Positions 1 through 64,000 of a stretch of DNA of 64,000 nt are shown here, piece after piece. The notes under the pieces were generated by a model. That model did no database searches. It saw nothing but the letters and a program-made list of their open reading frames with translations, and was not told the DNA's origin. Position 1 is the first letter of the stretch. Each line of letters starts with the position of its first letter. Where the stretch lies: positions 1 to 64,000 of the forward strand of contig JAGAVX010000005.1 in NCBI GenBank assembly GCA_017941705.1, written 5' to 3'. A program made the translations under genes and the position numbers. Source of the DNA: Atopobiaceae bacterium (GTDB lineage: Bacteria > Actinomycetota > Coriobacteriia > Coriobacteriales > Atopobiaceae).

Positions 1-1026
1 AGGCGGCTGTCCCTGGCTGCAGCGGCAGTCGCTGCCATCGCCTTGGTCTTGGGCATGGGATGCATCGCCTACGCCACTGGTTCGCTCGTAAGCGTGCAAC
101 GCTTTGTGACTCACCTCTTTGGCGGGCAAGAGCCAAAGGTCGAGATCGTCGACAAGATAGGTCGACCCGCTGGCGCTGCACAGAGCTCTGGAGGGGTCAC
201 CGTGAGCGCTGATGCAATCATCGGTGACAGAACCAGCATCGCTGTCATCTTCTCCATCACCAAGGACGACGGCACGCCCTTCGACGGTATCGAGCCATTG
301 GAAGGAGGTCTTCTGCCCCTCAGCTTCTCAGAGGACCTCGGCGTGGACTTTCCCCTGCTCACGAAGATTGCTCAGGGCACGGGTTCTACTGGCAGCTCGT
401 ACTTCTACGACGCCGACCCCGTCGATCATGCGATTCAGCTTGTCGAGACGCGCGGCTACACCGGCGTCGACGACCTTTCGCTCGTAGGACGAACAATGAC
501 GGTGCACCTCAGCGACCTGATTTACTACGATGAGGACATGGACCCCACGATCATCGCGCCAGGTGATTGGATGCTCACCTTCCCAATCAACTACGCGGAC
601 TCCAGCATCGAGCTACCTGCAGGGCAAAGCTTTGAGCTTGAGGGCTTCTATGAGGACGATTCGGCTGGCATTCGCGAACAGGTCGGTCGCATCGCCGCTC
701 ATGTTAACGAACTAGCCATATCCCCTATTGCACTGCATCTAAGCTACACCGCAGAGGAGCCTGCTACGTGGACCTCTGGCGAGAGCGGGCATCAGTCCGA
801 ACACGACGCGCAGCTTTCCAATCTGCTGCTCAGCATACCCATGAGCATCACCTTGCGAGACGGAAGCGTAGTTGAACTTGCGCGCCACACGGCAGGATCG
901 ATCTCGGCAAACGAGGAGGTCACGCACTGCGAGACAAACGTCTTCTTTGACCGCATTCTCGACCTCAACGAGGTCTCCAGCATCACCATAGGAGACACGA
1001 CCATCGAGCTAAGAGCCAAGGCGTAG
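1..1026 (+). CDS. DUF4179-like anti-sigma-type membrane protein (5' end outside window)
   Basis: The reading frame is open from base 1, so the N-terminus lies outside the window; a TTG/ATG start inside would cut a hydrophobic segment in half. The first ~30 visible residues (RRLSLAAAAVAAIALVLG and following) form one transmembrane helix. About 290 extracytoplasmic residues follow, with beta-rich character and phrases such as FSITKDDGTPFDG and a C-terminal SITIGDTTIEL. This layout, one helix plus an Ig-like outer part, resembles the outer part of DUF4179/RsgI-like anti-sigma proteins of Gram-positives, which usually have a short cytoplasmic N-terminus and lie next to an ECF sigma factor. That sigma gene would be upstream, out of view. 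The family call is by resemblance only; 'hypothetical membrane-anchored protein' is the safe fallback. Confidence 0.5.
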   Translation, partial: RRLSLAAAAVAAIALVLGMGCIAYATGSLVSVQRFVTHLFGGQEPKVEIVDKIGRPAGAAQSSGGVTVSADAIIGDRTSIAVIFSITKDDGTPFDGIEPLEGGLLPLSFSEDLGVDFPLLTKIAQGTGSTGSSYFYDADPVDHAIQLVETRGYTGVDDLSLVGRTMTVHLSDLIYYDEDMDPTIIAPGDWMLTFPINYADSSIELPAGQSFELEGFYEDDSAGIREQVGRIAAHVNELAISPIALHLSYTAEEPATWTSGESGHQSEHDAQLSNLLLSIPMSITLRDGSVVELARHTAGSISANEEVTHCETNVFFDRILDLNEVSSITIGDTTIELRAKA

Positions 1027-1037
1027 GGCAATGGGCG

Positions 1038-1200
1038 AAACCGCGGACGAGACAGCGACTAGTCCGCGGTTTGATGCAAGAATGAGCCTCGTTCCTGCAT
1101 GAAACCGCGGACTAGTTGTTCACTCGTCCGCGGTTTAGTACCAAATGACGTTCGCGTTTGGTATGAAACTGCGGACTAGACAGTGACTCGTCCGCGGTTT
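1038..1200. repeat. 64-bp-period array of CCGCGG palindromes
   Basis: Three 35-bp hairpins begin at 1038, 1102 and 1166, exactly 64 bp apart. Each has arms AAACCGCGGAC / GTCCGCGGTTT (AAACTGCGGAC in the third). Between them lie two different smaller palindromes: 1074-1100 (ATGCAAGAATGAG / CTCGTTCCTGCAT, GU-compatible) and 1139-1163 (TACCAAA / TTTGGTA). There is no T-run, so this is not a simple terminator, although it sits just after a gene end. Confidence 0.85.
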
Positions 1201-1246
1201 GATCTACTGTTGAACCCTCTTCGCAGACACAAACGAGGAGTGCGCC

Positions 1247-1259
1247 GGGGACTGTCCCC
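1247..1259. repeat. GGGGACTGTCCCC palindrome (dispersed family, copy 1)
   Basis: A 13-bp palindrome flanked by GTGCGCC on the left and AGCGCACC on the right, so the whole forms a ~30-bp hairpin. On the opposite strand it reads GGGGACAGTCCCC, the same as the copies near 4996, 31557 and 60605. It lies between the ends of the DUF4179-like gene and the convergent ManA-ROK gene. Confidence 0.8.
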
Positions 1260-1301
1260 AAGCGCACCCCTCGCCTTTGTTGGCAACTCTGCTGAAGAGC
1301 C

Positions 1302-3203
1302 CTACCTCACCAGCAGACTCGCACCGATGAGCCCCGCATCGCCACCGCAACGCGCGATCTCAAAGCGCAGCCTCGTCGGATTGAGCACGAGCTTCTTGGC
1401 CTTCTCGTGCACCAGCTCTATGAACCAGGGGTTGTACAGCGCAACCGATCCGCCAAAGACGAACACGTCGGGATCGACCACGCAGCTCACGTTCTGCACC
1501 GCGGTGGCAAGCGCGTCGGCCGCACGGTCGATGACCTTACGCGCGGTCTCGTCGCCCTGCTCGTACAGAGCAAAGACCTCGGCGGCGTCAACCGTGTGAC
1601 CCAGGTCCTTGGACGCAAGGCGCCCGATGGCCGTCCCGCTCGACTGATCCTCGAGCGAGCCCTTGTTCATCGTCGGGCGAACGTCCTCGAACTCGTTAAC
1701 CACCATGTTGAAGACCTCGGCCGCACACGAGTTGGCTCCGCCCACGATCTCGTTGCGATACACGTAGGCCCCGCCCACGCCCGTGGACACAGTGAAGAAG
1801 AAGACCGACTCGTAGCCCCAACCGGCGCCGCACACCGCTTCGGCCAGGCCGGCAACGTTCGCGTCATTGTTGAGGAACGTGCGGTGCTTGGTTGCCTGCT
1901 CGAGGAAGCTCACGATCTTGAAGTCTTCCCAGCCAGGCAGGTTGGGCGGATTCAAGATCCTGCCTGCAGCAAAGTTGAGCGGCCCGGGAGCACCCACGCC
2001 GATGCCAGCGTAGTCGATACCCCAGTTGTCGATGCAGTCGACCAGGCGCTGCAGGTTCTCGGCAGGCGTGAGGCTATGGTCGTTGGGCATGACCTCCTTG
2101 GCCAGCTCCTCACCATCCTTGCTGTACAGAGCAACGCGAAGCTGGGTACCACCGATGTCGATGCCCACGCGATTCTTGGCGGCATCCGCAGAAGCCGGCT
2201 CCTCGGCAAAGTTGCCCTTGCCCCATGCGCCTGCGGTAACGGTAGGCACGTAGCTGCAGATGAGCATCATGTCGCCCTGCAGGGACAGCGTCCCCGACCC
2301 GTGAGGAGCCACGAAGTGCGAGCCCTTGTGCACATCCCAGCTCCCGGCGGGCGTCGACACCAGGCCACCGGCACCGTCGACCACCGACAGGCACATGAAC
2401 GGATGGTTCTGCGACAGGCTGACCGGAGCATCGGGCTTCACACGCACGCGCAGCACCTCAAAGTACTCGCAGCTCATGAGCTTGGTAACACCGTCGACCT
2501 CGGGCGCAGTCACCTCGCCGGTGGTAGGCGCCTTGGCACCGTAGTCGATCACGTCCATCGCCTGCTGCAGGTGCAGCTCACGAAGGCTGCCGTCGGCCTG
2601 CCGACGGTCGAAGTCATACACGCGATAGGTCACGTCAGACGACTGCTGCGTCTCGAGGATCATCGTACCGTCCATGATGGCGTGCATCGTACCGGGACGG
2701 ATGTCAAAGAAGTCGCCCGCCTTGATGGGCACGAGGTTCTCGAGGTCGTCCCAACGACCCTCCTCGACCATCTGGGCAAACTCCTCGCGGTCGTGCGCCT
2801 TTTGGCCCACGATGATCTGACCGTCCTCCTTGGCATCGAGGACGTACCAGCACTCGGACTTGCCCAGAGAGCCGTCCTCATGCTCAAAGGCATAGGCGTC
2901 GTCGGGATGCACCTGAATCGAGAGGCTCTCGCGCGCATCGAGCACCTTGATCAGCAGCGGAAAGCGATCGCCGACCGCGCCCTCAAACAGCTCGTGATGC
3001 TCGTACCACAGCTGGGAAAGGGTCATGCCGTCATACGGACCGCCATCAATCGTGCAGTCGCCATGCGGATGCGCGGCAATGCCCCAGCACTCCCCCACTG
3101 GTCCATCGGGCAGGTCGTAACCAAACTCTGCAAGCCTGCGACCACCCCAGATGTTGTTGTGCAGCACCGGCTTGAGCATGATCAGTTCAGGACAAGAGCT
3201 CAC
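1302..3203 (-). CDS. Bifunctional fusion: class I mannose-6-phosphate isomerase + ROK-family sugar kinase
   Basis: The N-terminal ~330 residues are a ManA/Pmi type isomerase (mannose-6-P to fructose-6-P): LKPVLHNNIWGG, then the metal-site region IQVHPDDAYAFEHEDG, KSECWYVLD and GTMHAI. The C-terminal ~280 residues are a ROK kinase with the phosphate motif VGIDIGGTQLRVALY, NNDANVAGLAEA (catalytic Asp), STGVGGAY and VFGGSVA. The usual ROK Cys-rich zinc motif (CGxxGCxE) is absent. The protein is 633 residues, about the sum of the two families. The GTG at 3203 was chosen because AAGGGG lies 9 bases upstream; ATG at 3212 or 3179 is possible. It would place kinase and isomerase for mannose or fructose entry into glycolysis on one chain. 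The domain assignment is firm; the kinase substrate is inferred. Confidence 0.88.
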   Translation of the reverse strand: MSSCPELIMLKPVLHNNIWGGRRLAEFGYDLPDGPVGECWGIAAHPHGDCTIDGGPYDGMTLSQLWYEHHELFEGAVGDRFPLLIKVLDARESLSIQVHPDDAYAFEHEDGSLGKSECWYVLDAKEDGQIIVGQKAHDREEFAQMVEEGRWDDLENLVPIKAGDFFDIRPGTMHAIMDGTMILETQQSSDVTYRVYDFDRRQADGSLRELHLQQAMDVIDYGAKAPTTGEVTAPEVDGVTKLMSCEYFEVLRVRVKPDAPVSLSQNHPFMCLSVVDGAGGLVSTPAGSWDVHKGSHFVAPHGSGTLSLQGDMMLICSYVPTVTAGAWGKGNFAEEPASADAAKNRVGIDIGGTQLRVALYSKDGEELAKEVMPNDHSLTPAENLQRLVDCIDNWGIDYAGIGVGAPGPLNFAAGRILNPPNLPGWEDFKIVSFLEQATKHRTFLNNDANVAGLAEAVCGAGWGYESVFFFTVSTGVGGAYVYRNEIVGGANSCAAEVFNMVVNEFEDVRPTMNKGSLEDQSSGTAIGRLASKDLGHTVDAAEVFALYEQGDETARKVIDRAADALATAVQNVSCVVDPDVFVFGGSVALYNPWFIELVHEKAKKLVLNPTRLRFEIARCGGDAGLIGASLLVR

Positions 3204-3570
3204 ATGAACCATCCCCTTCTGCAGAGAAGAACCTATGTGTATTTGCTGGCACGTCAACCATACCCAACCGCAACGCAAAGAGGGACCGCAACAAAGCAAA
3301 CGGAACGTATGAGACGCTCAGAGCGACCGGCAGAGCGATAGTTCGCGTTAATCTTGCGGTGAGGCTTGGTAGTTTTGCCATTATGCACTCCGCTACGTGT
3401 ATAAAGACATGTAGCGGAGTGCGCTGTGCGCTTACCTTCGCTGGGGCGGGAGGGGCATTGGTTGCCGCCGTCCCCCTCCCGCCCGTCGCGAAAGGAAGGA
3501 AGGGTTGCCGATGACCCGGGCAGGGGCTGGTGACTCGAGCAGAGGCCGCGTACGTGCGACACCCGTTGGC
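3204..3570. other. Gene-free spacer with two strong hairpins
   Basis: 367 bp without a supportable gene. It holds hairpin 3385-3422 (arms GCACTCCGCTAC / GTAGCGGAGTGC) and hairpin 3444-3484 (arms GGGCGGGAGGGG / CCCCTCCCGCCC). The second lies downstream of the EIIC gene on the minus strand and may end its transcript, though it has no clear T-run. The promoter of the ManA-ROK gene should lie around 3220-3380, where short A/T-rich stretches occur. Confidence 0.6.
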
Positions 3571-4911
3571 TTAGGCCGCCTCGAGCTCTGCCTCGGCAGC
3601 CTGCTTGGCCATGACGCGCTCATGCACCTTCATGAAGGGCAGGTAGATAGCCACGCCGAGGGCGACAAGGATCACCTGCAGGATCACGGCGCGGAAGTCG
3701 CCGGCCGTGGCAAGGAAGCCACTCAGGAAGACCGGGGTCGTCCAGGGAACCATGACGACGCAGGGGTTGATGAGTCCGGCGACGGTGGCGAAGTAGGTGA
3801 TGATCATGAACAGATCGGGGATCAGCACGAACGGAATCATCAGGGGCAGGTTGTAGACGATCGGGTAGCCATAGATGACCGGCTCGTTGATGTTGAAGAT
3901 GCCAGGGCCGAGGGCGAGCGAAGCCACGGTCTTGCTGGTCTTGTTCTTGGAGAACAGGAACGTGGCAATGAGCAGGCAGAGCGTGCAGCCCGAGCCGCCG
4001 ATGAGGCCAAAGGTGTTGACGATCTGCATGTTCATGTAGTGGTCGGGCTGGATGGCCGCAAAGCCGCCGGAGGCATAGGCCGCCATGTTGTCGGTGATGA
4101 GGATGGTGAGCATGGGCTCGGCAAGCACGCCACTGATCGCGCTCTGGTGGATGCCCAGGCAGAACAGCAGGTTGGCAGCGGTGTAGATGATCACGACGCC
4201 CCAGATGTTGGAGTTGAGGCTCTGCAGCGGGGCCTGGACGAAGAGCTTGATGAGCGTCGGCACGTCGGTGTTGAAGCAGACGTGCAGCACGGTCGCAACC
4301 AGGCCAAAGACCGAAAGGGTCAGCAGCATCGGGATCATGACGTTAAAGGAGTCCGCAACGGCGGTCGGCACGCCCTCGCCCAGATTGATCTTGAGCTTGT
4401 CGACGCGTGCAAGCTTGATGAACAGCTCGGTTGCAAGGAGACCGATGATGATTGCCGCAAAGAGGCCGCTCGTGCCCGTGCTGGCGGTGGAGAACAGGCC
4501 ACCGGTCAGCTGGACGGCGCCGGTCTCCTCGACCGTCACCTCGACGCTCTGCGGAAGCGTCACAAAGAGCGAGGCGAGCGCGACCACGGCGGAGGCGATG
4601 TCGCCCGAGTAGCGCATGTTGTGTGCGTGACGATAGCCAACGACCGCGCAAAGCAGGATGGCCGAGACGCTCAGCGTGCCCTGCGTGAGCGCGTTGCCCC
4701 AGTACTGGGCGTTAGTCAGTGCCTCGTCCGCCAAAAACAGCGGGAAGACCACGTTGTTGATGAGCACCGCGATGCCCGCCAGGATGTAGAGGGGCATGAT
4801 GGTCGCAAACGCGTCACGCAGCGAGCGCAGGTGCACCTCCGAGCCAATCCTTCCCGAGATCTCGGCGAACTTGTCCAAGAACGCCTGTCCCTTTCCCTGT
4901 CCTTCACTCAT
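3571..4911 (-). CDS. PTS system EIIC, cellobiose/lactose (Lac family) type
   Basis: A 446-residue polytopic membrane protein that forms the sugar channel of a beta-glucoside PTS. It starts MSEGQGKGQAFLDKF with AAAGGAA upstream. About ten hydrophobic segments follow, with the family's typical SLRDAFATIMPLYILAG start, GIHQSAISGVLAEP in the middle and PGIFNINEPVIYGYPIVYN (substrate-site loop, Glu) near residue 330. The C-terminus is KQAAEAELEAA. It lies 190 bp downstream of a GH1 phospho-glucosidase on the same strand, so the two probably act in series: uptake as 6-phospho-beta-glucoside, then hydrolysis. A matching EIIB is 6 kb away at 11039; no EIIA is in the window. Confidence 0.92.
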   Translation of the reverse strand: MSEGQGKGQAFLDKFAEISGRIGSEVHLRSLRDAFATIMPLYILAGIAVLINNVVFPLFLADEALTNAQYWGNALTQGTLSVSAILLCAVVGYRHAHNMRYSGDIASAVVALASLFVTLPQSVEVTVEETGAVQLTGGLFSTASTGTSGLFAAIIIGLLATELFIKLARVDKLKINLGEGVPTAVADSFNVMIPMLLTLSVFGLVATVLHVCFNTDVPTLIKLFVQAPLQSLNSNIWGVVIIYTAANLLFCLGIHQSAISGVLAEPMLTILITDNMAAYASGGFAAIQPDHYMNMQIVNTFGLIGGSGCTLCLLIATFLFSKNKTSKTVASLALGPGIFNINEPVIYGYPIVYNLPLMIPFVLIPDLFMIITYFATVAGLINPCVVMVPWTTPVFLSGFLATAGDFRAVILQVILVALGVAIYLPFMKVHERVMAKQAAEAELEAA

Positions 4912-4995
4912 GTTCGTTCCTTTCCCTTCTTCCAGACGTACCTTCCTATTGCAACCCTGGAAACCCAGAGACGTTGCCTCTTCTCGGTGCACCCA

Positions 4996-5008
4996 GGGGA
5001 CAGTCCCC
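4996..5008. repeat. GGGGACAGTCCCC palindrome (dispersed family, copy 2)
   Basis: A 13-bp palindrome inside a longer hairpin flanked by CGGTGCACCCA and TAGCTGCACCGG. It lies in the spacer between the GH1 gene end and the EIIC start. Confidence 0.8.
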
Positions 5009-5103
5009 TAGCTGCACCGGTGTGCCGATTGGCGAGTGGCACGGCGGTCCCTTCTCCGCCTGTCACCGTCGGTACGCACCCTGCCGGACCGGCGCGCCGA
5101 TGG

Positions 5104-6522
5104 CTACTTCTCGGCGATCACGTGGGAGCTGGCCACGCGCCTCAGCCAGTCGGCCGACTCCTTGAGGTGACGGTTGTAGTTGTCCTGCAGGTTGACCTCG
5201 ACGAACCCGTAACGGTTCTTGTAGGCGTTGTTCCAGCTCCAGCAATCGATGACGCCCCAGTAGTGGTAACCGCGGCACTTGGCGCCCTCGGCGATGGCAC
5301 GCGCGACCCAACGCAGGTGGTCGCGCACGAAGGGCACGCGATACGAGGCGTCCTCGATGCAACCGTCCTCGTCGCGCGTCGCATTGTGCTCCTCGATGCC
5401 AATGCCGTTCTCAGAGACGAACCACTCCAGGTCGGGATAGTCACGCGTCATCGTCATCGCGAAGTCGTAGATGCCCTTGGGGTAGATTTCCCACCCACGG
5501 CTCTCGTTCATCACGGCATGAGGCCAGGCATACGGTTCGGCAAAGCAGGGGTTACCAAACTCGTCGGTGTCCTGGGCAGGTGCCTGCACGCGCGTAGGCT
5601 GGTAGTAGTTGAAGCCTAACCAGTCCACCTTGCCCAGGGCGAGAATCTCCTTGTCGCCGGCACGCACGGGAAGCGTGATGCCACGCTCTGCCAGGGTGTC
5701 GATCACGTCGGTGGGAAGCGAGCCCTTCGTCACCAGGTCGAGCCACCAACGGTTGTGTATGCCGTCAGTCATGCGCACGGCCTCCAGGTCGGCCGGAGTA
5801 GGATCCTCACGCGTGTAGGGCGGCGTAAAGCAGTTGATGAGGCCGATCTTGGCATCGGGGCGCACCACGCCCGCTGCCTGCAGCTCGCGGAAAGCGCCTG
5901 TCGCCAGCGCGTGGGCGAGGGAGATACCATACTGCACGTTACGGGCTCGCTGGTAGTCGTGCACGAACGGGTACCAGTTGCCGTGCTCGTAGCGCTGCTC
6001 GGGCTCGACGATGGGCTCGTTGAAGGTGAACCAGTGGACGACCTCCTGGCCAAACTCCTCAAAGGCGGTACGGGCATACTGGGCATATGCCTCGACAACC
6101 TCGCGGCTCTCCCAGCCACCACGACGGAAGAGATAGCCGGGCATGTCAAAGTGGTACAGGTTGACGAAGACCTCGATTCCCTCCTCCTTTGCCGCGGCGA
6201 GATAGCGGTGGTAGAAGTCGGCGCCCTCGCGATTCAGCTTTCCGTTCGCATCAAGCAGCCGGCTCCACTGCAGCGAGGTGCGCAGCGACGAGAGGCCAAG
6301 CTCGTGCAGAATCTTGAAGTCCTCGGCGTAGCGGGCGCCCATGTCGTTGCCCGCATAGGAGCCCACGCGATTGTGGAACGCACGGATGTCCTCGTTTGAC
6401 CAGAGGTCCCACATGTTCTCGAGCTTGCCGTGCGCTTGCCACATGCCCTCGGTCTGAGGGCCAGACATTGCCGCGCCAAAGAAGAAGTCATCAGGCAGGG
6501 TGTCGTAGGTCTTATCGCTCAT
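5104..6522 (-). CDS. GH1 family 6-phospho-beta-glucosidase / beta-glucosidase
   Basis: A 472-residue glycoside hydrolase family 1 enzyme of usual family length. The acid/base motif is HWFTFNEPIV (about residue 165) and the nucleophile motif is FVSENGIG (about residue 370). An early FFFGAAMSGPQTEG matches the substrate-pocket start, and YHYWGVIDCWSWNNAY is the C-terminal aglycone loop. The start ATG at 6522 has GGAGGAAG just upstream. It is the first gene of a minus-strand unit with the PTS EIIC and is divergent from a GntR regulator with a palindromic site between them. A cytoplasmic role splitting PTS-imported 6-phospho-beta-glucosides is inferred from the EIIC neighbour; an unphosphorylated substrate is possible. 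Confidence 0.9.
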   Translation of the reverse strand: MSDKTYDTLPDDFFFGAAMSGPQTEGMWQAHGKLENMWDLWSNEDIRAFHNRVGSYAGNDMGARYAEDFKILHELGLSSLRTSLQWSRLLDANGKLNREGADFYHRYLAAAKEEGIEVFVNLYHFDMPGYLFRRGGWESREVVEAYAQYARTAFEEFGQEVVHWFTFNEPIVEPEQRYEHGNWYPFVHDYQRARNVQYGISLAHALATGAFRELQAAGVVRPDAKIGLINCFTPPYTREDPTPADLEAVRMTDGIHNRWWLDLVTKGSLPTDVIDTLAERGITLPVRAGDKEILALGKVDWLGFNYYQPTRVQAPAQDTDEFGNPCFAEPYAWPHAVMNESRGWEIYPKGIYDFAMTMTRDYPDLEWFVSENGIGIEEHNATRDEDGCIEDASYRVPFVRDHLRWVARAIAEGAKCRGYHYWGVIDCWSWNNAYKNRYGFVEVNLQDNYNRHLKESADWLRRVASSHVIAEK

Positions 6523-6560
6523 CGCTTCCTCCATTGCTCTTGTATCAGCTTTCGCTTTAT

Positions 6561-6580
6561 AAATTAAACGCTTTTAATTT
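6561..6580. promoter_or_regulatory. Palindromic operator candidate in GH1/GntR divergent region
   Basis: AAATTAAACGCTTTTAATTT has perfect 8-bp arms and a CGCT centre. It is A/T-rich in a GC-rich context and lies 39 bp before the GH1 start and 95 bp before the GntR start. Both position and symmetry fit the operator of the adjacent GntR/HutC-type regulator. Confidence 0.6.
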
Positions 6581-6674
6581 TCTTTGCAAGTACGTATTTG
6601 GAGATTTCCTAAGAGGTTCTCCTTCTGCCGCAAGCGGTCACCATACAATGAGAGGCAGGGGGAAAGGAACGAGC

Positions 6675-7394
6675 ATGCTCAAGTACGAGGAACTGGTCAA
6701 CACACTGCTGGGCGAGATTGCCAAAGGTGTCTACAAGAAGGGCGAGCGTCTGCCCACCACTCCGCAGATCTGCGAGATATATGGGGTGAGCAACACGACG
6801 GTCAAGCGTGCGATGGACGTGCTTGAGTCTTACGGAATCGTGGCGCGCAGGCGCGGGTCGGGCGTCTACGTCAAGGAGACCGAGGTTCCCAACACCGACT
6901 CGCACCAAGGCAGCAGCTCGCACCAGATGTCGGGCATGACTGCCGAATGCGCTGACAGGGGCCAGAAGCTCGAGAGCGAGGTCAAGTACTTCACGGTGGC
7001 AAGACCAGTCCAGAACGTGGCAGAGCGGCTCGACATGGATCCCGATGCGTTTGCCTACCGGATCGCACGCGTGCGCAAGGTCGACGACACTCCCACGGTG
7101 GTCGAGTACACCGTCATGCCCATCGACCTCATTCCCGGCCTGCGCGAAAGCAACCTCTACGGCTCCGTCTACTCATACATCGAGGATGAGCTTGGACTCA
7201 AGATCGGCAGCGCACACCGCACCATCAAGGCGGTCATGCCGACCGACAACGAGCGCGAGTGGCTCCAGATCGGCGACAACGAGCCGCTCCTCGAGGTGCG
7301 ACAGGTTGCCTACCTGGCCGACGGCACGCCCTTCGAGTTCTCGGTCTCACGCCATACGAGCGACTACGAGTTCTTCAGCGTCAGCACGCGCTAG
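6675..7394 (+). CDS. GntR family (HutC/UTRA type) transcriptional regulator
   Basis: A 239-residue regulator. Residues 1-70 are a winged helix: MLKYEELVNTLLGEIAKG, then TTPQICEIYGVSNTTVKRAM and GIVARRRGSGVYV. From about residue 105 a UTRA ligand-binding domain follows (FAYRIARVRKVDDTPTVVEYTVMP ... FEFSVSRHTSDYEFFSV). A linker of ~30 polar residues separates them. The ATG at 6675 follows AAAGGAAC. The family senses phosphorylated sugars; here the divergent GH1-EIIC unit is the obvious target, probably derepressed by a 6-phospho-beta-glucoside. The palindrome at 6561-6580 is the likely binding site. Confidence 0.9.
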   Translation: MLKYEELVNTLLGEIAKGVYKKGERLPTTPQICEIYGVSNTTVKRAMDVLESYGIVARRRGSGVYVKETEVPNTDSHQGSSSHQMSGMTAECADRGQKLESEVKYFTVARPVQNVAERLDMDPDAFAYRIARVRKVDDTPTVVEYTVMPIDLIPGLRESNLYGSVYSYIEDELGLKIGSAHRTIKAVMPTDNEREWLQIGDNEPLLEVRQVAYLADGTPFEFSVSRHTSDYEFFSVSTR

Positions 7395-7412
7395 CAGAGC
7401 AGCCGTAGCACG

Positions 7413-7587
7413 CACTGTGGACGCCACACGATGCAAATACACGTCACAGCCGTACACAGTGCACAACTGTGGACGCTTTATACGAAGAATCAGGCAAAAC
7501 CGAGCCTCTTTTACGTCTAGAACGTCCACAGTCGACAACTGTGGACGGCCAGGACGCAAAAAGCCATCCTCAGCCGTCCATAGTGCA
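7413..7587. repeat. Triple-hairpin ACTGTGGACG repeat array (copy 1)
   Basis: Three consecutive long hairpins: CACTGTGGACG (7413) with CGTACACAGTG (7451-7461); ACTGTGGACG (7466) with CGTCCACAGT (7523-7532); ACTGTGGACGGC (7538) with GCCGTCCATAGT (7573-7584). They are separated by only 4-5 bases. A related array lies at 28065-28236. It is placed between two convergent gene ends. The loops are long (27-47 bases) and A-rich and no T-run follows. Confidence 0.8.
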
Positions 7588-7616
7588 CTGACCTGAGCAG
7601 TCGGAGCGATTGCGCG

Positions 7617-8774
7617 CTAGCTCGCCTCCGGCGTTTCCTCCGCCTCCGGCTTCTTGGCTGCCGCGCCTCTGTTTCGCGCGCGCACGTCGTCGCTGATCAG
7701 CTGGTACGCCGTCGCGGCAATCGGCACGCTCAGCAGGATGAAGGGGATGCCGCCCAGCCCACCGCCAACGGCCACGGCCGCAAGCACCCAGATGCCCGGC
7801 AAGCCCGTTGTCGAACCCACGACGTGCGGGAAGATCACGTTTGCCTCAAACTGCTCCAGGACCAGCAGGTACAGCACAAACAGCAACGCTTTCATCGGGG
7901 AGCTGCTAAAGATGAGGAGCGCGCCGATGATGGCTCCCACGTACCCACCGACCACAGGCACGATGTAGGTAACGCCGACCACCGTGCTAATGGTCATCGC
8001 ATAGGGGAACTTGAACAGCAGCATGCCACCAAGGCACATGAGTCCCAGCAGGATCGACACGAAGCAGCGGCCGACGATGAAGCTATGAAAGGAGCGGTCG
8101 AGCACACCCGTCACATAGGCGAAGCGCTCGCGGAAGTCGCTGCCAAGGTAGGTCTCGATGAGCGTGCCCACCTGGCTGCCCAGACGCTCCTTGCCCATGA
8201 GGATGTAGACCGCAAGGATCAGGCTCAGGAACAGCTCGAACGTGGACGAGAGCACCGACGACATGCCCGTCAGCACCGACCCCATCACGCCACCCGCACC
8301 GCTCATGAGGTAGTTGGACACCTGCATCTGGATGCTGTCCCAGTCGCTGAACTGGTCGAGCTCCTTGTCGACCAGCGTCTCGAGATCAAGCCCACGGAAG
8401 AACTCGCGTATGTTGTTGACGAGCGCAGGCAGCTTGTAGCTCATCATCCGCATGCTGGCAACCAGCTCGGGCGCGATGAACCACATGAGAAAGACGATCA
8501 GCGCAAGGACGATCACGATGCTCAGCAGCAGACTCACAGGTCGGCGTATGCGCCGGAGAGCCGCGGAATCACCCAGCTTGGCAAACTGCTGCTCGAAGAA
8601 GCGCATGGGGATATTGGCGATGTAGGCAATGGCGCATCCCAGAATCACAGGGTAGAACGCCGAGCATAGCAGCGCCAGCATCTTGGAGATCGACTGCCAG
8701 TAATAGATGCCAAGATACACCGCAAAGGCCGCCAAGCCCATGCGGATAAGCTCCTCCCTGTTGGGATAGCGCAT
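7617..8774 (-). CDS. AI-2E family transporter (PerM/YdiK-like permease)
   Basis: A 385-residue membrane protein with about eight hydrophobic segments. After an N-terminal pair (YLGIYYWQSISKMLALLCSA), a central amphipathic region of ~100 residues (LVDKELDQFSDWDSIQ) and the C-terminal block FAYVTGVLDRSFHSFIVGR ... YIVPVVGGYVGAIIGALL ... PHVVGSTTGLPGIWVL match the AI-2E exporter / PerM family. The charged C-terminus is AAAKKPEAEETPEAS. The start lies 7 bases after the stop of the C69 peptidase gene, so the two are probably co-transcribed. The substrate cannot be told; members export autoinducer-2 or act as Na+/H+ antiporters. Confidence 0.85.
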   Translation of the reverse strand: MRYPNREELIRMGLAAFAVYLGIYYWQSISKMLALLCSAFYPVILGCAIAYIANIPMRFFEQQFAKLGDSAALRRIRRPVSLLLSIVIVLALIVFLMWFIAPELVASMRMMSYKLPALVNNIREFFRGLDLETLVDKELDQFSDWDSIQMQVSNYLMSGAGGVMGSVLTGMSSVLSSTFELFLSLILAVYILMGKERLGSQVGTLIETYLGSDFRERFAYVTGVLDRSFHSFIVGRCFVSILLGLMCLGGMLLFKFPYAMTISTVVGVTYIVPVVGGYVGAIIGALLIFSSSPMKALLFVLYLLVLEQFEANVIFPHVVGSTTGLPGIWVLAAVAVGGGLGGIPFILLSVPIAATAYQLISDDVRARNRGAAAKKPEAEETPEAS

Positions 8775-8781
8775 GGCTCAC

Positions 8782-10296
8782 CTACCCATCCGAACGCGCG
8801 AAGGCGTTCTTCATCTGTGTGCTTGAGGTATACAGGACTTCGGCGAGCAGCTTGTCGGTCTCACGACGCACATCGCGCGCCATCCGATCGTTTGCGGCTT
8901 CGAGCAGGCCGACGATGTCGTCAGCGCCCTGCGCCTGTGCGTCGGTTGCCGCGATCATGGCGTGCCCAAGCGCGACGATCCTCTCCTGATAGCGCTCGAC
9001 ATGCACGATGCACGAGTTGAAGTGCGGGTCGCAGAGCGCCGCCACCAGTCGGTTTGCCCAGTAGAAGCTGTCAGTGGTGACGTCCTCCCCCGTCTGCGCC
9101 AGATAGTCCGGAACCGTCCTCACTCCCGCATACTGCGCAACCGGCGCATTGAAGGTATTTGACCCAAGACAGAGCCAGTGGATGCCGCGACACCCCGCAG
9201 GTGCATAGGGACGCAGCTGCAGCACCGACATGTCGTCATTGCGATTGATGCCAATGGGGCGATAGCTCCCGCGACTTGCCTCGGTGCCCATGCTTCCATA
9301 GCAGTCGTAGGGAGTTCCCTGGTAATGCATGGAGAGAACGTACTTCACGTCCTCCACGGTAAGGAGCCGCTCGGGCTTGCGCGACCAGGGGATGTTGTCG
9401 CTCTCGGGCGTGTAGTCGGCATTGGGCCCATCCCACACGTTGGTAGTCGGGTTCAGGTGACGCTGCATGGCCCAAGCGCGAGGCGTATTGTACACGTGGT
9501 CTGCGTCGCTGGCGCTGCCAAAGGCCTGGCGAGGGTTGAAGACGTCACTGCGGGCAATCGCGCCGGGGATCGTCAGGTTGAGGTGGTTGACCCTCATCCA
9601 TGCCCTCAGGTCCTTGCTGCACAGGTTCTCGCGCTGGTCGCCCTCGGCATCCGACAGGTCGAACGAATCGATGCCCAGCTGGTTAGGCATAGTCACATAG
9701 GCATCATCCGGCACGCGACGCGCAATCCAGTGGTGACCGCCCAGCGTCTCAAGCCACCAGATCTCGTCGAGGTCCGAGAACGCGACGCCGTTCATCTCAT
9801 AGGTTCCGTACTCCTCGAGCAGATCGCCCAGACGCAGCACGCCCTCGCGGGCACTGCGGATGTACGGAAGGACGAGGGTGACCAAGTCCTCCTCACCGAT
9901 ACCACCGGGAATCTCGGGCTCGTAGTCCTTGTCACCTGGATTTCCCTTGGCGGGTTGCAGCTCCACGAGCGGGTCTGCACCCAGCACGCGCGGATTGGAG
10001 GTGATCGTCTCGGTCGCCGTCATGGCCACATCGCACTCGTTGATGCCTGCCGCAGCCCAGATGCCCTCGTTGTCAAGCGCATTGGGCACACAGGTGTAGC
10101 GTAGCGGAGTCAGGCCGCAAAGGTCGACCTGCACATGCGACAGCACACTCCGATACGCCGTCGGCTGGTCCTTGGGTTCGACGACGCTCATGCACTTGGG
10201 CGTGAACCCACCGCTTGGCGAGTCATCGTTGCGAGCGATCATGGTCGAGCCATCGTATGTTGCCTTCTTGCCGACGAGTATGGTGGTGCAGGGCAT
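8782..10296 (-). CDS. C69 family dipeptidase (PepD-like)
   Basis: A 504-residue Ntn-hydrolase. It begins MPCTTILVGKKATYDG; Cys3 is the expected nucleophile exposed after N-terminal processing, and STMIARNDDSPSG is the usual following motif of family C69. Later blocks NEGIWAAAGINECDVAMTAT and EIWWLETLGGHHWIARRVPD also fit. No signal peptide is seen, so it is a cytoplasmic dipeptidase for peptide nitrogen. ATG 10296 was chosen over upstream in-frame starts because GGGAAG lies just before it and because Cys3 would otherwise be buried. It is divergent from msrA and leads into the AI-2E permease gene. Confidence 0.92.
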   Translation of the reverse strand: MPCTTILVGKKATYDGSTMIARNDDSPSGGFTPKCMSVVEPKDQPTAYRSVLSHVQVDLCGLTPLRYTCVPNALDNEGIWAAAGINECDVAMTATETITSNPRVLGADPLVELQPAKGNPGDKDYEPEIPGGIGEEDLVTLVLPYIRSAREGVLRLGDLLEEYGTYEMNGVAFSDLDEIWWLETLGGHHWIARRVPDDAYVTMPNQLGIDSFDLSDAEGDQRENLCSKDLRAWMRVNHLNLTIPGAIARSDVFNPRQAFGSASDADHVYNTPRAWAMQRHLNPTTNVWDGPNADYTPESDNIPWSRKPERLLTVEDVKYVLSMHYQGTPYDCYGSMGTEASRGSYRPIGINRNDDMSVLQLRPYAPAGCRGIHWLCLGSNTFNAPVAQYAGVRTVPDYLAQTGEDVTTDSFYWANRLVAALCDPHFNSCIVHVERYQERIVALGHAMIAATDAQAQGADDIVGLLEAANDRMARDVRRETDKLLAEVLYTSSTQMKNAFARSDG

Positions 10297-10440
10297 GGTG
10301 CGACTTCCCTCATGTAGAAATGGACAGACAGAATAAATATACCTGTTATGACAACTCCCGCCCGCCACGTTTGCCTATTGCGGATATGGTAATGAGGACA
10401 CCCATCCGCGTCGTTCGTCGACGCACAGCAAAGGAGCCAC

Positions 10441-10935
10441 ATGAACGAGATCTATCTTGCCGGCGGATGCTTCTGGGGCGTCGAGGAGTACTTCTCGCGC
10501 ATACCAGGAGTAACAGACACCACGACCGGCTACGCCAATGGGCACACCGCCAATCCCACCTACCAGGACGTCTGCACCGACGCCACAGGCTATGCCGAGA
10601 CGGTCCATGTTGTCTATGACCCAGAACGCGTGAGTCTGCAGACCATACTCGAGCACTACTTCATGATCATCGATCCCCTGTCGGTCAACCGGCAGGGCGG
10701 AGATTCGGGCACCCAGTACCGCACGGGTGTGTACTACGTGGATGAGGCTTCGCACGAGGTGGCGCGGGAAGTCTTTGCCATCCAACAGCTTCGCTATCAC
10801 GAGCCCATGGCTGTAGAGCTGGAGCCGCTCACCTGCTTCTATCCCGCAGAGGAGTACCACCAGGACTATCTGAAGAAGAATCCGGGTGGCTACTGTCACG
10901 TAAGCTTTGACAGTCTAGGCGACCTGGAGCGCTAG
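10441..10935 (+). CDS. msrA: Peptide-methionine (S)-S-oxide reductase MsrA
   Basis: A 164-residue MsrA with the catalytic motif AGGCFWGVEEYF (Cys10), GYANGHTANPTY, and the family's GDSGTQYRTGVYY. It reduces methionine-S-sulfoxide in proteins in the cytoplasm. The resolving Cys may be that near the C-terminus (NPGGYCHV). No MsrB domain is fused. AAAGGAG precedes the ATG. A strong bidirectional hairpin follows the gene. Confidence 0.95.
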   Translation: MNEIYLAGGCFWGVEEYFSRIPGVTDTTTGYANGHTANPTYQDVCTDATGYAETVHVVYDPERVSLQTILEHYFMIIDPLSVNRQGGDSGTQYRTGVYYVDEASHEVAREVFAIQQLRYHEPMAVELEPLTCFYPAEEYHQDYLKKNPGGYCHVSFDSLGDLER

Positions 10936-10970
10936 TCGAGTACGGCCGACATCCTATCGAACACCGGCAA

Positions 10971-11013
10971 GGACGGGCGAACGAAGGAGAGCACCGCCTT
11001 CGTTCGCCCGTCC
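10971..11013. terminator. Bidirectional terminator hairpin between msrA and EIIB
   Basis: Perfect 17-bp arms (GGACGGGCGAACGAAGG / CCTTCGTTCGCCCGTCC) around a 9-base loop, placed between two convergent gene ends. There is no long T-run. Confidence 0.7.
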
Positions 11014-11038
11014 TACATGCGTTGCATTCGCTTGTTGT

Positions 11039-11352
11039 CTACTTGGGCTCGGCCATCTTCTTGGCGAGGGCGAATACGTTCTTGCCGTTGACCATGCCAT
11101 AGTCGGTCATGGGGATGATCTCGCACGGCACGCCGTACTTGTCGCAGACCTTCTGCGCATTGGCCTTCTGGTAGCCGATCTGAGGCCCGAGCAGCACGGC
11201 ATCAACCGTCTCGTCGACCTCACGCTCGATGCTTCCCACGCCATGGGCGATGATGTCGACCTCGACGCCCTCGGCCTCGGCGGCCTGACGCATCTTGGTG
11301 ACCAGCAGACTGGTGGACATGCCGCCGGCGCAGAACAGACGAATTTGAGCAT
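11039..11352 (-). CDS. PTS system EIIB, lactose/cellobiose type, with apparent one-base frameshift
   Basis: The protein frame reads LFCAGGMSTSLLVTKMRQAA (phosphorylatable Cys in the P-loop), then HGVGSIEREVDETVDAVLLGPQIGYQ, typical of Lac-family EIIB. It accepts phosphate from EIIA and passes it to the sugar. The only well-placed start, ATG at 11352 with AGGGAGG upstream, is in another frame: it reads ATGCTCAAATTCGTCTGTTC, where the family would need M-L-K-F-V-L-F-C. One extra base in GTC(C)TG would join them and give 104 residues, the usual EIIB size. In the actual frame only a start at 11392, with a poor ribosome site and an atypical N-terminus, is open. This is either a sequencing error or a fresh mutation. 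The likely partner is the EIIC at 3571. Confidence 0.75.
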
Positions 11353-11454
11353 TGCGTCCTCCCTTTCCTCGGTGTGCCTCTCTGGCACGCATCCCTACAT
11401 GGCACTATATAACGAGAGACGACCAGAACGCGCAGCGAGCAGGACAGCCTCTAC

Positions 11455-12075
11455 CTACCCCCGCTCCCAGCGTTCGTAACGGGCGGTGTCCGCCTCTGTG
11501 ATCTCGCGCAGCACGCGGCAGGGGTTGCCCACGGCGACCACACCGGACGGGATGTCACGCGTCACGACGCTCCCGGCACCAATGACCACGTCGCTTCCGA
11601 TGGTCACGCCCGGACAGACCATCACGCCCATGCCGATCCACACGTTATCGCCCACGGTTATGGGCAGGGCATACTCAAGCCCCTCGTTGCGGCGCTCGGT
11701 GTCGAAGGGGTGACCGGCCGTCGAGAACACGCAGTTGGGCGCGATGTACACGTCATGGCCAAAGGTCACGGGCGCTCCATCGAGGATGACCAGGCCGTGG
11801 TTGGCATAGAAGTTCTCGCCTAGGTGGATGTTGGCTCCGTAGTCGCACCAGAACGGCGAGACGATGGTCGCAGCCTCCCCCATCGAACCCACGATGGTCC
11901 TAAGCTGGGCCGTACGCTCCGCATACTGCTTGGGCCTCAGCTGGTTGTAGTCGTAGCAGAGCTCCTTGCACTCCGAAACCGCCTCGGTGATGCGTGGGTC
12001 AAAGTTCGCATCATAGAGGCGTCCGTCTGCCTCGGCGATCATCTTCACAGCCGCCAGACGCTTGTCGTTTGTCAT
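11455..12075 (-). CDS. Sugar O-acetyltransferase (maltose/galactoside acetyltransferase family)
   Basis: A 206-residue left-handed beta-helix acetyltransferase. The N-terminal Mac domain (about residues 5-55, with MIAEADGRLYDANFDPRIT and CKELCYDYNQLRP) is followed by hexapeptide repeats: GENFYANHGLVILDGAPVTFG with the catalytic-type His near FSTAGHP, then VGDNVWIGMGVMVCPGVTIG and VIGAGSVVTRDIPSGVVAVGNPCRV. It transfers acetyl from acetyl-CoA to sugars, probably for detoxifying non-metabolised sugars. Start ATG 12075 has GGAGG upstream. It sits between a PTS EIIB and a ROK kinase, in a sugar-use context. Confidence 0.9.
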   Translation of the reverse strand: MTNDKRLAAVKMIAEADGRLYDANFDPRITEAVSECKELCYDYNQLRPKQYAERTAQLRTIVGSMGEAATIVSPFWCDYGANIHLGENFYANHGLVILDGAPVTFGHDVYIAPNCVFSTAGHPFDTERRNEGLEYALPITVGDNVWIGMGVMVCPGVTIGSDVVIGAGSVVTRDIPSGVVAVGNPCRVLREITEADTARYERWERG

Positions 12076-12121
12076 CGTTCCTCCGTATAGGTCGTCGAGT
12101 GGGACAGACGATATCACACCA

Positions 12122-12178
12122 TGCATCGGGGACGGGCTAAGCGCACGTTGCCGTACATTTGAACCCGTCCCCGATGCA
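12122..12178. repeat. Inverted GCATCGGGGACGGG repeat pair
   Basis: Perfect 15-bp inverted arms TGCATCGGGGACGGG (12122-12136) and CCCGTCCCCGATGCA (12164-12178). Its motif is shared with direct repeats at 34086-34134 and 63174-63222, so this is a member of a dispersed family. Confidence 0.75.
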
Positions 12179-12220
12179 CGGCGGGCCAAGGCCCACGTGC
12201 GATAGGTTTGAATACGAGGG

Positions 12221-13132
12221 CTACGCCTTGCGCAGGTGGAACGCAAGCGCGCCAATCAGGTTGGCCTCGTTGCCAAACTGGCAGGTGACGATCTCGGGCT
12301 TGGAGAACGGAAGACCGTGGCGCAGCTCGAAGATGCGGTCCACATACTTCTTGATGAGCGTCGTAGCCTCGGGGCGAGCACTGATGCCACCACCGATGGC
12401 ATAGCGCGGCAGGTCGAGCACGGCCTGCAGGTTGATGATGCCCGCGGCGGCCCAGCGCCCGTACTCCTCGAGCACCGCAATGGCATCCTCGTCACCGGCG
12501 TCGTAGGCATCAAAGAGCATGACGCCATCGGCCTTCTCGAGGCCCTTGCGATCGGCAAACTGTGCGGAGATGGAATGGGCGGAGATGTGTCCGGTCCACA
12601 TGGCAGGCGACACATGCTTGGCGGTCTCGTCAGTCAGCAGCGGATAGTCGCAGATGAGCCAGCTGAGCTCGCCAGCACCGCCCGAGCAGCCCATCCACAC
12701 CTGCTTGTTGAGCACGATGCCGCCGCCGATGCCCGTGCCGAGCACGATCACGGCGCCGGAGTCGACGTCGGAGAGCGCGCCGCTCCAGCTCTCGGCGATG
12801 GCTGCGCACTTGCCGTCGTTGGCGATGGTGCAAGGCTTGCCAAAGATCGCACCATACTTCTCGGCCGCAGGGTACTCGCTCAGCCACGTGTAGGCCCCGC
12901 CGGTGTGGGCGATGCCCGCAGCGGTGTCGATGCGCCCGGGCATCGAGATGGCCACGCCCTCGTAGTCGTAGTTGGCAACCTGCGCACGCACGCCCTCGAG
13001 CGAGGTAAGCATCGCGTCCTCGGAGCCTGTATTGGTCGTAACCTTGCCCTGCGTGACGAACTGCGCCTTGCGGTCCATGATTGCGTACTTGATGAACGTC
13101 CCGCCGATGTCGAGTACCAGATACTGTGCCAT
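12221..13132 (-). CDS. ROK family kinase (beta-glucoside kinase-like)
   Basis: A 303-residue ROK kinase with the ATP/phosphate motif YLVLDIGGTFIKYAIMD at the N-terminus, MPGRIDTAAGIAHTGG, ANDGKCAAIAESWSG (catalytic Asp) and VIVLGTGIGGGIVLN. The Cys-rich ROK zinc motif is missing, as in the BglK/beta-glucoside kinase branch. It likely phosphorylates a glucoside or hexose in the cytoplasm. ATG 13132 has AAGGAGG 6 bases upstream. Its neighbours, a sugar acetyltransferase and an EIIB gene, support sugar use. The exact substrate is open; glucokinase or N-acetylmannosamine kinase are alternatives. Confidence 0.85.
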   Translation of the reverse strand: MAQYLVLDIGGTFIKYAIMDRKAQFVTQGKVTTNTGSEDAMLTSLEGVRAQVANYDYEGVAISMPGRIDTAAGIAHTGGAYTWLSEYPAAEKYGAIFGKPCTIANDGKCAAIAESWSGALSDVDSGAVIVLGTGIGGGIVLNKQVWMGCSGGAGELSWLICDYPLLTDETAKHVSPAMWTGHISAHSISAQFADRKGLEKADGVMLFDAYDAGDEDAIAVLEEYGRWAAAGIINLQAVLDLPRYAIGGGISARPEATTLIKKYVDRIFELRHGLPFSKPEIVTCQFGNEANLIGALAFHLRKA

Positions 13133-13427
13133 GAGATCCTCCTTGTCCCTGAGTGCATCTCTCACCCTATCATTCGAGCTGCACGCCAAGCCGCCCATGC
13201 TAGCCGACGCGAGCGATTCCTCGGTATGGGAGGCAACGTGCGCTCGTCCACGGGGGATGGTTGCGGATTGGCGGCATGCCGCGAACGTTCCTCAGGGCCA
13301 TCACGGCGCCCACGAGCATGCAATCGGCAGTCGGACGTAAGCGCCTCGAACACCATCCCGCAACACGCCCGATGGACGAAGGGCCCTACAACGACTATCA
13401 TGAGCGGCTGTTGCATAAGGAGGACGA

Positions 13428-14348
13428 ATGAGCAGAAACAGACAGGTCGAGGGTATCGTCTCAACACTGGCGGGAGCCATTGCCTGGGGGCTCTCGGGCA
13501 CCTGCGTGCAGTACCTGTTTGCCCATTCCGCCATCGACTCGCTGCTGCTCACCGCCCTGCGCGAGACGGGCGCTGGCATCATGTTTCTCGCCGTGCTCCT
13601 CACGCGCCATCGCCCGCAGGTGCACCAGATGCTGTCCGACCCTGACACGCGCCGCAGGCTTCTCATCTTTGGCACAGCCGGGCTCTTCCTCAACTCGACG
13701 CTGTACGCGACCACGATCTCGTACACCAACGCCGGCACCGCCACCGTCCTGCAGAGCCTCAACGTCCCCATGGTGCTCGCCCTTGCCTGCCTCACGGAAC
13801 GACGGCTCCCCCGCCCCCTCGAGGTCGCTGCGCTCCTCTGCGCCGCACTCGCCACCTTCCTCATCGCCACGGGCGGAGATCCCGGCACCCTCAAGCTGCC
13901 CCTGCTTGGCCTGGTCTTTGGCGTGGCAACCGCTGCGGCAGCCGTCTTCTACACCACCTACCCCAAGCCGCTCTTCGAACGCTGGGGCAGCCTGGCGACC
14001 ACCGGAATCGGCATGGCCATCGCCGGTGCGAGCGGCCTGGCGTTTTGGTTCATAACGAGAGGTATCACCATGGGGTTCCCGAGCCTCGGCCTCGACTGCT
14101 GGGGCGTTCTCGCCGTCGCGTCCTTCATCGGTACCTTTGGCGCCTACGGCCTCTTTCTGCACGGCATCTCGATCGTGGGGCCAGTCAAGGGCAACATGCT
14201 GGGCACCGCCGAGCCGGTCAGCGCCACCGTCATCACCGCCCTCGCCCTCGGGACTGCGTTCTCGTGGGCGGACTGGGCCGGCCTTGCCCTGATGATCGCC
14301 ACTATCGTGCTGGTCACCCTGCAGTCCACGCAACAAGACGCACGGTAG
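13428..14348 (+). CDS. DMT superfamily (EamA) transporter
   Basis: 306 residues with ten predicted membrane helices in two EamA repeats. It starts EGIVSTLAGAIAWGLSGTCVQYLF; the first repeat ends near GTATVLQSLNVPMVLALACL and the second near GNMLGTAEPVSATVITALALG, both characteristic of the family. It probably exports amino acids or metabolites. AAGGAGG lies 5 bases before the ATG. The 295 bp upstream holds no clear gene. Confidence 0.9.
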   Translation: MSRNRQVEGIVSTLAGAIAWGLSGTCVQYLFAHSAIDSLLLTALRETGAGIMFLAVLLTRHRPQVHQMLSDPDTRRRLLIFGTAGLFLNSTLYATTISYTNAGTATVLQSLNVPMVLALACLTERRLPRPLEVAALLCAALATFLIATGGDPGTLKLPLLGLVFGVATAAAAVFYTTYPKPLFERWGSLATTGIGMAIAGASGLAFWFITRGITMGFPSLGLDCWGVLAVASFIGTFGAYGLFLHGISIVGPVKGNMLGTAEPVSATVITALALGTAFSWADWAGLALMIATIVLVTLQSTQQDAR

Positions 14349-14380
14349 GGACCGTCAAGCCTCGCGCAGGGCCACTCACG

Positions 14381-15193
14381 TCACTCTTTGCGCGCATGCC
14401 GCCCTTTGGGCGCCTCGGCTTCGGGTGCCTCGCCCCCGGATACCATATCGTCAAAGCGCATGGCGCAGTACTCCGCAGTCTTGTTCTTGAATCTGAACAG
14501 AAGCACGAACTGCAGCACAATGGAAACCACGCACATCACGATGGCGACGATAACTCCTATCATCTGCACGTTTTCGTCATCGGCATTGAATGCCACGTTT
14601 GTGACCGTCGACGCGTCGAAAAGAGTGTGCCACAGCACGGGCAGAAAGAGGGCAAGTATCGTATGCTTCAGGCCACTTTTCCCCTGCTGTTTGCTGAACT
14701 TGGCAAAACCAAGCTGAAGACCCATGATGAGGCCAAACATCATGTGCATGCCAAAGAAGAAGACGCGGAATATGGAAGACACGGGATTCTGCAGCCCATA
14801 GATGACGTCTTCAAGACCAGTGAAGCCAAATCCAACACCCGCGCAGAGAAACCCGTATTCATAGACGTTCTTTGGCTTGACGACCTTTACAACGATAAGG
14901 AACATCAGGAGCTTTATGAACTCCTCAGTAAACCCAGCGAGTATAAAACTGCCGATAAGCGAGCGGAGCGCTAGCGATGACACCACATTCGAAATCGAGC
15001 CACCAGTGAGCGTTTTAATCATAAACCCTGACAGTATGTACAGGGGCAGCGTACAGAAAACCGCAATGACGCCGAGCCCGACGGGGATTGCCGCCTGACG
15101 CTTTCCGATTGGCTCCGGGACCTCACGCTGGTACATCCTGACGTACAAGACAGCGCATATGACCGTCGCTATCACCGCTGCAATTAAACCCAT
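14381..15193 (-). CDS. PrsW-family intramembrane metalloprotease-like protein
   Basis: 270 residues with about eight hydrophobic segments. The PrsW signature is present: LAGFTEEFIKLLMFLIV (EExxK), GFLCAGVGFGFTGLEDVIYGL (FxxxE), FFFGMHMMFGLIMG (HxxxG) and a later PVLWHTLFDAS (His). In Bacillus, PrsW cuts an anti-sigma factor; members elsewhere act on other membrane proteins. Base composition is less GC-rich than in neighbours. ATG 15193 was chosen; a TTG five codons upstream is possible. No anti-sigma target is adjacent, though the DUF4179-like gene at the window start is the type of protein such a protease could cut. Confidence 0.82.
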   Translation of the reverse strand: MGLIAAVIATVICAVLYVRMYQREVPEPIGKRQAAIPVGLGVIAVFCTLPLYILSGFMIKTLTGGSISNVVSSLALRSLIGSFILAGFTEEFIKLLMFLIVVKVVKPKNVYEYGFLCAGVGFGFTGLEDVIYGLQNPVSSIFRVFFFGMHMMFGLIMGLQLGFAKFSKQQGKSGLKHTILALFLPVLWHTLFDASTVTNVAFNADDENVQMIGVIVAIVMCVVSIVLQFVLLFRFKNKTAEYCAMRFDDMVSGGEAPEAEAPKGRHARKE

Positions 15194-15333
15194 GCTCGTA
15201 CCCACCAATCCTTAAGCACTTTGGCATCACGCTGCTCTACCATCGCCCTTGTCGGTTCTCGGGCGTTACCGACCTGTTCATACTCAGGGTAGACAAAACG
15301 AATTGACAACGACAGTTGTCGGCCTCGCGTGCA

Positions 15334-16635
15334 TCACAGATACCGGTCCAGCGCCTCGTCCACCTTCCGCATCCGCTTGGGCTTGGGACACACGACCAGA
15401 CGGCCACGAGACATCACGTACGTCAGGTTGCGCAGTCGACTCAGGTCATCCAGCGGGTTCTCCGCGCACACGATCAGGTCGGCGCTCTTGCCTGCCTCGA
15501 GGCTGCCCGTCTCGCCGTCGATTCCAAGGATCTGGGCATTCACCAGCGTCGCCGTGTGCAGGGCAAAGGCCGGCGTCACGTCGCAGTACTTCGCGAAGTA
15601 TGCCAGCTCGCGCCACATGTCGTAATGCGTGATGAAGGGGCAGCCGCTGTCGGTTCCCAGGCCCACGGGGATGCCCGCCTCGAGACACGCCTTCGCGCAC
15701 GCGATGATGCCATCCATCACGATCTTGCCGTTGCGCTTTGCCACATCGGACGAGCGACTCTCATCGACCGGCATCAGGGCATAGGGAATCGCGGGGCTGA
15801 TGGTGCAGATCTCGGCTGCCTTGCGACGGCGGAACAGGTCCAGGATCCACTCGTCAGGCTTTGCGCCATGCTCGATGGTGTCAACGCCACCCTCGAGCGC
15901 AACCCGCACGCCCTCGGTGCTCTCCACATGCGCACACACGCGATACCCCAGCTCATGCGCCTGGTCGCAGGCTGCCTTCACCAGTTCGGCAGGCATGCGC
16001 AGGACGCCCGGCTCGCCATCCGCACTTGCATCCATCACACCACCCGTGATCATGAGCTTGATCCAGTCGGGATTCGTCGACGCAATCTGGCGCACATGCG
16101 CCGCGGCCTCCTCGGGAGAGCTGGCCTCGGTGGCAAGCGAACCAGCAAAGTGGCCTCCCGGCACGCTGACACCCGTGTTGCACACGAGCATGCGCGGCCC
16201 CAGGCGCTTGCCCGCATTCACCTCGTCGCGGATACGACCGTCGTGATCCATGACACCGCCCACCGTCCGCAGCGTCGTCACACCGCTGAGCAGCTGGTTC
16301 TTTGCTGACTCACGCTCGAGCGCCATGAAGTACGCCAGCGCAGGCGGGATCTTGCTCATCGTGTCAAAGAGCTTCTTGTAGTTGACGGGCTTGGCATTGG
16401 GCTTGGGCGGCTTGCCCGTCGCCGGAAGGTGGGCGTGCGCGTTGATGAGACCGGGTGTCACCCAGGCACCGTTGAGGTCGATGATCTTGTAGTCATAAGC
16501 GCCGCCGGCCGGCAGCTCCCCCACCGCAACGATGCGCTCCCCATCCACGAACACGGCTGCGTCCCGCGCCACCATCTCGCCGCGCTCGTCGAGCATCCCA
16601 TCCAAAACATGGCCATTGACCAGTGCGTATTTCAT
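15334..16635 (-). CDS. Amidohydrolase family protein (imidazolonepropionase/prolidase-like)
   Basis: A 433-residue metal-dependent hydrolase. It opens with the beta-sandwich strand MKYALVNGHVLDGM, then the metal motif GAWVTPGLINAHAHLP (HxH), VTTLRTVGGV, WIKLMITGGVMD (position of the usual carboxylated Lys), ICAHVEST-type His (VCAHVESTEGV), TIEHGAKPD and LGTDSGCPF (metal Asp). Substrates in this branch are prolyl dipeptides or cyclic amides; no neighbour decides it. The long open frame upstream of 16635 is an antisense shadow of the GH13 gene; ATG 16635 has GAGGGGAG upstream. Confidence 0.88.
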   Translation of the reverse strand: MKYALVNGHVLDGMLDERGEMVARDAAVFVDGERIVAVGELPAGGAYDYKIIDLNGAWVTPGLINAHAHLPATGKPPKPNAKPVNYKKLFDTMSKIPPALAYFMALERESAKNQLLSGVTTLRTVGGVMDHDGRIRDEVNAGKRLGPRMLVCNTGVSVPGGHFAGSLATEASSPEEAAAHVRQIASTNPDWIKLMITGGVMDASADGEPGVLRMPAELVKAACDQAHELGYRVCAHVESTEGVRVALEGGVDTIEHGAKPDEWILDLFRRRKAAEICTISPAIPYALMPVDESRSSDVAKRNGKIVMDGIIACAKACLEAGIPVGLGTDSGCPFITHYDMWRELAYFAKYCDVTPAFALHTATLVNAQILGIDGETGSLEAGKSADLIVCAENPLDDLSRLRNLTYVMSRGRLVVCPKPKRMRKVDEALDRYL

Positions 16636-16693
16636 AACCGCTCCCCTCAGGTCGGTCTCATCGGGTCTGCCACGCAAGTCGCTCAGCGACGCG

Positions 16694-18400
16694 TCAGCCC
16701 TCGAACAGGTACACGCGGCACTCGTACGGACGCAGGAAGAACCCATTGCCCTCAACCGGCGCATCGCCATAGCCGCACAGGCACAGGCTCGCCTGCGAGG
16801 GGTCATAGCCCTCTGGCAGCGAGAAATACGTGATCTGGTCACTGAGGGAGCACACCACCAGCAGACGTTGCGACTCCCCCTCTCGGGCGTAGGCGAAGAG
16901 CGACTTGCTTGCGCGCTTGAACTCGCGATACGACCCATCGCGCACCACCGGCAGCTTGCGCCTGAGCGCGATCGCCTTGCGATAGAACGCCAACAGCGAG
17001 TGTGGATCCTTGTCTGCTTCCGCCACGTTGATGTCCACGTAGTTGGGGTTGACGGGATACCACGGCTCAGCAGCACCGTTGCCTCCCACAAAGCCCGCAC
17101 CGGGACCGGCGTCCCACTGCATGGGCGTACGCGCATGGTCGCGCGTCGCCCGGTTGACCAGCTTCATGCAGGCGACCTCGGGCAATCCGAGCCTACGCAG
17201 ACGCGCCACCTGGTTGAAGGTCGACACGTCGGCAGAGTCTTCCACGCGCTCGAGGTGCGTGTTGGTCATGCCGATCTCCTGCCCCTGATACACGAAGGGC
17301 GTGCCGCGCAAAAACAGATAACTGCAGGCCAGTGACTTGCCGCTCTCCACGCGATACCTCTCGCTGCCGTAGCGGCTGATGATGCGTGGGTGGTCGTGGT
17401 TCTCGATATAGAGCGAGTTCCACGCATGCTCGGCAAGGCCCGTCTGCCACGAACCCAAGGCCTGCTTGTAGGCACGCAGGTCAAACGGGCGTGGAATCCA
17501 GTCGGTGAACACGCAGTCCGCGCTCATGTGCTCGAAGGTGAACATCATGTCGAGCTCCTGGTCAGGACCCTCGTCACAGTACTCGAGCGCCTTCTCGGCA
17601 CTGATCATCGGCGCCTCGCCCACCGTCATGCAGTCATACTCGCTAAGCACGTTGCGGCGGAACTGCTGCAGGTACTCGTGCACATGCGGACCGTGGTCGT
17701 AGAAGCGCATGCCGCGCGCGGCGGGCATGAGCGGGTTGTCGTCGGGCAGGCCCTCGGTCTTGCTGATGTAGGTGATGACGTCCTCGCGGAAGCCATCCAC
17801 GCCCAGGTCCAGCCAGAAGCGCATGATCTTCTCGACCTCAGCGCGCACCGCCGGATTGTCCATGTTGAGATCGGGCTGCTTCTTGGCAAAGATGTGCAGG
17901 TACCACTGGTCGCGCGCAGGCTCGTACTCCCATGCGATTCCCTCAAAGAGGCTGTCCCAGTTGTTTGGAGGCGTCCCGCCATCCTCGGGTGCGCCGGGCG
18001 TCTTGCCGTCGCGCCAGATATACCAGTCGGCATACGCGTTGTCGCGCGACGAGCGGCTCTCCTTGAACCAGGCGCATTCGTCCGAGCTGTGATTGACCAC
18101 CAGGTCCATGATCACGCGCAGGCCTCGTTCGTGCGCGCCATCAAGCACCTGCTTGAACACGTCAAGCGTGCCGTACTCGGGATTGATGTCGTAATAGTCG
18201 GCGATGTCGTAGCCAAAGTCCGCCTGCGGGCTTGGGTACAGCGGACTGAACCAGATGCCCGTGACGCCCAGGCTCGCGATGTAGTCGAGCTTGGACAGCA
18301 CGCCCCACAGGTCTCCGATCCCGTCGCCGTTGCCATCACAAAAGCTGCGCGGCCAAATCTGGTAGAAGACGGCATCCTTGTACCACTGCGTGCGCTGCAT
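16694..18400 (-). CDS. GH13 alpha-glucosidase (oligo-1,6-glucosidase / trehalose-6-P hydrolase type)
   Basis: A 568-residue alpha-amylase family enzyme. It starts WYKDAVFYQIWPRSFCDGNG; then GVTGIWFSPLYPSP and DLVVNHSSDECAWF (conserved Asn-His), DGFREDVITY with the nucleophile Asp, TVGEAPMIS with the acid/base Glu, and ENHDHPRIISRYG with the transition-state Asp. Two usual positions differ: GFREDV rather than GFRMDV, and NHDHPR rather than NHDQPR. The rest is full length with the C-terminal beta domain. It acts in the cytoplasm on short alpha-glucosides. GGGGAGG precedes ATG 18400. It is followed by an amidohydrolase gene 58 bp downstream on the same strand. Confidence 0.92.
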   Translation of the reverse strand: MQRTQWYKDAVFYQIWPRSFCDGNGDGIGDLWGVLSKLDYIASLGVTGIWFSPLYPSPQADFGYDIADYYDINPEYGTLDVFKQVLDGAHERGLRVIMDLVVNHSSDECAWFKESRSSRDNAYADWYIWRDGKTPGAPEDGGTPPNNWDSLFEGIAWEYEPARDQWYLHIFAKKQPDLNMDNPAVRAEVEKIMRFWLDLGVDGFREDVITYISKTEGLPDDNPLMPAARGMRFYDHGPHVHEYLQQFRRNVLSEYDCMTVGEAPMISAEKALEYCDEGPDQELDMMFTFEHMSADCVFTDWIPRPFDLRAYKQALGSWQTGLAEHAWNSLYIENHDHPRIISRYGSERYRVESGKSLACSYLFLRGTPFVYQGQEIGMTNTHLERVEDSADVSTFNQVARLRRLGLPEVACMKLVNRATRDHARTPMQWDAGPGAGFVGGNGAAEPWYPVNPNYVDINVAEADKDPHSLLAFYRKAIALRRKLPVVRDGSYREFKRASKSLFAYAREGESQRLLVVCSLSDQITYFSLPEGYDPSQASLCLCGYGDAPVEGNGFFLRPYECRVYLFEG

Positions 18401-18581
18401 GGCGACCTCCCCGCTCGCGTTCCCGTTGTTCAAGCATACGCCTATAGCAGCGGTTTCCTGCGGTGAAACCCATGACCGTCGTGGTACGCCCGAGTCCGTC
18501 CCGCCGCCGGCCGCCCATGCGTCACACAGAGGCGTGCGGTCACGCTACCATCAAACAAGCCCGATTCTACAAGGAGGAACA

Positions 18582-19001
18582 ATGCTGGTATACATCGCGG
18601 GGCCGCTCTTCTCGGATGGCGAGCGTGCCTTCAACGAGACCGTCGACGCCATTGTGCGCGATTGCGGACACACCACCTACCTGCCGCAGCGCGACGGCGG
18701 GCGCGTGACCGACCTTCCCGACACGGTTGAGGGCGTTGGCAAGCACACTTACCTCTTCAGACTCGACTGTGACAACCTCCGACGCTGCGACCTCTTTCTC
18801 TATCTCATGGACGGACGCGTGCCCGACGAAGGCGCAAGCTTTGCGCTGGGATACTGCTACGCCCACGGCACGAGATGCGTCGGCTATAAGACCGATGTGC
18901 GCACCGTCCTCGACGGCACGGACAACCTCATGCTGACCGGAGCCCTTGAGACCATCCTCACCACACCCGACGAGCTACGTGCATTCTTTGCGCCGTGCTA
19001 G
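18582..19001 (+). CDS. Nucleoside 2-deoxyribosyltransferase family protein
   Basis: 139 residues, near the family's usual length. It begins MLVYIAGPLFSDGERAFNE, the typical substrate loop. The catalytic Glu is expected in GRVPDEGASFALGYCYAHGT, followed by VGYKTDVRT and the C-terminal DNLMLTGAL (Asn binding deoxyribose). It swaps bases between deoxynucleosides for purine or pyrimidine salvage in the cytoplasm. AAGGAGG lies 6 bases upstream. The RpiR regulator starts 12 bases after its stop, so they are probably one unit. Confidence 0.9.
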   Translation: MLVYIAGPLFSDGERAFNETVDAIVRDCGHTTYLPQRDGGRVTDLPDTVEGVGKHTYLFRLDCDNLRRCDLFLYLMDGRVPDEGASFALGYCYAHGTRCVGYKTDVRTVLDGTDNLMLTGALETILTTPDELRAFFAPC

Positions 19002-19013
19002 GGAGCGTGCATC

Positions 19014-19898
19014 ATGATCGTTCAGCAGCTGCGTGAGCAGGAGGGCTTCTCGCCCATCGAGCGTACTATCGCGCAGTACTTCCTCGACGCAGGCGAGACG
19101 CTGCGCGAGCAGAGCGCGCGGTCGATCGCAGCCAAGCTCTACACCGCCCCTTCCACCGTCACGCGCCTGTGCAAGCGCCTCGGTTACGCGGGGTACAACG
19201 ACTTTCGCGACGACTACCTCGACGAGCTGCGCTACCTTTCGTCCGCGTTCACAGAGGTCAATGCGAACCAGCCCTTCCGCAAGTCCGATGACACGCGGAC
19301 CATTGCCGCCAAGATCGGAGCGCTCTACCGCGAGACCGTCGACGACACCCTGCAGCTCACCGACGGCGATGCGCTCGAGCGTGCGGTGAGGCTGATAGCG
19401 GATGCGCGAAACGTGTTCGTGTACTCCGGTGGTCCGCAGTCGTACCTTGCCGAGGACTTCGTGGACAAGATGGCGCGCATCGGTCGACGCGTCATCGTGA
19501 CGTACAAGGACGATACCTCGTACTTCTTCTCTTCTGGCGCACGCAGGGACGAAGTGTTCGTCGTGCTCTCGTACTCGGGCGAGACAAGCGGGGCCCTGCG
19601 CGTGGCAAAGCAAGCCCGCGAAGCCGGTGCGTCCGTGGTCGCTCTCACGTCGTACGGGCGCAACTCGCTAGCAGCTATGGCCGACGTCACGCTGCACGTC
19701 TCCACACGCGAGAAGCTGGTCGAGAAGCTAGGCAGCTTTGGGATGGGCATCTCGACCATGCTGCTCCTGGATGTCATCTACTCGTGCGTGCTGGCGCTCG
19801 ACTACGACCGCAACGTGGTACGACGCATCAAAGTGACCAGGTCCTACGAGATCTACCGCGATTCGGACAACCCCATCCTGCACGATCGGCGCAATTGA
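19014..19898 (+). CDS. RpiR/MurR family regulator with SIS domain
   Basis: 294 residues. The N-terminal HTH_6 domain (residues 1-75) has SPIERTIAQYFLDAGETL, RSIAAKLYTAPSTVTRLCKRLG and YNDFRDDYLDEL. A SIS sugar-phosphate isomerase domain follows from about residue 110: VFVYSGGPQSYLAEDFVDKM, VVLSYSGETSGALRVAKQA, VVALTSYGRNSLA. Such proteins sense phosphosugars and regulate sugar or amino-sugar genes. It is cotranscribed with the deoxyribosyltransferase and divergent from the GH13 gene, which may be its target. AGGGAG precedes the ATG. Confidence 0.9.
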   Translation: MIVQQLREQEGFSPIERTIAQYFLDAGETLREQSARSIAAKLYTAPSTVTRLCKRLGYAGYNDFRDDYLDELRYLSSAFTEVNANQPFRKSDDTRTIAAKIGALYRETVDDTLQLTDGDALERAVRLIADARNVFVYSGGPQSYLAEDFVDKMARIGRRVIVTYKDDTSYFFSSGARRDEVFVVLSYSGETSGALRVAKQAREAGASVVALTSYGRNSLAAMADVTLHVSTREKLVEKLGSFGMGISTMLLLDVIYSCVLALDYDRNVVRRIKVTRSYEIYRDSDNPILHDRRN

Positions 19899-19951
19899 CG
19901 ACAAAGGAATCAGCCAAAACCGGTCGCAAGACCCATCGATACCCAGACGGA

Positions 19952-20018
19952 CACCTAAATCTCAATCGAGAATTTGCGAAACGTGGGATAACAGTCGATC
20001 TCGATCGAGATTTAGGTG
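19952..20018. repeat. CCTAAATCTC inverted repeat, copy 1
   Basis: 19-bp arms CACCTAAATCTCAATCGAG and CTCGATCGAGATTTAGGTG with one mismatch, around a 29-base loop holding ACGTGGGATAAC. The same arm and a similar core occur at 47582-47654 inside the trp operon. It lies in the 320-bp spacer after the RpiR gene, where nothing else was recognised. Confidence 0.85.
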
Positions 20019-20218
20019 CCGGCAGAAGTATCACGCCCTTGTACGCCTTGGTGGACGCCACATCCAGGGGGCCCAGACACGAAACGCCGTTGCCGGCAGA
20101 ACCACGATGAGGTCCTTGCGGCGCAACAATGTTTGATACGACCCGCCATGTCCACGAGACGCCATGAAAGCCGCTTTAATATGACTTAGCAGGCACTTGC
20201 CAGAAAGGTAGCGCGGTA

Positions 20219-20380
20219 ATGGCATTTCCAGATGGATTCCTTTGGGGCGGGGCCGCTGCAGCAAGCCAGCGCGGAGGAGCCTACGACGCCGACGGCAAGG
20301 GCAGCTTCAGGCGCATCAAGAAAGACCCGTTTGCCTGGTACCCGCAGGTTTGCCGCACCAACGGCGCCTGCCTAGAGTAA
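20219..20380 (+). pseudogene. GH1 6-phospho-beta-glucosidase remnant (internal in-frame deletion)
   Basis: An in-frame ORF of 53 residues. Residues 1-28 (MAFPDGFLWGGAAAASQRGG then YDADGKG) are the N-terminus of a GH1 phospho-glucosidase; compare MAFPKNFLFGGATAANQYEG of the intact gene at 38369. Residues 31-53 (RRIKKDPFAWYPQVCRTNGA and CLE) look like the C-terminus of the same family, which ends in KDSFxWYxxVIxTNG. The ~420 residues between are missing, so both catalytic Glu are gone. An AAAGG sits ~10 bases upstream. It is either a pseudogene or a freshly made small ORF; no function is expected. Confidence 0.75.
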
Positions 20381-20421
20381 TGGCAGACCGCACGACGGCA
20401 GCTCACAGAAGGGAGCAGACC

Positions 20422-21087
20422 ATGGCGGAGGACATGAGCAAGGTAACGAGCACGGACGGCATACGCGAGTTCGAGCGCAGGTACGCGGCGCCCGACTGCG
20501 TGGTGCTGGACAGCGCGTATTGCTCGATGGGTCGGATGGTGGCCATACGCGCCTGCAAGACTGCAGGTTGGAGGTACCACGACACCGTGACGCTGCTCGA
20601 GCTCGTGCCCGAGCGCGGTGTGACGCCGGAGGATGTGGATGCCTTCGAGGCAAAGTCCGCTGCGCCGGATGCCGACCTCGATGCACTGCGGAGGAGCGAC
20701 GAGTACCAACGCATCATCGGCGCCTATCGGCTGGCCGCCGAACGCGCGCTAGCCCAAGACCCCTGCCTCATCCATGACCGCGTGAGCAGGTCCTTTGTCG
20801 AGAGCCTGGGCAAGACCTGCGCAAGCGCCATGACCTATGCAAATGACCGACCCGCCATGCGCGTGCGTGCAAAGGTGTCACCGCTGCATGCCAATCTTGC
20901 GGACGACGCCGAGCTGGACGCCGCCATCGCATACGAGGACGCACGCCGCCGCAGCTGGCACGCCCTCGCAGATGACGGGACGGCTTGGGGCGATCCGGTC
21001 ACCTATGACCTCATGATCTGCACCGACATCCTCGGACGAGACTTTGCGGCGCAGCTGCTCGCACAGTTGATGATGGGACAGCAATAG
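20422..21087 (+). CDS. Cytidylate-kinase-like family protein with degenerate P-loop
   Basis: 221 residues. The layout follows the Cytidylate_kin2 family: a first strand and phosphate loop, then GWRYHDTVTLLELVPERGVT and PEDVDAFE, helices, and the end WGDPVTYDLMICTDILGRDF with AAQLLAQLM. Where family members have GRxxGSGG, this protein has LDSAYCSMGRMVA, so the ATP loop is altered and kinase activity is doubtful. GGGAG lies before ATG 20422. It starts 41 bp after the GH1 remnant. Family assignment is by pattern; the function is unknown. Confidence 0.65.
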   Translation: MAEDMSKVTSTDGIREFERRYAAPDCVVLDSAYCSMGRMVAIRACKTAGWRYHDTVTLLELVPERGVTPEDVDAFEAKSAAPDADLDALRRSDEYQRIIGAYRLAAERALAQDPCLIHDRVSRSFVESLGKTCASAMTYANDRPAMRVRAKVSPLHANLADDAELDAAIAYEDARRRSWHALADDGTAWGDPVTYDLMICTDILGRDFAAQLLAQLMMGQQ

Positions 21088-21131
21088 AAACAGGGCAGTC
21101 CCTTCGCAGAAGAAAGATCGTGTGCCCACGC

Positions 21132-21260
21132 TCAGAACTCGAGCACCTCGCCGTCGGCAGGAATGAGAACCTGACTTCCGACACCAAGCCGGTCCACGAA
21201 AGCACGCAGGTACGAGCGCGAGGTGTTACCGTGGTTGACCGTCTCCATATGGCTGGGCCG
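21132..21260 (-). pseudogene. C-terminal remnant of an MBL-fold hydrolase
   Basis: The minus-strand frame ending at 21132 reads SHMETVNHGNTSRSYLRAFV, then DRLGVGSQVLIPADGEVLEF. This resembles the C-terminus of MBL-fold hydrolases (HMExxNHC..TRxELRxF..LIPxDGE), but there is no catalytic part or start codon upstream, only about 40 matching residues. The rest of the 353-bp spacer 21088-21440 shows no gene. Confidence 0.45.
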
Positions 21261-21440
21261 CCGCCGTTGCGCCGCCAAGTCACACCAAGCCGCCGGACCC
21301 AGCCACACGTCTGCTATCCTCTCGTCATGCAGCACTAGACGGGCATCCCGCAGCAATGGCTGTGGGGCTAGTATCGCTGCCGACGCACAATGAGCCAGGA
21401 ACAAGTCGGTGTCGGGGGACACCGCGGAGAGGAGCAACCC

Positions 21441-22070
21441 GTGGATGCAAACATCACCAAACGCAACGAGCTGCTGGCGCAGCGGGTCATCAAGGGGCTC
21501 GCATCGCGCAACATGAGCGGATACTATGCGGCAACACGCGAGGAGGCACTCGCCAAGGCACTCGAGCTCATCGAACCTGGTGCGACCGTCACCATGGGCG
21601 GCGCCATGAGTGCGCACGAAATCGGCCTGGTCAAGGCCGTGCAGGAGGGCGGCTACCACTTCATCGACCGCGACAAGATCGAGGACAAGCGCGCCGCGAT
21701 GCTCGCAGCCTACGACGCAGACGTCTTTCTCGCCAGCGTCAACGCGATGACCGAGGACGGCGTGCTCGTCAACATCGATGGCAACGCCAATCGCGTCTCG
21801 GCCATTGCACAGGGTCCCAAGAAGGTCATTTTCATCGTGGGCATGAACAAGGTCTGCGACGACGTGGACGGTGCCATGAAGCGGGCGCGCAATGTGGCAG
21901 CCCCGATCAATGCACAGCGCTTTGGGCTTGCCACCCCGTGCAGCAAGACCGGCTCGTGCGCCAACTGCAAGTCGGCTGACACCATCTGCTGCCAGTTCCT
22001 CATCACGCGGTACTCGCGTCACGCCGGGCGCATCCACGTGATCCTGGTCAACGACAACCTGGGGTTCTAG
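21441..22070 (+). CDS. LUD domain protein (LutC/YkgG-like, DUF162)
   Basis: 209 residues of a single LUD domain: LAQRVIKGLASRNMSGYYAA, PGATVTMGGAMSAHEIGLVK, DVFLASVNAMTEDGVLVNID with GNANRVSAI, and GPKKVIFIVGMNKVCDD. The C-terminus has a Cys cluster (PCSKTGSCANC, TICCQF) that could hold a metal. LUD proteins take part in lactate oxidation with LutA/LutB; neither is nearby, and stand-alone members are common in anaerobes. The GTG at 21441 was chosen with GAGAGGAG upstream. Confidence 0.88.
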   Translation: MDANITKRNELLAQRVIKGLASRNMSGYYAATREEALAKALELIEPGATVTMGGAMSAHEIGLVKAVQEGGYHFIDRDKIEDKRAAMLAAYDADVFLASVNAMTEDGVLVNIDGNANRVSAIAQGPKKVIFIVGMNKVCDDVDGAMKRARNVAAPINAQRFGLATPCSKTGSCANCKSADTICCQFLITRYSRHAGRIHVILVNDNLGF

Positions 22071-22081
22071 CACAAGTAACA

Positions 22082-22124
22082 GCCGGTGCGCCATGGGAGG
22101 CATTTGTCCCCATGGCGCACCGGC
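22082..22124. terminator. Bidirectional terminator hairpin
   Basis: 16-bp perfect arms GCCGGTGCGCCATGGG / CCCATGGCGCACCGGC between the convergent LUD and TSUP genes. Confidence 0.7.
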
Positions 22125-22142
22125 ATCATGCAGCAGCGCTCT

Positions 22143-22934
22143 CTACCCCAGCGCCAGCACGTTGGTAACGCAGTTGTAGAGAGAGATGAGCGGCAACAGC
22201 GCCATGACAGCCACGTAGATACGACGCACGCCCCGCTCGGTGAGGCGCCGGTTGCCAAGGGTGCCGATGAAGCCCCCAGCGACGGCGGGCAGCACCACAA
22301 ACGGAACGTAGGTGAGGTCAACCGTCCAGAGCGCCCCACTCGTTGCCGAAAGCACCAGCTTTGACAACTGGCTGAAGAAGATGATTGCCAGGCTGTAGAC
22401 CGCCCCCTCCTTGGCACCAAGGGAGAAGAGCAGCGACAGCGCGGCCACGTTAAGCGGTCCTCCGCCAATTCCCAGAAACACCGCCACCGCGCCAAGCGCA
22501 AATCCCGCCATAAAGATAGCGACCGGATTGGTGAGCTTCCAACTGGGCATCCGGTCCTGACGCAGCGTGTAAACAAAGATGAGGCCCAGTACCACGGCCA
22601 ATATACCGCCCTGCACGGCCTTGACCAGATGAGAGTCAAAGGAGCCCGTCAAAGCAGAGAATACCCAGTCGCCAGCGACGCCGCCCAAGAGCGAGCCTGC
22701 TGACACCGAGAGCACCATCCGCCGATCGAACGAGAACCCCGCACGCAACTGCCGCGACAGACTCACGCAGCACATCGTGAAGACCGCGATACACGAGTAG
22801 AGGTTGATGGTGGCTGGGTCATGGAGCCCCACGAGATCGAGCAGCGGCTTGATGATGACTCCACCGCCAAGGCCCGCCACCGCACCTAGCGAGGTGGCCA
22901 AGAGAATCACCAGTGTGTAGATGAGATAGTTCAC
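22143..22934 (-). CDS. TSUP (TauE/SafE) family transporter
   Basis: 263 residues with about eight hydrophobic helices. Both half-repeats are visible: GAVAGLGGGVIIKPLLDLVG near the N-terminus and GAVAVFLGIGGGPLNVAALSL in the middle, the conserved glycine motifs of the sulfite exporter TauE family. It likely exports a sulfur-containing or organic anion. The GTG at 22934 with GAGAGG upstream is the start. It is divergent from an MBL-fold gene. Confidence 0.92.
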   Translation of the reverse strand: MNYLIYTLVILLATSLGAVAGLGGGVIIKPLLDLVGLHDPATINLYSCIAVFTMCCVSLSRQLRAGFSFDRRMVLSVSAGSLLGGVAGDWVFSALTGSFDSHLVKAVQGGILAVVLGLIFVYTLRQDRMPSWKLTNPVAIFMAGFALGAVAVFLGIGGGPLNVAALSLLFSLGAKEGAVYSLAIIFFSQLSKLVLSATSGALWTVDLTYVPFVVLPAVAGGFIGTLGNRRLTERGVRRIYVAVMALLPLISLYNCVTNVLALG

Positions 22935-23041
22935 GTCAAGCCTCTCGTCCCAACGAACCTTGCCTCATTGTCTCACGACATGCGCCAGCACGGGTGAGCT
23001 GTGGGACAATTGGGCTCGTCGCACAGCCTGAAGGAGGTTCC

Positions 23042-23908
23042 GTGAGCACCGAGCTCGCCGTCACCATACTGGTCGAGAACACACCCGTCAGTGGACTCGA
23101 GGCGGAGCATGGACTCTCGGTCCACCTACGGTACAGACGCGAGGGGCATGTGACGAACGTTCTGTTGGATTTTGGGCAGTCAGACGCCTTTGCCCGCAAC
23201 GCCAGCACGCTGGGCGTCAACCTAGATGCCGTTGACGTAGCCGTACTCTCACATGCACACTACGACCACGCTGATGGCATGCCAGCGTTCTTTGGGGCCA
23301 ACGACCATGCCTCGCTGTACCTGAGCGAAGCGTGTGCGGAGCGTTGCTGGTCGACAAAGGCGGGGGCTGTCGCGCCGCACTACATCGGCATAGCACGCGG
23401 GCTCCTTGCGCGCCATGCGGACCGGATGGTGCGCGTCGCGTCCGACCACGTGACCACGATCGTCCCGGGCGTGCATCTGGTGCCGCACACCACGCCAGGC
23501 CTCGACCTGCTAGGCGAGCGCGCGGGAATGCTTTTGCACGACGGTGACGATTGGAAGCCCGACGACTTTTCCCACGAGCAGACCCTTGTACTGGAGCTGG
23601 AACCCTCCCCTAGCGGAGCGCAGCGAGTGGCCGTCTTCAACAGCTGCTCACATGCAGGGCTTCCCGCCATTGCCACCGAGGTTGCGAACTGCTTCCCGCA
23701 AGCGCAAATAGCCGCCTATGTGGGTGGCCTTCATCTCGTACACGCCTCAGAGGATCAAATCATGCAGGTGGCCAGCGCCATCCGCACGGCCGGCATCGAG
23801 CACCTCCATACCGGACACTGCACCGGCGAACGTGCGACAACCTTGCTGCAGGAGGCACTGCCCGGGCGCGTGCATGCGCTCTACCCCGGCGCGACCCTCC
23901 GCCTCTGA
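23042..23908 (+). CDS. MBL-fold metallo-hydrolase
   Basis: A 288-residue metallo-beta-lactamase-fold protein. The metal motif is VLSHAHYDHADGMPAF (HxHxDH); further ligands are expected in NSCSHAG, and YVGGLHLVHA and HTGHCTGE complete the fold. This variant, with FDFGQS-type LLDFGQSDAF and the C-terminal GHCTGERA, matches MBL proteins annotated as 7,8-dihydropterin-6-yl-methyl-4-(beta-D-ribofuranosyl)aminobenzene-5'-phosphate synthase-like. GTG 23042 follows AAGGAGG. Cytoplasmic; substrate unknown. Confidence 0.88.
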   Translation: MSTELAVTILVENTPVSGLEAEHGLSVHLRYRREGHVTNVLLDFGQSDAFARNASTLGVNLDAVDVAVLSHAHYDHADGMPAFFGANDHASLYLSEACAERCWSTKAGAVAPHYIGIARGLLARHADRMVRVASDHVTTIVPGVHLVPHTTPGLDLLGERAGMLLHDGDDWKPDDFSHEQTLVLELEPSPSGAQRVAVFNSCSHAGLPAIATEVANCFPQAQIAAYVGGLHLVHASEDQIMQVASAIRTAGIEHLHTGHCTGERATTLLQEALPGRVHALYPGATLRL

Positions 23909-23976
23909 CGTCGCAAAGGCCGTCCTTGCGACCTCGTCTCTCAGCTCAACGTGAAGCAGCTATAGGAGATAGCTTG

Positions 23977-25128
23977 TCAAATGTAAGGACCCGTCGCATC
24001 GTACTCGCCGTACTCGCAGCCCACATGAGCCACGTCCAGGTCCTCGATCAGCAGCCACTCGAACTCGTCGCGCTCGTAGAGCCGCACGGTGCCCGTCCCC
24101 GTACCACCGTTCCATAGACGCGTGTGGCGCATCTGGCCGTCTGGCGCCTCGTAGCGAATCTGCAGCATCTCGCTCTTTGGGCACGTGACGTCGGTCACCA
24201 GGCGTGTCGTGAACGTCTCCTGCTCCACATGCCACACCAGATGCGTCTCGGTCTCGTGGCAGGAGAAGCTTGTCTGACTGCCTGTCCAAAGCTTTGAGAA
24301 GTTGAACTCGTAGGGCTCGCCCTCGAGCACCAGCTGACCCAGGAGCTTGCGATCCAACGCCAGATGACCGATCTTGGGACGACCACCGCCGATCTCGAGC
24401 GCGGTGGCGCTCAGACGCTCGCCGGTCAGATGCCGCCTGACATCATTGCTTGCCAGCCAGACCCAAGGACTCGTGAAGTCGCTGCCCCAGTTCTTGTCGG
24501 CGTAGCCAAAGCAGGTCGAGGGATCGACCACGTAGCGTTCGCCGTCGAGGAAAACGTCGCCGGTGTAGGCGCACTTTATCCCCTCGGCATGCCAGAACAT
24601 CTGGAACGCCTCGGTCGCACGGACGGGCTCGCTTGCACCGTAACCAACATTGAAGGCAATCTCTTTGTTGACGCGCAGGTCAAAGGCTATATCTCCCGCA
24701 TCGCTCATCCACTCGGGATGTGCGACAGCCTCCTCGGCAGTCACGCGCACGCGCCCGACCAAGTCGGTCTCGCAGGCGATGCAGTCATCCGCAGAGACCC
24801 AGAATGGCACGCCTCGCCCGACCTCGACCTGATCCCAGCCAAAGAAGCGGTGGAGCTGCTTGGCACCCTTGCCCCAGGTACCTGCCTTGACCATGAGATA
24901 CGAAGGCCTGCGACCGTCACGCGTGCCATCGGGTGCCATGCCAAACAGGGGCTTCGGTCCACCCAGATCGGGGTTTACCAGAAAGAACTCGACGAAGAAG
25001 GCGCGCTCCTCGCCCGTGACGGCGTGGCGCCCCGTAAACGAGTGCCACCACCAGTCATAACCCTGCTGAGCCAATCCGCCGGTCAGCATAAAGCGGTCGC
25101 GCGAAATGTCATGATCGTCCGAAGCCAT
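23977..25128 (-). CDS. Tocopherol cyclase-like / lipocalin-type (CrtC-AttH related) protein
   Basis: 383 residues, no signal peptide. The hallmark patterns are GYDWWWHSFTGRHAV near the N-terminus and FGYADKNWGSDFTSPWVWLA in the middle, matching tocopherol-cyclase-like proteins, which are built from two lipocalin-like beta barrels. Plant and cyanobacterial members make vitamin E; bacterial members of host-associated anaerobes have no tocopherol pathway, so the substrate here is unknown and may be a lipid. AAGGGGG precedes ATG 25128. Its neighbours do not help. Confidence 0.7.
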   Translation of the reverse strand: MASDDHDISRDRFMLTGGLAQQGYDWWWHSFTGRHAVTGEERAFFVEFFLVNPDLGGPKPLFGMAPDGTRDGRRPSYLMVKAGTWGKGAKQLHRFFGWDQVEVGRGVPFWVSADDCIACETDLVGRVRVTAEEAVAHPEWMSDAGDIAFDLRVNKEIAFNVGYGASEPVRATEAFQMFWHAEGIKCAYTGDVFLDGERYVVDPSTCFGYADKNWGSDFTSPWVWLASNDVRRHLTGERLSATALEIGGGRPKIGHLALDRKLLGQLVLEGEPYEFNFSKLWTGSQTSFSCHETETHLVWHVEQETFTTRLVTDVTCPKSEMLQIRYEAPDGQMRHTRLWNGGTGTGTVRLYERDEFEWLLIEDLDVAHVGCEYGEYDATGPYI

Positions 25129-25186
25129 GATGCCCCCTTAGGTCTGCCGTTCAGGATATGGTGCCACAAATAACCAGCACGAGAGG

Positions 25187-25258
25187 GAGTGTTGTCTGGG
25201 GGACACGCCCCAGGACCACAGAAGTGCTGTTTAGGGGCGCGTCACCTGGACAACGCTC
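25187..25258. repeat. Imperfect 25-bp inverted repeat
   Basis: The arms at 25187-25211 and 25234-25258 pair at 20 of 25 positions, three of the five differences being transitions compatible with GU pairs. They begin GAGTGTTGTC and end GACAACGCTC. It lies upstream of the tocopherol-cyclase-like gene. Confidence 0.6.
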
Positions 25259-25332
25259 GTAATCGAAAAGAAATTAGATTGGGTGAACTTTTTTCTAATT
25301 CCTACTTGCGTTTGGGGAGATTATAAGTAAAA

Positions 25333-25436
25333 TATAGTTAACTTCCAACGAGGGACCCTCTCCCCCTCATAAGGAAGCGGGCGCAGCCCCCATGCAAGAG
25401 AGCGTGCATCCCCCCTATTGGCACGCTCTCTTTTTG
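25333..25436 (+). ncRNA. Candidate small RNA of unknown function
   Basis: An A/T-rich stretch (25262-25345) unlike its surroundings contains TATAGT at 25333-25338, which could be a -10 box; no convincing -35 is seen. About 95 bases later a strong plus-strand terminator ends the unit. No ORF fits between them, and both flanking genes run on the minus strand, so a leader role is unlikely. It lacks the conserved core of the signal-recognition RNA. The end is well supported; the start and function are not. Confidence 0.4.
25398..25436 (+). terminator. Rho-independent terminator (plus strand)
   Basis: Perfect 10-bp arms GAGAGCGTGC / GCACGCTCTC followed by TTTTT. The minus strand has no T-run after the hairpin, so it works for plus-strand transcription. 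Confidence 0.8.
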
Positions 25437-25497
25437 TGTGCATACGCATCGCGCACTCGCGAGGCCTCCGCATGCGTACCGCGGTCACCCGCCAGGA

Positions 25498-26040
25498 CTA
25501 CGCCTCCTCGGCGTCCCTTGGTACCCTACGATCAACCACCAGCAGCACTGTCAGACAGAGCAGAATGCCCTGTGGGATGTCCGCCAAGAACCGGATGGGC
25601 ACCGCCAGAACGGGCATCGCAACCGTCTCGCGGTAGATGAGCATGGGCACCACCGTTGCATTGACGACCGAAAGGCACGCCGTCATGATGGCCGCTCGGC
25701 AGGTGGCCACGGGAAGCAAGCGCAAGATCTTGAACGCCAGCCCGTCATTTGGCGTCAGGTATTGTGCCGCCCAGTCAAAGCCCCGCTCCTCCATACCGGT
25801 GACCCTGCTCGCCAAAAGCGACGAGAGCAACGCCACCACCAGCTCAATCACAAAGAATTCGGGACTCCACAGGTTATAGTTGTTGCGAGCGATGGTAATC
25901 GCAAAGAACGCCACGCACACGACCAGCGCGGAGTAGATCGTCACGGCGCGACGCTGCTTGCGGCCCATGACGCAATCCTGCGACCGCTTGATCTCGGCCG
26001 CGTCCTGCGCCTGCCCGGCTCCCGTTGTCTCCCTAGACAT
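25498..26040 (-). CDS. Hypothetical membrane protein
   Basis: 180 residues with about four hydrophobic segments: IYSALVVCVAFFAITIA, FFVIELVVALLSSLLA, a middle segment around CRAAIMTACLSVVNATVV, and a C-terminal IPQGILLCLTVLLVV. The charged N-terminus of ~30 residues is cytoplasmic by the positive-inside rule. No family was recognised. GGGAGG lies before ATG 26040, which begins 12 bases after the HAD phosphatase stop, so the two are likely one transcript. Confidence 0.7.
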   Translation of the reverse strand: MSRETTGAGQAQDAAEIKRSQDCVMGRKQRRAVTIYSALVVCVAFFAITIARNNYNLWSPEFFVIELVVALLSSLLASRVTGMEERGFDWAAQYLTPNDGLAFKILRLLPVATCRAAIMTACLSVVNATVVPMLIYRETVAMPVLAVPIRFLADIPQGILLCLTVLLVVDRRVPRDAEEA

Positions 26041-26052
26041 GCCAGCCTCCCA

Positions 26053-26901
26053 TCAACGCATGAACGAGGGCATCTCGCCCGTCGAGGCCGCAGCCGCGAT
26101 GTCAAACAGGGCATCGGCCACGGCGTCATCGGCGCTGGCCCCGATCTCCCAGCGAGCAGCAGCCTTGATCTGCTCGTCAGCATTGGCCACGGCCACCGCA
26201 TTAGGCACAGCCTCGATCATCGAGAGGTCGTTCTCGGAGTCGCCAAACGTCGCGACCTCCTCGAGCGTAATGCCTAGCTCGCGCGCCAGCACGCCAACGG
26301 CACTTCCCTTACTCCAGCCATGGGGCGAGACGTCGAGCAACGGCGCAAAGTTGCTGGGAAAGACGAAGTCCATGCTGGGGAACTCCTCGCGCAGCATCTC
26401 GCGCGTCTCGGTCTGATCCTCGCGCGTGCCCACGACGTGGATGTTCGCCTTGAGGTAGCTTGGCTCATCGAGCCGAGACACCCGTCGCCAGTCGCCAAAA
26501 CTCTCGCGCATGCGCGCTGCGTGCGCGTCGTCGGGCGTGACGACATACCCGGCCGTCCTGATGTCGCCGTGCCACACGTCAAACATGGTGAGGATGCCCG
26601 CCCCCGTCTTTGCGAGCACTGCGGCGAGACGATTGAGCTCCTCGCCATCGAGAGGCTCGGCATGGACAAGCTCGCCGTCGATGTAGACCATCTGCCCGTT
26701 GCAGTACGCGCCGGTCGCATAGCACTCCTTGTGCTGGTCAAACATCCAACCCATGTCATTGGGAATGCGACCGGACACAGGCCCAAAGTGCAGTCCGGCA
26801 TCGACCATGGCCTGAATGCCCGCGATGGCATGATCGGTGGCGCGGGGCAAGCCGTGGCAGATGAGCGTGTCGTCGAGGTCGGTGAGTACGAGCTTGATCA
26901 C
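26053..26901 (-). CDS. HAD-IIB family phosphatase (Cof-type)
   Basis: 282 residues. Motif I is LVLTDLDDTLICHG with the nucleophile Asp, motif II lies in FGPVSGRIP, and motifs III/IV are in WSKGSAVGVLARELGI and VATFGDSENDLSMIEAVPNA. The large C2 cap between them is typical for Cof-type sugar-phosphate or cofactor phosphatases. GTG 26901 was preferred because AAGGAG lies 6 bases upstream; ATG 26922 would place that ribosome site inside the coding sequence. The substrate is unknown. Confidence 0.9.
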   Translation of the reverse strand: MIKLVLTDLDDTLICHGLPRATDHAIAGIQAMVDAGLHFGPVSGRIPNDMGWMFDQHKECYATGAYCNGQMVYIDGELVHAEPLDGEELNRLAAVLAKTGAGILTMFDVWHGDIRTAGYVVTPDDAHAARMRESFGDWRRVSRLDEPSYLKANIHVVGTREDQTETREMLREEFPSMDFVFPSNFAPLLDVSPHGWSKGSAVGVLARELGITLEEVATFGDSENDLSMIEAVPNAVAVANADEQIKAAARWEIGASADDAVADALFDIAAAASTGEMPSFMR

Positions 26902-27104
26902 GGGCGGCTCCTTGGGCGGCAATGGTGTTTACGCTGCTAACCCTACCACGCACCATGCTTCAACTCGCGGCGCAACGTGCGAAACATGACAACATGACAC
27001 AAGCGGCACCCCATCCGACGAGGTGCCGAAGACTCCCCGGCACTCTATGCCGCTGGGCCGTTGGCGTATCATGGATTCTCGCCAAACCCAAGACAGAGGA
27101 TCGC

Positions 27105-28055
27105 ATGACCAGCAAAGACAGCAGACCGTCCCCGCTTCTCTCCAGCACCATGGGAGTCGCCGCACTCGCCACCATCAGCTGTGCGCTCTGGGGCAGCGCC
27201 TTCGCCTTCGTCAAGCTTGGATACGAGCTGTTTGGCGTGAGTGCCGACAGCCCCGAACAGCAGATCCTCTTTGCGGGTATGCGCTTTGCCCTCGCAGGGC
27301 TGCTCGTGGTCGCGGGCGACTCGCTCGTCCACAGGCGACTCGTGCTGCCCACGCGTGATGACCTGCTCCCCATACTGCTGCTCAGCCTCTGTCAGACCAC
27401 CCTGCAGTACGCCCCGTTCTACGTGGGTCTGGCACACGCGCGCGGCATCAACGCATCGCTGGTCGAGGGAACGTCCACCTTCATCGGCATCACCGTTGCC
27501 GCGCTTGTCTTTAGGCAGGAGCGACTGACCCCGCGCAAGGTCTTTGGCTGCCTGCTCGGCTTTGCCGGAGTGGCGCTGGTGGTCCTGCGCGGAGGCGACA
27601 GTCTGGGTGCGTTCAGCCTGCAGGGAGAGGGCCTGATTCTTGCCTCGCTGATCGCAGTCGCCTTTTCGGCATGCCTCATCAGGGACTACGGAGCCGAACG
27701 AGACCCCATTATGCTTGCCGGTTGGCAGTTCTTGGTCGGTGGCATGACGCTGGCGTGCGTCGGGCTCGTCTGCGGGGCGCGCCTGAGCGTTCCCTCCCCC
27801 TTTGCCGCAGCCGTCCTGCTGTACCTGGCAGCGCTATCCGCCATTGCCTACTCGCTCTGGTCGCTTTTGCTCAAGCACAACCCCGTCTCGCGCGTCGCCA
27901 TGTACGAGTTTCTCATTCCCGTCTTTGGCGTGCTCTTCTCGGTGCTCTTCCTGGGAGAGCGCCTGCAGGGAGGCCAAGCGGTAATCACGGCTGTAGCCCT
28001 AGCGCTCATCGTCGTGGGGACGCTGGTCGTCGACACCGAGGCAGGCGAGGGTTAG
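27105..28055 (+). CDS. DMT superfamily (EamA) transporter
   Basis: 316 residues, ten hydrophobic helices in two EamA repeats. The first has TISCALWGSAFAFVKLG and LQYAPFYVGLAHARGINASL; the second has SAIAYSLWSLLLKHNPVSR and FGVLFSVLFLGERL. It is not closely similar to the other DMT gene at 13428. It probably exports amino acids or metabolites. AGAGGA lies before ATG 27105. Confidence 0.9.
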   Translation: MTSKDSRPSPLLSSTMGVAALATISCALWGSAFAFVKLGYELFGVSADSPEQQILFAGMRFALAGLLVVAGDSLVHRRLVLPTRDDLLPILLLSLCQTTLQYAPFYVGLAHARGINASLVEGTSTFIGITVAALVFRQERLTPRKVFGCLLGFAGVALVVLRGGDSLGAFSLQGEGLILASLIAVAFSACLIRDYGAERDPIMLAGWQFLVGGMTLACVGLVCGARLSVPSPFAAAVLLYLAALSAIAYSLWSLLLKHNPVSRVAMYEFLIPVFGVLFSVLFLGERLQGGQAVITAVALALIVVGTLVVDTEAGEG

Positions 28056-28064
28056 GTGGTCGAG

Positions 28065-28236
28065 CACTGTGTACGGCTGCGAACGCAAACTCGCGTCACC
28101 AGCATGCACAGTGGGGCACTATGAACGCTATAGACGAGAAATCACCCCATTTATGGCCCGTTTTTCGTCTACAACGTACACAGTCGCCCACTCTGCACGC
28201 TATAGACGCAAACTTGCGGGTCAAAGCGTACACAGT
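28065..28236. repeat. Triple-hairpin repeat array (copy 2, related to 7413-7587)
   Basis: Three hairpin-forming units with motifs CACTGTGTACG, GCATGCACAGTG, CTATAGACGAGAAA / TTTTTCGTCTA, and ACGTACACAGT. The middle unit (TAGACGAGAAA at 28131, TTTTTCGTCTA at 28161-28171) and the ACAGT ends parallel the array at 7413. Placed between two convergent genes, as is copy 1. Confidence 0.65.
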
Positions 28237-28259
28237 TGCAGCAACGAAGCACGCGCGCC

Positions 28260-30701
28260 CTACTCCTGCACCTTCATGGCCTCGGACAGGCTCACACGAC
28301 GGATGCGCCAGATATGGACGATCGCAACCGCAGCGTACGCGACGGCACCGATGGCCACCACCTCCGCCAGCAGGCTCGCCGGCACCCAGATCTCGAGGTT
28401 GCCCGAATAGCGGTCCATGGCAAACGACACGAAGAAGTCCACCAGCCACAGGACAAATGGCAGGCTCGCGACCAGGCTCACCATGACCGTGACCGTGATC
28501 GCCCGCACGTACAGGCGGCTGATCTCGGGATTGTGGTAGCCGAACACCTTCATGTAGCTGATGTAACGGCTCGAGCGGTCGATGACCGTCTTGGTCAGCA
28601 GGTACACCAGGATCAGGTACACGGGTATGGCAAAGGCGACCACCATGCTCATCATGTCGCCAAACGACTCCTGCATCTGATCGGCTGACGAGCTCATCGC
28701 CTCAGGCGTGATGTCTGTTGCCAGGTAGCGCTGGTCTATCTCCAGCTCGTCATCCGAGGCGTACCCACTAAAGCTGTCAGCATCCTCGTCGACCAGCTCG
28801 TTGAGCGCGCCCATCTCCATGTAGACGTTCATGTTCGCCGAGCTGCCCCACGTGTCCGACACCGCCAGCTCGTAGGTCTTGTTGGTGTACTTGTCCGTGA
28901 GCACGATCGTGTCACCAGGCTCGAGACGGCACTTTTGCGACAGGCCATTGCCTATGACCACCGCTCCGTTGCTCACGTCGACGTCGCTCCAGTACCGCGA
29001 GTCCTCACGTATCCCGTAGGCCGTGATTGGCTCCATGCTGTCGCTGATCACACGTGGCGTCTCGAACGACGCCGCCGAGAACTTCTCCGCCTGGGCGATA
29101 CGCTGCTCGCCGTTGTCGACGGTGTTGACTGGATTGGCATCCTCGTCGATGTCCATCGCGCGCAAGGCGAGGCGCGCATACCCCACAAAGCCCAGGTCGG
29201 TCATGGGGTCGTCGGTCTCCATGAGCTGCTCGACCGCTGCGTATGCGGCACGCTGCTCGCTCGTGCCCTCAAGCTCGAGCGGTGCCTTGAGCAGATAGAT
29301 GTGGTTGGCTACGACGTCGCTCTGAAGCAGCTCGGTGTAGCGGTTGACCACCGGCATGAGGCACAGGCCAAACAGCAGGAACAGGCTGCAGAAGCTGATG
29401 CCAAAGAACAGCACCACAAAGTGGCTGAGGTTGCGGAGGAACACGCGCAGCTGAAAGCGTCGCACAAAGCTCAGGCGCTCGGGCAGGGGCAGCGTGGTGC
29501 GGCGGCTCCGGTTGGCGACTTCGCGGCGGAGGAAGGCCAGGGGCGTGAAGCGCATCTTGCGCACCAGGCCAACGAACGTGACCACCTCGAGCAGCAGGAA
29601 CGGGACCACCGTGGTGAAGATGAAGACGTCGGAACTAAAGCTGTACTCATATGGCGGCAGGCTGTACGAACCGTAGTACAGCTCCTGCATGGGTGTGCTG
29701 AGGTACGTAAGCCCCAGGATGTTGCCCGCTATGCAGCCCAACACGCCGATGATCGTGGGCAGCACCATGTAGTGCCCGATAATCTCGCGCTTGCGATAGC
29801 CCGAGGCGAGCAGCGTGCCGATGACAGCCGATTCTTGCTCGATGGTAGCGTTGGTCAGCACGACGAAGACGAACGCCATGATCACCACCAGCAGGCCAAC
29901 CAGCACCTGCCACATGACCTGGTCGCCCTCGACGTCGTCAGTAGCAAAGAAGATGGCCATGTTGGAGTCGACGTCGACCAGGTCGGTCAGCACCTCGTCG
30001 TGGTCGACAAGGACATCGGCAGCATCCTCCTCGAACGAGGTCCGAGCTACGAGATCCATCGAGCGGTCGTCGAGTATCACGTCGTAGCGATAGTCCTTCT
30101 TGCCGCCAGCAAGGGCCTGGAATCCCTCGGGGGTCACCAGCGCGATCGTGAAGGTGGTGGAGTTGAACAGCATGTCGGTGTTCTTCTCCATCAGGCACTC
30201 GTAGTCCGAGGCCGACATGATGCCCACGAGCGTGACGTCGCGACCGTTGACCGTTACCGTGTCGCCGACCTTAAGGCCGTTGTTCTTGCAGAACACGCGG
30301 TCGAACGCGATCTCGTTTTCCGTCGCAGGGGCTGTGCCCTCAAAGTAGTAACCCTGATTGATGTCCACACGGTTGTCCTGGTTGATGAGGCGGCAGTTCA
30401 TGGCACGGTCGTCACCCGCCAGGACCAACGGGACGTCTGCCGTGAAGTCCTCGTAGACGGTGCAGCCAAGCTCCTCGACGGCCTCGAGCGAGCTCTTGGC
30501 CGCCTCGAACTGCGTGGCAAAGTGAAAGTCCTCGACGTGCGCCGCCTCGTGGAGGTTGTCCTGGATCACCTGGATGCTGTGCGCAGCCGAGAGATAGCCG
30601 GCGCCCATCGCGATGGCAAACAGGAACAGCAGGAAGATGCCGAGGTACTTGCCGAGGTTGTTCTTGAACTCGCGCGGGAGTCGCTTGTTGAGCGGAGACA
30701 T
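28260..30701 (-). CDS. ABC transporter permease, FtsX/MacB type
   Basis: 813 residues with two FtsX domains. It starts LPREFKNNLGKYLGIFLLFL (first helix), a ~200-residue extracytoplasmic part with MacB-like core (QVIQDNLHEAAHVEDFHFAT), three helices around WQVLVGLLVVIMAFVFVVLT, and a second set from residue ~410 (NLSHFVVLFFGISFCSLFLL). The C-terminus has the final three helices (YLILVYLLTKTVIDRSSRYI ... EAMKVQE). It works with the ATPase whose gene ends 6 bases upstream. Such pairs move lipids or peptides out of the membrane or confer peptide-antibiotic resistance. Confidence 0.9.
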   Translation of the reverse strand: MSPLNKRLPREFKNNLGKYLGIFLLFLFAIAMGAGYLSAAHSIQVIQDNLHEAAHVEDFHFATQFEAAKSSLEAVEELGCTVYEDFTADVPLVLAGDDRAMNCRLINQDNRVDINQGYYFEGTAPATENEIAFDRVFCKNNGLKVGDTVTVNGRDVTLVGIMSASDYECLMEKNTDMLFNSTTFTIALVTPEGFQALAGGKKDYRYDVILDDRSMDLVARTSFEEDAADVLVDHDEVLTDLVDVDSNMAIFFATDDVEGDQVMWQVLVGLLVVIMAFVFVVLTNATIEQESAVIGTLLASGYRKREIIGHYMVLPTIIGVLGCIAGNILGLTYLSTPMQELYYGSYSLPPYEYSFSSDVFIFTTVVPFLLLEVVTFVGLVRKMRFTPLAFLRREVANRSRRTTLPLPERLSFVRRFQLRVFLRNLSHFVVLFFGISFCSLFLLFGLCLMPVVNRYTELLQSDVVANHIYLLKAPLELEGTSEQRAAYAAVEQLMETDDPMTDLGFVGYARLALRAMDIDEDANPVNTVDNGEQRIAQAEKFSAASFETPRVISDSMEPITAYGIREDSRYWSDVDVSNGAVVIGNGLSQKCRLEPGDTIVLTDKYTNKTYELAVSDTWGSSANMNVYMEMGALNELVDEDADSFSGYASDDELEIDQRYLATDITPEAMSSSADQMQESFGDMMSMVVAFAIPVYLILVYLLTKTVIDRSSRYISYMKVFGYHNPEISRLYVRAITVTVMVSLVASLPFVLWLVDFFVSFAMDRYSGNLEIWVPASLLAEVVAIGAVAYAAVAIVHIWRIRRVSLSEAMKVQE

Positions 30702-30707
30702 GGGTGC

Positions 30708-31424
30708 CTACCAGGTCAGGTCACGCGCGGGCGTGAGATGGGTGTTGATCGTGTCCTCCGAGAGCATGCCGTCGCGCAGGCGGAGGATATGGTGGCTCAT
30801 GTGCCTGATTGCGTCGTTGTGCGTGACGATGACCATCGTGGAGCCGTACTCGCGGTTCACGCGCTCCATGAGCTCGAGGATCTCCTTGGAGGTGTGGTAG
30901 TCGAGGGCGCCCGTCGGCTCGTCGCACAGCAGCAGACTTGGGTTCTTGACCAGCGCGCGACCGATGGCGCAGCGCTGCTGCTGGCCACCAGACACCTGGT
31001 TGGGGAACTTCGAGCGATGCTCCCACAGGCCGAGGCTTTGCAAGAGGTCGTCGACGGGCAGCGGATCACGCGAGAGGTACTGGCAGACCTCGATGTTCTC
31101 ACGCACGGTGAGATCGGGCACCAGGTTGTAGAACTGAAAGATGAATCCCAGCTCGCGGCGGCGGTACTCGACGAGCTCGCGGTCGCTCAGCTTGGTGATG
31201 TCGACGCCATTCACGACGATGGAGCCCCCGTCAGCTGGCTCGAGGCCGCCCACCATGTTGAGGAAGGTCGACTTTCCCGAGCCAGAAGGCCCAAACAGTA
31301 CGCAGATCTCGCCCTTGTCTATACTGGCCGAGATGCCCTTGAGTACCTGGGTCTTTGCCTCGCCGTCGCCATAGCTCTTGGTTAGGTCTTTTATCGAAAG
31401 GAATGCCTGTTCCTGTGTTGCCAT
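30708..31424 (-). CDS. ABC transporter ATP-binding protein (MacB/LolD type)
   Basis: 238 residues. Walker A is [17 protein letters not shown], the Q-loop is [20 protein letters not shown], the signature is [20 protein letters not shown], Walker B is [16 protein letters not shown] and the H-loop is [10 protein letters not shown]. This class energises FtsX-type permeases such as the next gene. The start ATG 31424 has only a weak GGGG upstream. Confidence 0.92.
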
Positions 31425-31545
31425 CTGCGATGCCCCGATGTCTCTGGTCGTGCAATAAAGTATGCCGTGGCTTACTCTAGCCCTCGCAGGCGGAAGGTTC
31501 AAGAAGTTAGGCAAGGTTGACATGGAACTTGCGCGGGATGGACCC

Positions 31546-31578
31546 GGTGCGGCAGGGGGACAGTCCCCCTGCCGCACC
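31546..31578. repeat. GGGGACAGTCCCC palindrome (dispersed family, copy 3)
   Basis: The longest family copy: perfect 15-bp arms (GGTGCGGCAGGGGGA / TCCCCCTGCCGCACC) around CAG. It lies between the ABC operon start and the YbaK-type gene end. Confidence 0.85.
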
Positions 31579-31646
31579 GCACACCTTCTTACAACAAGTA
31601 ACTATTCCTGGCGCGGGACAAAAGCCTCGTGCGCGCCCGACCAACG

Positions 31647-32153
31647 CTACTCGGCAGCAGGACCGGTCTGACAGGTAAGGTCGCAGAAAACGACGGGATT
31701 TCCGCGCTCCTCGAAGATCGGCAGAACGTCGTCCATCTCGATGAACATCGTTGCGGTGTTGACCATGGGATGAGCGTCAAAACGCTGGTGCGCGAGCCCC
31801 TCGTCAAAGACCAACGTCACCTCGCGCGACTCGTCGTTGAGGATGCCAAAGGGCGTGACCGAGCCCTGGACCAGGCCAAGCTTGTCCATGAGCATGTCGG
31901 GGCTCGCAAACGAGAGTCGTCTGCTCCCGAGCTGCTTGTGCAGATGCTTGAGGTCGATGGCCGTGTTCTCGTTTGCCACCACCACGAAGAACTCGCGCTT
32001 CTTGTCGTCGCGAAGAAAGAGGTTCTTGGTCGGGATAGCCATGCGCGGCACCAGCTCATCGGCCTCGGCAACCGTCGTCACGGCCTTATGGTGAAACGTC
32101 TCGTACGGGATGCCGCGCTCGTCGAGGAGCGCGTACAGCTCGGTCTCGGTCAT
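31647..32153 (-). CDS. Prolyl-tRNA editing (YbaK/PrdX) family deacylase
   Basis: 168 residues. ELYALLDERGIPYETFHHKA and VPRMAIPTKNLFLRDDKKREFFVVV match the PrdX branch, with the lysine of the PTKN motif expected at the active site. VQGSVTPFGILNDESREVTL and VNTATMFIEMDDVLPI close the fold. It would remove alanine (or Cys) mistakenly attached to tRNA-Pro. GGAGCAG precedes ATG 32153. It follows the XpaC-like gene by 11 bases. Confidence 0.9.
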   Translation of the reverse strand: MTETELYALLDERGIPYETFHHKAVTTVAEADELVPRMAIPTKNLFLRDDKKREFFVVVANENTAIDLKHLHKQLGSRRLSFASPDMLMDKLGLVQGSVTPFGILNDESREVTLVFDEGLAHQRFDAHPMVNTATMFIEMDDVLPIFEERGNPVVFCDLTCQTGPAAE

Positions 32154-32164
32154 GCGATCTGCTC

Positions 32165-33019
32165 CTAGCGGTAGTACTTTGCCTCCTCGACCAGGCGCCG
32201 AATCTCCTCGAGGATCGAGTCGCCCTTGTCGCTCTGGCCGGAGGCGGATATGCTGCTGAGCTCTGCCGCCAGCTTGTCCAGCTCGAGCAGCAGGCCCTCG
32301 TTAGTCTCCTGGATGGCGTCGAGGCCATCGAGCATCTCCTGGTAGAGGGCCAGGCGCTCGACGCGCTTCTGCGAGCCCATGTGCTCCCCCATCCCGCCGT
32401 CTCGCTGGACGCTGCGGAAGGTGCGAACGTAGCTCTCGGTGTCAAACGCCTGGATGCGATTGGCGAGCAGCGCCGAGTTGCGCAGAATCGAGTCGAGGGC
32501 AGCCTGGGCAGGCGATGCGAACCGCTGCCAGCTGATCGAACCATGCTGGAAGGCGTCGTCGAGCTCGGCGGAGATGGACTTGCGGCGACGCTCCGCACTC
32601 CGCAGCGTCTGGATGGCCGCGGCGGCGCGGTCACCCAGAACCGCATCGTCGGTGTAGTGGTTCAGGACCTTGATGATCTCCTTTGCGCTGACTCCGGCAT
32701 CCGCATCAAAGTGTACGTACTCGAAGCTCTCGCTCGCGGGCGTGTAGTCGACCGGGACCGAGGCGACCGGCTCGACGACCACGTCCTGCGCCTCGCGACT
32801 CGGGTCTTGCGGCGTGCCTGGAAGCAGTTTGCGGTCGCGCACCCAGCCAAGCAGGCGCTTGCCCCCGCGCCATGCCATGCGGCCGGCGAAGAAGGTCAGC
32901 CCCAACGAGACAACCGTTGAGAAAACGATGAGACTAAAGAGGAACCCAAAGAAGCCCAACGTCGTTGCACCACCAAGGACAATTGCCGTTATCGTGCCGA
33001 TTATCGCATATCTACCCAT
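32165..33019 (-). CDS. 5-bromo-4-chloroindolyl phosphate hydrolysis (XpaC-like) family protein
   Basis: 284 residues. Two N-terminal hydrophobic segments (YAIIGTITAIVLGGATTLGF, FLFSLIVFSTVVSLGLTFF) anchor it. The rest is soluble and helical, with RVERLALYQEMLDGLDAI and ETNEGLLLELDKLAAELSSI near the end, as in the XpaC/YaaN-region family. The name is historical and does not imply phosphatase activity. The start ATG 33019 lacks a strong ribosome site. Divergent from the methyltransferase gene. Confidence 0.7.
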   Translation of the reverse strand: MGRYAIIGTITAIVLGGATTLGFFGFLFSLIVFSTVVSLGLTFFAGRMAWRGGKRLLGWVRDRKLLPGTPQDPSREAQDVVVEPVASVPVDYTPASESFEYVHFDADAGVSAKEIIKVLNHYTDDAVLGDRAAAAIQTLRSAERRRKSISAELDDAFQHGSISWQRFASPAQAALDSILRNSALLANRIQAFDTESYVRTFRSVQRDGGMGEHMGSQKRVERLALYQEMLDGLDAIQETNEGLLLELDKLAAELSSISASGQSDKGDSILEEIRRLVEEAKYYR

Positions 33020-33190
33020 TGGCGCCCGGCGCAACTCCCCGTATGGACACTTCAACAAAGGAGCGCGACTACGAGGGGCTCGGGAATGTCGCCGCCAGCC
33101 TGCATATGGGATGTTGGTCGCCGCCAATCTGGTATCATCGTTCCAACAGAGACTTAAAACGCAGCAGCATACCACCCGAAAGAAGGCACC

Positions 33191-34066
33191 ATGCCAAACG
33201 CCAAACTGAGCAAGACCGCCCAAGTGAATCTCCTCATGCTGGCGGATCTAGGCATCCCCGAGGCCGTGCGCTTTCGCGACGTCCTGCAGTTTGACAGCAA
33301 CCCCCTGCAGATGCTGGAGCATATCCCCTTTGCGAGCAACATCCCGCTCTGCATCTCGACAGTCTCCGAGATCCTCTACCAACGGGCAAACGACCTCATC
33401 ATCGAGCAGCACAATCCCACCGTGCTCGACCTTGCCTGCGGATTCTCGCCCCGCGTGATGGTCATGTCGCCGCGCGGCTACACCTACATCGGCGCCGACC
33501 TGCCCGAGGTCGCCGAGCTGATGGCCCAAAAGCGCAAAGAGCTCATCCCCAATGACCCCACGCTGTTTGCGGGTTATCGCTGCATCGACGTGACCAATCG
33601 CGAGCAGATGGAGAAGGCCGTCGGTGGCTTGCGCGAGAAGATCACCATCGTGACGCAGGGCCTGCTCACCTACCTGACACCGGTGCAAAAGCAGGAGCTC
33701 ATGGATGGCGTGAAGTCGCTGCTCGCACGTGACGGTGGCTGCTGGATCATCCCTGACGCCAACCCCGATCGCATGCTCGACACCAGCTTCAAGGCCATTC
33801 TCGGCAGACGCGGGGCCGGCGTCGTCAAGGCCATCTACAAGATCCTCGACAAGGACGTGAACCGCTCGCGCGCGGCTAACGGCTGGCAAAACATCGACGA
33901 GATCAGCGCAGCGCTGGAGGAGTTCGGCTTTGCGGTGCGGCGGGTACCGCTGTATCGCGACGGCCTCATCATGTGGTGCATGGGTGAGATGGAGCCAGAC
34001 GCCGCCAAGCGCCTCGTTTCGGCATGGAAAGAGATGAGCGCACTGGTGGTGACGCTGCCAGAGTAG
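33191..34066 (+). CDS. SAM-dependent methyltransferase, LCM (leucine carboxyl methyltransferase) type
   Basis: 291 residues. Motif I is NPTVLDLACGFSPRVMVM, followed by YIGADLPEVAELMAQKR (acidic residue for SAM ribose) and TIVTQGLLTYLTPVQKQELM, the patterns of the LCM/PPM1-related family in bacteria. The C-terminal half is helical. Substrate unknown. AGAAGG lies before the ATG. Its plus-strand downstream neighbour is a repeat pair. Confidence 0.75.
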   Translation: MPNAKLSKTAQVNLLMLADLGIPEAVRFRDVLQFDSNPLQMLEHIPFASNIPLCISTVSEILYQRANDLIIEQHNPTVLDLACGFSPRVMVMSPRGYTYIGADLPEVAELMAQKRKELIPNDPTLFAGYRCIDVTNREQMEKAVGGLREKITIVTQGLLTYLTPVQKQELMDGVKSLLARDGGCWIIPDANPDRMLDTSFKAILGRRGAGVVKAIYKILDKDVNRSRAANGWQNIDEISAALEEFGFAVRRVPLYRDGLIMWCMGEMEPDAAKRLVSAWKEMSALVVTLPE

Positions 34067-34085
34067 CGCCAGCGCCCTCTCCGCC

Positions 34086-34134
34086 GTGCATCGGGGACAG
34101 GCACCAATGCACGCGGGTGTGCATCGGGGACAGG
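34086..34134. repeat. GTGCATCGGGGACAGG direct repeats, 33-bp period
   Basis: GTGCATCGGGGACAGG occurs at 34086-34101 and again at 34119-34134. A very similar pair with the same period lies at 63174-63222. It follows the methyltransferase stop. Confidence 0.8.
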
Positions 34135-34168
34135 TTCGCTTGCGCTGTGGCCCCCAAAAACCACGGCG

Positions 34169-34636
34169 TCAGTGGGCCATGTTCATCGTCAGCACCAAAC
34201 CGACCACCGTGAGAATCAGCAGCCCTCCGTTGATGAAAAGCTCAAAGCCGTAGCCGTACTTGAACACCTCTTCGACGCTGAAGCTGTTGAACAAGAACAG
34301 CACCAAGAGGCTCAGCACAAAGATGACCGCGGCAATGAGATACATTCGTATCTCCTGCGAGCGATAGAGCAGCAGATCCGTCTCCATCAGGCGCGCATCC
34401 GCAATGCCCGTCTTGAAGATCTTGATCCCAGCCACGAGCATCGCCACGCCGGACAGGATCATCATGAGCCCAATTCCGTTCCCATGGAACATGACAGACA
34501 GCAGCGCCATCGTAAGAGCCAGCGTAAGCAAGATCAGTGAGTTGACAACGATAACAACCCCCGAGACAGAGTGAATGCACAGGTTGAAAAACTTCACGTC
34601 GCCCACTTCCTTGGCTTGGCTCCTACGCGACATCAT
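34169..34636 (-). CDS. Hypothetical four-helix membrane protein
   Basis: 155 residues with four hydrophobic helices: CIHSVSGVVIVVNSLILLTL, GLMMILSGVAMLVAGIKIF, MYLIAAVIFVLSLLVLFLF, and LFINGGLLILTVVGLVLTM. The layout is vaguely like small HdeD-type proteins, but no family motif is convincing. The upstream ribosome site is weak (AAGAAC). Either of two adjacent ATGs at 34636/34633 could be used. Confidence 0.65.
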   Translation of the reverse strand: MMSRRSQAKEVGDVKFFNLCIHSVSGVVIVVNSLILLTLALTMALLSVMFHGNGIGLMMILSGVAMLVAGIKIFKTGIADARLMETDLLLYRSQEIRMYLIAAVIFVLSLLVLFLFNSFSVEEVFKYGYGFELFINGGLLILTVVGLVLTMNMAH

Positions 34637-34784
34637 GTTCTTAGATTACTAGACTTCCAGCCACGAGCCGATAAGAGTGATCGGCACATCTACCAGTGGA
34701 ACACATGCAGCCGCCTCCCGTACGCGAAGAAAGGACCGCCCCGAAGGAGCGGTCCTCACAAGCATGCTATGCAGGATTCGGTCC

Positions 34785-36692
34785 TCATCCAATCTTGGAG
34801 AAGCTCATCCCCGCACCGGCGTTTCCGGTGCTGTCATTCCAGGTGATGGCTCCATTGTCGCCCAAGACAAACTCAGCCGATCCATTGGTGTAGACAGTGT
34901 TCGTGCTGGCAAGCTCACCATCGGTATCGTAGGCGGTGGTCATCTGAACGCCCTTGCCGCCATCCACCAGCTTGCCATCCTTGAGCGTGCAGGTGTACTT
35001 CCAGACCGCGCTCTCAAAGGCGGAGCTGCCCCACTCGATCGTGCAGAAGACCGTCTCGCCATCCTGTGCCGGTGCGATCGTAAGGGTCGCGCGGTCGCAC
35101 TGCCAGGTGCCCTTATAGTCATCGACCGTCTTGGTGTTGGCGTCGCCAAACTCGGCAGGTCCGTCCTCGAAGACTACCTCTTTATTGTCGTCAGCCGTCT
35201 CCTCAGGCTCGGGTGCCACCTCGTCCACGACAGCCTCTTCAGTGCCTTCCTCGTCGCTCTGACCCCTGAAGTCGGAGTCGTCCACCGTGATGTGGATGGT
35301 CGTGTTGGGGTCAACGAGCTCGCCTGCCTCGGGCGTCTGGCTGTCAACCGTGCCGTGGATTCCGCCCTCGTCGATCTCGAGCTTGAAGTTCGCGTTCTCC
35401 GCCTCTATCTCGGCGCTGGCTACGGAGAGGCCGACCAGGTCGGGCACAGCGACCATCCTGAAGTCGGAGTCGTCGATGGTGACGGTCACGGTCGTGCGCT
35501 CCTCCACCAGGGTGCCAGCGGCAGGCCACTGCTCGGTGACGGTTCCGTGGAACATGCCATTGGTCTCGAGGGCGAGGCCGACTTCGTCAGTCGCCATCTC
35601 GGCGCTGGTCACCGACAAGCCCACCAGGTCGGGCACGGTCACCATCTTGACAGGGCTTGCCAGCGTCACGGTCACGAGGGTGTTGGGTGCGACCTCCGTG
35701 CCGGCCGCCACGTCCTGCGCCACAACGATACCTGCAGGGTCGCCGGTGTAGCGGGCGGTCAGGCCAGCAGACCTCAGGGTGCTCTCGGCGTCAGTCCAGG
35801 TGTAGGACATGACGTTGGGGACCTTGACGTTAGAGGCGGGCTTGGCGCCGAGGGAGACGGTCACGCTCACCGTGGTGCCGGGGGTCACCTTTGTGCCAGC
35901 GGGAATGGACTGGGTGACGACCTTGCCCTTGGCCACGTTGTTGCTGTAGGCCTCGGTGTAGTCAAAGCTGAGCTTTGCCTTGGCGATGGCGCTCTTCGCC
36001 TCGTCGCGCGTCTTGCCCGTCACGTTGGGGACCGTTGCCTGCTGTGCCTTCTCGGGAGCAAGGGCCACAGTGTAGATGACCTTGGTTCCCTCGGCCACCG
36101 TAGTACCAGCGGCGATCGACTGCTTGAACACCTTGCCCGGCGCAACGGCATCGGTGCGCTCGGGGCTGGCAGCCACGGCCACCAGACCGAGGTCGGTCAG
36201 CCTCTTCTTGGCCTCGTCCTTGCCCAGGCCCTTGAGGTCGGGAACCTTGATCTCCTTGGCCTTCTCCTTGCCGGATGAGATGACGAGGTTAACCGTCGAG
36301 TTGGCCTTGACGGAGCTGAGGGCCTTGGGCTCCTGCGAGATGACGCAGCCCACGGGGACCGAGTCGGAAGGCTTGGTCGTGACCGTCCCCAGCCTCAGGC
36401 CAGAGGCGACGATGACCTTCTCGGCATCTGCCTGGGTCAGCGAGATCGCGTTTGGGACGGTAAGCTTCGTGTTCTGGTCGATCTTTTCCATCTGGTCGGA
36501 CTTTGGTGCCACGTCGGAGTTCGTGCTCGAGGCAGCAGACGTGGTCGCGGAAGTCGTGGATGCGGCGGACTGGCCGGCCGGTGCCTGAGACGAGCATGAC
36601 GAGCATCCGCCCAAGGCAAGCCCGCCAAGGACGAGAGCCCCTGCAGTAAGCACGTTGAACACCCGCTGCTTGGTGACTATGTTCTTCATCAT
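34785..36692 (-). CDS. Lipoprotein with tandem PASTA domains
   Basis: 635 residues. The signal peptide VFNVLTAGALVLGGLALGGC ends in a lipobox (LGGC), so it is a membrane-anchored lipoprotein. After a Ser/Thr/Ala linker come about six PASTA-like repeats, seen as repeated VPD/VPN...A...L..G blocks (IKVPDLKGLGKDEAKKRLTD, ATVPNVTGKTRDEAKSAIAK, VKVPNVMSYTWTDAESTLRS, VTVPDLVGLSVTSAEMATDE, VAVPDLVGLSVASAEIEAEN). A C-terminal ~120-residue domain (GTWQCDRATLTIAPAQDGET and onward) follows. PASTA repeats normally bind peptidoglycan in PknB kinases or PBPs; here no kinase is attached. Two adjacent ATGs (36692, 36689) are possible starts. Confidence 0.88.
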   Translation of the reverse strand: MMKNIVTKQRVFNVLTAGALVLGGLALGGCSSCSSQAPAGQSAASTTSATTSAASSTNSDVAPKSDQMEKIDQNTKLTVPNAISLTQADAEKVIVASGLRLGTVTTKPSDSVPVGCVISQEPKALSSVKANSTVNLVISSGKEKAKEIKVPDLKGLGKDEAKKRLTDLGLVAVAASPERTDAVAPGKVFKQSIAAGTTVAEGTKVIYTVALAPEKAQQATVPNVTGKTRDEAKSAIAKAKLSFDYTEAYSNNVAKGKVVTQSIPAGTKVTPGTTVSVTVSLGAKPASNVKVPNVMSYTWTDAESTLRSAGLTARYTGDPAGIVVAQDVAAGTEVAPNTLVTVTLASPVKMVTVPDLVGLSVTSAEMATDEVGLALETNGMFHGTVTEQWPAAGTLVEERTTVTVTIDDSDFRMVAVPDLVGLSVASAEIEAENANFKLEIDEGGIHGTVDSQTPEAGELVDPNTTIHITVDDSDFRGQSDEEGTEEAVVDEVAPEPEETADDNKEVVFEDGPAEFGDANTKTVDDYKGTWQCDRATLTIAPAQDGETVFCTIEWGSSAFESAVWKYTCTLKDGKLVDGGKGVQMTTAYDTDGELASTNTVYTNGSAEFVLGDNGAITWNDSTGNAGAGMSFSKIG

Positions 36693-36859
36693 TCCATCCG
36701 TTCTCTTGCATACAGAGCAAAGTGCCCCGTTCTCCCTTCTTTCAGTATTTATACTCACGCGGAACGGATGTGTCCCAAATAGCCGACGATTTCTCCGCGC
36801 AGAAGTGCCGGGAGGTCCATGGCATACCCGGGCGCACTATATGCACGGCATACCATGAA

Positions 36860-36888
36860 GGGCCTGCAGCGAATAGCGCTGCAGGCCC
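36860..36888. terminator. Terminator-like hairpin after GH1 gene
   Basis: Perfect 11-bp arms GGGCCTGCAGC / GCTGCAGGCCC with a 7-base loop, 36 bp past the stop of the minus-strand GH1 gene. No T-run. Confidence 0.6.
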
Positions 36889-36923
36889 TAGCCTAACGTG
36901 CGTTAGCAAGACGAGTGACGAAG

Positions 36924-38369
36924 TTACTCTCCCCTAGATTCCTTGATGAGCTTCTGGTACTCGAAGAAGCTGTCCTTGCGGGCGCGATGCAGGTCGCCCG
37001 TGCCGTCGTCGTGCTTGTCGACGTAGATGAAGCCGTAGCGCTTGCGCAGCTCGCCGGTGCCGGCGGAGACGACGTCGATCGGGCCCCACCAGGTGTAGCC
37101 GATGACGTTGGCGCCATCCTCTTCCACGGCAGCCTTCAGGGCGTCGTAGTGGGCCTTGAGATAGTCGGAGCGGTACGGATCGTGGATCTTCTCCACGCCA
37201 TCCTCCACGACGACCTCGTCGTAGGCACCAAAGCCATTCTCAACGACCATCTGCGGGATGTTGTTGTAGCGCTCAGCCACGGTGTTGATGGTCCAACGCA
37301 GGCCGATCGGGTCAATCTGCCAGCCCCAGTCGCTCGCCTTGAGGTACGGGTTCTTGCCGCCCAGGCTCATGTTGCCGGCCACTTCCTCACCGTCATCATG
37401 CGTCGTGGCGGTCATGGACATGTAGTAGCTGTAGGTGAACATGTCCACCGTGCCCTCGGCCAGGATCTCCTCGTCACCAGGCAGGATGTCGGGCTCGGCG
37501 CCGTACTCCTTCCAGATGCGCTTCGCGTAGTACGGATAGGCGCCACGCACCTGCACGTCGGAGGCGTACCAATCGCTGTCGTCCAGCTTCTGCTGGGTCA
37601 GCAGCAGGTCGGCCGGATCGCAGGTCAGCGGATAGGTGGTAAGGAAGGCCGTCATGTTGCCCATCATGACCTCGGGATAGTGGTCATGGGCGTACTTGAC
37701 CGTCTTGGCGCCAGCCAAGAACTGATGGTGCAGTGCGTTGAAGCAAAGTTTGGCATCGCGCGGCGCGTTGGCGGTGGTGCCGGTGTAACCCTGAACGAGG
37801 CTGGTGGACAGCGCGTTGTTCATGAACGGCATGCCGGTGTTGACCTCGTTGAAGGTCAGCCAATACTTGACCTTGTCGTGCCAGCGGTCCAGACAGAACT
37901 GGCTGTAGGTGCAGAAGAAGTCGATGCAGCGACGGTCGGCCCAGGCGTTGTACTTGGCCACCAGGTTATACGGGGTCTCGTAGTGCGACAGCGTCACCAG
38001 CGGCTCGATGCCGTTCTCCTTGAGGCAGGTGAAGACCTTGTCGTAGAACTCGACGCCAGCAGCCAGAGGCTCGCTCTCCTCGCCCGTCGGGAACAGGCGC
38101 GTCCAGTTGATGGACATGCGGAAGACGTTCCAGCCCATCTCGGCAAAGAGCTTGATGTCCTCCTCATAGTGACCATAGAAGTCCGTCGCTTCCCAGCTCG
38201 GATAGAGCGCGTTGGGATCGAACTCCTCGTCAATCTGGCGCGGGGTGGTCGCAGTGGCGCCGCGCATGTGGTCGCAGAGGCTGTCGCCCTTGCCGTCGAC
38301 GTTCCAGCCGCCCTCATACTGGTTTGCAGCCGTCGCGCCACCAAACAGGAAGTTCTTCGGGAATGCCAT
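36924..38369 (-). CDS. GH1 family 6-phospho-beta-glucosidase
   Basis: A 481-residue GH1 enzyme. It begins MAFPKNFLFGGATAANQYEG; the acid/base motif is KYWLTFNEVNTG, and the nucleophile motif is QMVVENGFGAYDE. YTWWGPIDVVSAGTGELRKR, with Ser/Lys-type residues in the 6-phosphate pocket, supports a 6-phospho-beta-glucosidase of the BglA type. It lacks an adjacent PTS gene, so it must serve a permease elsewhere, perhaps the EIIC at 3571. The leading ATG is followed by the same start as the remnant at 20219, suggesting related gene copies. Confidence 0.92.
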   Translation of the reverse strand: MAFPKNFLFGGATAANQYEGGWNVDGKGDSLCDHMRGATATTPRQIDEEFDPNALYPSWEATDFYGHYEEDIKLFAEMGWNVFRMSINWTRLFPTGEESEPLAAGVEFYDKVFTCLKENGIEPLVTLSHYETPYNLVAKYNAWADRRCIDFFCTYSQFCLDRWHDKVKYWLTFNEVNTGMPFMNNALSTSLVQGYTGTTANAPRDAKLCFNALHHQFLAGAKTVKYAHDHYPEVMMGNMTAFLTTYPLTCDPADLLLTQQKLDDSDWYASDVQVRGAYPYYAKRIWKEYGAEPDILPGDEEILAEGTVDMFTYSYYMSMTATTHDDGEEVAGNMSLGGKNPYLKASDWGWQIDPIGLRWTINTVAERYNNIPQMVVENGFGAYDEVVVEDGVEKIHDPYRSDYLKAHYDALKAAVEEDGANVIGYTWWGPIDVVSAGTGELRKRYGFIYVDKHDDGTGDLHRARKDSFFEYQKLIKESRGE

Positions 38370-38521
38370 AGTTGCCCCTCTCTAGACGGTTTCCTTCCCT
38401 ACCCTGACCATACAGGTCAAGACCAGTGTATAGGGCGCTTCGAACCTGCCCAAACGGTTCTCGCCTAGTGGAGAGCGTGAACCCACCATTGGAATGCCCG
38501 ATTGCCCACGGACTCGCGCAG

Positions 38522-39613
38522 CTAATCGAGCTCGCGCAGGATTCGCTCCGTCTCGCGCAGGATTCGCTCCGTCTCGCGCAGGAAGGCCGACATCTCGTCA
38601 TGCGTTCCGACCGACACACGCAGCCAGTTGCCGGTGCGCACGCCCGCAAATCGGCGGGTAAGGATGCCAGCCTCACGCAGACGCTCTTGCAGCTGCGAGG
38701 CAGTGATGCTGGGATGCGTGGCAAAGACGAAGTTGGTGTGGCTCTTCGTGACCGTAAAGCCAAGCCCACGCAGCGCCTCCTCGGTCGTATCCCTCTCTTC
38801 GCAGACCGCCCGCGTGTAGGCACGGAAGAACTCCTCGTCCTCGAGCGCGGCGATTCCAATGGCCATCGTCGGAGCGCTCACGTTGAAGGGATTGAACGAG
38901 AACTTGATGTCACGCAGGTCGGCAACGAGGTCGGATTGGGCAAAGGCGTATCCGATGTGGGCGCCCGCCAGATTGCGTGACTTGCTCATCGTCTGCACGA
39001 CAATCAGGTTGCGGTGCTCTCGCACCATCTTGGCGCACGTCTTGGAACCAAAGTCCACATAGGCCTCGTCGATGATCACCAACCGCTCGGGATGCGCCGC
39101 GGCGATTCGCGCCACGTCGTCATGCGATATGCGCAGACCAGTCGGGGCGTTGGGGTTGGGAAAGACCACATGGGCGTCGCACGCGGCAAATGCGTCCACG
39201 TCGATCGTCCAATCGCCGCACAGAGGAATCTCCTCGTATGCCAGACCAAAGGTCGAGGCGTAGTCGTGATACAGACCGTAGGTGACATCCGGAAACGCCA
39301 GCCGGTCACCCGGCTGCATGAAGGCCATGAAGATCATGGCCAGCACCTCGTCCGAGCCGTTGCCCACGAACACCTCGTCGGGGCTCATTTCGTAGCGATC
39401 CGCCACCGCCTGTCGCAGCGGCAGGCACCGCGGATCCGCGTAGCGGTTGAGCTGCCCCAGACGCGTACGATCCGCCAGCGCCTCAAACACGCCAGGACAT
39501 GGCGGGACTGTCGCCTCATTGGCATTGAGCTTGATGTATTCACGGTCCTTGGGCTGCTCGCCCGGGACATACGGGGTCATGTTGGCATAGCGCGGGGCAA
39601 GGAACTCTGACAT
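38522..39613 (-). CDS. hisC: Histidinol-phosphate aminotransferase
   Basis: A 363-residue class I/II PLP aminotransferase. It begins FLAPRYANMTPYVPGEQPKD with the HisC motif IKLNANEATVPPCPGV, then VFVGNGSDEVLAMIFMAFMQ, VVFPNPNAPTGLRIS, VIIDEAYVDFG and the PLP lysine in VQTMSKSRNLAGAHIGYA. The C-terminus ends in a twofold repeat RETERIL-RETERIL-RELD encoded by 21-bp DNA repeats, past the normal fold. GGGAGG lies 8 bases before ATG 39613. No other his gene is in the window. Confidence 0.92.
   Translation of the reverse strand: MSEFLAPRYANMTPYVPGEQPKDREYIKLNANEATVPPCPGVFEALADRTRLGQLNRYADPRCLPLRQAVADRYEMSPDEVFVGNGSDEVLAMIFMAFMQPGDRLAFPDVTYGLYHDYASTFGLAYEEIPLCGDWTIDVDAFAACDAHVVFPNPNAPTGLRISHDDVARIAAAHPERLVIIDEAYVDFGSKTCAKMVREHRNLIVVQTMSKSRNLAGAHIGYAFAQSDLVADLRDIKFSFNPFNVSAPTMAIGIAALEDEEFFRAYTRAVCEERDTTEEALRGLGFTVTKSHTNFVFATHPSITASQLQERLREAGILTRRFAGVRTGNWLRVSVGTHDEMSAFLRETERILRETERILRELD
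38531..38583. repeat. 21-bp tandem repeat in hisC 3' end
   Basis: CTCGCGCAGGATTCGCTCCGT occurs at 38531-38551 and 38552-38572, and a partial third unit follows to 38583. The unit is in frame and encodes RETERIL. Confidence 0.9.
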
Positions 39614-39974
39614 GATGCATCCTCCCAATGGTCGCTTCTGTTCACATTCACTGTAGTGCGTTGCGCTCTGTGGGATAAGGATGAATGGCGTTGCTTCTCA
39701 ACCATCCCCATAGGTCCGTTGGTAGCTTTGCACCATTCTTCGCATGCCATATCGCACCCTTGGCCGCACGCTGCAGCAAAGAATCCATCAGCCGCGAGGC
39801 CATCTTTAGGCTTAGGGCATTCACCCGAACGCACATCAGCGATGACATCCAAGCGGGTCTTTACCTCATAGGATATGAGGTCCAAAACGCCCGCCACCTT
39901 GCCAATTGTCTTGCAAGCTCCGTTCGCGGGCGGGCCGGTCAAGAGCACCGGCGTCACACAGACCGTAGCGTTTG
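39614..39974. other. Gene-free stretch with possible decayed ORF
   Basis: 361 bp that is less GC-rich than the surroundings. On the minus strand one frame reads LTGPPANGACKTIGKVAGVL and later FFAAACGQGCDMACEEWC, and another reads SLLQRAAKGAIWHAKNGAKL. Neither has a good ribosome site or a recognised family. It may be the decayed remains of a gene. Confidence 0.35.
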
Positions 39975-40580
39975 CTACTCCTGGGCCTTGATGAACTGGC
40001 GCAGCGCATCGACATTGCCGTCGTACACGTAACCCTGCATGCCGATGCGCTGAGCGCCGACCACATTGCGGCGCATGTCGTCCACAAACAGACAGTCTTC
40101 GGGACGCAGACCGTAGCGCTCGCAAAAGAGCTGGTAGATTGCCGCATCAGGCTTGACCACATGCTCGTAGCACGACACGAGGATCCCATCGAACGCATCG
40201 ATGGCCGGAATGCGGCTGCGATACTCCTCGAACGTCGTCCCCGCGTTGGAGAGCAGGTACACGCCATAGCCCTCGGCCTTGAGCTCACGCACGAGATCGC
40301 CCATGGCGGGCAGTGGATCAAACTCCTCAAACCACCGCAGCGCAAAGACGTCCGCAAGGTCGTGCAGGCGCTCGGGCAGCTTGAGCTTGGCAGTCCAGGC
40401 AACCGTCTCGGGAACGATGGCCCCCGCGTCGACCCAACCCCACTCGCGCGATTCGAACACCGCCTCGCGAAGCAGCGCCGCATCCTCAGAATCGGGGCAA
40501 AGCGCCAGCGAGATCTTCTCGGGATTCCAGTCCATGAGTACGCCACCCATGTCAAAGACTACGTTCTTGATAGCTGCCAT
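39975..40580 (-). CDS. HAD-IA family hydrolase
   Basis: 201 residues. Motif I is VVFDMGGVLMDWNP with the nucleophile Asp, motif II is VYLLSNAGTTFEEY, the conserved Lys is in YEHVVKPDAAIYQLF, and motif IV is CLFVDDMRRNVVGAQ. The cap is the small helical C1 type. It is a phosphatase for a small phosphoester such as a sugar or nucleotide phosphate. AAAGGAGGA lies just before ATG 40580. It is divergent from a GntR regulator. Confidence 0.9.
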   Translation of the reverse strand: MAAIKNVVFDMGGVLMDWNPEKISLALCPDSEDAALLREAVFESREWGWVDAGAIVPETVAWTAKLKLPERLHDLADVFALRWFEEFDPLPAMGDLVRELKAEGYGVYLLSNAGTTFEEYRSRIPAIDAFDGILVSCYEHVVKPDAAIYQLFCERYGLRPEDCLFVDDMRRNVVGAQRIGMQGYVYDGNVDALRQFIKAQE

Positions 40581-40685
40581 CGCTCCTCCTTTGTTCTCCC
40601 CGTATGCTAGCAAACCAGCGAGCCATATGGTGCAAACGTGAAGACAGGGCTCTGCCACAAGGGATCCGTATCGTCTTTGCTCTAT

Positions 40686-40708
40686 CTGTTATAGTACACA
40701 TATAACAG
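40686..40708. promoter_or_regulatory. Palindromic operator candidate for the YtrA-type GntR regulator
   Basis: Perfect 8-bp arms CTGTTATA and TATAACAG around GTACACA, ending 12 bases before the ATG of the GntR gene and overlapping its likely promoter. This is the expected autoregulatory position. Confidence 0.65.
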
Positions 40709-40720
40709 TTAGGAGCTGCC

Positions 40721-41128
40721 ATGATTCTTTCGATCGACTTTGACACGCAGGAACCAATCTACCGACAGATACGCTCGCAGATCGTCTCCGCCGTCGCCAG
40801 CGGTGAGCTCGCGCCAGGTGATCCCCTGCCCAGCGTTCGTTCGCTTGCCGGAGACCTCGGCGTGAACATGCACACCGTCAACAAGGCCTACGCCATGCTG
40901 CGAGACGAGGGCTATGTGACCATGCGTGGCAGGAGCGGGGCCTACGTCGCTGACGTCAAACGAAGCGCTTCGACCGCCCGTGCGCAAGAACACCGAGAAC
41001 AGATCGCAACGGAACTCGCGCGCCTGGCCACCGAGCTCAAGGCCCGCGGCGGTACGCGCGAGGAGTTCCTCGCAATAGCAACAGCACAGGCAGATCACGT
41101 CTTTTCTCAGAACAAGGAAGGCGAGTAA
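40721..41128 (+). CDS. GntR family regulator, YtrA subfamily
   Basis: 135 residues: a winged helix (residues 1-75; PIYRQIRSQIVSAVASGELA, PSVRSLAGDLGVNMHTVNKA, GYVTMRGRSGAYV) plus a short helical tail (REQIATELARLATELKAR). YtrA-type regulators lack a ligand domain and control adjacent transport or membrane genes, often in response to cell-wall stress. The next gene starts 1 base after its stop, so the two are coupled. AGGAG precedes the ATG. Confidence 0.92.
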   Translation: MILSIDFDTQEPIYRQIRSQIVSAVASGELAPGDPLPSVRSLAGDLGVNMHTVNKAYAMLRDEGYVTMRGRSGAYVADVKRSASTARAQEHREQIATELARLATELKARGGTREEFLAIATAQADHVFSQNKEGE

Positions 41129-41129
41129 C

Positions 41130-42236
41130 ATGTCTAGCATCATCGTTATCTGCATCTTCATGGTGGCCCTTGTCGGAATCACGCTTGCCACCACCCCCTA
41201 CCTCATGCCGCCAACCGAGTGCTTCACCGTCACGGTGCCGCCCTCGGCAAAGCAGGACCCACGGGTAAGGGCCCTCTACCGCAGCTATGTCATGTGGGTA
41301 GCCTTGGCCACGCTCGCAGGCATTGGCGCATCGGCGTTCGTGCTTCCGGGGGCAAGCGACTCGGTCGCTGCGGTCACCATTTCCGTGGCCACGCTTCTCC
41401 CGATGGTCGCATCCCTCGCGCTCATGCTGCGCGCTCGCTCCCACGTGAGCAACCTCAAGCAGGCAGAGGGCTGGATTGCATCCGGTTCGCGCTCGGTCGC
41501 GTTCGTCGGCGGCGACGATGTTCCCCAGCCGACCCCACTCGCCTGGGAGCTGCTGCACCTGGTGATCATTGCGGCACTCGCGGCCTTCGTCCTGCTTGCC
41601 TACGACCGCCTGCCAGAGCAGCTCCCCATGCACGCCGACATGGGCGGTACTGTTACGGACTACGCCGCAAAGAGCCCGCGTGCCGTACTGTTTCCCATCC
41701 TTGAGGCCGTGTTCATGGGAGTCGTGTTCACGCTCTGCCACTGGGGCATCCTCCGCTCCAAGCGGCCGGTAGATCCCGAGGCCCCGGCCACCTCGGCCTA
41801 TGCCTACGGGCGGTTTGCCCAAGTCCAGAGCCTCGTCTTGCTGGTTGGTGGCCTCGCGCTCAACGTCAGCATGGGCACCGCGCTCCTTCTCTCGTGGCTG
41901 GGGATCATGGGGCTCGAAGCTTCCGGCATCCTCGTCTCGGTCGTCGCCCTTGCCTTTGTGCTGGTGGAGATCTGGGTTTCTGTGCGCATGGGACAATCCG
42001 GCGGGCGCATGGCGGCGGAGCTGCGCACAAGCGACGGCGTAGCGCGCGACGATGACCGCTATTACAAGCTGGGCTTTGCCTACGTCAATCCCGATGACCC
42101 GAGCATCTGGGTGCCCAAGCGCTTTGGTGTGGGCTGGACGCTCAACTTTGGGCAGCCGATGGCTTGGGTCACCATCGGCCTGTTCGCCGCGCTCGTAGCC
42201 GGCTTTGCGGCATGGGCCCTCCGTCTCGAGGGCTAA
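41130..42236 (+). CDS. DUF1648/DUF5808 membrane protein
   Basis: 368 residues with about nine hydrophobic segments. LPEQLPMHADMGGTVTDYAA is the DUF1648 (SdpI-related) motif, and NPDDPSIWVPKRFGVGWTLN is the DUF5808 motif near the C-terminus, as in Bacillus proteins regulated by YtrA-type GntR proteins. It starts right after the GntR stop and is probably repressed by it. Possible roles are envelope stress or immunity to peptides; the latter is inference from SdpI. Confidence 0.85.
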   Translation: MSSIIVICIFMVALVGITLATTPYLMPPTECFTVTVPPSAKQDPRVRALYRSYVMWVALATLAGIGASAFVLPGASDSVAAVTISVATLLPMVASLALMLRARSHVSNLKQAEGWIASGSRSVAFVGGDDVPQPTPLAWELLHLVIIAALAAFVLLAYDRLPEQLPMHADMGGTVTDYAAKSPRAVLFPILEAVFMGVVFTLCHWGILRSKRPVDPEAPATSAYAYGRFAQVQSLVLLVGGLALNVSMGTALLLSWLGIMGLEASGILVSVVALAFVLVEIWVSVRMGQSGGRMAAELRTSDGVARDDDRYYKLGFAYVNPDDPSIWVPKRFGVGWTLNFGQPMAWVTIGLFAALVAGFAAWALRLEG

Positions 42237-42242
42237 CAAAGA

Positions 42243-42330
42243 GCGGCACAGGAGCTCCCGGGGAACTTCTGTGCCGCCAAACATCCCCTAACGCAACGAA
42301 CCCCCGCATTCTGTGCCGAGGGTTCGTTGC
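42243..42330. repeat. Two adjacent hairpins downstream of DUF1648 gene
   Basis: Hairpin A 42243-42277 has arms GCGGCACAG / CTGTGCCGC. Hairpin B 42293-42330 has perfect 11-bp arms GCAACGAACCC / GGGTTCGTTGC. They lie between the gene end and the convergent small peptide gene; either could terminate both. Confidence 0.65.
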
Positions 42331-42382
42331 TCTGCTATCTGGTAAGGTTCCCTGGGACTCCGACGGGACGCACCGTCTGCCG

Positions 42383-42670
42383 TCACTGTCCCCGCAGGAC
42401 CCATCCCTTGCTCCGGGTGTCACCGAAGATGTCCTTGTACTGGTACAGGTCGATGACGGTGGAGCACACGCGGCTGCTGGCGTAGCCCTTGGCGCTCGCG
42501 AGGTCGTCAACGATCGCTATGGGCCTGCCCGTCTTGTCGTCGACGACGTAGTACCTCAGGTACCCTTCCTCGCCGCGCGCGTACGGGGCGCGGTCGACGA
42601 TGTAGCCGCCGGTGACGGCGCTGAGCTGCTCGTCCGTGAGGGCCTGGGGGTCTCGAAACTCTTGGGTCGT
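42383..42670 (-). CDS. Small double-glycine-leader (RiPP/bacteriocin-like) peptide with no standard start codon
   Basis: The frame encodes 95 residues: a 22-residue leader (TTQEFRDPQALTDEQLSAVT then GG) and a core beginning YIVDRAPYARGEEGYLRYYV and ending KDIFGDTRSKGWVLRGQ. The LTDEQLSAVTGG pattern is the classical double-glycine leader cut by C39 peptidase/ABC exporters. AAGGAGG lies 7 bases before codon 1, which is ACG; there is no ATG, GTG or TTG in frame back to the upstream TGA. Either ACG is used or an ATG-to-ACG change has silenced the gene. The core has one Cys. No exporter, modifying enzyme or immunity gene is next to it, except perhaps the convergent SdpI-related gene. Confidence 0.6.
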   Translation of the reverse strand, partial: TTQEFRDPQALTDEQLSAVTGGYIVDRAPYARGEEGYLRYYVVDDKTGRPIAIVDDLASAKGYASSRVCSTVIDLYQYKDIFGDTRSKGWVLRGQ

Positions 42671-42807
42671 GTCTGTTCCTCCTTGTTTTGGTCTTGTTCC
42701 GTTCGTCCTTCACTGCCTACTTGTGCGCGCCTGGTGCCGGGGTGTCTCAAACTTTTTTCGACCCATTTGGCGGCACGGAAACTCACGATCTTGCCCGCGC
42801 ATACAGA

Positions 42808-42835
42808 GACCCGCGAGCCCAAAAGCCCGCGGGTC
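42808..42835. terminator. Hairpin after DUF4342 gene
   Basis: GACCCGCGAGC / GCCCGCGGGTC arms (one mismatch) around a 6-base CCAAAA loop, 27 bp past the stop of the minus-strand gene. Confidence 0.6.
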
Positions 42836-42862
42836 CCGGATTCTGCCTGTGCTAGGCGGTAG

Positions 42863-43402
42863 CTATGCGACGTTCTGCTTGATGTCCTCGGCGGCATCGG
42901 CGGCCTTGTCCATCGCCTCGTTGACGCCGGCAACCGCCTTACCCGTTCCCTCGATGCGATAGCGGAAGCCAAAGAACAGGCCAATGATCAGCAGCCAGAT
43001 GGTGGCTCCCCACAAAAGCAGGCCAAAGACCAGGACGAGCAGCGGCACGGCAATGAAGCGCTCGCCATTGCGCTCGGCGACGAAGGTCGTCTCCATGCCC
43101 GAGCCAAACAGCTCCTTGCACTTGGCGCAGAAGCTCTTCCAGGCGCGTCCGGCCTTGGTAGTCTTGGGCTCGGTGGGCTCGCTCGCAGCCTCCGGCTCGG
43201 CCTCGTACTCGGCCTCAGGCTCGGAATCGGCCTCGGGCGCCTCGATGGGCTTGGGCATACGCTCGGTGACCTTGTTCGCCTGCTCGAGCATCACGATCGC
43301 ATCCAGCACGTCGTAGTCGCAGGCTTCCAGCGCGTTGCGCGCCTCCTCGTAGCTGACGTTGCACTTCTCGCGGACCAGCTCGACCTTTTCCAGATTCTCC
43401 AT
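42863..43402 (-). CDS. UBA-like plus DUF4342 membrane protein
   Basis: 179 residues. The N-terminus (LEKVELVREKCNVSYEEARN, ALEACDYDVLDAIVMLEQ) is a UBA/TS-N-like three-helix domain. An acidic Glu/Pro/Ala linker follows. Residues ~100-165 (GMETTFVAERNGERFIAVPL, GLLLWGATIWLLIIGLFFGF) match DUF4342 with one or two membrane helices. ATG 43402 was preferred, with GGAAGG about 9 bases upstream. The function is unknown. Confidence 0.72.
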   Translation of the reverse strand: MENLEKVELVREKCNVSYEEARNALEACDYDVLDAIVMLEQANKVTERMPKPIEAPEADSEPEAEYEAEPEAASEPTEPKTTKAGRAWKSFCAKCKELFGSGMETTFVAERNGERFIAVPLLVLVFGLLLWGATIWLLIIGLFFGFRYRIEGTGKAVAGVNEAMDKAADAAEDIKQNVA

Positions 43403-43852
43403 GATCAACACCCTTCCTTTGGTTGGTGGCCTCTGTTGGCCGCCTCTCTTGACGGTTCATATGATGCGGTTCACACATGAAACCGGCCGGAAGGCATGAT
43501 TAATCTTGATTAACCTTGGATTAGGGATTGTCGCAATCGCAGGCACCTGCACGTAATGTCAGAGAAAAGCCGCTGTCATCGCGATGTTCAATTGGCAAGC
43601 ATCTTCCTCATACGCTCCGTACATTTAGCAGATGTTCTCAAAGCTTCGGCATTGCCAAGTAATGTACATATTTTGTCTGATTGCCAAACATGACATCCCC
43701 ATTACGATGCCCTAACAATGCTCCTTGAGCATTAAGCCGTTACTGTGCAGAATGCGGCAGAACTATACGGAGTCCTTCAGCGCTGTTGCCAGCTGAGTGA
43801 CCTCGGGTTCCTTCGCAGGTCGCACATCGTCATGCTAGAAGGAGAGTTCGCC
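43403..43852. other. 450-bp A/T-rich intergenic region upstream of phosphate genes
   Basis: No gene is supportable. It contains GATTAA-type direct repeats (43498-43524) and two ATTGCCAA motifs near 43652 and 43679, so it probably holds the promoters of the divergent DUF4342 and DUF47-pit units. Confidence 0.55.
43498..43524. promoter_or_regulatory. GATTAA direct repeats (possible Pho-type regulator site)
   Basis: GATTAA at 43498 and 43508 and GATTAG at 43519, spaced 10 and 11 bp (about one helical turn). The opposite strand reads TTAATC repeats. Spacing resembles response-regulator boxes such as PhoP/PhoB; position upstream of a phosphate transporter supports this, but the motif is not a known consensus. 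Confidence 0.35.
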
Positions 43853-44476
43853 ATGAGTCGCGTACGCAAGATTGAGAACCAGTTCTATGACAAGTTCATC
43901 GAATTGGCTCGCGAGGTGGCGGCCTGTGCTGTGACGTTCGACGAGATCACGCACGACTGGCCCGCATCAAAGAGTCGCATCCAAGAGGTCAAGGACTACG
44001 AGGTCAAGTGCGATGCCATCATGCGCGAGACGCTCACGCTGCTCGAGAACTCCTTTATCACGCCGTTCGACCGCGAGGACATCAACATGCTCGTCCGCGA
44101 GCTCGACCACATCGCCGACGGGATGGACAACGTCGCGGCTCGCTTTGATCTCTATGACATCGATGGGATGCGTCCCGAGGCCGTGCAGATGGCCGACCTC
44201 ATCCTGCGTGCCTCGCAGGAGCTCTCGGAGCTCTTCGATCACTTTGAGAACTTCAAGAAAGACCCGGTCGTGCGCGAGAAGATGCACACGGTGGGCACCA
44301 TCGAGGACGAGGGCGACACGGTCTCGCGCCAGGCGCTTGCCACGCTCTTCCGCGAGAACACCGATGCGATCGAGGTCCTCAAGTGGAAGTCGCTCATCGA
44401 CACCATGGAGGCCACCGTCGACTCGTGCAAGTCGGTCGCCAACGTCATTCGCAGCGTGCTGGTGAAAAATGCTTAG
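43853..44476 (+). CDS. DUF47 family protein (PhoU-like, Pit accessory)
   Basis: 207 residues, all-helical. It has DKFIELAREVAACAVTFDEI, CDAIMRETLTLLENSFITPF with the DREDINMLVRELDHIADGMD block, and TIEDEGDTVSRQALATLF, the metal-binding E/DxxxD patterns of DUF47/PhoU proteins. Such proteins regulate or assist the Pit transporter encoded next; here the genes overlap by 8 bases, so translation is coupled. AAGGAGAG precedes ATG 43853. Confidence 0.92.
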   Translation: MSRVRKIENQFYDKFIELAREVAACAVTFDEITHDWPASKSRIQEVKDYEVKCDAIMRETLTLLENSFITPFDREDINMLVRELDHIADGMDNVAARFDLYDIDGMRPEAVQMADLILRASQELSELFDHFENFKKDPVVREKMHTVGTIEDEGDTVSRQALATLFRENTDAIEVLKWKSLIDTMEATVDSCKSVANVIRSVLVKNA

Positions 44477-45461
44477 CCCACTGCTGCTTGGCGTACTTAT
44501 TGCCGCAATCGTCTTTGAGTTCATCAACGGCTTCCACGACACCGCCAACGCCATCGCCACCACGGTCTACACCCGAGCGCTGCCGCTGCGCGTGGCCATC
44601 CTCATGAGCGCCACCATGAACTTCATCGGCGCGCTCATGAGCGAGAAGGTGGCCATGACCATCGCGCACGGGCTGGTCAATGTGTCGCTTGAGCTCTACG
44701 TCATCCTAGCCGCGCTCTTGGGAGCCATCATCTGGGACCTTTTCACCTGGTGGTTCTCCATCCCCTCGAGCTCGAGCCACGCGCTCATCGGCAGCCTGAT
44801 CGGCGCGACCATCGTCTTTACCAGCAGGCTCGACACCATCATGTGGGACGGCGTGCTCAAGAAGGTAGTCATTCCGCTGTTCACCTCGCCTCTCGTGGGC
44901 ATGGCGCTGGGCTTCTCGGTCATGCATCTGGTGTTCGAGCTCTTTGCCAACTGGCATCCAAGCAAGGCCAACGCCTTCTTCCACAAGGCGCAGATCTGCT
45001 CGTCGATGTTCATGGCCTACAGCCACGGCAACAACGACGCGCAGAAGACCATGGGCATCATCACGCTGGCGCTTATCGGATCTGGCATGCTGCCCGAGGG
45101 CTCGGGCGTTCCCACGTGGGTCAAGATCATGTGCGCCGCCACCATGGCACTTGGCACGTCCATCGGCGGACAGCGCATCATGAAGACGGTCGGCAGCGGC
45201 GTGACCAAGCTCGAGCCGGTCATGGGCTTTGTCTCGGAGTTCTCGTCGGCAGTCGCCATCGAGACCATGACCGCGCTTGGCGCACCGGTCTCGACCACAC
45301 AGGTGCTCACGACCTCGGTCATGGGAACCGGCTCCGCGCGCGGGGCAAAGAAGGTCAAGTGGGGCATGGCCAGCAGCATCTTCACCGCATGGATTGTCAC
45401 GCTCCCTGCGACGATGGTACTCGGCGGACTCTGCGCATTTGTTATCGGGCTGATCATCTAG
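44469..45461 (+). CDS. pit: Inorganic phosphate transporter, Pit family
   Basis: 330 residues, about ten hydrophobic helices. The first repeat has FINGFHDTANAIATTVYTRA, the conserved Pit signature; the second repeat has MAYSHGNNDAQKTMGIITLA. SIPSSSSHALIGSLIGA and TALGAPVSTTQVLTTSVMG are the paired Ser/Thr motifs. It takes up metal-phosphate by proton symport. It overlaps the DUF47 gene and is followed by a terminator. Confidence 0.95.
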   Translation: MLSPLLLGVLIAAIVFEFINGFHDTANAIATTVYTRALPLRVAILMSATMNFIGALMSEKVAMTIAHGLVNVSLELYVILAALLGAIIWDLFTWWFSIPSSSSHALIGSLIGATIVFTSRLDTIMWDGVLKKVVIPLFTSPLVGMALGFSVMHLVFELFANWHPSKANAFFHKAQICSSMFMAYSHGNNDAQKTMGIITLALIGSGMLPEGSGVPTWVKIMCAATMALGTSIGGQRIMKTVGSGVTKLEPVMGFVSEFSSAVAIETMTALGAPVSTTQVLTTSVMGTGSARGAKKVKWGMASSIFTAWIVTLPATMVLGGLCAFVIGLII

Positions 45462-45493
45462 CCACGGTCGACTTCAGCCAGCAGCACAGAGGC

Positions 45494-45531
45494 GGGGCGG
45501 AGGGCCTTCGGGACTCTCCGCCCCTTTCTTG
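45494..45531 (+). terminator. Terminator after pit
   Basis: Hairpin with GGGGCGGAG / CTCCGCCCC arms around GGCCTTCGGGACT, followed by TTTCTT on the plus strand. It lies ~35 bp after the pit stop and also faces the end of trpA. Confidence 0.75.
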
Positions 45532-45552
45532 GGCTTGGATGTCCGAGCTGTG

Positions 45553-46344
45553 CTAGACCCCGTGAACCGCCGCGGCCATCTCGCGCACGTAGGCTGCCAC
45601 CGGCTCGACGCACCGTCCCCCATGCTCGCCAATCATGCGCACGATGGCGCTGCCGACGATGGCCCCGTCACTTGCCGCCGCCATGCGAGCGGCCTGCCCG
45701 GGCGTCGAGATGCCAAAGCCAACCGCACAGGGCACCTGCGGGTTTGCCGCGCGGATGAGCGACACCATGCCATCGATGTCACTTGTGATCTCGCTGCGGA
45801 CGCCCGTGACGCCCAAGGAGCTGACGATGTAGACGAAGCCTGTGGCGTCAGCCGCGATCTCGCGTATGCGCTCGTGCGAGGTGGGCGCGATGAGGCTCAC
45901 CACATCGAGGCCCTCGGCGGCAAAGGCAGCCGCAAACTCGGGCTTCTCCTCATGGGGTACGTCGGGCAGGATGACGCCAGCCAGGCCAACCTCTCGCTCT
46001 CGAGCAGCAAAGCGCTCGATGCCATACGAGAAGACCACGTTGGCATAGGTCATGATGACAAGCGGAACCGTGCAGCCAGACTTGCGAATGCTGTCGACCA
46101 TGTCGAACACATCGTCAGTCGTCACCTTGTTCTCAAGCGCCCGGATATTGGCATCTTGAATGACCGGCCCCTCGGCGGTCGGGTCCGAGAAGGGAACACC
46201 CAGCTCAATGAGGTCGGCGCCGGCGTCCGCCATGGCGCGCACCAGCTGCTCGGTCACCTCGATGGTGGGATCACCGGCCGTAATGAACGGGATGAACGCC
46301 TTGCCGTTGGGGCTTGCGTCAAAGGCCTGTGCGATGCTACTCAT
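45553..46344 (-). CDS. trpA: Tryptophan synthase alpha chain
   Basis: 263 residues. [40 protein letters not shown] (catalytic Glu), [18 protein letters not shown] (catalytic Asp), [13 protein letters not shown] and [16 protein letters not shown] are all present. It splits indole-3-glycerol phosphate to indole and glyceraldehyde-3-P and channels indole to TrpB. ATG 46344 lies 8 bases inside the trpB end, so translation is coupled. It is the last gene of trpDCFBA. Confidence 0.97.
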
Positions 46345-47536
46345 GAAGATCCTCCCCGCGATAACGTGCGATGGCGGCCACGTCCTTGTCGCCGCGACCG
46401 CTGAGCGTGACGACGATCACCTGGTCCTTGTCCATGGTCGGAGCGAGTTTGATGGCGTGCGCGACGGCATGGGCGCTCTCGATGGCCGGAATCACACCCT
46501 CGGTACGGCTGAGGTACTCGAAGGCCTCCACCGCCTCCTCGTCGGTCACGGGCACATACTCCGCGCGACCGGTGTCGTGCAGCCACGCATGCTCGGGGCC
46601 GACGCCCGGATAGTCAAGACCCGCGCTGATCGAGTAGACCGGTGCGATCTGACCGTACTCGTCCTGACAGAAGTAGCTCTTCATGCCATGGAAGATGCCC
46701 AGCTTGCCCGTGTTCATCGTCGCGGCGGTCTCCCAGGTGCCGATGCCGCGACCAGCCGCCTCGCAGCCAATGAGTCGCACGCCTTCGTCGCCGATGAAGT
46801 GATAGAAGCTGCCGATGGCGTTTGAGCCGCCGCCGACGCAGGCCAGTACGGCGTCGGGCAACCTCCCCTCCGCCGCCAAGCACTGGGCACGAGCCTCCCG
46901 TGAGATGACCGCCTGAAAGTCGCGCACGATCGTGGGGAACGGATGGGGCCCCATGACCGATCCCAGGCAGTAGTGCGTGTCGTCGATGCGATTGGTCCAC
47001 TCGCGGAAGGTCTCGCTCACCGCATCCTTGAGCGTACCCGTACCTGCGGAGACGCCGCGCACCTCGGCGCCCAGCAGGCGCATGCGATAGACGTTGAGCG
47101 CCTGGCGCTCCATGTCCTCGACACCCATGTACACCACGCACTCCATGCCCATGAGTGCCGCTGCCGTGGCCGTCGCCACGCCATGCTGTCCCGCACCCGT
47201 CTCGGCAATCAGGCGCGTCTTGCCCATCCGCTTGGCGAGCAGGGCCTGCCCCAGCACGTTGTTGATCTTGTGGGCTCCCGTGTGGTTGAGGTCCTCGCGC
47301 TTGAGATAGACACGAGCCCCACCCAGGTCGGTCGTCATGTTTGCCGCAAAGTACAGCAGGCTGGGCCGTCCGGCGTAGTTGTTGAACAGGTCGGTCAGCT
47401 CTGCGGTGAACGCCGGGTCGTCACGATAGTGGTCATACGCCTCCTCGAGCTCCAACACGGCATTCATGAGGGTCTCGGGGATGTACTGCCCGCCATGAAT
47501 GCCAAAGCGGCCCCGCGAAGTTGTCGAATTTGCCAT
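46337..47536 (-). CDS. trpB: Tryptophan synthase beta chain
   Basis: 399 residues of the TrpB1 type. [40 protein letters not shown] with the PLP lysine (HKIN), [37 protein letters not shown] and the C-terminal [12 protein letters not shown]. It condenses indole with serine. GGAG lies 6 bases before ATG 47536. The 120 bp between trpF and trpB holds a long hairpin. Confidence 0.97.
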
Positions 47537-47581
47537 TGTTGCTCCGTTTCGTTGCCGACTCAATTGCCCTTGTACTCGGTG

Positions 47582-47654
47582 GGGTACCTAAATCTCAATC
47601 GGGCGCGAAGGTTTTCCCACGTTCTGTTCAAACTCGATCGAGATTTAGGTACCC
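47582..47654. repeat. CCTAAATCTC inverted repeat, copy 2 (inside trp operon)
   Basis: 15-bp perfect arms GGGTACCTAAATCTC / GAGATTTAGGTACCC, extendable to 19 bp with one mismatch (ATCG). The loop includes TTCCCACGTTCT, the complement of the core ACGTGGGA seen in copy 1 at 19952-20018. It lies between trpF and trpB. Confidence 0.85.
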
Positions 47655-47656
47655 AC

Positions 47657-48352
47657 TCATGTATAGGCGCCCGTTTTGCGCACCGCAACCACGGCAGCGG
47701 TCATCTTTTTGGAATCCTTAAGCCTGTCCGTCTCGATGCCGCTGCTCATGTCCACGCCCCAGGGGCGCAGCGTGCGAACCGCCGACACCACGTTGTCTGG
47801 CCCGAGGCCTCCCGCCAACATGAACGGCCGACGCGCACCAAAGCCCTCGACCAGCGACCAGTCGAACGCTTCACCCGACCCCTGGCCCGCGTCAAGCAGC
47901 ACCATGTCGGCCGCAGAGCGCAGGGCACGTTCCACGTCAGCAGGTCTCGCGATGCGAAATGCCTGGATGATGCCAATGTGCATGCGCGAGCGCATGGCAC
48001 GGATATAGTCGTTGTCCTCATGCCCATGCAGCTGGACGACATCGGCGCCAAGCAGCGCCGCATAGTAGCAGGCGTGCTGCCACGTCTGGTCGACCAGCAC
48101 TATGGTCCGATAGATGCGCTCGTCAGCTTGGGCAGCCAGTCGCTGGGCAAAGTCACGAGTCACGTTGCGGTGACTCTTGGGAAAGGCCACGATCATCCCA
48201 CAGAGGTCAGGCATGGCAGCGTTGAGCGCCTCGATGTCCTCGTCACGATACATGCCGCAGAGCTTGATGCGACACGGGCCGCCCTCCTGGGTCAGAAACC
48301 CAAGCGCCGCGGCTCGACGCTCCTCAGCCATCAATCGGTCGAAGCCGCTCAC
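47657..48352 (-). CDS. trpF: Phosphoribosylanthranilate isomerase
   Basis: 231 residues. IKLCGMYRDEDIEALNAAMP (catalytic Cys), VQLHGHEDNDYIRAMRSR, LLDAGQGSGEAFDWSLVEGF with catalytic Asp, LAGGLGPDNVVSAV and VDMSSGIETDRLKDS are in order. An N-terminal extension of ~25 residues (MSGFDRLMAEERRAAALGFL) precedes the barrel. Its GTG start overlaps the trpC stop (GTGA at 48349-48352). Confidence 0.95.
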   Translation of the reverse strand: MSGFDRLMAEERRAAALGFLTQEGGPCRIKLCGMYRDEDIEALNAAMPDLCGMIVAFPKSHRNVTRDFAQRLAAQADERIYRTIVLVDQTWQHACYYAALLGADVVQLHGHEDNDYIRAMRSRMHIGIIQAFRIARPADVERALRSAADMVLLDAGQGSGEAFDWSLVEGFGARRPFMLAGGLGPDNVVSAVRTLRPWGVDMSSGIETDRLKDSKKMTAAVVAVRKTGAYT

Positions 48353-49155
48353 CGCAACCCCCTCAGGCCATCAAGCATGGCGCGCTTGTCCTTGCTGCGC
48401 ATGAGCGTCTCGCCAATGAGGACCGCGTCGACACCCGCCTCCTCGAGGCGCTCCACATCCTCGCGCGTCTGGACGCCCGACTCCGACACGAAGACCCTGT
48501 CGGACCCGACCATCGGCCTAAGCGAGATGCTCCTGCCAAAGTCCACCTCAAAGGTTCGCAGGTCGCGGTTGTTGACGCCCACGATACGGGCACCGGCCGC
48601 AAGGGCGCGCGGGACTTCATCCGGTTCGTAGGCCTCGACCAGCGCCGACATTCCCAGCCGATGGCAGAGCTCGATGCAACGTGCCAGCACATCGTCGTCC
48701 AATATCGAGCAGATGAGCAGCACCGCATGGGCGCCGATGCACTTTGCCTGGTAGACCATCAGCTCGTCCACGCAAAAGTCCTTGCGTAATACGGGGATGC
48801 CGACGCCATCCGAGATGTCCCGCAGGTATGCGTCGCTTCCCTGGAACCAGAACGGCTCGGTGAGGCAGCTGATGGCAGCCGCACCGGCCTGCTCGTAGTC
48901 GCGTGCGATGGCGACAGGGTCAAAGTCAGGAGAGATGAGCCCCTTTGAGGGGGACGCCTTCTTGCATTCGCAGATGAAGGACATGCCTGGCGCGCGAAGC
49001 GCCAGCTCGAAGGCGGGCATACCGGGCACTTGCCCTGACGCGATGCGTTCTGCCCGTGCGATGATGACGGGCTCGTCTCCGCTGTCGCGGATCGCCGCCA
49101 CGCGCTCCCGCGTGCGAGCCGCAATGCGCTGCAGTATGTTCTCGCGCTCTGCCAT
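48349..49155 (-). CDS. trpC: Indole-3-glycerol phosphate synthase
   Basis: 268 residues. ISFxxEC-type SFICECKKASPSKGLIS (catalytic Lys and Glu), AISCLTEPFWFQGSDAYL, PVLRKDFCVDELMVYQAK (catalytic Lys), IVGVNNRDLRTFEVD and SESGVQTREDVERLEEAG are present. It closes the indole ring by decarboxylation. It overlaps trpF by 4 bases. Confidence 0.96.
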   Translation of the reverse strand: MAERENILQRIAARTRERVAAIRDSGDEPVIIARAERIASGQVPGMPAFELALRAPGMSFICECKKASPSKGLISPDFDPVAIARDYEQAGAAAISCLTEPFWFQGSDAYLRDISDGVGIPVLRKDFCVDELMVYQAKCIGAHAVLLICSILDDDVLARCIELCHRLGMSALVEAYEPDEVPRALAAGARIVGVNNRDLRTFEVDFGRSISLRPMVGSDRVFVSESGVQTREDVERLEEAGVDAVLIGETLMRSKDKRAMLDGLRGLR

Positions 49156-49189
49156 GGCGCCCCCTGTTACGCTATCCGTTTGCTGCGAC

Positions 49190-50212
49190 CTATGCGTTCG
49201 ACCCTGCGATCAGAGCCTCGAGGACCTCGGTGGCCCTTCCGTTGGCAATCTGCTCGCGAGCCATTGCGATGCCCTCGCTCACATCGTTCGCAAGGCCAGC
49301 CACGTACAGCGCCGCACCTGCATTGAGCAGGGCTGCGTCACGCTTTGGTCCACACTCCTCGCCACAAAGGATCGAGCGCACCGTAACCGCGTTCTCCTCG
49401 GGCGTGCCTCCCAGCAGGTCCGCCTTCTCGCAGCGGGCAAAGCCAAAGTCCTCGGGACGAATGACCGTGGTGCGGTAGTAGCCCTCTTTGAGCTCGCATA
49501 CCGTCGTAGGTGCCGAGAGCGAGATCTCGTCCATACGGTCCTGTCCGTACACGACAAACGCCCTGCGTACGCCGAGCGACGAGAGCACCTTGGCAACCGG
49601 CTCGACGAGGTACTCGTCATAGACGCCCAGCAGGAAGTACGCCGGGCGCGCCGGGTTCGTGAGCGGCCCGAGGATGTTGAACACCGTGCGGAAGCCCAGC
49701 TCGCGACGGACGGCACCCACATAGCGCATCGCCGGATGGTACTTCTGCGCAAACAGGAACGCCATGCCCGCCGTGTCCAAGAGGTCACGGACCCTCTGCG
49801 GATCCTGGTCGAGGTTGACGCCCAGCGCCTCGAGGCAGTCGGCGGTACCGCACTGCGAGCTCGCAGCGCGATTGCCATGCTTTGCGACCTTAGCGCCGGC
49901 GGCGGCACACAGCAGCGCCGCCGTAGTGGAGATGTTGAAGGTGTTGGCACGGTCTCCACCGGTGCCCACGATCTCGAGCACGTCAACGCCCGGATGCTCG
50001 ACGGGCGTGGCAAGCTCACGCATCGCGGCGGCACAGCCGCTGATCTCGTCGATGGTCTCGGCCTTGGTGCTCTTGGTCGACAGGGCAGCCAGAAACGCCG
50101 CGTTCTGCGTGGCACTCGTCTCTCCGCTCATGATCTCACTCATGACGGTATGGGCCTCGTCGTAGGTGAGGTCCTCTTTCATGACGATCTTCTCGATGGC
50201 TTCCTTGATCAT
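49190..50212 (-). CDS. trpD: Anthranilate phosphoribosyltransferase
   Basis: 340 residues. It has the N-terminal helix set ([20 protein letters not shown]), the phosphate motif [40 protein letters not shown] with GVNL, and [20 protein letters not shown], all in the usual order. ATG 50212 was chosen over the upstream frame start because the family start is MIKEAIEKI and GGGGAG/TAGGG lies upstream. It is the first gene of the operon; trpE and trpG are absent, so anthranilate is made elsewhere or imported. Confidence 0.96.
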
Positions 50213-50280
50213 GGCCCTACTCCCCTCTTCTCCCGGCAATGCCAGGCTCACGGCCGTATGCCGGCCTATGGGGCGGCAAC

Positions 50281-50580
50281 AAAAAACCGCCCCCGATGAC
50301 GTTGCATCAAGGACGGGCCTGTTTGGCTCGCGGTGCCACCTTGATTCGCGGGAGACCCGCGCACTTGGCAGGTGCTTTGGCGGCGCAACAGAGCAGTCGC
50401 TGCTGGTGCCAACACACCCTGGCGCGTCACGTGCGCCATGCGTCGCAGCCTACTGGGGACAATCCCGTTTGGTGCGCCCTCCGCGGCCCAATCAACGCCT
50501 CGCATCTCGTCCTGGCTCACACCGTCCCAGGCTCGCTCGTCGCGCGTCCGTGCGTCTACCTTCCGCATCATAGGTTTGGT
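50281..50580 (-). promoter_or_regulatory. T-box leader (tRNA-Trp sensing) of trpDCFBA
   Basis: The minus strand contains CAAGGTGGCACCGCGAGCC (50322-50344), the T-box antiterminator sequence, followed by a terminator CGTCCTTGATG / CATCGGGGGCG (fully pairable with GU) and TTTTTT, ending at 50281. About 230 bases of structured leader precede it. A TGG at 50488-50490 after GTTGAT could be the specifier codon. Uncharged tRNA-Trp pairing would favour the antiterminator. The T-box element is clear; the specifier is tentative. Confidence 0.85.
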
Positions 50581-50613
50581 CGTGCTCTTCGATTGCTTGG
50601 TACTGTACTCGTT

Positions 50614-50643
50614 CTAATACGTCTTGCTATATCTGTTTTACAA
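50614..50643 (-). promoter_or_regulatory. Putative promoter of the trp T-box leader
   Basis: On the minus strand TTGTAA (50638-50643) and TATTAG (50614-50619) are 18 bases apart, ~30 bp upstream of the leader. The rest of 50644-50736, up to the channel gene end, shows nothing further. Confidence 0.5.
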
Positions 50644-50736
50644 TTGGTAACGAAAGCATATGAGCTCGTATGTCGCTTCTTTGATTGTTGGTGCTTAGAT
50701 AGTTTTATGGTATTGCATAAATTGATGCAGAGCGTC

Positions 50737-51486
50737 CTACCTCAGCCGCTTGGCAAACTCGTCTGCCTCATTGTAATCGCGTAACTCCTCGACGAAACCT
50801 GCCGTGATGATACCCGAGGGCAACGCCACGACGGCAATGCCCATCATGGCCGATACCATGCTAATCGCCCGCCCCGCGACGCTCGTTGCGTACAGATCGC
50901 CATAGCCTATCGTCGAGAGGCTGATGACCGCCCAATAGAGAGCGTCAAAGAAGGTGCTGAAGGTGTCGGGTTCCACATTGAAGATGAGCAGCGCGCTGAT
51001 GAAGACGTATCCGACTGCCAGCACAAGCACCGCGAGCAGTGCCGAGCGCTCGCGGTGCAGAACGCGCAACACGAGCTGCACGCTGCGCGAATGGTGAACG
51101 AGCTTGACTGCCCTGAACACGCGCATCAGGCGAACCAGGCGCGAGAGGCGCAGCACCTGCGACACATGCAAAAAGGTCGGCGCGATCGAGACGAGGTCGA
51201 TCAGCGCGAGCGGGGTGAGGGGATACAGCACAAACGCCATGACCCGGCTTTCCGACGCCTTCTCCTCGAGCATGAGGTCGGCGCACGACCAACGAAGCAG
51301 GTAATCGATTATGAAGACGGCCGTCGTCGCCCACTCCAGTATCCGCAGCTCCCGCGTCAGCTCCTTGAAGCAGAGCGGCAGGAGGCTCAACAGGATACAG
51401 ACGATCATGAACCAGTCGTACAGATGTGCCACGTGGTCGTCGGTGACACTGTCGTCGGTGATGATGGCATATATGCGCTGACGCAT
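50737..51486 (-). CDS. Voltage-gated-type potassium channel (ion transport family)
   Basis: 249 residues. Six helices: DWFMIVCILLSLLPLCF and WATTAVFIIDYLLRW in the sensor part, then an Arg-rich S4-like VLRLSRLVRLMRVFRAVK, a further helix, the pore helix and selectivity filter ALYWAVISLSTIGYGDLYAT (TIGYGD), and S6 MVSAMMGIAVVALPSGIITA. It conducts K+ through the cytoplasmic membrane. GAGGAGG precedes ATG 51486. Divergent from the macro-domain gene. Confidence 0.93.
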   Translation of the reverse strand: MRQRIYAIITDDSVTDDHVAHLYDWFMIVCILLSLLPLCFKELTRELRILEWATTAVFIIDYLLRWSCADLMLEEKASESRVMAFVLYPLTPLALIDLVSIAPTFLHVSQVLRLSRLVRLMRVFRAVKLVHHSRSVQLVLRVLHRERSALLAVLVLAVGYVFISALLIFNVEPDTFSTFFDALYWAVISLSTIGYGDLYATSVAGRAISMVSAMMGIAVVALPSGIITAGFVEELRDYNEADEFAKRLR

Positions 51487-51581
51487 GCGGGCCTCCTCGA
51501 ATCTGGCTCGCTTCCATTTTGGCATGCCACACGGCCGCTGTCATGTCCCTTTGACATGTTGAGCGGCGAGCTGCGGACCAA

Positions 51582-51690
51582 CCCTGTGCCCTCGACGATC
51601 CCCCGGGCGACCTCTGTAGCTGAAGTCCGGTGCGACCCGCGCGTACTCGCGGCGAAAGCGCGAGCCCGAGGGATCGTCGAGGGCACAGGG
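51582..51690. repeat. Long hairpin upstream of macro-domain gene
   Basis: Perfect 21-bp inverted arms at 51582-51602 and 51670-51690 (CCCTGTGCCCTCGACGATCC and one more C on the left). The loop is 67 bases. A smaller hairpin with CATGTC / GACATG lies just upstream near 51543-51558. Confidence 0.9.
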
Positions 51691-51752
51691 CGGCACCGCA
51701 TGTTCAATGCAAACCACCCTATACTGAACATAACCAATCGAGCGGAGGAGCC

Positions 51753-53096
51753 ATGCCGTTTACCATCGTGCGCGACGACATAACCCACGTGAGGGCCGAC
51801 GCCATCGTAAATGCCGCAAACGCCCAGTTGCGGAGGGGTGGCGGAGTCTGCGGGGCCATCTTCGCGGCTGCGGGGGCACAAAAGCTGCAAGCCGCCTGCG
51901 ACAAGATTGGCTACTGCCCCACCGGAAGCGCCGTAGCCACGCCCGCCTTCCATCTCCCCGCTCGCTACATCATCCATGCCGTCGGGCCTGTATGGCAGGA
52001 CGGCAACCACGGCGAGCGCACGAGGCTTGCCAGCTGCTACCGCACCTCACTGGAGCTGGCCGCATCGCTCAAATGCACGTCGATCGCCTTCCCGCTCATA
52101 TCAGCGGGCATCTACGGCTATCCCCGCAGGGAAGCGCTCGAGGTCGCACAGGAGGAGTTCCGCAGCTTCCTGCTTGACCATGACATGGACATCATCCTCG
52201 TGCTGTTCGACACTACCACGATGGACTACGCCGACGAGCTGCGACTGCGCGTGGCGAGCTACATCGACGATGTCTACGTGGATGCCTCAGGCTACGACAG
52301 GCGACGCGACTGGGAGACCAACGTCGCGGCAAGCGCAATGATAGGAGCCGAGGAGGCGGAGGGGGCCAGTTGGAGCTCATCGTCCCCGGTGGAAGCCGCG
52401 GCCCCCAGCACGGGCACCCACAGGTACTGCAGTGTCTGCCGCCATGAGCTTGCCGACACCAGCACGTACTGTATGATGTGCGGTCACCCAACGTCGGATG
52501 CCGTTTTGGAGCCCTTTGCGTCCGATGACCTCGGCGCGACTGGTTTTGACGCAGCGCACGCCGAGGGCGCGACCCTCGCCGACATGTCCTTCGACGCAAC
52601 GGCCGCACCAGCACCATCGTCACCCGCACCAGCAGCTGCGCCGTATGCTCACGCACCCGCACCCGGCTCGACACACCGCCCGCGCAGCAAGAAAGCGAAG
52701 GCGGGGGCCAGGCCACACTTCAGCCTGCCCAACCCGCTCCGCAACCTGCTCACGCATCTTGATGCCGGCTTCTCCGAGACGCTCCTCGCGATGATCGACG
52801 AGCGGGGGCTCAAGGACTCCCAGGTGTACAAGCGAGCCAACATCAGTCGCCAGCACTTCTCAAAGATGCGAAGCAACCCCAGCTACAAGCCCACCAAGAC
52901 CACGGTGCTGGCGCTGGCGGTCGCGCTCGAGCTGTCACACGACGAGACGTGCATGCTGCTCGAGCGCGCGGGATTCGCCCTCTCGCACGCCGACAAGCGC
53001 GACGTGATCGTGGAGTTCTTCATCAACGAGGGCAACTACGACATCTTCCAGATCAACGACACGCTCTTTGCCTTCGACCAGCCGCTGCTCGGATAG
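51753..53096 (+). CDS. Macro-domain protein with zinc ribbon and C-terminal HTH-like domain
   Basis: 447 residues in three parts. Residues 1-170 are a macro domain (ADP-ribose binding): DAIVNAANAQLRRGGGVCGA, TGSAVATPAFHLPARYIIHA and PLISAGIYGYPRREA. Residues 223-245 are a zinc ribbon with Cys226, 229, 240 and 243. A low-complexity Ala/Pro linker follows. Residues ~345-447 (TLLAMIDERGLKDSQVYKRA, NISRQHFSKMRSNPSYKPTK, TVLALAVALELSHDE) form an HTH-like helical domain. Macro domains remove or bind ADP-ribose; the C-terminus suggests nucleic acid or regulatory contact. GGAGGAG lies just before the ATG. Function unknown. Confidence 0.85.
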   Translation: MPFTIVRDDITHVRADAIVNAANAQLRRGGGVCGAIFAAAGAQKLQAACDKIGYCPTGSAVATPAFHLPARYIIHAVGPVWQDGNHGERTRLASCYRTSLELAASLKCTSIAFPLISAGIYGYPRREALEVAQEEFRSFLLDHDMDIILVLFDTTTMDYADELRLRVASYIDDVYVDASGYDRRRDWETNVAASAMIGAEEAEGASWSSSSPVEAAAPSTGTHRYCSVCRHELADTSTYCMMCGHPTSDAVLEPFASDDLGATGFDAAHAEGATLADMSFDATAAPAPSSPAPAAAPYAHAPAPGSTHRPRSKKAKAGARPHFSLPNPLRNLLTHLDAGFSETLLAMIDERGLKDSQVYKRANISRQHFSKMRSNPSYKPTKTTVLALAVALELSHDETCMLLERAGFALSHADKRDVIVEFFINEGNYDIFQINDTLFAFDQPLLG

Positions 53097-53127
53097 CGCA
53101 GGATGCGCCGGGGATTCCCTTGGCGCG

Positions 53128-53745
53128 CTACTGTCGCTCGATGACGAAGTCGCAGCGGTCGGCCCCCTTGGCCAGCGTGCCCGTACGCACGAATCGGATG
53201 CCGTCGAGGTTGCCGTAGCAGATCTCATCGTTGCGGCAGAAGAACTGGCAGATCTCGGGTGCGCCCATCTGGGCGGAGGCTCGACGGTACGGACACGCAA
53301 GCACGTCATAGGCGATGCGATTGGGCGTGCATTCGTGCATCTCGTTCGCGAAGCCCTGCCTCTCGCCAAACGCCAGGCCAACCACCTTGCCAAAGGCGCG
53401 CATAAAGAGCCCGCGCCCGCCCGGCAGGGCAACGATGCGCCTGAAGGCCTTGGACGCATTGGCGGAGTATTCGGCCATGAAATCGTCCACCATCTGGAAG
53501 GCCTCATCCCTGCCGAAGGCGTCGATCAGCTCGAAGTAGATGGCGCAGGTGGGCAGCACGAACACCTCCACATGCAGCTTCTCCCCCTCGGGCAACGGCC
53601 TGGACTGAGCCAGCATGCCATCCAGCCTGCGCTCGGCGCGCACCCAGAGAGCTGCCGCTTCGTCCACGCCGAGCCGATCCACCAGCCGCGCTATCAGCGT
53701 GTCGTACTTTCTACCCTTTAGCAGTTCCCTTGAAGGCTTGCCCAT
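53128..53745 (-). CDS. L-2-amino-thiazoline-4-carboxylic acid hydrolase-type protein
   Basis: 205 residues. The pattern EMHECTPNRIAYDVLACPYR followed by ICQFFCRNDEICYGNLDGIR with FVRTGTLAKGADRCDF at the C-terminus is the ATC-hydrolase family signature (conserved Cys residues). The original enzyme opens the thiazoline ring in L-cysteine formation; most genomic members have unknown substrates. GAGAGGAG lies before ATG 53745. Not operonic with neighbours. Confidence 0.75.
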   Translation of the reverse strand: MGKPSRELLKGRKYDTLIARLVDRLGVDEAAALWVRAERRLDGMLAQSRPLPEGEKLHVEVFVLPTCAIYFELIDAFGRDEAFQMVDDFMAEYSANASKAFRRIVALPGGRGLFMRAFGKVVGLAFGERQGFANEMHECTPNRIAYDVLACPYRRASAQMGAPEICQFFCRNDEICYGNLDGIRFVRTGTLAKGADRCDFVIERQ

Positions 53746-53942
53746 CACGCGCTCCTCTCGGCTGGCACATCTGCGCCGTACCTGCATCATCTTTCGCATC
53801 ATCTTACTACCCCACAAGCCCGCACGCCGCCCATGGGGTCTCGATGTCAACTGGCAGTTGACCAAAGGCATCCCTCCCCTCCCTAGACTGCTAGTCAGCA
53901 AGTCAGACGAGCGGCTCAGCCGCCCGAGGAGAGGAGCAGATC

Positions 53943-54620
53943 ATGAAGAAGAACCTGACCGAGCTCGTGTTTGTCGTCGACCGCAGCGGTTCGATGGCCG
54001 GACTGGAGAGCGACACCATCGGTGGCCTCAACGCGACCCTACAGAGGAACCGCGAGATCGAAGGCGAGTGCATAGTCTCGATCGTGCTGTTTGACGATAG
54101 CAGCAAGGTGCTGGTCGACCGCAAGCCGATTGACGAGGTTGCCGACCTCGCCAAGGCCCAGTACCAGGTTCGCGGCTGCACGGCGCTGCTGGATGCAGTC
54201 GGGGATGCCGTGCGCTACCACGAGAAGGTCCAGCAGATCCTGCCGGAGGATTACCGTGCGGAGAACGTAATCTTCACCATCATCACCGACGGCATGGAAA
54301 ACGCCAGCAGGCGGCGCACCTACCACGAGGTCAAGCGCATGCTCGAAGCCAAGCAGGAACAGGGCTGGGAGTTCCTGTTCCTGGGAGCAAACATCGACGC
54401 CGCAGCCGAGGCAGGTCGCATGGGCATCCGTCCCGACCGCGCCAGCGAGTATGTGAGCGATGGAACGGGTACTGCCATCGCCTACGAGGCCATGGCCTGC
54501 GCACAGGTCGACCGCCGCATGCATGGCCAAGTCTCTCCCACCTGGAACGATGCCCCCATGGCGGACGCACGCGCCCGAGGAGGCAGGCATGCCCATGGCT
54601 TCAAGTTCTGGAAGCACTAG
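53943..54620 (+). CDS. von Willebrand factor type A domain protein
   Basis: 225 residues, nearly all a vWA domain. The MIDAS starts TELVFVVDRSGSMAGLESDT (DxSxS), a Thr follows in RGCTALLDAVGDAV, and the Asp is in VIFTIITDGMENASRR. LFLGANIDAAAEAGRMGI then closes the fold, as in TerY-like cytoplasmic vWA proteins. No signal peptide. It likely acts in a protein complex with Mg2+; no tellurite-resistance gene is adjacent. GAGGAGAGGAG lies upstream. Confidence 0.9.
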   Translation: MKKNLTELVFVVDRSGSMAGLESDTIGGLNATLQRNREIEGECIVSIVLFDDSSKVLVDRKPIDEVADLAKAQYQVRGCTALLDAVGDAVRYHEKVQQILPEDYRAENVIFTIITDGMENASRRRTYHEVKRMLEAKQEQGWEFLFLGANIDAAAEAGRMGIRPDRASEYVSDGTGTAIAYEAMACAQVDRRMHGQVSPTWNDAPMADARARGGRHAHGFKFWKH

Positions 54621-54667
54621 CCCGCGGATCTGAAGTCGGCAGTTAGCCAGACTCGCACCAACAGCAA

Positions 54668-54694
54668 GGGGCGGCACCCGTCGGCGCCGCCCCA
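54668..54694. terminator. Hairpin between vWA and NADH oxidase gene ends
   Basis: GGGGCGGC / GCCGCCCC arms around ACCCGTCGGC, between two convergent genes. Confidence 0.65.
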
Positions 54695-54716
54695 TTCATG
54701 TGCTATGCCCTTGTGG

Positions 54717-56060
54717 CTACTCAGCCTGGAGCGCCGCCACCGTCATATAGTTGTACGGAGCGTTAAAGTGCGGCAGGAAGAAGATGTCGAGCAGGGCGAG
54801 CTCGTCGATAGTGACCTTCTTCTCGACAGCGAGGCTGAACATGTTGATGTTCCCGCTCATGTCGTAGGTGCTGGCAAGTTGGGCACCCAGAATCGCACGC
54901 GTCTTGGCATCGTAGACGATCTTGATCGTGGTATCAGGATTGTCATGCTCGATGAAGGGGGCCTTCTGGCAGTCGGTCACGGTTGTAGTCTTGACCTCGA
55001 TGCCCGCGCGCTGCGCCGCCGCCTCGGTGAGACCCGTCGACACCATCTTGAGATCAAAGATGCAGATGCCGCTGGAGCCCTGCACGCCCGGGGTCTCGAG
55101 CTCAGTGCCACAGATGTTGTGGCCGGCAACGATGCCGCTGCGCACGGCATTGGACGCCAGGGCGATGTAGCCCGGCTCGCCGTCAAGGCCGTTGTTGAAG
55201 ATGGTCGCGCAGTCACCCACGGCATATACGCCGGGAATGCTCGTCTGCTGATGGCGGTCAACCAGGATTGCGCCGTTGCGGAAGAGCTCCATGCCACTGT
55301 CAGCGACGAGCCCGGTGTTGGGCCTGAAGCCGATGCAGACGCAGACCATGTCCACGTCGTAGGACCCCTTGTCGGTAACCAGCTTGGTAACCTTGCCGTC
55401 CTCGCCCTCAAAACGGTCGACGCCCTCACCATAGTGAGCCTCGATGCCGTTGTCCTCGAGGTTCTTGGCCATCAGCGCACTGAACTCGGGGTCAAAGTTG
55501 TTCGCCATGCAGGTCGGAGCCATGTCCACCAGCAGCGTGTGGCGGCCGTTGCGCCGGAAGGCCTCGGCAAGCTCGACGCCGATGTAGCCGGCACCGACCA
55601 CGGCCACGGTCTTGATGTCGGGATTCTTGAGCTTGTCGACGACCTCCTGCGCGTTCTGGAAGAGCTTGACCTGCTGGATGTTCTCGAGGTCGCCTCCCTC
55701 GAAGCGCGGGATGATGGGCAGCGACCCCGTGGCCAGGATGAGCTTGTCATACGGCTCGGCATAGGCGGTCCCGTCCTTGCCCGTGGCATAGACCACCTTA
55801 CCCTCAAAGTCGATGCGATCGACCGGAGTCTCCATGTGGATGGTCGCGCCCTTGGCCTCGAACTGCTCCTTGGTCTGGTAGAACAGGCCATCGGGCCCAG
55901 AGATCTGGTTGCCGATCCACAGGGCCATGCCGCAACCCAAGAAGCTGATGTTCGAATTGGCGTCAAAGGCAACGATCTCGTTACCCTGATAGTTGTCCAG
56001 GATGGTATTGATTGCGGCGGTGCCGGCATGATTGGCACCAACTACGACGATCTTGCTCAT
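54717..56060 (-). CDS. NADH oxidase (Nox / CoA-disulfide reductase family)
   Basis: A 447-residue FAD/NAD(P) flavoprotein. The FAD motif is [18 protein letters not shown]; the redox-active Cys43 is in [16 protein letters not shown], as in water-forming NADH oxidases; the NAD motif is [20 protein letters not shown]; and the second FAD motif is [16 protein letters not shown]. The dimerisation domain follows. It likely removes O2 by reducing it to water with NADH, which fits an oxygen-sensitive fermenter. AAAGGAGA precedes ATG 56060. Confidence 0.93.
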
Positions 56061-56202
56061 ACGCTCTCCTTTGCTCGGAGGGTGGAAGGATGAGCTGAGT
56101 GTAAGATGGCAGCAAAGTCGCAGGTAGATGGTATCGGGGATTGGATGTGTTATACCGTAGGGGCGGTCACCCACACACCGGTTATGGCCGTATGCGTCAA
56201 TC

Positions 56203-56339
56203 CTTGTGGACAAAGTTGGGGCTATGCGTGATTTTTCGTCGACCCCCTGAGTATCCAGACAACAAAACTGCAGGTCACGGAAAGCCGATACTCAGCATGT
56301 CGCTCAAAAATCACGCATAGCCCCAACTTTGTCCACAAG
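56203..56339. repeat. 137-bp palindrome with perfect 34-bp arms
   Basis: Left arm 56203-56236 and right arm 56306-56339 are perfect reverse complements (start CTTGTGGACAAAGTTGGGGC, end GCCCCAACTTTGTCCACAAG). An inner pair CTGAGTATC / GATACTCAG extends the stem. It lies between ilvN and the NADH oxidase gene, in a 312-bp spacer that has no gene. Confidence 0.95.
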
Positions 56340-56372
56340 CGTCAGAGAATCCGTTGGTATGAGTCCCGTTTT

Positions 56373-56882
56373 CTACAGCGTGGTGACCTTGCGCATAACC
56401 TGCGCGCCTCGCTCGAGCGAAATGATGCCCGTGCGGCATACCTCGAGTATCTCGAAGTCGCGCATGAGGTCAATGAAGTTCTCAATGCGGTTGCTGGTAC
56501 CTGCGATACGGAAGATGATCGACTCGCGCGTGTAGTCCACGATCTTTGCGTGAAAGGCATCCGCCGCGTCAAGCATCTGTCGACGCTGCTCGTTGTCGTT
56601 TGCCATCTTAATGAGCAGCAGCTCGCAGCTAATCGACTCGTCGGGGTTGAATTCCTTGAACTCGATCACGTCTGGAAGCTTTGCCAGCTGGGCAACCAGC
56701 TGTTCGCGAGCGCGGTCGTTCTCCCCCTCAAACTGTACGGTGATGCGCGAGAGCTCCTCCGTCTCGGTCTCGGACACCGTAAGTGAGGTGATGTTGAACT
56801 GCCTGCGCCTGAACATGTTGGTCACGCGATTGAGCACACCATACTCGTTGCGCACCATGATGGCGATGCTGTAGATGTTCAT
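56373..56882 (-). CDS. ilvN: Acetolactate synthase small (regulatory) subunit
   Basis: 169 residues. The N-terminal ACT domain has YSIAIMVRNEYGVLNRVTNM and FRRRQFNITSLTVSETET, and the C-terminal half (ELLLIKMANDNEQRRQMLDA, IFRIAGTSNRIENFIDLMRD) is the second conserved domain. It binds valine and controls the IlvB subunit, encoded 6 bases upstream. It is the last gene of leuA-ilvB-ilvN. Confidence 0.96.
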   Translation of the reverse strand: MNIYSIAIMVRNEYGVLNRVTNMFRRRQFNITSLTVSETETEELSRITVQFEGENDRAREQLVAQLAKLPDVIEFKEFNPDESISCELLLIKMANDNEQRRQMLDAADAFHAKIVDYTRESIIFRIAGTSNRIENFIDLMRDFEILEVCRTGIISLERGAQVMRKVTTL

Positions 56883-56888
56883 GCCGTT

Positions 56889-58580
56889 CTACCTGCCCAG
56901 CCTCTTGTTGATGTCGTCCATGTTGACCACCATGTCACCCATCGTGCCGCCAGTGGGGAGCATGGGGGTCACAAACTCGTCCTTGTCGATGGGACACTCG
57001 ATGAGCATGGGTCCATCGTAGCCGATAGCGTCGTCGAGCGCGGCGTCAAGCTCCTCGACGCTCTCGATGCGCCGTGCCCTCGCACCAAAGGCCTTGGCTG
57101 CAGCCACATAGTCAATCCTGCGCTTGAGCGTCGTATTCGAGTGCCGCTGGCCGTAGAACAACGACTGCCACTGACGCACCATTCCAAGCACGCCGTTGTT
57201 CAGAAGAACCACCGTCAGGGGAATATCGTGATCAGCGGCCGTGACAAGCTCCGCCATGTCCATGGCAAAGCACCCGTCGCCGGTCACAAGGATAGTATGC
57301 TCGCCGGTAGCCAGTGCCGCCCCTATGGCGGCACCCATACCAAAGCCCATAGTCCCGAGGCCGCCAGACGAGATGAACGTGCGGGGCTTCGAGAAGCTCA
57401 GATACTGTGCCGCCCACATCTGATGCTGGCCAACGTCGGTTACGAGAGGCATGTCCGCCTCCCGGTGCGCATCGATCGCCTCCATGATCGTCTTGGGACA
57501 GAGCCCATCACGGTAGTCGGCAAATCCCTGTTCGCGAGCCCGCAGACCGCGGATCTCGCGCGCCCATTCGCTGTGCTCGTTGGGCTTGAGCAGCGGCAGG
57601 AGCTCGCTCAGCGCGACTCTCACATCCGAGCGCACGTCGACACGATCGATGAGCGTCTTGTTGAGCTCGGACGAGTCGATGTCGATGCGGACAACCTTGC
57701 CCGATGGCCTGAACTTCGTGCGGTCGCCCGTCGCGCGATCGTTGAATCGCGTGCCCAACGCGATGACGCAGTCGCTGTCGTCCATCGCCATCGAGCAGGC
57801 GTAGTGGCCATGCATGCCCTGCATGCCCAGGAATCGTGGGTGATCAGTCGGCACGCCCGAGATGCCCATGAGCGAGCAACCCATCGGCGCGCCGATGCGA
57901 TCGGCCAGCGCCGCGACCTCCGCCCCCGCACCAGACGCGATGACCCCGCCGCCAAAGTAGACGAAGGGCCGCTTAGCTTCGTTGATGACCGCTGCGGCAG
58001 CCTCTATGACCTCGTGACTGGGCACGCGATGGGGACGCGGAGCAATCGGCTCCTTGGGTTCGTAGGCGTAGCTTGCCTCCTGCACGTCCTTGGCGATGTC
58101 AACCAGCACCGGGCCGGGGCGACCCGAGTTTGCGAGTGCAAAGGCCTCGCGCACCGTGTCCTGCAGGCGTGCGATGTCGCGCACGAAGTAGTTGTGCTTG
58201 GTGATGGGCAACGTGACGCCCGTAATGTCCAGCTCCTGGAACGCGTCGGTACCGATGACGCTTCCCGCCACGTTGCCCGTGATGGCAACCATGGGCACCG
58301 AGTCGAGGTAGGCCGTCGCGATGCCCGTGACCAAGTTCGTGGCACCCGGGCCAGACGTCGCCAGCACCACACCCGTCTTGCCGGTCGCACGGGCATATCC
58401 GTCTGCCGCATGCGCCGCGTGCTGCTCGTGAGTCGTCTCGACGTGCCAGAGGCGATCGGCCACATCGTACAGGGCGTCGTAGATGTCGATGACCGTCCCG
58501 CCGGGATAGCCAAATATGATGTCGACACCCTGGTCGATGAGCGTCCGCACAAGAATCTGTGCGCCAGTCAGCGTTTGCAT
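56889..58580 (-). CDS. ilvB: Acetolactate synthase large (catalytic) subunit
   Basis: 563 residues of the ThDP-dependent type. The N-terminal domain has DIIFGYPGGTVIDIYDAL with the catalytic Glu in HVETTHEQHAAHAADGYA, the FAD/middle domain has GVIASGAGAEVAALADRIGA, and the C-terminal ThDP motif is LVTGDGCFAMDMAELVTAAD. It makes acetolactate or acetohydroxybutyrate for Val, Ile and Leu. The start MQTLTGAQ has GGGGGAGAG upstream. Confidence 0.97.
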   Translation of the reverse strand: MQTLTGAQILVRTLIDQGVDIIFGYPGGTVIDIYDALYDVADRLWHVETTHEQHAAHAADGYARATGKTGVVLATSGPGATNLVTGIATAYLDSVPMVAITGNVAGSVIGTDAFQELDITGVTLPITKHNYFVRDIARLQDTVREAFALANSGRPGPVLVDIAKDVQEASYAYEPKEPIAPRPHRVPSHEVIEAAAAVINEAKRPFVYFGGGVIASGAGAEVAALADRIGAPMGCSLMGISGVPTDHPRFLGMQGMHGHYACSMAMDDSDCVIALGTRFNDRATGDRTKFRPSGKVVRIDIDSSELNKTLIDRVDVRSDVRVALSELLPLLKPNEHSEWAREIRGLRAREQGFADYRDGLCPKTIMEAIDAHREADMPLVTDVGQHQMWAAQYLSFSKPRTFISSGGLGTMGFGMGAAIGAALATGEHTILVTGDGCFAMDMAELVTAADHDIPLTVVLLNNGVLGMVRQWQSLFYGQRHSNTTLKRRIDYVAAAKAFGARARRIESVEELDAALDDAIGYDGPMLIECPIDKDEFVTPMLPTGGTMGDMVVNMDDINKRLGR

Positions 58581-58673
58581 CTCTCCCCCTACGAACGGCT
58601 TGGCCCAAGCCACGAACGCCTGGGATGCGGGAACAAACCCGACATCCCAGGCGAAGGCGTTGTCTTGCGTTCG

Positions 58674-60203
58674 CTATGCCCGGGCGCGTGACGCCTGGAT
58701 CATGCGGTTGATGGCATTGATGTAGGCCTTGGCGCTCGAGACGATGATGTCGTTGTCCGAACCACGTCCATTGTAGACTCGTCCGTCCGGGGCCGTAATG
58801 CGGACCGTCACCTCGCCGATGGCGTCGATGCCGCGCGTGATGGCCTTGACGGCAAACTCCTGCAGGTCACTCTCGATGCCCACGACCATATCGATGGCCT
58901 TGTATGCGGCGTCGACCGGACCGGTGCCCGTCGCGCTCACCACGACCTTCTTGCCATCCTCGTCGGTGATGGTCGCGACCGCCGTGGGCACGAGCGGGTC
59001 GCCGCACTGAATCTGCAGCGCATTGAGCGTGTAGATGGACTCGATGTCGCGCTGACGTTCCTGGACGATGGACTCGAGGTCCTCGTCGTAGACCTCCTTC
59101 TTCTGGTCTGCGATCTCGAGGAAGCGCTCGTAGATCTCCTCGAAGTCACTGTCCTCGAAGGTGTAGCCCAGCTCCTGAAGGCGATGGCGCAGGGCAGCGC
59201 GACCAGAACGGGCAGACAGGATGATGTCCGACCCCGTCGCGCCCACTTCTGACGGGTCGATGATCTCGTAGGTTGCACGCGCCTTGAGCACGCCGTCCTG
59301 ATGAATGCCCGAGCTGTGGGTGAAGGCGTTGGCGCCAACGATGGCCTTGTTGGCCTGCACGCTCATGCCCGTGATGCGACTCACGAGGCGGCTTGCGCGC
59401 GTGAGCTCGGGCGTCACGACGTCAGTGTGGACACCGAGCTCGTCGCCATGCATGCGAATGGCCATCACGATCTCTTCGAGGGCGGTGTTGCCGGCACGCT
59501 CGCCGAGGCCGTTGATGGTGCACTCGACCTGCGTCGCACCGTTGCGGACGCCGGCAAGCGCAAGTGCCGTCGCCATACCGAGGTCATTGTGCGCATGAAC
59601 GGCAAGCTTGACGTTCTCGATGCCCTTGACCTCGTCGGAAACCATCTTGATGAGGGCGCCGTACTCGTCGGGCAGACAGTAGCCCGTCGTGTCGGGGACG
59701 TTGACGACCGTCGCACCGGCGTCAACCACCGCCTGGATGACGCGGACGAGGAACGCAGGGTCGGCACGACCGGCATCCTCCGCGTAGAACTCAACGTCGT
59801 CGACGAGCGACTTGGCGTGAGCGACTGCCTTGGAGGCACACGCCACGACCTCGTCCTCACTCATGTGAAGCTTCTCGTTCATGTGCGTGGGAGAGACGCC
59901 GATGCCCGTGATGATGCGGGGGCGCGCAGCGGTCTTGAGCGCCTCTGCGGCGCAGTCGATGTCCTTCTCGACCGCACGAGAGAAGGCGCACACCACGACC
60001 TTGTCACCAGCCAGAGCACCGATCTCCGAGACGGCGCGATAGTCGCCGGGGCTCGAGATGGGGAAGCCCGCCTCGATCGCGTCGACGCCCATGCGGATGA
60101 GCTCGCGCGCGACGATTACCTTTTCCTGCGTGTTCATGGAGCAGCCGGGAGACTGCTCTCCGTCACGCAGCGTGGTGTCAAGGATCTCGATCTTCCTGGT
60201 CAT
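58674..60203 (-). CDS. leuA: 2-isopropylmalate synthase
   Basis: 509 residues, bacterial long form. The catalytic TIM barrel starts KIEILDTTLRDGEQSPGCSM (metal Asp) and has HAHNDLGMATALALAGVRNG with the metal HxH and NGLGERAGNTALEEIVMAI. The C-terminal regulatory domain (VSATGTGPVDAAYKAIDMVV, YNGRGSDNDIIVSSAKAYI) senses leucine. It commits 2-oxoisovalerate to leucine. GAGAGGAA precedes ATG 60203, and a leader peptide lies upstream. Confidence 0.97.
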   Translation of the reverse strand: MTRKIEILDTTLRDGEQSPGCSMNTQEKVIVARELIRMGVDAIEAGFPISSPGDYRAVSEIGALAGDKVVVCAFSRAVEKDIDCAAEALKTAARPRIITGIGVSPTHMNEKLHMSEDEVVACASKAVAHAKSLVDDVEFYAEDAGRADPAFLVRVIQAVVDAGATVVNVPDTTGYCLPDEYGALIKMVSDEVKGIENVKLAVHAHNDLGMATALALAGVRNGATQVECTINGLGERAGNTALEEIVMAIRMHGDELGVHTDVVTPELTRASRLVSRITGMSVQANKAIVGANAFTHSSGIHQDGVLKARATYEIIDPSEVGATGSDIILSARSGRAALRHRLQELGYTFEDSDFEEIYERFLEIADQKKEVYDEDLESIVQERQRDIESIYTLNALQIQCGDPLVPTAVATITDEDGKKVVVSATGTGPVDAAYKAIDMVVGIESDLQEFAVKAITRGIDAIGEVTVRITAPDGRVYNGRGSDNDIIVSSAKAYINAINRMIQASRARA

Positions 60204-60306
60204 GATGGTTCCTCTCTTTTGGCGCCGTTTGGCACATACGTCGCAGACAGACGGCGACGAGAAAGCTCTGTGAGGGGGAGATGGTGCGGACACAACCCTG
60301 ATAGAA

Positions 60307-60338
60307 GAGCTGGCACGCCTTTGACGTGCCGGTGCTCC
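60307..60338 (-). promoter_or_regulatory. Attenuator hairpin after the Leu-rich leader peptide
   Basis: GAGCACCGGCACG pairs with CGTGCCAGCTC, 8 bases after the leader stop. The downstream T-run is weak (CTTCTATC), so it may be a terminator or part of an alternative structure. Confidence 0.45.
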
Positions 60339-60345
60339 CAAACAG

Positions 60346-60462
60346 CTAGGCTGCTAGGAGGAAGCTCGTAAGTCGTAGGGAAAGCACGCGAACATCGCCC
60401 AGAAGAGCGCGCACGGTCATGCGCTCGGCGATTCTGTTGTCCGCAATACCAGTTCCCGTCAT
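60346..60462 (-). CDS. Leu-rich leader peptide of leuA (translation attenuation)
   Basis: A 38-residue ORF too short to stand out. It starts MTGTGIADNRIAERMTVRAL, with GGGAG upstream, and ends VRVLSLRLTSFLLAA. It carries seven Leu codons (CTT, CTG, CTT, CTA, CTT, CTC, CTA) and three Val codons, concentrated in the second half, and stops just before a hairpin. That is the classical design for sensing charged tRNA-Leu. It lies 142 bases upstream of leuA on the same strand. An internal ATG (60420) would give a 24-residue form. Confidence 0.8.
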   Translation of the reverse strand: MTGTGIADNRIAERMTVRALLGDVRVLSLRLTSFLLAA

Positions 60463-60604
60463 GGTGAGCTCCCTCGCGCCTCTGCAACCCCCATGGTTGC
60501 AGCAGCATGAACTATGCCATAAGAAAGGGTGGCTTCGCCGTCGCTTTACAGCTCATTTGTTGAACCGAAACAAAAATGGCTCTCCCGGTCGTCCGGTGCG
60601 GCCA

Positions 60605-60617
60605 GGGGACAGTCCCC
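60605..60617. repeat. GGGGACAGTCCCC palindrome (dispersed family, copy 4)
   Basis: 13-bp palindrome flanked by GGTGCGGCCA and TAGGTGCACC, in the 313-bp divergent spacer between leuA leader and the XRE-cupin gene. A further hairpin CTGCAACCCCC / GGTTGCAG at 60482-60502 precedes the leader. Confidence 0.8.
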
Positions 60618-60775
60618 TAGGTGCACCGCGTGTATGCTGCGCACGTCCACACAGGGGCAACATAAAAAAGGCGGTCATGAAAACGAACTGTGACAAATGA
60701 GGGTGCATGATACGGCTTTAACTATAATCGTCTGCTGTCAAACAAGACCCATCATCCGCAACAAGGAGGTCAGCC

Positions 60776-61336
60776 ATGTCGAACGACGAGATGGCAATGC
60801 GAGAGATTGGCCTGCGCATCGAGGGCCTGCGAGAGTCGTGCGACGTCACCCGCGAGGAGATGGCAGCTGACCTCGAGGTCAGCCTCGAGACCTACACGCA
60901 GTGGGAGGAGTCGGGCGCCGACGTGCCCATTTCTGCCATCTACCACATGGCGCAGCGCTTTGGCGTCGAGTTCACCGAGATCCTCACCGGAACGGCTGCC
61001 AAGCTCAACACCTACCAAGTGGTGCGCAAGGGCCAGGGCCGCGAGGTCGAACGCTATCCGGGCTATCACTTTGAGGACCTTGCCTTCAGGTATCAGAACA
61101 AGATCATGCAGCCGCTCGAGGTGACCATCAACCCCTCGGACGACCCCGCAAAGCTCGTGCAGCACTCCGGGCAGGAGTTCAACCTCGTGCTCGAGGGAAC
61201 GCTCGTGGTCGTGTGGGGTGACCGCGAGTTCGTCCTCAACCCGGGTGACAGCATCTACTTCAACCCCTCCATCCCGCACGGGCAGCGCTGCGGCGGCGAG
61301 GTACCCGCACGGTTTGTGACCGTCATCGCCGAGTAA
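60776..61336 (+). CDS. XRE-family regulator with C-terminal cupin domain
   Basis: 186 residues. Residues 10-70 are an HTH_3 domain (IGLRIEGLRESCDVTREEMA, SLETYTQWEESGADVPISAI). Residues ~110-186 are a cupin barrel (SGQEFNLVLEGTLVVVWGD and LNPGDSIYFNPSIPHGQRCG, metal-type His/Glu). Such regulators control nearby catabolic or biosynthetic genes in response to a small ligand. It starts with AAGGAGG upstream and ends 28 bases before the acyl-CoA synthetase. Confidence 0.92.
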   Translation: MSNDEMAMREIGLRIEGLRESCDVTREEMAADLEVSLETYTQWEESGADVPISAIYHMAQRFGVEFTEILTGTAAKLNTYQVVRKGQGREVERYPGYHFEDLAFRYQNKIMQPLEVTINPSDDPAKLVQHSGQEFNLVLEGTLVVVWGDREFVLNPGDSIYFNPSIPHGQRCGGEVPARFVTVIAE

Positions 61337-61364
61337 GCCGCCATCACCGTCAGATCGAGGAACC

Positions 61365-63095
61365 ATGGACTACATTCTGAGCAAGTACTGCCCCCGTATC
61401 GAGTTTGACAGCTACGAGGACTTCTTTGAGAACTTCCGCATCAACGTGCCCGAGCGCTTCAACTTTGGCTACGACGTCGTCGACGAGTGGGCGCGCGTCG
61501 AACCCGACAAGAAGGCCCTACTGTGGTGCAACGATGCGGGCGAGGAGCGCGAGTTCACCTTCACCGACATCAGCCGCCTCTCGAGCAAGACCGCGCACGC
61601 CTTTGCCAAGCTGGGCATCGGCAAGGGCGACATCGTCATGTGCATCCTGCGCCGCAGGTGGGAGTACTGGGTCGTGGCAAGCGCGCTATGCAAGCTCGGT
61701 GCGACGGTCATCCCCGCCTCGCTACAGTTGACCACCCACGACATCGCCTATCGCGCCAACACCTGCAACGTGAAGATGATGGTCTGCGTGGCCGACGAGT
61801 ACGTCAACACGCAGGTAGAGGGCGCGCTGCCGCAGGCCCCGAGCATCCAGAACAAGATCATCGTCGCAGGCGAGCGCGAGGGCTGGATCAACTTTGACCA
61901 GCTCATCGCCGACGAGCCCGAGACCTTCGAGCGCCTCGAGGGCGATGCCGGCGTGACGTCGAAGGACATCATGCTCATCTACTTCACCAGCGGAACCACC
62001 GGCAACCCCAAGGCGGTCATGCACAACTACGCGCATCCCCTTGGACACATCATCACCGCCAAGTACTGGCAGCAGGTTCGCGAGAACTGCCTGCACATGA
62101 GCGTGACCGACAGTGGCTGGGCCAAGTTTGGCTGGGGCAAGATCTACGGCCAGTGGATCGCGGGCGCCGAGATCTTTGCCTACGACATGGACAAGTTCAT
62201 CCCCACCAAGCTGCTGCAGCACATGCAGGACTACAAGCTGACCACCTTCTGCGCCCCTCCCACGATGTACCGCTTCATGCTGCAGGAGGACGTGGGCGCC
62301 TACGACCTGTCGAGCATCCAGAACTTTGCCACCGCTGGCGAGCCGCTCAACGCCGAGGTCACGATCCAGTGGGAGAAGTTCACTGGCAAGAAGATCCGCG
62401 AGGGCTTTGGCCAGACCGAGGGGCCGGTGCTCCTCGCGACCTTCCCCTGGCTCGACCCCAAGCCTGGCAGCATGGGCAAGCCCAGTCCGCTGCTCAACAT
62501 CAAGCTTCTGGATGACGACGGCAACGAGGTCGAGGACGGCGACGAGGGCGCCATCTGCGTCACCGGCCTCAAGGAGGCCTATCCGCCCGGCCTGTTTGTG
62601 GGCTACTTCAACCGTCCCGAGGCAACCGCCGAGGCGGTGGGTGGCGACTACTACAACCTGCACGACATGGCCTGGCGCGACATCGACGGCTACGTGAGCT
62701 TCGTGGGCCGCAACGACGACGTCATCAAGTGCTCCGGCTATCGCATCGGCCCCTTCGAGGTGGAGAGCGCCCTCGTCAAGCACGACGCCGTGGTCGAGTG
62801 CGCCGTGACCGCCGCGCCTGACCCCATCCGCGGCAAGGTGGTCAAGGCAACCATCGTGCTTGCCCGCGGATACGAGCCATCGCCCGAGCTCACCAAGGAG
62901 CTGCAGAACTGGGTCAAGCACGAGACCGCTCCGTACAAGTACCCGCGCATCGTCGAGTACGTGGACGAGCTTCCCAAGACCATCGGCGGTAAGATCAAGC
63001 GCAAGCTCATTCGCACGCGTGACGGGGTAACCGACGACAAGACCCATTCGACGGGGACCGACAGCAGTCACGCCGACGAGTCCTGGCACACCTAG
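61365..63095 (+). CDS. AMP-dependent acyl-CoA synthetase (acetyl-/medium-chain type)
   Basis: 576 residues. The P-loop is MLIYFTSGTTGNPKAVMHNY, followed by TTFCAPPTMYRFML, IREGFGQTEGPVLLATFPWL (adenylate motif), GRNDDVIKCSGYRIGPFEVE and the catalytic Lys in PKTIGGKIKRKLI. These match the acetyl/medium-chain acyl-CoA synthetase group. It activates a carboxylate in the cytoplasm. It is co-transcribed with the XRE-cupin regulator, which probably controls it. GAGGAA precedes the ATG. The acyl substrate is open. Confidence 0.92.
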   Translation: MDYILSKYCPRIEFDSYEDFFENFRINVPERFNFGYDVVDEWARVEPDKKALLWCNDAGEEREFTFTDISRLSSKTAHAFAKLGIGKGDIVMCILRRRWEYWVVASALCKLGATVIPASLQLTTHDIAYRANTCNVKMMVCVADEYVNTQVEGALPQAPSIQNKIIVAGEREGWINFDQLIADEPETFERLEGDAGVTSKDIMLIYFTSGTTGNPKAVMHNYAHPLGHIITAKYWQQVRENCLHMSVTDSGWAKFGWGKIYGQWIAGAEIFAYDMDKFIPTKLLQHMQDYKLTTFCAPPTMYRFMLQEDVGAYDLSSIQNFATAGEPLNAEVTIQWEKFTGKKIREGFGQTEGPVLLATFPWLDPKPGSMGKPSPLLNIKLLDDDGNEVEDGDEGAICVTGLKEAYPPGLFVGYFNRPEATAEAVGGDYYNLHDMAWRDIDGYVSFVGRNDDVIKCSGYRIGPFEVESALVKHDAVVECAVTAAPDPIRGKVVKATIVLARGYEPSPELTKELQNWVKHETAPYKYPRIVEYVDELPKTIGGKIKRKLIRTRDGVTDDKTHSTGTDSSHADESWHT

Positions 63096-63121
63096 CCGCA
63101 AGCCAACGCATGCCAATCGAA

Positions 63122-63155
63122 GACCGCCACCCAGATTGACTCTGGGTGGCGGTTC
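63122..63155. terminator. Terminator-like hairpin after acyl-CoA synthetase
   Basis: Perfect 12-bp arms CCGCCACCCAGA / TCTGGGTGGCGG around TTGAC, ~25 bases past the stop. Confidence 0.65.
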
Positions 63156-63173
63156 GCGTTTTGCGTACTCGCC

Positions 63174-63222
63174 GTGCATTGGGGACAGGCACCAATGCAC
63201 GCGGGCGTGCGTCGGGGACAGG
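63174..63222. repeat. GTGCATTGGGGACAGG direct repeats, 33-bp period
   Basis: GTGCATTGGGGACAGG (63174-63189) and GTGCGTCGGGGACAGG (63207-63222), each followed by CACCAATGCACG. They match the pair at 34086-34134 in sequence and period. Confidence 0.8.
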
Positions 63223-63246
63223 CACCAATGCACGCCCCGACAAGAT

Positions 63247-63987
63247 CTACAGCTTCACGAGATAGTCCTTGTTGACGTAGCCGCTCTTACCGTACTTTGA
63301 CGAGTACACCCACCAATACTGACGGTTCGACCGGTCTTTGACGGTGACGACATCGCCGGTGTACAGCTCGCCGATCTCGTTGGCCTCGTCGTAGGCGGGG
63401 GCCGTGCGCAGCGCGAGGTAACCCCTTGCAACCCTCACCTTGTACTTCTCGTACGTCGACGGCGTAGTGCCCGAGAGGTACTTGCGGTTCACGTACCCAC
63501 AGGTGCCATACTTTGACGAATACACCCACCAGTAGGTGTCGTTGTACCTCTCGATGAGCGAGACGATGTCACCGGTGTACAGCTCGCCGATCTCGTTGGC
63601 CTCGTCGTAAGCCGGGGCCGTGCGCAGCGCGAGGTAGCCCTTTGCCACCGTGACCCTGTAGTCTCGCTTCACCGAAGTATCGACGCGAACCAGATAGTTC
63701 TTGTTGACGTAACCTTCCCTGTCGTACTTGGGCGAATAGACCCACCAATACTTGCCGTTCGACTTGTCCTTGACTCGGACGACATCGCCGGTGTACAGCT
63801 CGCCGATCTCGTTGGCCTCGTCGTAGGCGGGGGCCGTGCGCAGCGCGAGGTAGCCCTTGTCGACGCGCACGGAATACGTGCTCTGAGAGCCTCCCTTGGC
63901 AAGTGCATTGGCGGGAACCATGGCCACCAGCAGGGCAATCACCACCACAAGCCATCGCATTCCCTTGCGTGAGACATGCCGGTTCAT
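63247..63987 (-). CDS. Secreted protein with three SH3b repeats
   Basis: 246 residues. A signal peptide (RWLVVVIALLVAMVPANALA) ends in an Ala-x-Ala site near residue 30. Three ~67-residue bacterial SH3 repeats follow, each with GYLALRTAPAYDEANEIGEL, YTGD(V/I)V, YWWVYS and KYG..GYVN.(D/K)YL. SH3b repeats bind peptidoglycan or cell-wall polymers. DNA in the three repeats is nearly identical over ~65-70 bases. No catalytic domain is attached, so it is a wall-binding or adhesion-type protein. GAAGGGAGCG precedes ATG 63987. Confidence 0.92.
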   Translation of the reverse strand: MNRHVSRKGMRWLVVVIALLVAMVPANALAKGGSQSTYSVRVDKGYLALRTAPAYDEANEIGELYTGDVVRVKDKSNGKYWWVYSPKYDREGYVNKNYLVRVDTSVKRDYRVTVAKGYLALRTAPAYDEANEIGELYTGDIVSLIERYNDTYWWVYSSKYGTCGYVNRKYLSGTTPSTYEKYKVRVARGYLALRTAPAYDEANEIGELYTGDVVTVKDRSNRQYWWVYSSKYGKSGYVNKDYLVKL

Positions 63988-64000
63988 GCTCGCTCCCTTC

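What the first reader, a model, noticed from the sequence alone, without database searches (positions are those of the whole stretch)
42383..42670. Double-glycine leader peptide gene with ACG at the start position
A perfect ribosome site (AAGGAGG) sits 7 bases before an ORF whose first codon is ACG. No ATG/GTG/TTG exists in frame back to the preceding TGA. The leader matches LTDEQLSAVTGG, the double-glycine class, and the remaining 73 residues resemble no family I recognise. It is either a translated ACG start, a silenced bacteriocin-like gene, or a sequencing difference. The convergent neighbour is SdpI-related, a family that includes immunity proteins.
Basis: partly seen in the sequence, partly recalled or inferred. 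Interest (0 to 1): 0.75.

Follow-up and report, generated by a model that had tools for sequence, protein, structure and literature searches.

The report
Exported-peptide gene with ACG start
A rumen-type actinobacterium carries an intact gene for a small exported protein of an undescribed family, with a very good ribosome site but ACG where its relatives have ATG, so it is probably silenced or made only at trace levels, and whether ACG works here is untested.

Summary
On the minus strand, AAGGAGG (42684-42678), seven bases and ACG (42670-42668) open an intact 95-codon frame that ends in TGA (42385-42383). No ATG, GTG or TTG lies in frame back to the previous stop. The frame has coding codon usage; upstream sequence does not. 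The leader LTDEQLSAVTGG matches the published recognition motif of peptidase-containing exporters, and the genome has three such exporters, two with an intact cysteine.

The core is not unique. It belongs to an uncatalogued family of about 40 small double-glycine proteins in Coriobacteriales, plus one MAG labelled Lachnospiraceae. Nearly all have an ATG start, usually with a ribosome site. The closest relative (40-45% identity) also lacks a good start: one GTG without a ribosome site, although both genes share an upstream DNA block. Other family copies are decayed.

The convergent 'SdpI-like' gene occurs in 16 of 18 genus genomes, mostly without this gene, so it is not its immunity partner.

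Best reading: a real gene whose start has become ACG, probably ATG to ACG, leaving it silenced or leaky. A deliberately weak start is the main rival; the ribosome site is unusually open. A single-base assembly difference is not excluded. The bacteriocin label is untested.

The parts
42744..42755 (-). upstream box AAAGTTTGAGAC, shared with the closest relative (G012:C7)
   Evidence: this box plus AGGCGC is found once in this genome and once in G012, both upstream of the gene, and in none of 16 other genus genomes
42716..42732 (-). second shared block AGGCGC...TAGG; TAGG lies 24 bases after GTTTGAGAC in both genomes; possible promoter or operator
   Evidence: and direct reading; role inferred, no sigma-70 consensus found
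42678..42684 (-). Shine-Dalgarno sequence AAGGAGG
   Evidence: open RNA context
42668..42670 (-). ACG at the start position
   Evidence: coding usage begins here
42605..42670 (-). 22-residue leader TTQEFRDPQALTDEQLSAVTGG, double-glycine type with L(-12), L(-7), V(-4), G(-2)G(-1)
   Evidence: motif as published for PCAT substrates (PMC6959990)
42386..42604 (-). 73-residue core; predicted strands, hairpin YYVVDDKTGRPIAIVDD, helix, strand, helix
   Evidence: family alignment; AlphaFold2 model mean pLDDT 61.5
42383..42385 (-). stop codon TGA
42293..42330 (-). inverted repeat downstream of the gene, possible terminator
   Evidence: 14-nt arms, 93% complementary

Best explanation
This is a genuine gene of an uncatalogued family of small double-glycine-leader proteins in Coriobacteriales. 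In working relatives the chain would be made from an ATG, its leader recognised by a C39 peptidase-containing ABC exporter encoded elsewhere in the genome, cut after GG, and the ~70-residue core released outside the cell. In this genome the start has become ACG, most simply by one T-to-C change, while the ribosome site, leader, core and stop are intact. Initiation at ACG should be very weak, so the gene is most likely silenced or leaky, and recently so because nothing else has decayed. Shown: sequence anatomy, coding signal, family, exporters in the genome, ATG in relatives. Inferred: export, cleavage, the direction of the codon change, and the low expression.
For: Coding signal starts at the ACG. 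Perfect SD with open RNA. Homologues with conserved leader and core, nearly all with ATG and usually an SD. Leader fits L(-12)..L(-7)..GG. The genome encodes three NHLM-type C39 exporters, two of which keep the catalytic cysteine motif, and about a dozen other double-glycine or Nif11-leader ORFs, all with ATG. ACG gave 0.1-1.5% of ATG expression in an E. coli reporter (PMC6925171). The family decays elsewhere: two in-frame stops in G349, leaderless core fragments in G092 and G094.
Against: No orthologue close enough to show ATG at the homologous base: the nearest is 40-45% identical and itself has only a GTG without SD. No decay besides the start codon, and an unusually open ribosome site, both of which also suit a working weak start. 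Leader recognition by the genome's exporters is inferred from motif only.
Confidence: 0.5

Rival explanations
1. The ACG is a working, deliberately weak start codon. The strong, open ribosome site compensates, and initiation-factor IF3 keeps output low, as described for other non-canonical starts.
For: Perfect AAGGAGG and one of the most open initiation regions measured. In S. aureus, weak starts (AUU, AUA) carry extended SD sequences and give about 10-30% of AUG (PMC13009471). Streptomyces sigR uses GTC under IF3 control (PMC5472188). The frame is intact. The nearest relative also lacks a normal start although the upstream block is shared.
Against: ACG itself is not conserved in any relative; the near relative has ACG only out of frame at the matching place. 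ACG is among the weakest starts measured in E. coli. No reason is known why this protein should be made at trace level.
Confidence: 0.2
2. The base is a consensus or assembly difference (or a minority allele) in a metagenome-assembled genome, and the population has ATG.
For: Draft of 171 contigs; named near relatives are MAGs. One base would explain everything.
Against: The surrounding ORF shows no other error; random single-base errors rarely hit the start codon. Reads were not available.
Confidence: 0.17
3. Translation starts at GTG 42713-42711, near the GTG of the closest relative, and an indel or a +1 shift at the AGG AGG codons brings ribosomes into the leader frame.
For: The GTG lies in the shared upstream block, and the AGG AGG pair would lead into the right frame after a +1 shift.
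Against: No SD before this GTG. Codon usage between the GTG and the ACG is non-coding in all frames. AGG is not rare in this genome (6.3 per 1000). AAGGAGG just before the ACG would be a coincidence.
Confidence: 0.06
4. The gene is an older relic and the whole lineage (this genome and G012) has lost its proper start.
For: Both G000 and G012 lack a well-formed start; family copies elsewhere are broken.
Against: Both frames are open over 94-95 codons with coding-like composition; differences are more synonymous than not (pN/pS 0.7, weak because pS is near saturation).
Confidence: 0.07

Closest known systems
CtA/CtB, substrates of the exporter PCAT1 (Clostridium thermocellum)
   Same: Small protein of about 90 residues, 22-24-residue double-glycine leader with L(-12), L(-7) and GG, ~66-73-residue cargo
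   Different: CtA/PCAT1 was tested biochemically; here the exporter is not adjacent, cargo sequences are unrelated (the weak profile match covers only the leader), and the start is ACG
NHLM/Nif11-leader precursor systems (TIGR03796/TIGR03797 exporters, TIGR03793 and Nif11 leaders)
   Same: Same genome has these exporters and Nif11-like leader ORFs; leader ends in the same L-x4-L-x-x-V-x-GG motif
   Different: Leader is short and not Nif11- or NHLP-like by model score; core has no Cys-rich modification region and no modifying enzyme nearby
MAM of Faecalibacterium duncaniae
   Same: Proposed to be exported by a PCAT after removal of an N-terminal leader; core is a folded protein, not a classic bacteriocin (PMC12184118)
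   Different: No sequence relationship shown; MAM is very abundant whereas this gene should be barely expressed
Genes with non-canonical starts: sigR (GTC) of Streptomyces; infC, ccpN and cvfC1 (AUA/AUU) of S. aureus
   Same: Strong SD in front of a codon other than ATG/GTG/TTG
   Different: In those the odd codon is conserved and tested; here ACG is seen in one genome and is untested
DUF2188 (PF09954)
   Same: Weak match of 2 of 25 family members (best E 7e-4)
   Different: Only a weak E-value, and the window protein itself does not match; DUF2188 proteins are not known to me to bear GG leaders

Membership tests
Double-glycine-leader substrates of C39 exporters (PCAT substrates) | Leader motif L(-12)xxxE(-8)L(-7)xxxxG(-2)G(-1) | tested here: met
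   L(-12), L(-7), V(-4), G(-2), G(-1) present; position -8 is Q with E at -9 (against PMC6959990)
Double-glycine-leader substrates of C39 exporters (PCAT substrates) | C39 exporter in the same genome | tested here: met
   Three loci; two with the intact cysteine motif; none adjacent
Double-glycine-leader substrates of C39 exporters (PCAT substrates) | Cleavage after GG and export | not testable with these tools
   Needs an in vitro cleavage or secretion assay
Class II bacteriocin | Match to a curated bacteriocin family | tested here: not met
   No Pfam or NCBIfam match for the window protein at E<=0.1; only sub-threshold leader-type matches in relatives
Class II bacteriocin | Linked immunity gene | tested here: not met
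   The convergent SdpI-like gene occurs in 16 of 18 genus genomes, most without this gene; no other candidate adjacent
Class II bacteriocin | Antimicrobial activity | not testable with these tools
   None available
NHLP/Nif11 RiPP precursors | NHLP or Nif11 leader domain | tested here: not met
   No match of the window protein to TIGR03793 or Nif11 models; one relative matches TIGR03793 only at E 0.019
Gene with a functional non-canonical start codon | Odd codon conserved in orthologues | tested here: not met
   About 40 relatives examined; nearly all have ATG and none rests on an ACG
Gene with a functional non-canonical start codon | Translation shown from that codon | not testable with these tools
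   Needs ribosome profiling, reporter or mass spectrometry

The most novel reading that the evidence does not exclude
ACG is a functional start in this lineage: a very strong and unusually open ribosome site is paired with one of the weakest near-ATG codons, keeping an exported double-glycine protein at trace levels, possibly as a signal rather than a killer. The start-poor close relative with the same upstream block would be part of the same regime.
Probability: 0.2. Interest if true: 0.65.

Novelty: new member of a known kind. Interest (0 to 1): 0.4.

Why it matters
Gene finders that accept only ATG, GTG and TTG cannot report this gene, so the case shows how start-lost or weak-start small exported proteins escape annotation. 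The uncatalogued family itself, with about 40 members and a conserved core behind a PCAT-type leader, is a candidate set of secreted proteins of rumen and gut Coriobacteriales. If ACG were shown to work, it would add a codon to the short list of natural non-canonical bacterial starts.

Tried and rejected
SdpI-type immunity partner: rejected, that gene is genus-wide and unlinked to this family. Mobile element: the 15-nt inverted repeat flanking the gene (42267-42281 / 42766-42780) is partly the SdpI-like gene's terminator stem, and the pattern is within chance in the window. GTG start plus frameshift: no coding signal upstream of the ACG and no SD. A second gene in this genome starting at ACG: one further candidate (L107) has an ordinary ATG 18 codons upstream. 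RNA element: no Rfam match of note. Sigma-70 promoter: none by consensus. Structure: AlphaFold2 on a four-sequence alignment gave mean pLDDT 61.5, and PDB fold search gave no significant match. Plasmids: no match with one relative as query. Exact DNA around the start in viral contigs: none, uninformative for a chromosomal gene. A viral scan with the 25-member alignment could not run because no stretch is conserved enough. The 2017 E. coli study of initiation from all 64 codons is not held in the library.

Full report
OBSERVATION. The window is contig C125 of a 171-contig draft genome of 2.81 Mb. On the minus strand the sequence reads AAGGAGG-AACAGAC-ACG and continues as 95 codons to TGA at 42385-42383. 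In frame back to the upstream TGA there is no ATG, GTG or TTG. The finding is therefore real as written.

IS IT A GENE? Position-specific GC is 0.61/0.46/0.90, like its neighbours, and codon log-odds are positive along the whole frame and negative in the alternatives. Upstream of the ACG, no frame looks coding, so the coding signal begins where the ACG stands. AAGGAGG followed by ACG at 5-9 bases is not rare in the genome (77 sites), as expected where Lys-Glu codons inside genes spell the same letters. Of the 31 sites examined this is the only one with coding after and non-coding before the ACG. The spacer of 7 is within the normal range. The RNA around the ACG is exceptionally open: -5.2 kcal/mol for -30..+30 against a mean of -12.0 at 75 SD-supported starts (one as open) and -17.0 at random positions (0.5% as open) (shuffles agree, z = +2.5).

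THE FAMILY. A single-sequence search of 18 genus genomes found relatives in eight others. A profile extended this to the family and, with a broader profile, to two further families of the order. A MAG labelled Lachnospiraceae also has one (label not checked). All share a leader of the type ELTDEQLDxVAGG and a core of about 60 residues: Y/F-I after GG, a hairpin YxVxDDxxGxVxxxF, a helix with AxxxA, a short strand and a last helix. No Pfam, NCBIfam or PHROGs model describes the core. The best hints are weak: DUF2188 for two members and bacteriocin-type leader models for some. The predicted fold of the window protein is of low confidence and matched nothing significantly.

START CODONS IN RELATIVES. 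Nearly all intact relatives have ATG, usually behind a ribosome site. G093:C4 has an ATG without a recognised site, and a few others offer more than one candidate. The closest relative, G012:C7, 40% identical by BLASTP over 88 residues and 45% in the genome search, offers only a GTG right after a stop with no SD. The two genes share AAAGTTTGAGAC, then AGGCGC, then TAGG at an equal distance of 24 bases from GTTTGAGAC; the first two occur together nowhere else in the 18 genomes. So the two closest genes both have a poor start under a conserved upstream region. I could not explain this. It may be shared decay, or initiation that I do not recognise. Decayed copies exist elsewhere: two in-frame stops in G349, core fragments without leader in G092 and G094.

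EXPORT. The leader fits the published motif L(-12)xxxE(-8)L(-7)xxxxG(-2)G(-1) except that E is at -9 (PMC6959990), and V(-4) is as in the LahT substrate described there. The genome has three C39 exporters of the NHLM type. Two have the cysteine motif (ECGAA), while the third has DNAAA in its place. None is adjacent. About a dozen other double-glycine or Nif11-like leader ORFs in the genome start with ATG. C39 domains can be tolerant: LahT150 cut diverse Nif11 and nitrile-hydratase leaders and recognises about the last 13 leader residues (PMC6363468). An unlinked exporter could therefore serve this gene; that is inference.

THE NEIGHBOUR. The convergent gene (41130-42236) carries DUF1648 and DUF5808 behind a GntR regulator. 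It is found in 16 of 18 genus genomes, generally without this gene, and the contexts of other family members differ. The immunity idea is not supported.

MECHANISM. The likeliest account is a real secreted-protein gene whose start was changed to ACG. In an E. coli reporter ACG was in the group giving 0.1-1.5% of ATG (PMC6925171), so the gene should be nearly silent. Against simple loss stand the intact frame and the very open, strong ribosome site. In S. aureus, non-canonical starts come with extended SD sequences and give roughly 10-30% of AUG (PMC13009471), and Streptomyces sigR has a GTC start controlled by IF3 (PMC5472188). A weak working start therefore keeps about 0.2. A sequence difference keeps about 0.17, because reads were not available and no second genome of the species is held.

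NOVELTY. Small double-glycine proteins exported by PCATs are a known kind; this family is an uncatalogued member of it. The ACG is unusual but unproven. Whether the product kills, signals or coats the cell is open.

Noticed in passing
G012:C7 (L087) 5434-5764: The closest relative also lacks a well-formed start codon (only a GTG with no ribosome site), although its upstream block AAAGTTTGAGAC-N-AGGCGC-N-TAGG matches the window gene's.
   Followed up: partly
L088, L089, L091, L092, L093: In five genomes a sister subfamily of these double-glycine proteins (GG[YF]IYHD.GD...) lies next to a gene for a large predicted lipoprotein, usually convergent; the two copies scanned have no Pfam match.
   Followed up: partly
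G000:C77 (L086) 2472-4601: Third NHLM-type exporter whose C39 domain has DNAAA in place of the ECGAA cysteine motif, next to a reverse transcriptase-like gene.
   Followed up: no
G349:C160 2330-2566: Family member with two in-frame TAA stops directly behind another short double-glycine ORF: a decayed tandem copy.
   Followed up: partly
L046 5926-6243: A relative with ATG start in a MAG labelled Lachnospiraceae, which suggests the family reaches beyond Coriobacteriales or that the MAG is misnamed.
   Followed up: no
G000:C40 (L085) 1836-2096 and 6560-6856: Two double-glycine ORFs with long cores (about 60 and 79 residues) flank an NHLM-type exporter pair and are probable substrates.
   Followed up: no
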